A stretch of 22,853 nucleotides of DNA from a virus. How positions within the stretch are numbered: position 1 is the first letter of the stretch; each line of letters starts with the position of its first letter. The translations under genes were made by a program, and so were the position numbers. Shown here in pieces: positions 1 to 22,853 of this stretch. Location of the stretch: the IMG/VR virus record IMGVR_UViG_3300030103_003163, positions 1 to 22,853 of that record; one strand, given 5' to 3'. Below the pieces are notes generated by a model. That model saw only the letters and a list, made by a program, of their open reading frames with translations. It ran no database searches and had not been told where the DNA came from.

Positions 1-135
1 CGGGTCCCCCTGCCAATCGAGGCTAAACCGGAAAAATTGGCAGATCGAGCGCGATCCGGCGGCCTAGGACGGGCGGTCGCGGCACGGCTACAAGGGCCAT
101 GTTTTTCACAAATATTCACCAGAAAAATGATATAG
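1..135 (+). CDS. 3' end of an upstream gene (partial, uncertain)
   Basis: The frame starting at base 1 stays open for 44 codons and stops at TAG 133-135. The encoded tail is rich in Arg, Ala and Gly (for example KPEKLADRARSGGLGRAVAA). The stretch to about base 100 is clearly more GC-rich than the rest of the window, unlike its neighbours. I recognise no family. The position directly before the large terminase is where a small terminase subunit or an HNH endonuclease often sits in related phages, but nothing in this fragment proves either. It may also be a chance open frame over a structured, non-coding packaging region. The other two forward frames close earlier. Confidence 0.3.
   Translation, partial: RVPLPIEAKPEKLADRARSGGLGRAVAARLQGPCFSQIFTRKMI
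10..43. repeat. Perfect 8-bp inverted repeat (stem-loop)
   Basis: CTGCCAAT at 10-17 is matched by ATTGGCAG at 36-43, leaving an 18-base loop. It lies in the GC-rich stub upstream of the terminase. It could be an RNA hairpin inside the end of the upstream gene or part of a terminase-binding or packaging site. Only the symmetry is seen; the function is a guess. Confidence 0.4.
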
Positions 136-189
136 TCGCTAACTACCGTATATTTACTTATAAAATCGCATACGTTAGGGTCCCCCGAT
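98..189 (+). promoter_or_regulatory. AT-rich leader of the terminase gene
   Basis: The sequence turns sharply from GC-rich to AT-rich here. It contains TATAGT (131-136) and TATAAA (159-164) as possible -10 elements, but no good -35 partner at 16-18 bases, so a sigma-70 promoter is only possible. AGGG at 177-180 lies nine bases before the ATG at 190 and is the only candidate ribosome binding site. GGGTCCCCC at 178-186 repeats bases 2-10 of the window exactly. Confidence 0.3.
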
Positions 190-1662
190 ATGGATTCACA
201 ACACCTAGAATTGCTCTCTGATAAGGAACTCAAGTTGCGTCTGCGACTTGCTCAATTAGAGAAGACTGAAAAGTGCCAAAATAATTTTTTGTCGTTTGTC
301 AGGCATGTCTGGCCCGAGTTCATTGCAGGGCGGCATCATAAAATTATTGCTGAAAAACTAGAGCGCGTTGCTAGGGGCGAACTCAAGCGTCTGATAATCA
401 ACATGGCACCGCGGCACACGAAGTCTGAGTTTGCGTCTTATCTTTTCCCTGCGTGGTTCATGGGCCGTAATCCGAGCAAGAAGATCATTCAGGCGACGCA
501 CACGACAGAGCTTGCTGTGAATTTTGGCCGTAAGACCAAGAACCTGATTGAGTCGGATGATTATCAGGATATTTTTTCAGAGGTTAAGTTGGCCGCTGAT
601 TCCAAGGCATCCGGCCGATGGGATACGAATAAGGGTGGTATGTACTATGCGGTGGGTGTGGGCTCGAACCTCGCGGGCCGCGGTGGTGATTTGATTATTA
701 TTGACGACCCGCATTCGGAGCAGACGGCGATGTCGAACTCTGGATTTGATGACGCGTGGGACTGGTATACTGGTGGACCTCGTCAGCGTTTACAGCCCGG
801 AGGCAGTATTGTTCTGGTTCAGACCCGGTGGTCTGAAAAGGATATGACGGGTCAGTTACTACGGGCGATGGCCAAGGATCCCCTTGCTGACCAGTGGGAG
901 ATTGTAGAGCTACCGGCTATTTTTAATTCTGGTGAAGAAGAGGAAGAGCCGTGCTGGCCTGAGTTCTGGTCTTTAGATGATTTGACAAGGGTCCGTGCAT
1001 CTATACCTGTCAGCAAGTGGAACGCTCAGTATCAGCAGAATCCGACGGGTGAAGAAAGCGCGATTATCAAGCGGGAATGGTGGAACGTTTGGCAGAAAGA
1101 AACCGTACCCCAATTACAGTTTGTGATTCAAAGCTATGATACGGCGTTTTCAAAGCGTGAGACGGCGGACTACTCGGCCATCACGACGTGGGGCGTCTTT
1201 TATCCCGAAGAAGGAGGAGCCCCAAACCTCATCTTACTCGACTCTAAAAAAGGACGATGGGACTTTCCAGAACTCAAAAACATAGCGTTTGAGGAGTATA
1301 ACTTTTGGGACCCCGACACCGTCATCGTGGAGGCTAAGGCATCTGGTATGCCGTTGACGCACGAAATGAGACAGACTGGGATTCCTGTGGTTAACTTCAC
1401 GCCTTCTAAGGGTAACGATAAAGTTTCGCGGGTACATGCTGTGACGCCTTTGTTTGAGGCGGGGATGGTTTGGGCCCCCGACGAACCTTGGGCCGAGGAA
1501 CTTGTTGAGGAGGTCGCGGCCTTTCCAAATGGTGAGCATGATGATTTGGTGGATTCCATGACGCAGGCGTTAATGCGTTATCGTCAGGGTAATTTTGTGC
1601 AGTTACCCACGGATGATTGGGAAGATACGGATCAATCTGCTAAAGTTGTTGCGTACTATTGA
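190..1662 (+). CDS. terL: Terminase large subunit (TerL)
   Basis: This is the packaging motor: an ATPase that pumps DNA into the prohead and a nuclease that cuts the concatemer. At 490 residues it has normal length. The ATPase half shows an atypical Walker A, APRHTKS (73-79), a Walker B LIIIDD (168-173) followed by PHSEQ, and the coupling stretch SIVLVQTRW (206-214). The nuclease half shows the expected acidic residues in SYDTAF (D317), EAKASG (E381) and HDDLVDS (D451/D452), an RNase H-like pattern. The ATG at 190 is the first start after an in-frame stop at 133-135. The next gene follows after 19 bases. Family and role are secure from the motifs; the packaging mode (cos, pac or direct terminal repeat) cannot be read. 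Confidence 0.96.
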   Translation: MDSQHLELLSDKELKLRLRLAQLEKTEKCQNNFLSFVRHVWPEFIAGRHHKIIAEKLERVARGELKRLIINMAPRHTKSEFASYLFPAWFMGRNPSKKIIQATHTTELAVNFGRKTKNLIESDDYQDIFSEVKLAADSKASGRWDTNKGGMYYAVGVGSNLAGRGGDLIIIDDPHSEQTAMSNSGFDDAWDWYTGGPRQRLQPGGSIVLVQTRWSEKDMTGQLLRAMAKDPLADQWEIVELPAIFNSGEEEEEPCWPEFWSLDDLTRVRASIPVSKWNAQYQQNPTGEESAIIKREWWNVWQKETVPQLQFVIQSYDTAFSKRETADYSAITTWGVFYPEEGGAPNLILLDSKKGRWDFPELKNIAFEEYNFWDPDTVIVEAKASGMPLTHEMRQTGIPVVNFTPSKGNDKVSRVHAVTPLFEAGMVWAPDEPWAEELVEEVAAFPNGEHDDLVDSMTQALMRYRQGNFVQLPTDDWEDTDQSAKVVAYY

Positions 1663-1681
1663 CATTCTAGGAATGTGATAT

Positions 1682-2764
1682 ATGGCCGATCCGGTTCGTA
1701 ATGCGGAAGAAAACCTTCAGCAGTATCTAAGACAGCAGATGTTAAGTCAGGCACGAGTTAGTAAAGCAGACGAGTTGCCCGATGCGATAGATTATCGTCG
1801 TCGTCAAACAGCAGAGGTTCTTGGAGATAGACAGGGCTTTCCCTTAGCAGATCAAGCCGCAAGAAACGTAATCGACAAAAACACTCAAGACATGCTCGAT
1901 TACTACAACTTTTTACAATATGAGCAAGACCCTAGCAACCTGTTAGAACGTCGTGCGATTGACGAAGCTGTGTATACCGGTAAAGTGCCTTTTGGTTACG
2001 AAGACTCTGAATTTTTATATCGTCAGGGTAGATACGGAATCAAAGGTGGAGCTTTAAACCCAGAAATAGCAGAACGACTGGGGATTCCTCGTGACATTCA
2101 AGTTGCCGGTGATTCGATAAAAGGTCAGACTCCCATTCACGAGGGTATGCACCCGATTATTAAACTTCCAAGAAAAGAAGAAGAAAACGCAATCAGGGCG
2201 TTAGATTATTTCCGTATGAAACGTTACGGCAATGCCGAGGAAGCGCAAGAGCTTCTTAAACAAGTTGGGGTTGACGTGACTCAGCCGCGTGGTTTGGGTA
2301 AAGCACGAGTACTGGCGTTGAAAGGCGCGATGTCCATGACCGACGATCAGTTTCAAAACTTATCGGATACCGATAAAGCAGAATTACAAGAATCGTTTGA
2401 CGCCTATAAAGAGGCTCCCGGATTGATATCCTCGGCCCTCGGATCATTAGTGGGAGAGAAGCCACAACCGGAGTTCGATAACATCATTATTACGCCGGAT
2501 AATGCCGAGGATATGTCAGAAGAGGACTTCAACGCTTTGTTAAAGGCCGCGCCTGCTTTTGCATACGAAAAAATCTTCTCCGATACTTCTGTGAAGCTTA
2601 CGGGTCCCCGTATGGTTGGCGAAGGCGAATCGGCGGTTCAAGCGTATGCGGAAGGCGGCATCGTATCTTTAAAAGACAAAGCAGTGAACATGACCCGCGG
2701 ACCACGGAGCAATGGTATTATGCAGTACGTTCCCTTTATAACTGGAGCAACGAATGGCTATTGA
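1682..2764 (+). CDS. Unknown protein with HExxH motif, between terminase and portal
   Basis: A 360-residue protein that I cannot assign to a named family. The most specific feature is TPIHEGMHPII: HEGMH at residues 153-157 fits the HExxH zinc-binding signature of metallopeptidases. Many acidic residues follow (EEEN around 166-169) that could supply a third ligand, though none can be picked with certainty. The start is Gln/Arg-rich. The C-terminal 45 residues carry the YAEGGIVSL element that recurs in virion proteins of marine phages. There is no signal peptide or membrane segment. AGGAA about eight bases upstream serves the ATG. The end overlaps the portal gene by 11 bases, which suggests coupled translation. 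No classical prohead protease is present in the window, so a maturation or ejection-related protease is one hypothesis. Confidence 0.8.
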   Translation: MADPVRNAEENLQQYLRQQMLSQARVSKADELPDAIDYRRRQTAEVLGDRQGFPLADQAARNVIDKNTQDMLDYYNFLQYEQDPSNLLERRAIDEAVYTGKVPFGYEDSEFLYRQGRYGIKGGALNPEIAERLGIPRDIQVAGDSIKGQTPIHEGMHPIIKLPRKEEENAIRALDYFRMKRYGNAEEAQELLKQVGVDVTQPRGLGKARVLALKGAMSMTDDQFQNLSDTDKAELQESFDAYKEAPGLISSALGSLVGEKPQPEFDNIIITPDNAEDMSEEDFNALLKAAPAFAYEKIFSDTSVKLTGPRMVGEGESAVQAYAEGGIVSLKDKAVNMTRGPRSNGIMQYVPFITGATNGY

Positions 2765-5171
2765 GAAGAATAAAGTACCGTCTCAACTGGATGTTGAGGA
2801 TTTAGAAGCCGAGATTGAGATCGAGCTTCCCGATTCACAGAACAATGTACTTGCGATGATTCAGGCGGAGGACATTGGTGAGATTGAGATTTCTCCGACA
2901 GAGGACGGTGGCGTCGAGGTAGATTTTGAGCCTCAAGACGAGATGATGGAAGACGGTGGTTTTTACGCAAACCTTGCGGAGCAACTGCCTGATCGTGAGC
3001 TTGGCCGGATTGCTTCAGAGATCATGGAAGAGTTTGATGCCAATAAGGCGTCAAGGCAGGAGTGGGAAGACGCCTATGCAGACGGTTTGGAACTGCTGGG
3101 TTTTAACTATGAAGAGCGCACTCAGCCCTTCCGCGGTTCTTCTGGCGTAACGCATCCATTACTGGCCGAGGCGGCCACACAATTCCAAGCACAGGCATTC
3201 AATGAGCTACTTCCTGCTTCGGGACCCGTTCGCACAACCGTTATTGGGGATAATTCCAAGGACAAGGAAGCACAGGCACGGCGTGTTCGTCAGTTTATGA
3301 ACTATTACATCACCAATGTGATGGAAGATTACACGCCAGACATGGATCAAATGTTGTTTTATCTGCCGCTAGCGGGCTCAACCTTCAAAAAAGTCTATTT
3401 TGACGAGAGCATGGGCCGTGCAGTCAGCAAGTTTGTCCCTGCTGAGAACCTCGTGGTGCCTTATGAGACGGCAGATTTGGATACTTGTCCAAATATTACG
3501 CAAGTTGTACGGATGCCGTTGAATGATTTGCGTAAAAATCAGGTTTCAGGCTTCTATTTGGACGTTCCGGTGACTCCCGGAGAGGGAAAAAGCGATTCTG
3601 TTACCGAAGAAATACAGCGAATTGACGGTGTAACCCCTTCTCAGATTGATTATGACGCGACATTGCTTGAGTGCCACGTAGATTTGGACTTAGAAGGCTT
3701 TGAAGAGGTCGATAGCGAAGGAGAAATGACCGGGATCAAGATTCCGTACATCGTTACTATAAGTTATGACACCGGAGAGATCCTCGCGATTCGTAGAAAC
3801 TATGCCGAGGGCGACGAACTACGCAAAAAAATCCAATATTTTGTGCATTACAAGTTTTTACCGGGTTTTGCCTTTTACGGGCTCGGACTTATCCACACAA
3901 TCGGTGGTTTGTCTAGGACCGCGACCTCTGCACTGCGTCAGTTGATAGATGCGGGTACGTTATCGAACCTACCGGCAGGATTCAAAGCCCGCGGACTACG
4001 GATCAGGGACGATGATGATCCGTTACAGCCCGGAGAGTTCCGAGATGTGGACGCTCCCGGTGGTGCCATCCGCGATTCTTTGATGCCGTTGCCGTTTAAG
4101 GGCCCGGATGCAACCTTGTTTAACCTTTTAGGCTTTGTTGTGGAAGCCGGACAACGTTTTGCGACGATTACAGACCTCAAAGTTGGGGATGGCAATCAGG
4201 GAGCCGCTGTCGGCACGACAATCGCGATGCTGGAGCAAGGTTCCCGCGTCATGTCTGCTATTCACAAGCGGTTGCACTATGCAATGCGCTTAGAATTTAA
4301 GATTCTTGCTCGTGTGATGGGTGAAAGTCTGCCACAACAGTACCCGTACTCTGTCGAAGGTGAAGACGCCAGCATCATGGCAAGCGACTTTGATGAGCGT
4401 GTGGATGTAGTTCCAATATCGGATCCAAACGTATTCAGTCAGGCGCAACGGATTGTGATGGCGCAGACTAAACTTCAGTTAGCTGGAGCCGCGCCAGAGA
4501 TACATAATATGTATGAAGTCTATCGCGACATGTACGACGCGTTAGGTGTGAAAGACGTAGATCGGATCATGAAGGCACCCCCAGAGGATGAGATGGGGCC
4601 CACGGATCCTGCACAGGAGAATATAGATGCACTCGACATGGGTCAACTGCAAGCCTTCACGGGGCAAAATCATCAAGCGCATATTATCTCGCATCTGGTT
4701 TTTGGTTCAACGCCGATGGTTGCTGGTATGCCTGCTGTGGCGATGGCTCTTCAGAAACACATCATGGAACACGTTAAGCTATCTGCTCGGGAGCGGGCTA
4801 CGGCTGAGTTTGAGCAGATTACCGCGCAACAAGGACCTGCGGCAAATCCGGAACAACGGATGATAGAGTACGAGGGTTTAGTGGCTCAATACATTGCACA
4901 GGGAATGCAAGAAGTTAAAGACCTATCTCAGCAAATATCAGGACAAGGTCCAGATCCGGTGGTGCAACTGAAGCAACAGGAGTTGCAGTTGGACGCGCAG
5001 GAAGCCGAGCGAGATGCTCAGTTGGATGCGGCCAAGCTACAGTTGGATCAGCAGACCTTGCAGATGCGTGATCGTCAGTTCTATGATCGTTTGCAGGCGC
5101 AGGCGGCTCAGACAAGGGCTCGTATTGATGCAGGTCGAGAACGTGAATTACTCAAGCAGAGAGGAAATTAA
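2754..5171 (+). CDS. Portal protein (P22-like)
   Basis: An 805-residue portal, the dodecameric ring at the single head vertex through which TerL threads DNA and on which the tail is built. Its length and the order of segments fit the P22-type portals. The acidic N-terminus (about 1-68) is followed by a core with LLGFNYEERTQPFRGSSGV, FNELLPASGPVRT, LPLAGSTFKKVYFDE and FVPAENLVVPYET, segments typical of portals of marine podoviruses. The last 110 or so residues are rich in Gln, Ala, Asp and Arg and look like a long coiled-coil helix, comparable to the P22 portal barrel. The start at 2754 lies inside the end of the previous gene. The small downstream gene begins two bases after the stop. Confidence 0.93.
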   Translation: MAIEKNKVPSQLDVEDLEAEIEIELPDSQNNVLAMIQAEDIGEIEISPTEDGGVEVDFEPQDEMMEDGGFYANLAEQLPDRELGRIASEIMEEFDANKASRQEWEDAYADGLELLGFNYEERTQPFRGSSGVTHPLLAEAATQFQAQAFNELLPASGPVRTTVIGDNSKDKEAQARRVRQFMNYYITNVMEDYTPDMDQMLFYLPLAGSTFKKVYFDESMGRAVSKFVPAENLVVPYETADLDTCPNITQVVRMPLNDLRKNQVSGFYLDVPVTPGEGKSDSVTEEIQRIDGVTPSQIDYDATLLECHVDLDLEGFEEVDSEGEMTGIKIPYIVTISYDTGEILAIRRNYAEGDELRKKIQYFVHYKFLPGFAFYGLGLIHTIGGLSRTATSALRQLIDAGTLSNLPAGFKARGLRIRDDDDPLQPGEFRDVDAPGGAIRDSLMPLPFKGPDATLFNLLGFVVEAGQRFATITDLKVGDGNQGAAVGTTIAMLEQGSRVMSAIHKRLHYAMRLEFKILARVMGESLPQQYPYSVEGEDASIMASDFDERVDVVPISDPNVFSQAQRIVMAQTKLQLAGAAPEIHNMYEVYRDMYDALGVKDVDRIMKAPPEDEMGPTDPAQENIDALDMGQLQAFTGQNHQAHIISHLVFGSTPMVAGMPAVAMALQKHIMEHVKLSARERATAEFEQITAQQGPAANPEQRMIEYEGLVAQYIAQGMQEVKDLSQQISGQGPDPVVQLKQQELQLDAQEAERDAQLDAAKLQLDQQTLQMRDRQFYDRLQAQAAQTRARIDAGRERELLKQRGN

Positions 5172-5172
5172 A

Positions 5173-5370
5173 ATGTCCAGAGTAAAGATTGTTACAAACA
5201 CACCCGGTGCGGGTCCAACTCCTCAAAATTATGCAGACATAAAGGGTCAGGGTAAGATTCCTTATGCCAGCGATAAGGAGCTACCAGAGGCTCCAATGAA
5301 CGTGCCAGATGGAGTAGCTCGTGGTATGGGCGCGGCTAAACGTGGCGGGAACTACAAAGGCATTACGTAA
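5173..5370 (+). CDS. Small conserved phage protein, 65 residues
   Basis: The ATG at 5173 is preceded by AGAGGAAA, a good ribosome binding site; the frame is open further upstream inside the portal gene, but that longer form has no justification. The product begins MSRVKIVTNTPGAGP, is rich in Gly, Pro and Lys, and ends RGGNYKGIT. It has no membrane segment and no catalytic motif. Its position right behind the portal, and its style, resemble small virion-associated proteins of uncultured marine phages. The function is unknown. Its stop TAA shares one base with the ATG of the next gene. Confidence 0.75.
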   Translation: MSRVKIVTNTPGAGPTPQNYADIKGQGKIPYASDKELPEAPMNVPDGVARGMGAAKRGGNYKGIT

Positions 5371-5498
5371 TGCCTTTAAAAAAAGAGTCTAGTACAGACA
5401 AGAAGCCTCAAAAGCCGCTAATGAAGGCGGCGAAGGGGGGCTTTGTTAAAAGATTTAGTAAGATAGCTAGACCGCAGAGGTTTAGGGGAATCTTCTAA
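5370..5498 (+). CDS. Basic miniprotein, 42 residues
   Basis: A short frame that fits exactly between its neighbours: its ATG (5370-5372) overlaps the previous stop as TAATG, and its own TAA (5496-5498) overlaps the next ATG in the same way. The product is MPLKKESSTDKKPQKPLMKA at the start and ARPQRFRGIF at the end, with many Lys and Arg. The exact TAATG coupling on both sides is the main evidence that it is a gene. No family is recognised; RNA, DNA or membrane-surface binding is conceivable from its charge only. Confidence 0.65.
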   Translation: MPLKKESSTDKKPQKPLMKAAKGGFVKRFSKIARPQRFRGIF

Positions 5499-5947
5499 TG
5501 ATCTTTGAGGCCATCGCCGCTATCGAGCTTGCGAATCAGGCAATCAAGGGCATCAAAGAGCTAGCTGGTCACGTTACGTCCGTGGGCCAAATGGGAAAGC
5601 AACTGACTCAGTTAGCCGACGCGCACGATGAGTTAGAAAAAGAATCTGCACAAGGATCAATGGAGGCGTTTTGGGCTCTAGAGGATATCAAGAAAAAAGA
5701 GTATGAAATCAAGCAGTTATTCATATACTGTGGACGCGCCGGCCTTTGGGACGATTATCAAACCTTTATTCGCAACCGGAAAGAGATGAAGCGAAAGGCC
5801 GAAGAACGTGAAAAGGCTCGCAAACTGGCTAAGAAGAAAGCCGTTAAGAACGGACTTATTTATACTGCTCTTGTACTTATCGGTTGCCTCACCGTCGCTG
5901 GTGGCATTTGGTTGCTACTTACTCTCATTGCTATGAAGGGAAGGTGA
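5498..5947 (+). CDS. Coiled-coil protein with C-terminal membrane anchor
   Basis: A 149-residue protein. The N-terminal half (about 1-75) is helical with heptad-like Ala/Leu spacing (IAAIELANQAIKGIKELAG). A conserved-looking middle GLWDDYQTFIRNRKEMKRK (82-100) is followed by a very basic stretch to 117 and one hydrophobic segment at about 120-146. It is therefore a tail-anchored inner-membrane protein with a cytoplasmic coiled coil. I know close relatives as conserved hypotheticals in marine phage genomes, without function. It lies three genes upstream of the holin and might take part in lysis control, but this is inference. Both ends overlap neighbours by one base. Confidence 0.85.
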   Translation: MIFEAIAAIELANQAIKGIKELAGHVTSVGQMGKQLTQLADAHDELEKESAQGSMEAFWALEDIKKKEYEIKQLFIYCGRAGLWDDYQTFIRNRKEMKRKAEEREKARKLAKKKAVKNGLIYTALVLIGCLTVAGGIWLLLTLIAMKGR

Positions 5948-6135
5948 TGTCTTGGGTATTGCTGGGAATCTTTGTTGCAGACATGACATTTTATTTTAGG
6001 ATTCTTGAGATACATTCCACGCACATAGAGTGCCTGTACGCAGGAGAGCAGATGGTTCAAAAGATTGGTAAGCCGTTTGTAAACTACAATGTGGTGTGCG
6101 TACCCACTAACCAGATTCAGGGAGAGATGTCGTAA
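5947..6135 (+). CDS. Small Cys-containing hydrophobic-start protein (paralogue of 6453-6659)
   Basis: The start ATG at 5947 overlaps the previous TGA (TGATG); the frame continues upstream in the overlap, but coupling favours this start, giving 62 residues. The first 17 residues (MSWVLLGIFVADMTFYF) are hydrophobic and could be a signal anchor. Two cysteines follow in HIECLYAGEQMV and NVVCVPTNQ. The same layout (hydrophobic start, Cys-x-[LY]-x-A-E, then Cys-[VI]-Pro) occurs in the gene at 6453, so the two are probably diverged duplicates. If exported, the cysteines could form a disulphide in the periplasm. The function is unknown. Confidence 0.75.
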   Translation: MSWVLLGIFVADMTFYFRILEIHSTHIECLYAGEQMVQKIGKPFVNYNVVCVPTNQIQGEMS

Positions 6136-6449
6136 TGGCTCAGAAAAAACTTCAAAAAGAATCGGTCTATGCTGAATATGATGAAGACGGTGACGGCATT
6201 GTTAGCGATGAAGAGTTATCGCACGTAAAAGCTATTAAAGAAACTGAGACTTCTTTACGTAAAAACTTAGCGCAACTTCGTATGGCGCGGTTCACTTTAA
6301 TTGCTATGGGTGCGTTTACGGCGGCAATGTTTTTTGTGCCCATAGAGCGAGTTCAAGCTTTGTCAGATATCAGTAACCTTTTCTACATTTCAGGAGCCGG
6401 TATCGTCGGTGCGTACATGGGCACTACGGCATGGATGAGTAGGAAGTGA
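6135..6449 (+). CDS. Two-TM membrane protein with one EF-hand loop
   Basis: A 104-residue protein with a canonical 12-residue EF-hand loop, DEDGDGIVSDEE (16-27). Asp stands at loop positions 1, 3 and 5, Gly at 6, a hydrophobic residue at 8, Ser at 9 and Glu at 12, so calcium binding is chemically plausible. A short charged helix follows, then two hydrophobic segments at about 52-70 and 80-99, and the protein ends WMSRK. The start overlaps the previous stop (TAATG). It sits in a run of small membrane proteins before the holin. A role in lysis timing or membrane interaction is inference; only the motif and topology are seen. Confidence 0.85.
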   Translation: MAQKKLQKESVYAEYDEDGDGIVSDEELSHVKAIKETETSLRKNLAQLRMARFTLIAMGAFTAAMFFVPIERVQALSDISNLFYISGAGIVGAYMGTTAWMSRK

Positions 6450-6452
6450 CCA

Positions 6453-6659
6453 GTGATTTATGTGTTTGCACTGATCGTGATGACTGCCGATGGAACGGTC
6501 ATACCTGATAAAAAAGCGTATTTTTATTCTATTAACAGGTGTAACTATTTTGCAGAACGAGTTAGCCGAACTCGTTATAACTATTGGACAAGGCGTAAAG
6601 TACAGGCATATTGCATCCCGGAATGGGTCAATGCTAAAGACAGTAAAATTTTGAGGTAG
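6453..6659 (+). CDS. Small Cys-containing hydrophobic-start protein (paralogue of 5947-6135)
   Basis: The start codon is GTG at 6453, chosen because AGGAAG (6441-6446) lies six bases upstream and the frame begins right after the previous stop. The 68-residue product opens with a hydrophobic stretch (MIYVFALIVMTA) and then has RCNYFAERV and VQAYCIPEWV. Those cysteine contexts match the gene at 5947 (ECLYAGEQM, VVCVPTN). The middle is rich in Tyr, Arg and Asn. No enzyme motif is visible. Together the pair may be small secreted or membrane-anchored proteins with one disulphide; the role is unknown. Confidence 0.75.
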   Translation: MIYVFALIVMTADGTVIPDKKAYFYSINRCNYFAERVSRTRYNYWTRRKVQAYCIPEWVNAKDSKILR

Positions 6660-6663
6660 TTGT

Positions 6664-7059
6664 ATGATACAAGCACTTATCGGTCCAGTAACAGGACTGC
6701 TAGACAAGTTTATTGAAGACAAGGATCAAAAAAATGCTTTGGCCCACGAAATTTCAACAATGGCTGAAAAACACGCGCACGAAGCCGCAATGCAACAAAT
6801 CCTTGTCAACAGAGAAGAAGCAAAACATAAATCAATCTTCGTCGCAGGATGGCGACCCTTCATTGGATGGACCTGCGGAGTCGCGTTGGCATATCACTTC
6901 GTGCTTGCTCCACTCATTATTTTTGGAATTACGTGGTATGGGTCACCGGTACCTGAAATCCCTACGTTCGATATGGACTCGTTGATGACTGTCCTTCTTG
7001 GTATGCTCGGGCTCGGTGGGCTTCGTACCTATGAAAAGAAACAAGGACTTACGAAATGA
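6664..7059 (+). CDS. Holin (3-TM, gene-transfer-agent type)
   Basis: A 131-residue membrane protein with the features of the holin 3-TM family first known from the Rhodobacter gene transfer agent. There is an amphipathic N-terminal helix (IGPVTGLLDKFIEDKD), a basic linker, then the family hallmark GWRPFIGW (62-69) leading into a hydrophobic segment to about 91. A second segment, MTVLLGMLGLGGLRTYEK, lies at about 108-125. Holins form lesions in the inner membrane at a set time so that the endolysin reaches peptidoglycan. The lysozyme gene follows directly with an ATGA overlap, the usual lysis-cassette order. Confidence in the family is high; lesion size and timing cannot be judged. Confidence 0.9.
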   Translation: MIQALIGPVTGLLDKFIEDKDQKNALAHEISTMAEKHAHEAAMQQILVNREEAKHKSIFVAGWRPFIGWTCGVALAYHFVLAPLIIFGITWYGSPVPEIPTFDMDSLMTVLLGMLGLGGLRTYEKKQGLTK

Positions 7060-7499
7060 ATACAGAACAATTAAGAATAGAATTGGAGAGCGATGAGGGT
7101 TGCATACACGAGGTGTATTTGGATCATCTTGGGTATCCGACTTTCGGCATAGGCCATCTAATACGCGATACCGACCCAGAGTACGGTTGTGATGTTGGTG
7201 AAAAAATTAACGAAGAGAGAGTTGCAGAGGCGTTTGAAGACGATGTTCAAATCACTTATAACGACTGCTTGCGGCTGTATCCAGACTTTGACATGTTGCC
7301 TGACGAGGTTCAATTAATCATCGCTAATATGATGTTTAACCTCGGCGCAACCAGAATGGGTAAGTTCGTCGGCATGAAATCCGGTGTTGATGCCCGAGAC
7401 TGGCAAAAAGCCGCAGACGAAATGGTAGACAGTTTGTGGTATAAACAGGTCACCAACCGCGCGAATCGGTTAGTAAACCGCATGAGAGCAGTAGTTTAG
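7056..7499 (+). CDS. Endolysin, T4-type lysozyme (GH24 muramidase)
   Basis: A 147-residue peptidoglycan hydrolase that cleaves the MurNAc-GlcNAc bond. The catalytic triad spacing of T4 lysozyme (E11, D20, T26) is conserved as E14 in SDEGC, D23 in VYLDH and T29 in GYPTFGIGHL, with the same distances of nine and six. The lower lobe contains the family segment LIIANMMFNLG, and the end NRANRLVNRMRAVV matches the usual C-terminus. There is no signal peptide or signal-arrest-release segment, so export depends on the holin. Start overlaps the holin stop (ATGA). It ends the first gene block of the window; a 65-base gap follows. Confidence 0.94.
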   Translation: MNTEQLRIELESDEGCIHEVYLDHLGYPTFGIGHLIRDTDPEYGCDVGEKINEERVAEAFEDDVQITYNDCLRLYPDFDMLPDEVQLIIANMMFNLGATRMGKFVGMKSGVDARDWQKAADEMVDSLWYKQVTNRANRLVNRMRAVV

Positions 7500-7504
7500 T
7501 TACT

Positions 7505-7557
7505 TATCACCGCGCCTATGCTATATATGGGACTATCTAAGATAAAATGCGGTGATA
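7505..7557. promoter_or_regulatory. 9-bp inverted repeat in the gap after the lysozyme gene
   Basis: TATCACCGC (7505-7513) pairs exactly with GCGGTGATA (7549-7557). The 35 bases between are AT-rich and contain a nested small palindrome, TATCTAAGATA (7534-7544). There is no T-tract, so it is not a typical intrinsic terminator. The gap separates the lysis cassette from the head-assembly genes. It could be an operator, an RNA processing hairpin or a leader structure of the downstream gene, whose ATG is at 7565. Confidence 0.45.
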
Positions 7558-7564
7558 TAAGATA

Positions 7565-7762
7565 ATGAGTGATATATACTTGTCCGAAGCTGTATTTCGG
7601 ATTATCCGGGATCAGCGGACGGCCATTGTAGACTGCCTGCAATATAACGGCGTGAAAACAATGGAACATTACCGTGAAATGATGGGCATGATGACTGCCC
7701 TCGATCACGTCGAACAGGAACTCAAGGGCCTGCTAGATAAACAGGAGCAAATAGATGACTGA
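7565..7762 (+). CDS. Small helical protein upstream of the GroES gene
   Basis: A 65-residue protein, mostly helical by composition, with a charged Glu/Lys-rich end (HVEQELKGLLDKQEQIDD). It has one Cys, no hydrophobic segment and no known catalytic motif. Similar short proteins stand directly before the GroES-like gene in other marine phages as far as I recall, but with no assigned function. The upstream ribosome site is weak (GATAAGATA), and the repeat at 7505-7557 ends eight bases before the start. It overlaps the chaperonin gene by eight bases, so both are probably translated together. A role in head folding or assembly is a guess from context. Confidence 0.75.
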   Translation: MSDIYLSEAVFRIIRDQRTAIVDCLQYNGVKTMEHYREMMGMMTALDHVEQELKGLLDKQEQIDD

Positions 7763-8174
7763 AGAAGTCTCAACGCTAGAAGAAGCATATACGGAGGAAC
7801 GTAAAACGTTTCTTGATCCCGAGGCAATTGGGGCAACTCTCTTAGAAAGACTCCCAACTCCAACTGGTTGGCGAATACTAATCCTGCCATATAGTGGTAA
7901 AGGAAAGACAGAAGGTGGAATTCTTCTGGCTGACAAAACCATAGAGAAACAGCAGGTTTCTACTCAAGTTGGCTATGTTCTTAAAGTAGGAGCATTAGCA
8001 TACAAAGATACCGATAAGTTTCCGGATGGAGCGTGGTGCCAAGAGAAGGATTGGGTAATGTTTGCCCGATACTCTGGCTCTCGTTTCAACATCGACGGGG
8101 GCGAAGTTCGGATTCTTAACGACGATGAAATTCTGGCTCGAATTCTCGATCCGGCAGACGTTTTACATTTCTAA
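7755..8174 (+). CDS. GroES-like co-chaperonin
   Basis: A 139-residue Cpn10 protein with an N-terminal extension of about 33 residues before the core. The core begins PTPTGWRILILP and shows the mobile loop with GGILL (54-58), matching the GGIVL of GroES that docks on GroEL. It is followed by GYVLKVG and WVMFARYSGSRFNIDGGE, then the C-terminal strand EVRILNDDEILARI. Phage co-chaperonins such as T4 gp31 replace or modify host GroES so that the bulky capsid protein fits the folding chamber. The scaffold and major capsid genes lie directly downstream, consistent with that job. No GroEL partner is encoded here, so the host GroEL would be used. An ATG-proximal overlap couples it to the previous gene. 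Confidence 0.88.
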   Translation: MTEEVSTLEEAYTEERKTFLDPEAIGATLLERLPTPTGWRILILPYSGKGKTEGGILLADKTIEKQQVSTQVGYVLKVGALAYKDTDKFPDGAWCQEKDWVMFARYSGSRFNIDGGEVRILNDDEILARILDPADVLHF

Positions 8175-8183
8175 GGGTTAATC

Positions 8184-9071
8184 ATGGCAGAAGAAAGAGA
8201 CGACAATCAAATTGAACTGGACATTGAAGGTGCAGAAGAAACCGAGGTAGACCTTCAGGTTGAACAACCTGAAGAAAATTCAGTCGAAGTTTCTGCGTCT
8301 GAGGAAGATGATAATTTTGAAAAAGCGAATAATGCAACGCAAAAGCGCATTGATCGTTTAACCAAAAAAATGCGTACCGCGGAACGTGAGCGGGAAGAGG
8401 CAATTCGTTATGCACAACAAGTGCAAACGGAGGCAGAAGATCTCAAGAAGCGCATGAACAATCTGAGCGACAATTACGTCAATGAATATGCGGGGCGTAT
8501 AGAAACTCAAACCACCGCGGCAGAGCAGGAACTTGCTCGTGCGATTGAGATGGGTGACACGGCCGGAGTTATAGAGGCTCAACGTAAAATCACCACCTTA
8601 GCGATTGAGAATGATCGAGCAAAGCAGGCTAAAGTTCAGCAAGAACGATACGCCCAGCAACATGAAGCTCAACAGCAGGCACAAGTTCAACAACCTATGC
8701 CGGCGCAACAGCCGCGTCGTCCAGATCCTAAAGCAGAGGATTGGGCAGAGCGTAATGAGTGGTTCGGTCAGGACGAAGCAATGACTTATGCGGTTTTTGG
8801 TATTCACAAAAAACTTGTGGAAACGGAAGGATTTGACCCGCAGTCAGATGATTACTACAATGAATTAGACCGACGTATGGCGGATGAATTCCCTCATAAG
8901 TTGAAGAATTCGGGTGAAGCTCGCCGTCCCGCCCAGACGGTGGCTTCTGTATCCCGCGGAAAAGCAACTGGGCGCAGTACAGGAAAGGTCCGTCTCTCCA
9001 AGACCCAAGTCACTATGGCTAAAAAACTAGGAGTGCCACTTGAAGAATACGCGAAATACGTGAGGAACTAA
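8184..9071 (+). CDS. Capsid scaffolding protein
   Basis: A 295-residue protein with the charge layout of phage scaffolds. It has a very acidic N-terminus (1-50), a long coiled-coil helix rich in Arg, Glu, Lys and Ala (about 45-125), and a Gln/Pro-rich hinge (QQQAQVQQPMPAQQPRR, about 165-181). A conserved DPKAEDWAERNEWFG segment follows, then a basic C-terminus (RGKATGRSTGKVRLSK onward) of the kind that binds the inner capsid face. Scaffolds direct shell curvature and leave or are degraded before packaging. Position between the co-chaperonin and the capsid genes supports the call. AAGGG six bases before the ATG is the ribosome site. Confidence 0.87.
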   Translation: MAEERDDNQIELDIEGAEETEVDLQVEQPEENSVEVSASEEDDNFEKANNATQKRIDRLTKKMRTAEREREEAIRYAQQVQTEAEDLKKRMNNLSDNYVNEYAGRIETQTTAAEQELARAIEMGDTAGVIEAQRKITTLAIENDRAKQAKVQQERYAQQHEAQQQAQVQQPMPAQQPRRPDPKAEDWAERNEWFGQDEAMTYAVFGIHKKLVETEGFDPQSDDYYNELDRRMADEFPHKLKNSGEARRPAQTVASVSRGKATGRSTGKVRLSKTQVTMAKKLGVPLEEYAKYVRN

Positions 9072-9073
9072 GC

Positions 9074-9550
9074 ATGACTGAAGAAACGAAAACGGTAAGT
9101 CGGGCTTCCCGCGCTAGTGAAACGAGAGCTAAGACGGAACAGCGTAAGCCGTGGGCTCCACCGTCCATGTTGGACGCGCCGCCTGCCCCAGATGGGTTTA
9201 AGCATCGGTGGATTCGCGCTGAGACTCGTGGTTTTGATGACCGCAAGAATATCAGTGCAAAGCTAAGAGAGGGATGGGAATTAGTCCGTGCGGACGAGTA
9301 CCCGGACTTTGAAGCACCGGTTATAGATACAGGTAAATATGAAGGCGTGTTTGGTGTTGGCGGGTTGATCCTCGCAAGGATCCCAGTAGAAACGATTGAG
9401 GAACGCACGGCGTATTTTCGTCAGCGTAATTCAGATCAGATGGAAGCTGTGGATCACGATATGATGCGGGAGAATCAACACTCTACGATGCGGATCAGTA
9501 ATCCTGATCGGCAACAACGTGTAACTTTTGGTGGCCCTCGCAATAAGTAA
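9074..9550 (+). CDS. Conserved virion-region protein, 158 residues
   Basis: A soluble, charged protein lying between scaffold and capsid genes. The N-terminus is rich in Arg, Ser and Lys; then come WAPPSMLDAPPAPDGFKHRW and the conserved-looking segment GWELVRADEYPDFE. Next is VFGVGGLILARIPVETIEER, and the end is basic with RVTFGGPRNK. I know this as a recurring hypothetical in marine phages next to the capsid gene; its biochemical role is not established. GAGGA (9062-9066), inside the end of the scaffold gene, is its ribosome site. A head-assembly accessory role is inferred from position alone. Confidence 0.8.
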   Translation: MTEETKTVSRASRASETRAKTEQRKPWAPPSMLDAPPAPDGFKHRWIRAETRGFDDRKNISAKLREGWELVRADEYPDFEAPVIDTGKYEGVFGVGGLILARIPVETIEERTAYFRQRNSDQMEAVDHDMMRENQHSTMRISNPDRQQRVTFGGPRNK

Positions 9551-9577
9551 GGGTCCCACTAAATAGGAGATGGCCTA

Positions 9578-10225
9578 ATGGCAAACCAAGATACTGCGTT
9601 TGGTCTACGTCCTATCGGGTTGAACGGTTCAGGTGCAAACACCACTGGGGTAACTCAGTATGAAATTGCCAGTAACAATACTAACGCTATTTTCCAGTAT
9701 TCCCCAGTTATTCCACTGGCCGCTGGTGTGGTAGATATTGTTGGTAATGCCAATGGTGGAACAGTACCTTTACTGGGCGTTCTGATGGGCGTGGAATATG
9801 TAGATAGTTCTTCTAAAAAGACTGTCTTTAAAAACTTCTGGCCGGGTGCCAATAACGTAAGCGTTGACACGAATTTTCCTGTCAAAGCCTTCGTTGCGGA
9901 CAACCCAAATCAGTTGTTCATGATAGCCGCAGATGGTAGCTCAACCGACAAAGCAACAGCACAGACCAATGTCTTTGCTAATGCTCCAATGGCAACCGCT
10001 ACATCGGGTTCTACAAACACTGGTCGTTCCACCGCTGAGTTAGATATCTCAGGGGTTGCAACAACTGCAACATTGCCACTTCGTGTCGTTGGCCTTACTG
10101 GCGACGTAGCGAACTTGGACTATGACGCGGCCGGAGTTAATTATGTAGTTCGGCTTAACTTTCATCATAATGCGCCTTGCTCTAGTTCTGATTCTCAGAC
10201 TACAGCGGCATCTACTGGCATTTAA
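9578..10225 (+). CDS. Head structural / decoration-like protein
   Basis: A 215-residue protein of beta-rich composition (Ala, Asn, Thr, Val, Gly). It starts with QDTAFGLRPIG and has VEYVDSSSKKTVFKNFWPG near residues 73-91. These two elements recur in structural proteins encoded just before the major capsid protein in marine phages. It has no signal peptide, enzyme motif or membrane segment. The likely role is shell decoration or stabilisation, but a minor head or tail protein is also possible. AGGAGA (9565-9570) precedes the ATG at 9578. An ATG inside that site leads only to Met-Ala-stop and is not the start. Confidence 0.7.
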   Translation: MANQDTAFGLRPIGLNGSGANTTGVTQYEIASNNTNAIFQYSPVIPLAAGVVDIVGNANGGTVPLLGVLMGVEYVDSSSKKTVFKNFWPGANNVSVDTNFPVKAFVADNPNQLFMIAADGSSTDKATAQTNVFANAPMATATSGSTNTGRSTAELDISGVATTATLPLRVVGLTGDVANLDYDAAGVNYVVRLNFHHNAPCSSSDSQTTAASTGI

Positions 10226-10236
10226 GGAGATAGGTA

Positions 10237-11145
10237 ATGGCAATCTCTCGCGCACAATTAGCGAAAGAGCTTGAACCGGGCCTTAATGCCCTGTTCGGGA
10301 TGGAATATTCGCGTTACGAGAACGAACACGCCGAGATCTTCACAGAAGAATCTTCGGATCGTGCGTTTGAAGAAGAAGTAATGCTGGGTGGTTTCTCTAC
10401 TGCACCAGTCAAGGGTGAAGGCTCTGCCATCACATTTGACGATGCACAAGAGACGTATACTGCTCGTTACACACACGAGACAATCGCACTGGCCTTCTCA
10501 ATTACGGAGGAAGCTATCGAGGACAATCTATATGATCGTCTGGCCTCTCGATATACGAGAGCCCTTGCTCGTTCAATGGCACAGACTAAGCAGATCAAGG
10601 CGGCGGCTATTTTGAACAATGCGTTCGACACCACCTTCCCTGTGGGAGATGGTGCGGCACTGTGTTCATCAGCGCATCCGTCCCTGTCTGGAAATCAACG
10701 TAACCAGTTGTCCGTAGCGGCTGATCTCAACGAGACTTCTCTTGAGCAAATGCTGATCGACATTGCTGGATTTACGGATGAGCGTGGACTTAAGATTGCA
10801 GTTCGCGGCACTAAACTGATTATTCCAAAGGAACTTCAGTTTATTGCAGAGCGCGTTCTGAACTCTAACCTCCGTTCAGCTACAGCAGACAACGACGCAA
10901 ACGCTCTGAAGAACATGGGTATGCTTCCCGAAGGGGCAGTAGTTAACCATTTCTTAACAGACACCGATGCGTTCTTTGTCATGACTGATGCACCTAACGG
11001 TTTTAAATACTTTAACCGTTCGCCAATCAAGACTGCTATGGAAGGTGACTTTGACACCGGAAATATGCGGTTTAAGGCCCGTGAGCGTTACAGCTTTGGC
11101 GTCTCAGACTGGCGGTCCGTATTCGGCACAGCCGGCGCGGCATAA
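10237..11145 (+). CDS. Major capsid protein
   Basis: A 302-residue major head protein resembling the Mu gpT-like class of HK97-fold capsids. Diagnostic parts are the amphipathic start SRAQLAKELEPGLNALFG, TYTARYTHETIALAFSITEE leading into ARSMAQTKQIKAAAILNNAF (the spine helix area), and the P-domain-like LIIPKELQFIAERVL. It ends RERYSFGVSDWRSVFGTAGAA. There is no separate N-terminal propeptide (delta domain), which agrees with a separate scaffold gene. It has the cleanest ribosome site of the block (AGGAGA, six bases before ATG) and is followed at once by a strong terminator, as expected for the most highly expressed virion gene. Confidence 0.92.
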   Translation: MAISRAQLAKELEPGLNALFGMEYSRYENEHAEIFTEESSDRAFEEEVMLGGFSTAPVKGEGSAITFDDAQETYTARYTHETIALAFSITEEAIEDNLYDRLASRYTRALARSMAQTKQIKAAAILNNAFDTTFPVGDGAALCSSAHPSLSGNQRNQLSVAADLNETSLEQMLIDIAGFTDERGLKIAVRGTKLIIPKELQFIAERVLNSNLRSATADNDANALKNMGMLPEGAVVNHFLTDTDAFFVMTDAPNGFKYFNRSPIKTAMEGDFDTGNMRFKARERYSFGVSDWRSVFGTAGAA

Positions 11146-11162
11146 GGATTAACATCCTTGAT

Positions 11163-11193
11163 AAAAAGGGCGGCTATTAAGTCGCCCTTTTTT
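11163..11193 (+). terminator. Intrinsic terminator after the capsid gene
   Basis: The stem is built from AAAAAGGGCGGC (11163-11174) and GTCGCCCTTTTTT (11181-11193) around the loop TATTAA, with one G-T pair. It has a GC core and ends in a run of six T. It lies 18 bases after the capsid stop codon. It is a textbook Rho-independent terminator and the only strong one in the window. It probably limits read-through into downstream genes or stabilises the 3' end of the capsid transcript. Confidence 0.88.
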
Positions 11194-11207
11194 GTTGTAA
11201 GATTTAA

Positions 11208-11235
11208 TTGTCTCTGACAACCGCATTGGGCGGTT
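11208..11235 (+). promoter_or_regulatory. Two small hairpins in the leader of gene 11262
   Basis: TTGTC-TCT-GACAA (11208-11220) is followed at once by AACCGC-ATTGG-GCGGTT (11219-11235), the two stems sharing two bases so that they exclude each other at the edge. They fill the space between the terminator and the ribosome site AGGAG (11251-11255). No convincing -35/-10 pair is visible. They may protect a processed 5' end or tune translation; this is inferred. Confidence 0.45.
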
Positions 11236-11261
11236 GACGCAACCCAAGACAGGAGATGACA

Positions 11262-11735
11262 ATGGGTCAAACTACTTTTTCAGGTCCAGTGAGATCTGAG
11301 CGCGGATTTACCGCAGTTGGTTCAACTGCTGTAGTAAATATCACTGCTGAAACTACTCTAACCTATGCTGACCACGTTGGTCGTATCATTGAAATCAACG
11401 ATGCTGACGGTGCGGTCACCCTTCCATCTGCAACTAGCGACACTATTGGTGCCAAGTACACCTTTTTTGTTGGAACTGCCGCAACTGACTTAGACATCAA
11501 AACTGATGGCACCGACAAATTTGTAGGTAATCTTGTGTTGGCCGCAGGTGCAACATCTCAGGCTCGTGGTTTCGCACCGGGTGCAACAAACGATGTGATT
11601 TCTATGAATGGCTCTACCACAGGTGGACTTGCTGGATCATACGTTGAAATTACAGCAATCGCCGCAGATGAGTATCTGGTTAATGGTACTTTGCTGGGAT
11701 CAGGCACACTGGCCACTCCATTTGCTGATAGCTAA
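11262..11735 (+). CDS. Beta-rich structural protein
   Basis: A 157-residue protein rich in Thr, Gly, Ala and Val. The start was set at ATG 11262: AGGAG at 11251-11255 is six bases upstream, whereas the in-frame ATG at 11256 touches that site directly and could not be used well. The sequence reads like a head- or fibre-type beta domain: GFTAVGSTAVVNITAETTLT, then GRIIEINDADGAVTLPSA, then YVEITAIAADEYLVNGTL. The pattern of an opening strand followed by a 'vtLPsat' turn also occurs in trimeric phage fibre and decoration modules. It comes right after the major capsid gene, so a decoration or head-fibre protein is the best guess. It has no enzyme motif. Confidence 0.72.
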   Translation: MGQTTFSGPVRSERGFTAVGSTAVVNITAETTLTYADHVGRIIEINDADGAVTLPSATSDTIGAKYTFFVGTAATDLDIKTDGTDKFVGNLVLAAGATSQARGFAPGATNDVISMNGSTTGGLAGSYVEITAIAADEYLVNGTLLGSGTLATPFADS

Positions 11736-11751
11736 GAGAGAGGGCTAGATA

Positions 11752-12024
11752 ATGGCGGATTCTGATGTAAGATCAAAACGGATTACTGGGACAGGGTCTC
11801 TTGGTGTAGGCCCTGCGCGTATTCGTCAGATTCAGTTAACTACTACAACCGGAACACCGCGACTTACCGTTACTGACGGTAGTGGCGGATCAACTGTTTT
11901 AGATCTTGACTTTAATGCTTCTACTACGCACTCCGTCAATATTCCGGCGGAGGGTATTAGGGTGAGCGATGTGAACGTGTCAGTGTTTACTGCAATAACT
12001 GCCGCTACGGTTTTCTTTAATTAA
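11752..12024 (+). CDS. Small beta-rich protein, 90 residues
   Basis: Begins MADSDVRSKRITGTGSLGVG and continues with alternating polar and hydrophobic residues (RIRQIQLTTTTGTPRLTVTD, HSVNIPAEGIRVSDVNVSVF), which suggests a small beta sandwich. It has no Cys, signal or membrane segment. A purine-rich stretch GAGAGAGGG precedes the start. Its place between the capsid-adjacent protein and the basic miniprotein block, and its composition, point to a minor virion component. The family is not recognised by name. Confidence 0.72.
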   Translation: MADSDVRSKRITGTGSLGVGPARIRQIQLTTTTGTPRLTVTDGSGGSTVLDLDFNASTTHSVNIPAEGIRVSDVNVSVFTAITAATVFFN

Positions 12025-12031
12025 AAAACAA

Positions 12032-12322
12032 ATGGCAGAGCGTAAAAAGTCAAAAATGCCCGCTCGGAATAAAAAGAACTTTCGTTCTACCAAATCCGGG
12101 GCGGGCATGACCAAAGCAGGTGTTGCGGCTTATCGTCGGAAAAACCCCGGCAGTAAGTTAAAAACGGCTGTTACCGGAAAGGTGAAGAAGGGCTCTAAGG
12201 ATGCAAAGAGACGTAAGTCTTTTTGTGCGCGTTCTGAGGGCCAAAAGAAAATGCACAATATCGACTGCAAGAAAACACCTAACAAACGTATTTGCGCGGC
12301 TCGTAGAAGATGGAAATGCTAA
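12032..12322 (+). CDS. Very basic small protein with Cys pairs
   Basis: A 96-residue protein in which roughly two in five residues are Lys or Arg. It contains MTKAGVAAYRRKNPGSKLKT, a segment known to me from small conserved proteins in cyanophages and pelagiphages (possibly the DUF6321-type group, not certain). After that come SKDAKRRKSFCARSEGQ and a tail RICAARRRWKC; four Cys in all could bind a metal or cross-link. The likely partner is nucleic acid or the acidic interior of the head, by charge only. Its ribosome site is weak. The stop overlaps the next ATG (TAATG). Confidence 0.8.
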   Translation: MAERKKSKMPARNKKNFRSTKSGAGMTKAGVAAYRRKNPGSKLKTAVTGKVKKGSKDAKRRKSFCARSEGQKKMHNIDCKKTPNKRICAARRRWKC

Positions 12323-12447
12323 TGAGTGTAAATTCTAAAGGTAAAAAAAGAATACAAAAAGTAATTAAAGGTCTTAAAAAAGCATCTAAATTACACGCAG
12401 GTCAAGCTAAAACTTTATCTAAAGTAATTCGTGGCAAAAAGAAATGA
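12322..12447 (+). CDS. Basic miniprotein, 41 residues
   Basis: An uninterrupted short frame whose ATG shares a base with the previous stop and whose TGA overlaps the following ATG (ATGA at 12444-12447). The product runs MSVNSKGKKRIQKVIKGLKK, then ASKLHAGQAKTLSKVIRGKKK. It is an all-helical, Lys-rich peptide with an HAGQAK centre that I know from similar tiny genes in marine phages. The tight coupling on both sides supports it as real. The function is unknown; it could bind DNA, RNA or acidic capsid proteins. Confidence 0.7.
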   Translation: MSVNSKGKKRIQKVIKGLKKASKLHAGQAKTLSKVIRGKKK

Positions 12448-12668
12448 ATGACAAAACCGTGATTAGTTTGTCGTTAGAAGATAAAGAATTACAAGCCAAA
12501 GATGTTTTGTTATTGCTAGAAAAGCACGAGGCTGGATGTAATTTGAGATACGACGCAATTAACGATAAATTAACTACTCAAAGCAAAACTCTTGACACGT
12601 TAGACATGCGTATGTGGGGAATAGCTGGATTAATAGTTGCAACTTTCGTGGCGGAGAAATTTGTATGA
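12444..12668 (+). CDS. Small coiled-coil protein with C-terminal TM
   Basis: A 74-residue protein with an acidic/amphipathic helix (LSLEDKELQAKDVLLLLEKH), a heptad-like region INDKLTTQSKTLDTLDMRM, and one hydrophobic segment at about 57-71 (MWGIAGLIVATFVAE). It is therefore anchored in the membrane by its C-terminus. The layout resembles XhlA-type haemolysin or holin-accessory proteins of Bacillus phages, but the sequence does not prove this. It stands alone as a membrane protein inside the basic miniprotein block, far from the holin gene. It overlaps both neighbours by four bases (ATGA). Confidence 0.72.
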   Translation: MNDKTVISLSLEDKELQAKDVLLLLEKHEAGCNLRYDAINDKLTTQSKTLDTLDMRMWGIAGLIVATFVAEKFV

Positions 12669-12898
12669 AGAGTCGGGTAAATCTAGGAAATGGAGCTTGT
12701 CCTACTAAAAGAACAGGCGCTGTTCGTAGAATGGCCAAGGGCGGTAAAGTAAAATCTGGCGGTAAGATTTGTCCTGCGGGTAAAGCGTGGGCAAAACGTA
12801 CCTTTGATACATATCCGTCAGCTTATGCAAACATGGCCGCTAGCAAATATTGCAAGGATCCAAACTACGCTAAAGGTTCTAAACGGAAGAAAAAATAA
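12665..12898 (+). CDS. Basic Gly/Cys-containing small protein, 77 residues
   Basis: The ATG at 12665 overlaps the previous TGA; the frame is open further upstream, but coupling makes this the likely start. The product has RMAKGGKVKSGGKICPAGKA followed by WAKRTFDTYPSAYANMAASK and YCKDPNYAKG, then a Lys-rich end. The 'GGKICPAGKAWAKRTFDTYPSAY' type segment is strikingly conserved among cyanophage and pelagiphage small proteins I know, without an assigned role. Three Cys are present. It could be a packaged or head-interior basic protein. TAATG couples it to the following gene. Confidence 0.78.
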   Translation: MKSRVNLGNGACPTKRTGAVRRMAKGGKVKSGGKICPAGKAWAKRTFDTYPSAYANMAASKYCKDPNYAKGSKRKKK

Positions 12899-13218
12899 TG
12901 GGACAGCTAAAGCAATGGCGAGAACAGAACTGGGTCCGTATAGATAGTTCTGGAAACATAGCAGGAAAATGTGGAACTTCTAAAGATAAGAAGAATCCTG
13001 ACAGATGTTTACCTGCCGCTAAAGCTAGAAGTTTAAGTAAGTCAGAACGCGCCGCTACGGCTAGAAAAAAGAAAAAGGCTGGAGCAAAAGGTGAGCAAGT
13101 CGTAAAGAACACCCCTAAAGCAGAAGTTAAGATGGAAAAAGGCGGTGCTGTTCGTAAGAATCATCGGGGCTGTGGAGCCGTAATGAATAATCGACGAAAA
13201 AAAACGCAATACTCTTAA
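12898..13218 (+). CDS. Basic small protein with conserved CGTSK...CLPAAKA core
   Basis: A 106-residue protein. The first half, KQWREQNWVRIDSSGNIAGK followed by CGTSKDKKNPDRCLPAAKA, forms a small conserved domain with two Cys. A Ser/Lys/Arg helix (SLSKSERAATARKKKKAGAK) follows. The C-terminus MEKGGAVRKNHRGCGAVMNN with RRKKTQYS is the 'RGCGAV(M)..RRKKT' tail recurrent in small marine phage proteins. No function is known to me. With its neighbours it makes a compact set of positively charged products. The start overlaps the preceding stop (TAATG). Confidence 0.78.
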   Translation: MGQLKQWREQNWVRIDSSGNIAGKCGTSKDKKNPDRCLPAAKARSLSKSERAATARKKKKAGAKGEQVVKNTPKAEVKMEKGGAVRKNHRGCGAVMNNRRKKTQYS

Positions 13219-13236
13219 ATTGGGCAGGATATTCAT

Positions 13237-13242
13237 AGGAGG
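13237..13242 (+). promoter_or_regulatory. Perfect Shine-Dalgarno site of the repeat miniprotein
   Basis: AGGAGG stands five bases before the ATG at 13248. It is the only full consensus site in this block of otherwise coupled genes, implying strong independent translation of the 53-residue repeat protein and deciding its start. Confidence 0.75.
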
Positions 13243-13247
13243 TAATT

Positions 13248-13409
13248 ATGAAAAAGTCCAAAGGAAGCATGGTAATGAAGAAAGCCAAAGGCGGACCTGT
13301 AATGAAGAAAGCTAAAGGCGGACCTGTAATGAAGAAAGCCAAAGGCGGAACAGTTCGTAAAATGAGTAAAGGCGGAACAGTTCGGACTACGGTTGTAAGA
13401 GGAATATAA
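13248..13409 (+). CDS. Repeat-built Lys/Gly miniprotein, 53 residues
   Basis: The product starts MKKSKGSMV and then consists of MKKAKGGPV, MKKAKGGPV and MKKAKGGTV (residues 10-36), a short link RK, and a shortened copy MSKGGTV, ending RTTVVRGI. It has almost no acidic residues and no Cys. The composition resembles Lys-rich histone-tail-like or phage internal basic peptides, but the Gly-Gly turns are distinctive. It may bind DNA in the head, or it may be an extended linker of the virion. A strong AGGAGG precedes it. The frame in antisense is also open because of the repeat and is not a gene. Confidence 0.72.
   Translation: MKKSKGSMVMKKAKGGPVMKKAKGGPVMKKAKGGTVRKMSKGGTVRTTVVRGI
13275..13355 (+). 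repeat. Three tandem 27-bp repeats inside the miniprotein gene
   Basis: Units at 13275-13301, 13302-13328 and 13329-13355 each encode MKKAKGG-[PT]-V. The first two differ by one base (GCC against GCT) and the third only near its end. A 17-base piece, AAAGGCGGAACAGTTCG, is then repeated once more further on. The in-frame 27-base period allows copy-number change without breaking the gene. Confidence 0.9.
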
Positions 13410-13410
13410 T

Positions 13411-14091
13411 TTGTCCTATTTAATTAGCAATATCCCACATTTCAAATGCTGGGTGCGGCGCGAGTTTACCTGTAATCATGAACGGTATCACGGTGAATAT
13501 CTTCATGCACTTGCGATTGCTGTCAACACCATTCCTGATCGTTCTTTGACTTTTCAAGTAGTGTTTACTGGTTGTGAAAGACATTTTGAGGATAGCGATG
13601 AAAATTTACATGGAGGTGCGATGTGGGCACGAATGCCCATAGAAGCTTTGGTCGCAGACATTGACATTGAAGATTGGCCAGATCGTATGGAAGATCATCT
13701 TTGTCAGCCTTGGGATTGTGAGTCTTTTAATCATTCTGTTGTAGTGTTGGATCGAGTTAGTTCTAGTCCTTGGATCGCAAAAGTTAATCATGAATTTTAT
13801 GAGGCGCGATATGTATTCACGGTTGATTACACGGAAAATCCTATTGCAGACAGTCCAGATCAACATAAACAAAGTCACGTTTTGTATCTAACGGAGGGTC
13901 CGTGGGAAGGTAACATTGTCGCCTTACCTAATAATCGAGTCAGAGCCACAAGTCCGGCCTTATGGGATACGGGAGAAGGGGCTCCTGATTTTAAACCTAG
14001 TCAGTATCTACACTCTGCCGAGGGACATACAAGCTATACAGATCCTGATATAGTGTTTGATAACCTTTATTCAGATGGAATAGAAGAATGA
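13411..14091 (+). CDS. Conserved marine-phage protein, 226 residues (TTG start)
   Basis: The start is TTG at 13411, seven bases after AGAGGA (13398-13403). The next in-frame start, a GTG at codon 16, lacks such a site and would remove the well-formed MSYLISNIPHFKCWVRREF opening. That opening and the acidic, aromatic-rich body are familiar from uncultured marine phage genomes, where the protein has no known function. It has six Cys, several His-Glu pairs (CNHERYHGEYLHA) and no membrane segment. The gene lies between the basic block and the connector genes, and ends in an ATGA overlap with the gp4-like gene. It may be a head-tail connector accessory. Confidence 0.8.
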   Translation: MSYLISNIPHFKCWVRREFTCNHERYHGEYLHALAIAVNTIPDRSLTFQVVFTGCERHFEDSDENLHGGAMWARMPIEALVADIDIEDWPDRMEDHLCQPWDCESFNHSVVVLDRVSSSPWIAKVNHEFYEARYVFTVDYTENPIADSPDQHKQSHVLYLTEGPWEGNIVALPNNRVRATSPALWDTGEGAPDFKPSQYLHSAEGHTSYTDPDIVFDNLYSDGIEE

Positions 14092-14756
14092 CAACTTCTA
14101 GCTCAACAGATTTTGAACTTGATGTAGCCGATTACATTGAAGAAGCTTTTGAACGCTGTGGGTTAGAGGTTCGCACTGGTTATGATCTTAAAACAGCTAA
14201 ACGATCCCTTAATTTGATGCTGGCAGAGTGGGCGAATCGAGGGCTTAATCAATGGACTATTGAACAGCGTTCTTTCACAGTCACGTCGGGAACCGCCGCA
14301 ACAGCACTGGGCACAGATGTTATTGACATACTATCGGTAGTTGTTCGTCGTAGTGGAACGGATTTTGCGCTAGACAGGCTTAGTCGAGACGAATATTTAA
14401 ACATTCCAACTAAAACAACCACCGGGCGTCCAACACAGTTTTTTTTAGATCGTCAGATTACGCCAAATCTTAAAATTTGGCCGACGCCGGAAAACAGTTC
14501 AGACGTTATTTTTTACGACGCGCTTACCCGAATACAGGATGCTGATACGCAAGTTAATACCCTAGAGGTTCCGTTTCGGTTTTATCCTTGTCTAGCCGCA
14601 GGTCTTGCTTATTACATCGCTTTGAAGCGAGCCCCTCAACGGTTACAGATATTAAAGGCCGTATATGAGGAAGAATTTGAAAGAGCTATGACCGAAGATC
14701 GAGATCGAGCATCGTTTAACGTTGTTCCGCAATACGAGTATTTTAGGACAACCTAA
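14088..14756 (+). CDS. Head-tail connector protein, P22 gp4-like
   Basis: A 222-residue protein with DVADYIEEAFERCGLEVRTG followed by AKRSLNLMLAEWANRGLNQW near residues 12-55. The 'n-x-M-L-A-E-W' helix matches the tail accessory factor gp4 of phage P22 (AMMAEWYQDG region), which binds under the portal and seals the filled head. This protein is longer than P22 gp4, with a middle beta part and C-terminal helices (LAAGLAYYIALKRAPQRLQI). With a P22-type portal and the adaptor gene two positions on, a role in the connector is well supported by context. The exact family assignment is by recognition only. Confidence 0.72.
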   Translation: MTTSSSTDFELDVADYIEEAFERCGLEVRTGYDLKTAKRSLNLMLAEWANRGLNQWTIEQRSFTVTSGTAATALGTDVIDILSVVVRRSGTDFALDRLSRDEYLNIPTKTTTGRPTQFFLDRQITPNLKIWPTPENSSDVIFYDALTRIQDADTQVNTLEVPFRFYPCLAAGLAYYIALKRAPQRLQILKAVYEEEFERAMTEDRDRASFNVVPQYEYFRTT

Positions 14757-15061
14757 TGTCTAAATTTGCTAGCGGTAAATTTGCTTACGCTATTTCTGAT
14801 AGATCGGGTCAGCGTTATCGCTACAAAGACATGCGAAAAGAATGGAACGGTGCATTAGTTGGAAGGGACGAATTTGAACCGAAACACCCTCAATTAGGTC
14901 CTTTTCGTAGCGTTGTAGACGCGCAGGCAATAAAAGACGCTAGACCGGCTAGAAAAGAGCCCTTTGAGGTATATGTGGGTGTTCCAACAGTGGAAAAACC
15001 TACGTTAAAGCCTTTGGTGAGCTACGCTAAAGTCGAATCGGTGGAGGTAAACATATCATGA
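14756..15061 (+). CDS. Small conserved connector-region protein, 101 residues
   Basis: Begins MSKFASGKFAYAISDRSGQR and continues YRYKDMRKEWNGALVGRDEF, a recognisable segment found in small proteins between adaptor genes of marine phages; the second half is loosely built. It is basic, has no Cys and has no membrane part. Starts with a TAATG overlap and ends with an ATGA overlap, lying exactly between the gp4-like and SU10-like connector genes. It is therefore likely a minor head-tail interface protein. Biochemical function is unknown. Confidence 0.75.
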   Translation: MSKFASGKFAYAISDRSGQRYRYKDMRKEWNGALVGRDEFEPKHPQLGPFRSVVDAQAIKDARPARKEPFEVYVGVPTVEKPTLKPLVSYAKVESVEVNIS

Positions 15062-15708
15062 GCTTTACATACGCCCAGCTTAAACAGGCAATACAAGACT
15101 ATACGGAAAATAACGAAACGACATTTGTTACTAATTTGCCTGTTTTTATAAGAGCCGCAGAAGAACGTATCTTAAAGAATGTGCAATTAAACCTATTTCG
15201 TAAAAACGTTTCAGCTAACTTCACTTCATCTAATCAGTTTTTAGCGTCGCCCTCTGATTTTCTTGCTCCGTTTTCGCTTTCTTTCACCACCTCTGGTGGT
15301 GAAAAAGTTTTCTTATTGTTTAAAGACGTTAATTTTATTCAAGAATTTAATCCATCGTCTTCTACTACAGGGGCTCCTCGATACTACGCTGTTTTTGACA
15401 ACGGTAATTTTATTATTGGACCAACCCCAGATTCTGCGTATGCCGCTGAATTACACTATTACTATCGACCGACTAGCCTTACTGCTGGCGCAGACTCTGG
15501 GACTACGTGGCTTTCTGAAAATGCTTCGCTTGCAATGTTATATGGCTCTTTAGTTGAAGCCTATGTTTTCATGAAGGGTGAGCCTGACCTGACACAAATT
15601 TACAGTCAAAGATACGCTGAAGCGTTGGCGACGCTGAAGATTCTTGGTGAGGCCGAAGAGACTACGCAGGAATACACAGCAGGACGTATCGTAATACCGA
15701 AACAGTAG
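15058..15708 (+). CDS. Phage adaptor protein, SU10-like
   Basis: A 216-residue protein with MSFTYAQLKQAIQDYTENNE at the start. VFIRAAEERILKNVQLNLFR follows, then a beta domain (DFLAPFSLSFTTSGGEKVFL, PRYYAVFDNGNFIIGPTPDS), ELHYYYRPTSL and final helices. This order matches the adaptor family described from phage SU10, which forms a ring beneath the portal and joins the tail. The length is normal. It is preceded by GGAGG inside the previous gene. The gp4-like protein at 14088 is a second candidate connector, so the two may be stacked rings or one of them may have another role. Confidence 0.8.
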   Translation: MSFTYAQLKQAIQDYTENNETTFVTNLPVFIRAAEERILKNVQLNLFRKNVSANFTSSNQFLASPSDFLAPFSLSFTTSGGEKVFLLFKDVNFIQEFNPSSSTTGAPRYYAVFDNGNFIIGPTPDSAYAAELHYYYRPTSLTAGADSGTTWLSENASLAMLYGSLVEAYVFMKGEPDLTQIYSQRYAEALATLKILGEAEETTQEYTAGRIVIPKQ

Positions 15709-15774
15709 CAGTTTACACTTTCTCCCCTTTATGCAAAACTCTTATATTATCGCAGACGATATTTGAGAGGTTTA
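15709..15774 (+). promoter_or_regulatory. Intergenic spacer with weak promoter-like elements
   Basis: TTTACA (15712-15717) resembles a -35 element and TATATT (15743-15748) a -10 element, but they are 25 bases apart, too far for sigma-70. GAGAGG (15765-15770) is a good ribosome site and fixes the start at ATG 15775; a TTG at 15763 lies upstream of it. No hairpin terminator is seen. Confidence 0.25.
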
Positions 15775-16473
15775 ATGAAGTATAAAAAGTTAAAAGGTGC
15801 CAAAATCGCTCTTGTAGCCATGGGTAAGTCTCAAGTTAATTTTGCTATGGCTTTAGCTTTTTCTCAAAAATTTAATGAGGTCTGGACGATAAATGCCACG
15901 GCGGGTATTTACAAAACAGACCGTATGTTTATGATGGATCCGCCAACACGATTCTTGGATGGTGAACAGGCTGGCGGACAGACAGGCATTGTTTCTGAAG
16001 TTATTTCTAGCAAGCAAGACTTTCCTATTTACAGTTGCACTGTAGATGAGCGGTGTCCTTCGGTGGAAAAATATCCTATAGAGCAGGTCATAAGAACTAC
16101 GGGCTGTTCGTATTTAAACAATACTGCGGCGTATGCTTTAGCTTATGCACTCTATCAAGAAGTTGGAGAGTTAGCTATTTACGGAATTGACTTTTCTTAT
16201 TCTGAAGCAGTTCACTTTGCTGAAGCGGGACGAGGATGTTGTGAGTTTTGGTGCGGTTTGATTTGTGCCAACGGTATAAAATTGTCAATAGCTCCTGATT
16301 CTCCCTTTATGGACGCGAATATTCCGCCGCATCAAAAACTTTATGGTTATCATCGTCTGGAGGATCCACCACATGTTTCTGTTACAGACGAAGGCGCTAT
16401 AAATATTCAACCTTTATCCAGCATCACGCAGGCTCCGGAACCCGTGGATGCTGATGAGCTATACAGAGGATAA
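15775..16473 (+). CDS. Rossmann-like protein, possibly DUF115/glycosyltransferase-related
   Basis: A 232-residue protein. The N-terminal strand and loop KIALVAMGKSQVNFAMALAF (about 10-29) looks like a nucleotide-binding Rossmann start. It is followed by VWTINATAG and DRMFMMDPP (49-57). In the C-terminal half, LAIYGIDFSYSEAVHFAEAG leads into CCEFWCGLICANGIKL (155-170), with an unusual cluster of four Cys. This order (GxS loop, xxDP, YGIDF, G-hydrophobic-A-x-x-G) recalls the DUF115/Maf and some sialyltransferase-like folds, but no single motif is decisive. In a tail-gene block it might decorate virion proteins or act on host glycans. It stands apart from its neighbours after a 66-base gap. Confidence 0.7.
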   Translation: MKYKKLKGAKIALVAMGKSQVNFAMALAFSQKFNEVWTINATAGIYKTDRMFMMDPPTRFLDGEQAGGQTGIVSEVISSKQDFPIYSCTVDERCPSVEKYPIEQVIRTTGCSYLNNTAAYALAYALYQEVGELAIYGIDFSYSEAVHFAEAGRGCCEFWCGLICANGIKLSIAPDSPFMDANIPPHQKLYGYHRLEDPPHVSVTDEGAINIQPLSSITQAPEPVDADELYRG

Positions 16474-16475
16474 CT

Positions 16476-16766
16476 ATGCTTAATTTAAAAACTATCGGTT
16501 CTGTGGAACCACCAACAATTGTGACGAGCAGTAATGGTGGGCATTCTCCGGAACAAGTTGCAGACTTTTGTGTTAATAAGTTAATCAATGTTGGAGATAA
16601 TGCTCATCCACTTCTTCAGGCACAGGCAAGAGCCTTTAAGGATCAAATGCTTGCAGTTGTTACTCATTACATTAAAATGGGAATTGAGCAGGATCGTGCT
16701 ACACTGTGTGCAGACCTCCGTAAGGCAGGTCAACATGAACTTGCCGATCAACTGAGGAGATTATGA
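16476..16766 (+). CDS. Small helical conserved phage protein, 96 residues
   Basis: Opens MLNLKTIGSVEPPTIVTSSN, then turns helical with EQVADFCVNKLINVGDNAHP and LLQAQARAFKDQMLAVVTHY, and ends LRKAGQHELADQLRRL. The combination of 'SPEQVADFCVNKL' with the final 'ELADQLRRL' is a recurring small hypothetical in pelagic phages. It has no membrane segment and two Cys. AGAGGA precedes the start. Probably virion- or tail-associated by position; the function is not known. Confidence 0.75.
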   Translation: MLNLKTIGSVEPPTIVTSSNGGHSPEQVADFCVNKLINVGDNAHPLLQAQARAFKDQMLAVVTHYIKMGIEQDRATLCADLRKAGQHELADQLRRL

Positions 16767-16767
16767 T

Positions 16768-17214
16768 ATGGCATTTAGCGGAAACTTCATGTGTACCTCG
16801 TTTAAAGGCGAGCTTATGGAGGGCACTCACAATTTTAAGTCTAGCGGCGGTAATACTTTTAAATTAGCTCTGTACAGCAATAGTGCTAGTTTTACGGCGG
16901 CAACTACTGGTTACACAACTTCAAACGAGGTTAGTAATTCAGGGTCGTATGCCGCGGGCGGAGGTGCTTTAACGAATTCTGGTGTTACAACATCGTCAAC
17001 TAAAGCTTTCACTGACTTCGCTGATTTGTCTTTTACTACGGCAACGATCACTGCTAGAGGTGCTTTGATTTATAATGACAGCGCGACCGGAGATCCGGCA
17101 GTTGTTGTTTTAGATTTCACTGCGGATAAGACGTCAACAGCAGGTACATTTACAATCGTCTTTCCGGGCGGGTCTAGTCCTACTTCATCGAACGCGATTA
17201 TTAGGGTCGAGTAA
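16768..17214 (+). CDS. Beta-rich structural protein, 148 residues
   Basis: Begins MAFSGNFMCTSFKGELMEGT and contains FKLALYSNSASFTAATTGYT, GSYAAGGGALTNSGVTT and RGALIYNDSATGDPAVVVLD. The all-beta, Thr/Ser/Gly-rich pattern and these segments are familiar from a conserved structural protein of marine phages encoded just before the large fibre genes. The fold is probably an immunoglobulin-like or jelly-roll domain. AGGAG precedes the ATG at 16768. The final TAA shares a base with the next ATG. A tail or head-fibre subunit is likely; the precise place in the virion is unknown. Confidence 0.72.
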   Translation: MAFSGNFMCTSFKGELMEGTHNFKSSGGNTFKLALYSNSASFTAATTGYTTSNEVSNSGSYAAGGGALTNSGVTTSSTKAFTDFADLSFTTATITARGALIYNDSATGDPAVVVLDFTADKTSTAGTFTIVFPGGSSPTSSNAIIRVE

Positions 17215-20200
17215 TGTCCAGTCCCGCTAGCGGCTGGGGCCGTGCGGGATGGGGTCAACTTGCATGGGGAGAGGGCGAAGCTGACGCTGTCGTTCCTTTT
17301 TCCGGTTGGGGTCGAGCGGGTTTTGGTGAGCTTGGCTGGAATCAAGGTGATGTAGCTGTTGCTACGGCAACAGGTCAAGTTGGTTCAGTATCCGTTTCAA
17401 TAGGAGCTTCAGTCTCCGCTACTGGTCTTTCTGCATCTGGTGATGTTGGATCAGGTACGGCATCTGGTGATTCAAATACCACTGAAACAGGTGTAGCCGC
17501 ATCTGGTAATGTTGGGGCCGTTACTATAACGGGAGCGTCTAGCGTTACTGAGACGGGTTTAGCCGCGTCGGGTAATGTTGGATCTGTCACCGTTACAGCA
17601 GATGTCACTGTTACAGCACAAGCTCTTTACGCTAGAGGTAACCCTGATCTAGGCGGTGCTCTCAACGCTGAGTACTTTGTTCCTACGGACTCAGGCAACC
17701 CAAATGTCAAGGTCATGGCATTTGAAGACAGCACCACTGTTTCTTCTGATGGGTCTTCTCTTGGAACAATCAGTTCGGCTGGCGGGACACTTACTGTCAG
17801 TGCGTCAGACTATAAAAACAAACTGATATCTGCTGACAAGCCAATCACACTACAGAGTAGCAACAACGAAACTACTGGTGTGCCTACATCGTGGCAAGGT
17901 ACTTCGTTTGGTATTAGAAATACCAGAACAGGTGTCAGGCTACAATTCAGATCCATATCCGGCACCGCAACAGTTGAAATATTTAAGGACGGGTCATTAG
18001 AGACAACACTCAGTGTCCCAGACAACACCACAACTACACAAACCTACGCAGACGACACAAGCGACCCTGAATATCAAATCTTTTCAGACCTGCCGATTGT
18101 TGGCTTCAAATCTAGTAACGCTAGTTTTGCAGACACACATCCTCTATTTCCTGCAAGCCGAGAAATCTACGGCTTTGCCTCAAGCGGTGGAACGGTCGTT
18201 AAAGTTGAAGACTATGGATCGTCAGCTAGTTACGTGGAGTTTAGGTCGAATGGTGAAGGCGGCACATCCAGTACAATAAGCACATTTAAGAACACTGGAG
18301 GTAGTGCCTCAGACTATACAGGGCCGTCCGTTCGGGTAGTTACTGGAGCGGATGTAGCTGGTTTTGCATTAGCCGATGGTGACGGTGGAGAAAAGACAAG
18401 CTGGATAGCCGAAGGATGTTTTGCTCACGAGTTTAGGTTAATTGAGGATGCAGAGTTCCTCGCCATCATGGGTGCGCCGGGGACTAAAGGTCGTAATATT
18501 AACGTCTTTGACTCAAGCGGTAACTTAATTGACACGGTTCAACTTGATGCAGATACGACAGATGCAGATTTTCCGACTAAGTTTCAATTAGTTTCTAACT
18601 CTACAACAGACTCTAACCTCACACCGATTGCGAAATCCTACGATTTGACCGCTGGTATGCGGATCGTATCCGAAGTTCCTGTCGGAGTTATTGTTGAAGA
18701 CGACAGTGGTGACAATGAAGAAAACCTTTTTGGACTGAGAACTTTTCCCGGTTTAGTCAATGCAGATGCCAATGTAACGGTTAGTGCCGTCTCTGCCACA
18801 GGTAAGGTTGGTTCAGTTACTCCTTCTGGTAATTCAAGTGTTATAGGTACAGGAGTTGCCGCATCAGGAGATGTTGGAACGGTAACAGTTACAGCCGACT
18901 CTAATGTTATAGGCACAGGAGTTGCCGCATCAGGAGATGTTGGAACGGTAACAGTTACAGCCGACTCTAATGTCACAGGTACAGGAGTTGCCGCATCAGG
19001 AGATGTCGGCTCAGTTACCGTAACCGGCACCGGCACTGTCACAGAAACAGGCTTAAAAGCTACCGGGGAGATTGGCACTGTCACTGTTACCGGAGACAGT
19101 AACTTATCGCTTACCGGTTTAAACGCGACGGGACAAGTTGGAACCGCCGTAGGTAAGGCTGACATTTCAATCACCGTAGGAAGCCTATCTGCTACAGGAG
19201 ACGTAGGTTCCGTTATCGTAGAACTTGCTGGAAGCGTAGAAGTTTCTGTTACGGGTCAGTCGGCTACTGGTCAAGTAGGAACCGGCACTACGGTTACAGC
19301 GGATTCCAACGTTACAGAGACTGGATTAGCCGCATCTGGACAGGTAGGCGCTGGATTTACAGTAACGGGTAATTCTAGTGTTACTGGAACAGGTCAGTCA
19401 GCCACCGGTCAAGTTGACGGCGGTTCTACTGTTGTCATTGATTCAAGCATCACAGAAACAGGCTTAAAAGCTACCGGTCAAGTTGGCAACGGTTTTTCTG
19501 TAACAGGTGATTCTAATCTTACTCTTGGCAGTTTAGCCGCCGCAGGACAACCCGGCGCGGTTACAGTTGATTTAATTCAACCAGTGGATGTAACCGGTGT
19601 TGCCGCTACAGGAGCCGTTGGAACAGCAACCGCTGTTGGTGTCGCAGAAGTAGATGTAACCGGTGTTGCCGCATCGGGTAATGTTGGCACAGCGACAGTT
19701 ACTGCGGGCGCAAATGTTCCAGAGACAGGTTTAAAGGCTACAGGTAACGTAGGCACAGCAACCGCTATCGCAGACATTGATATTTCTGTTACAGGCGTTA
19801 GCGCATCGGGCGATGTTGGCACAGTGACAATAACTGCTGACGCAAATGTTTCCGAAGAAGGGTTGTCTGCATCAGGTGCAGTTGGAAGTCCTACAATAAC
19901 GGGTACTTCTAACGTTTCTATCACAGGTGTATCGGCATCCGGAAATGTCGGCACGATAACCACTACAGCAGATGCTAACGTTTCTGTTACCGGTGTAGCG
20001 GCTACAGGACAACTCGGTTCTGTTACTGTTGAGCTTTTACTTGAAGTAGATGTTACAGGTGTAGCGGCCACAGGAGACGTTGGCACCGCAACAGTTACCG
20101 GCGACAGTAACACAACTGTCACAGGCGTGGCCGCTAGCGGACAAGTTGGTTCTGTTACCGTTGATTTAGTTCAATCAGTAGCTATCACGGGTGTGGCCGC

Positions 20201-20480
20201 TAACGGACAAGTTGGTTCAGTTACCACCACGGCTGAATCAACTGTCACTTTAATTGGTGTAAGTGCTAGTGGTGCTGTAGGCGAACTTTTCTTATGGGGA
20301 GAGATTATCCCTGACCAAAACGCATCTTGGAGTGAGATATCTAGCGGTGCAAGTACCAGCTATAGCCAGATTACGCCATCTCCGGGTAATACGTGGAGTA
20401 ACATTGTTCCTAGTGAACAAACAACTTATACTGAAGAGACACCTAGTCCCGGTACTAATTGGGATGATGTAGCGGCTTAG
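17214..20480 (+). CDS. Giant repeat-built tail fibre/adhesin-like protein, 1088 residues
   Basis: The domains in order are as follows. Two Gly/Trp-rich copies, SGWGRAGWGQLAWGEG and SGWGRAGFGELGWNQG (6-46). About four 22-residue repeats (51-135). An inserted domain (about 145-517) with no repeats, containing MAFEDSTTVSSDGSSLGTIS, PTSWQGTSFGI, GFKSSNASFADTHPLFPASR and AIMGAPGTKGRNINVFDSSG. Then about 23 repeats (521-1023), and finally a tail with an 11-residue period marked by W or Y (WSEISSGASTS, YSQITPSPGNT, WSNIVPSEQTT). The repeat consensus is roughly V-T-x-T-G-V-x-A-[ST]-G-x-V-G-[ST]-V-T-V-T-x-D-[SA]-N, expected to make a long beta solenoid or stalk. No cleavage or signal motif is seen. 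The role in host contact is inferred from architecture and from the fibre genes that follow. Confidence 0.85.
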   Translation: MSSPASGWGRAGWGQLAWGEGEADAVVPFSGWGRAGFGELGWNQGDVAVATATGQVGSVSVSIGASVSATGLSASGDVGSGTASGDSNTTETGVAASGNVGAVTITGASSVTETGLAASGNVGSVTVTADVTVTAQALYARGNPDLGGALNAEYFVPTDSGNPNVKVMAFEDSTTVSSDGSSLGTISSAGGTLTVSASDYKNKLISADKPITLQSSNNETTGVPTSWQGTSFGIRNTRTGVRLQFRSISGTATVEIFKDGSLETTLSVPDNTTTTQTYADDTSDPEYQIFSDLPIVGFKSSNASFADTHPLFPASREIYGFASSGGTVVKVEDYGSSASYVEFRSNGEGGTSSTISTFKNTGGSASDYTGPSVRVVTGADVAGFALADGDGGEKTSWIAEGCFAHEFRLIEDAEFLAIMGAPGTKGRNINVFDSSGNLIDTVQLDADTTDADFPTKFQLVSNSTTDSNLTPIAKSYDLTAGMRIVSEVPVGVIVEDDSGDNEENLFGLRTFPGLVNADANVTVSAVSATGKVGSVTPSGNSSVIGTGVAASGDVGTVTVTADSNVIGTGVAASGDVGTVTVTADSNVTGTGVAASGDVGSVTVTGTGTVTETGLKATGEIGTVTVTGDSNLSLTGLNATGQVGTAVGKADISITVGSLSATGDVGSVIVELAGSVEVSVTGQSATGQVGTGTTVTADSNVTETGLAASGQVGAGFTVTGNSSVTGTGQSATGQVDGGSTVVIDSSITETGLKATGQVGNGFSVTGDSNLTLGSLAAAGQPGAVTVDLIQPVDVTGVAATGAVGTATAVGVAEVDVTGVAASGNVGTATVTAGANVPETGLKATGNVGTATAIADIDISVTGVSASGDVGTVTITADANVSEEGLSASGAVGSPTITGTSNVSITGVSASGNVGTITTTADANVSVTGVAATGQLGSVTVELLLEVDVTGVAATGDVGTATVTGDSNTTVTGVAASGQVGSVTVDLVQSVAITGVAANGQVGSVTTTAESTVTLIGVSASGAVGELFLWGEIIPDQNASWSEISSGASTSYSQITPSPGNTWSNIVPSEQTTYTEETPSPGTNWDDVAA
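17364..17633 (+). repeat. N-terminal 66-bp coding repeats (about four copies)
   Basis: Four 22-codon units, for example GLSASGDVGS and GVAASGNVGA cores, with the last decaying into ALYARGNPDLGG where the inserted domain begins. They are the same family as the larger array downstream, so the inserted domain splits one repeat family into two blocks. Confidence 0.85.
18774..20282 (+). repeat. Large 66-bp coding repeat array (about 23 copies)
   Basis: Each unit encodes about 22 residues with the core [VL]-x-A-[ST]-G-x-V-G; a few units have 23 or 24 residues. Units at 18840-18905 and 18906-18971 differ by a single base (GGT against GGC), and the next at 18972-19037 shares most of its sequence, evidence of very recent duplication. 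Most other units are diverged at DNA level. Long open frames on the minus strand across the array are by-products of its periodicity. Confidence 0.93.
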
Positions 20481-20491
20481 AGGATTTTACG

Positions 20492-21698
20492 ATGCCTAGC
20501 ACCTATACAACTAACCTCGGTATTGAAAAGATTGCTACCGGGGAACAATCGGGAACGTGGGGAACAACCACTAACACCAACCTAGATATAATTGATGAAG
20601 CAGTTAACGGTATTCTCACAGTTACCTTGTCTAGTGCGGGTAGCTCCGGTTCTCCGACGGCTCTTCCTATTACTGATGGTTCTTCTTCAACCGGTAGAAA
20701 CAAATTTATTGAATTTAACGATGGGGGAGATTTAGGTGGCACTGCTTTTGTACAGCTAACTCCTAACGATGCTGAAAAAATAGTTCACATGCGAAACAGC
20801 TTGTCTGGTAGCAGAGCAGTCATTGTTTTTCAAGGCACCTACAACTCATCTAACGATTTTCAAATTGAAAACGGTAAAGATGTATTATTAAAGTTTAGCG
20901 GCACGGGCAGTGGCGCGACTGTTACAGACGTCTTCGCAGATTTAGCGGCCACTAAACTTAGCGTCACTGGCAACATAACTGGCTCTGACATAACTGCTTC
21001 CGGAACACTAAACGTTACAGGAGATACATCTTCAGGGGATGATGCGGCCATTGGTTTCACTTCTACCGAAGGTCTAATCCTTACGGGTCAAGGTTCTACT
21101 AATGATGTAACGATTAAGAACGACGCTGACGCAGATGTTTTGGTGATCCCAACAGGGACCACCAATGTGGACATCGTAGGTGTTGCAACTGCCTCGACTT
21201 TTGAACCAGACGGTGACACTTCAGCAGGGGATAACGCCGCTATTGGTTTTACTTCTTCTGAAGGCTTAATTCTGACAGGTCAGGGATCGTCTACCGATGT
21301 GACGATTAAAAACGATGCAGATGCAACTGTTGCCTCAATCGCAACCGGTACAACCGTTTTAACCATAAACGATGATGTAACAGTTGTAGGGCGGGCAGTT
21401 GGAAGCACCCTCACCGCCGCTGATAATGCTGTTTATGATTTGTCTGTAGGAAATAATTTTACAACCACAACAGCAGGAACTGTGACAATGAACTTCTCAA
21501 ACGTGTCGGTCGGGCAGTCAGGTTGTATCAAGTTTATTCAGAGTGGAGGCCATACTGTCAACCTCAATGCCATTGTGGGCATGAGCGCGACGGGATTTGC
21601 CGCACTAGCTGTTACGGGAACGTACTTCCTTACATACTTTGTCACGGCATCTAGTGGCGATAATTCTGTACTGGTTGGTGTTTCTGGCGCATTAACGT
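20492..21698 (+). CDS. Tail fibre protein with internal duplication
   Basis: A 402-residue protein whose start, TYTTNLGIEKIATGEQSGTW followed by GTTTNTNLDIIDEAVNG, is the standard N-terminal module of fibre proteins in marine cyanophages and pelagiphages, probably the virion attachment part. A beta-rich shaft follows with two copies of a 40-residue unit around AAIGFTS-[TS]-EGLILTGQGS and DVTIKNDADA (about residues 177-216 and 241-280). The C-terminal domain is SGCIKFIQSGGHTVNLNAIV plus GTYFLTYFVTASSGDNSVLV, typical of trimeric fibre tips. The start follows AGAGGA. The stop is TAG at 21698-21700. It likely acts with the neighbouring adhesins in receptor binding. Confidence 0.85.
21020..21331 (+). 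repeat. Two 120-bp coding repeats with 192-bp period
   Basis: The units 21020-21139 and 21212-21331 encode GDTSSGDDAAIGFTS... and GDTSAGDNAAIGFTS..., identical in 34 of 40 residues but more diverged at DNA level, mainly at third codon positions. This shows selection on the protein after an older duplication of a fibre-shaft module. Confidence 0.88.
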
Positions 21699-21709
21699 AG
21701 GGATAAGCT

Positions 21710-22853
21710 ATGAGCATTATTCAAGGTGTAGGGTCAGGCGAAGTATCGACGGGGTTTTATCCGCATTCCATAGATCAGTCGTTAATATTCAACGATAATG
21801 ATAACCCCTATCTAGAAAAAACGCTGGGTACGCCCACCAATAATAAAAAGTTCACGATTTCAATGTGGATCAAAAGAGCAAATTTGGGCGGTTCTCAGAT
21901 GATTATATCAGCGGGGACTAGTGGGGCTAGTTACATACAGTTTCAATCTGACGACACTATAAAAATCAGAGGCAATAACGCTCTCGAAATGGAAACTGCT
22001 AGGACGTTCAAAGACACAGGAAGTTGGTATCACATTGTCTTCGTGTTTGATTCAGCGAACGGTACAGATACACTTCGAGCTAGATTATATGTCAACGGTA
22101 CAGAAATAACCGATTTTAATCCGTCACCGACTCGCCCCAATATAAATGAAGGGATTGCACTTAACAGTGCTGTAGTACATCACATTGGTAACTATTCCGT
22201 CAATGAGAACTTTGATTTTGACGGCTATCTCGCAGAGATGTATTTAGTTGACGGACAGGCTTTGACGCCCAGTTCTTTTGCGGAGACTAAAAACGATATA
22301 TGGATACCTAAAGAGACATCAATCTCAACATCTGATTTTGGGGACAACGGGTTTCACCTGACTTTTTCAGATACTTCAAATATTGGGGCCGACTCTTCTG
22401 GCAACGGAAACAACTTCGTAGATGGTTCGACCATCGCTTTCACTGCGGACTCTGTAACTTCTGACAGCCCGACGGATAATTTTTGTGTGATGAATCCAAT
22501 CGGACATTCCGATGGAGCGACACCCGGAACCTTGTCAGATGGTAATCTAGTTGTTGATACAGGCACTGCCAAGACGATTACTTATGGAACTTTTGCTATA
22601 CCAACAAGCGGTAAATATTATTTTGAGATCACCGCAGGGACGACAAATTCGACTGAATTAGGGTTAGCCGTGAGGCGAGATGGGAGTACATTCCGAAGAT
22701 TTGCTTATCGATCTAATGGAGATAGTGTTACAAACACAACGGTCTCTTCAAGTGCTCCATTCGCTAGTTTTACGAGCGGAAATATTATAGGAGTGGCAGT
22801 AGATTCGGATACGCCAGATGTCGAGTTTTTTAAGAATGGGACATCGCAAGGCT
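21710..22853 (+). CDS. LamG-SPRY tail protein (5' part, runs off the window)
   Basis: The frame opens at ATG 21710 after AGGG and stays open to the last base, about 381 codons. The start MSIIQGVGSGEVSTGFYPHS is followed by a concanavalin-like LamG/Laminin_G_3 domain (about 45-185). That domain has KKFTISMWIKRANLGGSQMI, SWYHIVFVFDSANGTDTLRA, RLYVNGTEI and FDGYLAEMYLVDGQALTPSS. A second domain from about 285 shows GKYYFEITAG, ELGLAVRRDG, IIGVAVDSDTPDVEFFKNG, the pattern of SPRY domains. Both are binding modules that phages use on fibres for glycan or protein recognition. This is probably the receptor-binding protein or a long adhesin; its end lies outside. Confidence 0.85.
   Translation, partial: MSIIQGVGSGEVSTGFYPHSIDQSLIFNDNDNPYLEKTLGTPTNNKKFTISMWIKRANLGGSQMIISAGTSGASYIQFQSDDTIKIRGNNALEMETARTFKDTGSWYHIVFVFDSANGTDTLRARLYVNGTEITDFNPSPTRPNINEGIALNSAVVHHIGNYSVNENFDFDGYLAEMYLVDGQALTPSSFAETKNDIWIPKETSISTSDFGDNGFHLTFSDTSNIGADSSGNGNNFVDGSTIAFTADSVTSDSPTDNFCVMNPIGHSDGATPGTLSDGNLVVDTGTAKTITYGTFAIPTSGKYYFEITAGTTNSTELGLAVRRDGSTFRRFAYRSNGDSVTNTTVSSSAPFASFTSGNIIGVAVDSDTPDVEFFKNGTSQG

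Follow-up and report, generated by a model that had tools for sequence, protein, structure and literature searches.

The locus analysed here raises the question of what is encoded between the terminase and portal genes of a phage, where an open reading frame (ORF) containing a HExxH motif is found. This ORF codes for 360 aa at positions 1682-2764 of the plus strand of the window (the term indicates the whole stretch of 22,853 nucleotides), and starts 19 nt past the TerL stop. A previous inspection (the sequence-only reading) had pointed out an HEGMH motif, which spans residues 153-157 and reads TPIHEGMHPII with its neighbours, and had noted that the gene overlaps the portal by 11 nt: both were confirmed, the portal ORF extending from 2754 to 5171. 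The protein is found in the context of portal-terminase phages. The TerL-portal interval will be referred to as the slot, and its features are the following.

190..1662, plus strand: TerL, upstream border of the slot (phrog_38, E 4e-108; Pfam Terminase_6C)
1682..2764, plus strand: slot (putative cargo) protein, 360 aa, N-terminal Z domain and C-terminal tail (ORF; same-position homologues in about 16 viral contigs)
1682..2647, plus strand: Z domain, residues 1-322, lineage-specific, candidate zincin-like metallopeptidase (alignments of 10-11 homologues; no family match)
2138..2152, plus strand: HEGMH motif, residues 153-157 (H, E, G and H invariant in the 10 sequences reaching the motif)
2180..2206, plus strand: EExxxRALD, residues 167-175, with E167 or E168 as candidate third zinc ligand (invariant in 11 sequences)
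2648..2761, plus strand: C-terminal tail, residues 323-360, AEGGIVSLKDKAVNMTRGPRSNGIMQYVPFITGATNGY (common to slot proteins without Z; homology resumes at 2647-2648 in L002, L034, L060 and L061; tail profile matches)
2754..2764, plus strand: overlap of slot and portal ORFs, 11 nt (ORF coordinates)
2754..5171, plus strand: portal protein, downstream border of the slot (phrog_1216, E 1e-54; Pfam SU10_portal)

Other features were observed elsewhere in the window. A phage-encoded GroES-like co-chaperonin is located at 7755-8174, 3' of the lysis genes, a feature also seen in phages of the HTVC023P type. A phage lysozyme is encoded at 7056-7499, and an M15-type peptidase seems, by eye, to be present in the counterpart region of L037 (5284-5844) and of L042, which suggests an exchange of the lysis enzyme. 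The ORF translation at 17214-20480, the only source for this region, is a 1088-aa protein in which degenerate copies of V-x-A-x-G-x-V-G-T/S-V-T follow one another many times (VAASGDVGTVTVTADSNVT and the like); it is probably a tail or fibre protein. A 226-aa ORF at 13411-14091 matches phrog_3704, labelled ferredoxin; a similar ferredoxin-like protein is seemingly located between slot tail and portal in L168.

An exchangeable slot

The slot was surveyed by anchoring on the portal, rather than on the tail, in the best 80 contigs. Occupied slots were 55, empty ones 17 and truncated ones 8, the empty slots corresponding to 17 of the 72 evaluable relatives. Slot proteins were grouped into 26 clusters at 40% identity, 10 of which contain HExxH, the number expected by shuffling being 0.09 (at most 2 over 2000 shuffles); in the control, the motif was found in none of 40 clusters of other ORFs from the same contigs. 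The slot is variable and dispensable, its cargo is exchanged, and HExxH is enriched in it.

The exchange is seen in L052: in the DNA of TerL and portal it shares about 93.6% identity with the window, and its cargo body is a different one, without HExxH; DNA homology with the window ends at 1658 and restarts at 2627. In L002, L034, L060 and L061, homology with the window restarts at 2647-2648, at the codon opening AEGG, and the alignment of the window-type protein with L060 and L061 is limited to the tail. In general, DNA breakpoints in relatives are found at or close to the tail boundary. A count of unrelated bodies by single linkage placed most segments in one component; since this grouping is uninformative, statements about different cargo are based on the direct comparisons.

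Homologues of Z were found in about 16 viral contigs; those checked belong to one phage lineage and occupy the TerL-portal position. They are mosaics, in which Z is followed by 0, 1 or more extra modules and then by the common C-terminal tail GGVVSLKDKAVNMTRGPRSNGIMQYVPFITGATNGY; L037 is a divergent homologue with a different tail. Among these forms that of the window is the shortest, with a single HExxH domain and a tail of about 38 residues. Disparate domains combined within one polypeptide are not seen in the window protein, while same-slot relatives have several domains. Pfam domains identified in the slot include ART-PolyVal (L163, L184), SLT transglycosylase (L196), LPD23 (L060) and DUF6884 (several), and PcfJ occupies the slot of phage DSL-LC04. 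Further HExxH modules, reading IMHEILHK, LAHELMHK and LTHELAHA, are found in a distant clade. By profile comparison, the L004/L011 module did not match ART-PolyVal, and a relationship of the L052 body to the same family is suggestive only. The TerL-portal slot probably holds cargo of the polyvalent type.

Within the more distant clade, DUF6884 often occurs as a module of the slot (slot proteins of L013-L028, L073 and L094), and it is also present in Burkholderia phages such as KS14.

The C-terminal tail

The tail of about 38 residues (AEGGIVSLKDKAVNM...) is shared among cargo: it recurs on otherwise different proteins, including slot proteins without Z. A profile built on the window-type tail matched the C-termini of other slot proteins, identifying the related tails GGVITLADVARNMNRGPRGV and GGVAGLSDIARDMFKGPKGI; the search covered 23,584 ORFs from the fetched loci, and the strong matches inspected are located 5' of the portal. 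Of the 69 tail-bearing proteins examined in the more distant clade, where portal identity is about 70%, 13 contain two tail-like copies, one internal and the other at or near the end, and many such pairs flank other HExxH modules. The 73 copies of a 13-residue tail core comprise 51 nucleotide variants, which translate into 11 peptides (pS 0.63, pN 0.095, figures biased by the collection of copies through an amino-acid pattern). In a co-evolution test, the Spearman correlation with portal similarity was 0.45 for the tail and 0.36 for the body; such a slight difference counts against the virion-cargo reading.

The tail could be devoid of a role at the protein level, and represent a recombination junction travelling with the start of the portal gene. 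The breaks of DNA homology at or near its boundary and, in the loci inspected, its location beside the portal gene are in line with this explanation, which is nevertheless rather unlikely, in view of the 51 nucleotide variants reduced to 11 peptides, with the collection bias mentioned above, of the varying distance from the portal and of the internal copies. Similarly, a mere effect of DNA overlap with the portal gene is unlikely, because tail-portal spacing varies from -38 to +22 and internal copies exist. The chances that the tail acts as a head-targeting signal are judged to be about even. A wider proposal may be advanced tentatively: the xGG[VI]xxLxDxAxxM tail might be a portable signal for virion loading, and perhaps processing, serving an exchangeable effector slot in which the lineage-specific metallopeptidase family would be one cargo, and internal copies would lie at borders between modules, where cleavage or docking takes place in assembly or injection.

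The putative xGG signal is not universal, because other slot proteins carry a different conserved tail. This second C-terminal tail, SPExGPD[VL]YFPR[DN]xxGYF, is found on many slot proteins of the portal-anchored survey, including those of L154, L155, L157, L164 and L166, and DUF6973 matches near the Pfam cut-off were obtained for some of them. Two small ORFs right after the portal (window 5143-5370 and 5370-5498) end with the C-terminal peptides ARGMGAAKRGGNYKGIT and AAKGGFVKRFSKIARPQRFRGIF, and numerous related contigs have both peptides again 3' of the portal. Homology between the slot tail and the KGGVV..FSxIARPQRFKGVF tails of small portal-proximal proteins was considered and rejected: only the GG entry (A-x-GG) aligns.

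The HExxH motif and the Z domain

A chance origin of the motif, a caveat of the sequence-only reading, is unlikely. The only two histidines of the window protein are both within HEGMH, and shuffling of its residues produces HExxH with P = 4e-4. Variation at H153, E154 or H157 among homologues had been indicated as the outcome that would speak against a zinc site, and none was found: H153, E154, G155 and H157 are invariant, as HEG[M/T/L]H, in all 10 aligned sequences covering the motif, and E167, E168, R172 and D175 in all 11 aligned Z homologues. About 80 further columns of the alignment are likewise invariant and the family is shallow, so that motif invariance by itself is moderate evidence. 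Together with the lack of other histidines and the recurrence of HExxH domains in the slot, it supports a functional HExxH.

The arrangement resembles that of gluzincin-type zincins, in which HExxH precedes a Glu; in the Z family an invariant Glu, the candidate third ligand, falls 10-11 positions past the second His, and L037 has a slightly longer spacing. Differences from zincin-like metallopeptidases are the unusual HEG[MTL]H[PN] sequence and the lack of detectable profile or structural similarity. In nearly all members a proline directly follows the second histidine; proline at this position is unusual within a zincin helix.

A profile and Foldseek check for a peptidase fold, suggested by the sequence-only reading, did not provide a metallopeptidase match. 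No match to the window slot protein was found in Pfam, PHROGs, NCBIfam or PDB sequences, and no Z relative among about 50,000 phage records, among cultured phages or, by Z profile, in GTDB genome contigs. The Z profile showed no similarity to known metallopeptidase families and did not match the profiles of other HExxH slot modules or the polyvalent-protein families, and no described polyvalent domain was recognized by Pfam in the window protein. Two AlphaFold models, built from shallow alignments of 7 and 11 sequences, were both of low confidence: pLDDT is 28-39 around the motif, and no helix passes through it. Foldseek, run with these low-confidence models, found no match in PDB or BFVD. Given the lack of family and PDB matches and the poor models, the metallopeptidase assignment is based on the motif and its context rather than on a fold.

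Z might instead be virion cargo or an internal head protein other than a metallopeptidase, with HEGxH as a conserved structural motif or one of another catalytic type. The lack of a peptidase profile match, the low-confidence model without a helix through the motif and the location of the most conserved stretch of the family at residues 75-112, away from the motif, point in this direction. This is a possible but doubtful explanation: the two histidines and the glutamate are invariant, the protein has no other histidines, and other HExxH proteins repeatedly occupy the same slot. Motif and context give the assignment of Z as a metallopeptidase roughly one chance in two.

Maturation, entry or delivery

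The statement that a classical prohead protease is lacking holds, for S78 and S49, on a contig of 56 kb that shares slot protein, TerL and portal with the window at 100% identity: neither family was found there. The window slot protein has no Pfam match to S78 or S49 either, and the search for S77 gave no response from any control genome. The lack of S78 and S49 on the 56-kb contig, the presence of HExxH and the position among head genes are compatible with a capsid maturation metallopeptidase, cleaving scaffold or capsid in head assembly. Against it, Z is missing from L052, despite closely similar flanking genes (the L052 contig is a 20.8-kb fragment), and was not found on contigs of genome-like length (56-68 kb) of the wider lineage. 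Since virus contigs may be fragments, absence from a single contig is weaker evidence than replacement in place. Retention throughout the lineage, as expected of an assembly function, is not observed for Z. Because Z is replaced in close relatives and not found on the 56-68 kb contigs, and the slot is often empty, maturation is unsupported; it was rejected on dispensability, and we regard it as very improbable. Of the two roles originally proposed, maturation or ejection, the latter fits the slot context and is plausible, while the former does not agree with domain replacement and with the 17 empty slots.

An ejected peptidoglycan or periplasmic peptidase, aiding DNA entry, was also taken into account. 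The SLT transglycosylase domain in the same slot of L196 agrees with this role, as do the wall-attacking domains included among those of polyvalent proteins (PMC5512222). An entry enzyme would however be expected to be kept, whereas Z is swapped out, and no similarity to known peptidoglycan peptidases was found; this alternative is quite improbable. The slot protein is more likely a delivered effector than a capsid-maturing protease, because related phages swap probable injected proteins in the slot, frequently with a metalloprotease signature, and many of them retain the short tail.

Comparison with known systems

According to Iyer et al. 2017 (PMC5512222), packaging and injection are presumed for the polyvalent proteins of portal-terminase phages, and their commonest domain is a zincin-like metallopeptidase. 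Portal-terminase context, mosaic multidomain relatives and the ART-PolyVal, LPD23, PcfJ and HExxH modules are points of similarity with the slot. Unlike them, the window protein consists of one domain and a tail, Z matches none of their families, and tail sharing at the C-terminus is no theme of the PMC5512222 passages considered here. The single domain, compared to at least two in polyvalent proteins, weakens the virion-cargo reading. As a whole, an effector slot combined with a portable tail at the C-terminus represents a variation on the known theme of polyvalent proteins.

In T4 IPIII and P1 DarB, a short N-terminal capsid-targeting sequence can take foreign proteins into the head (PMC9026906, PMC9024508). 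The slot tail is likewise a short element common to different proteins thought to enter the head, but it is C-terminal, sometimes also internal, and its function is putative. We know of no sequence relation between the slot tail and the T4 and P1 capsid-targeting sequences. Prohead maturation proteases (S78, S49, S77) share with the slot gene the position among head genes; in contrast to them, the slot protein is dispensable and exchangeable, and shows no sequence similarity to them. The best supported interpretation is a virion cargo gene, analogous to those encoding the internal proteins of T4 and the Dar proteins of P1.

Proposed function and implications

On balance, the slot ORF appears to be the minimal form of an exchangeable virion-cargo gene, composed of a probable zincin-like effector, Z, and a portable, likely head-recruiting tail; we hold this to be somewhat better than an even bet. 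The product would be packaged in the head and injected into the host. The approximately 320 N-terminal residues would probably act as a zincin-like metallopeptidase, using HEGxH and a Glu ligand from EExxxRALD; its substrate would be either a host protein, once injection has occurred, or the cargo itself. The C-terminal 38 residues or so would most likely recruit the cargo to the assembling head, through portal, scaffold or capsid.

Most informative are the C-terminal tail common to different slot proteins and the exchangeable nature of the slot, neither of which was part of the sequence-only reading. If the proposal is correct, it accounts for a metallopeptidase-like gene beside the portal that is no maturation protease, and it predicts a packaging tag and virion cargo. 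HTVC023P, HTVC027P and DSL-LC04, cultured relatives by portal, are suited to the cargo-slot question. Candidate injected effectors of this phage group would then be findable by position and by the portal-adjacent tail rather than by homology, a useful search because cargo bodies are mostly without annotation.
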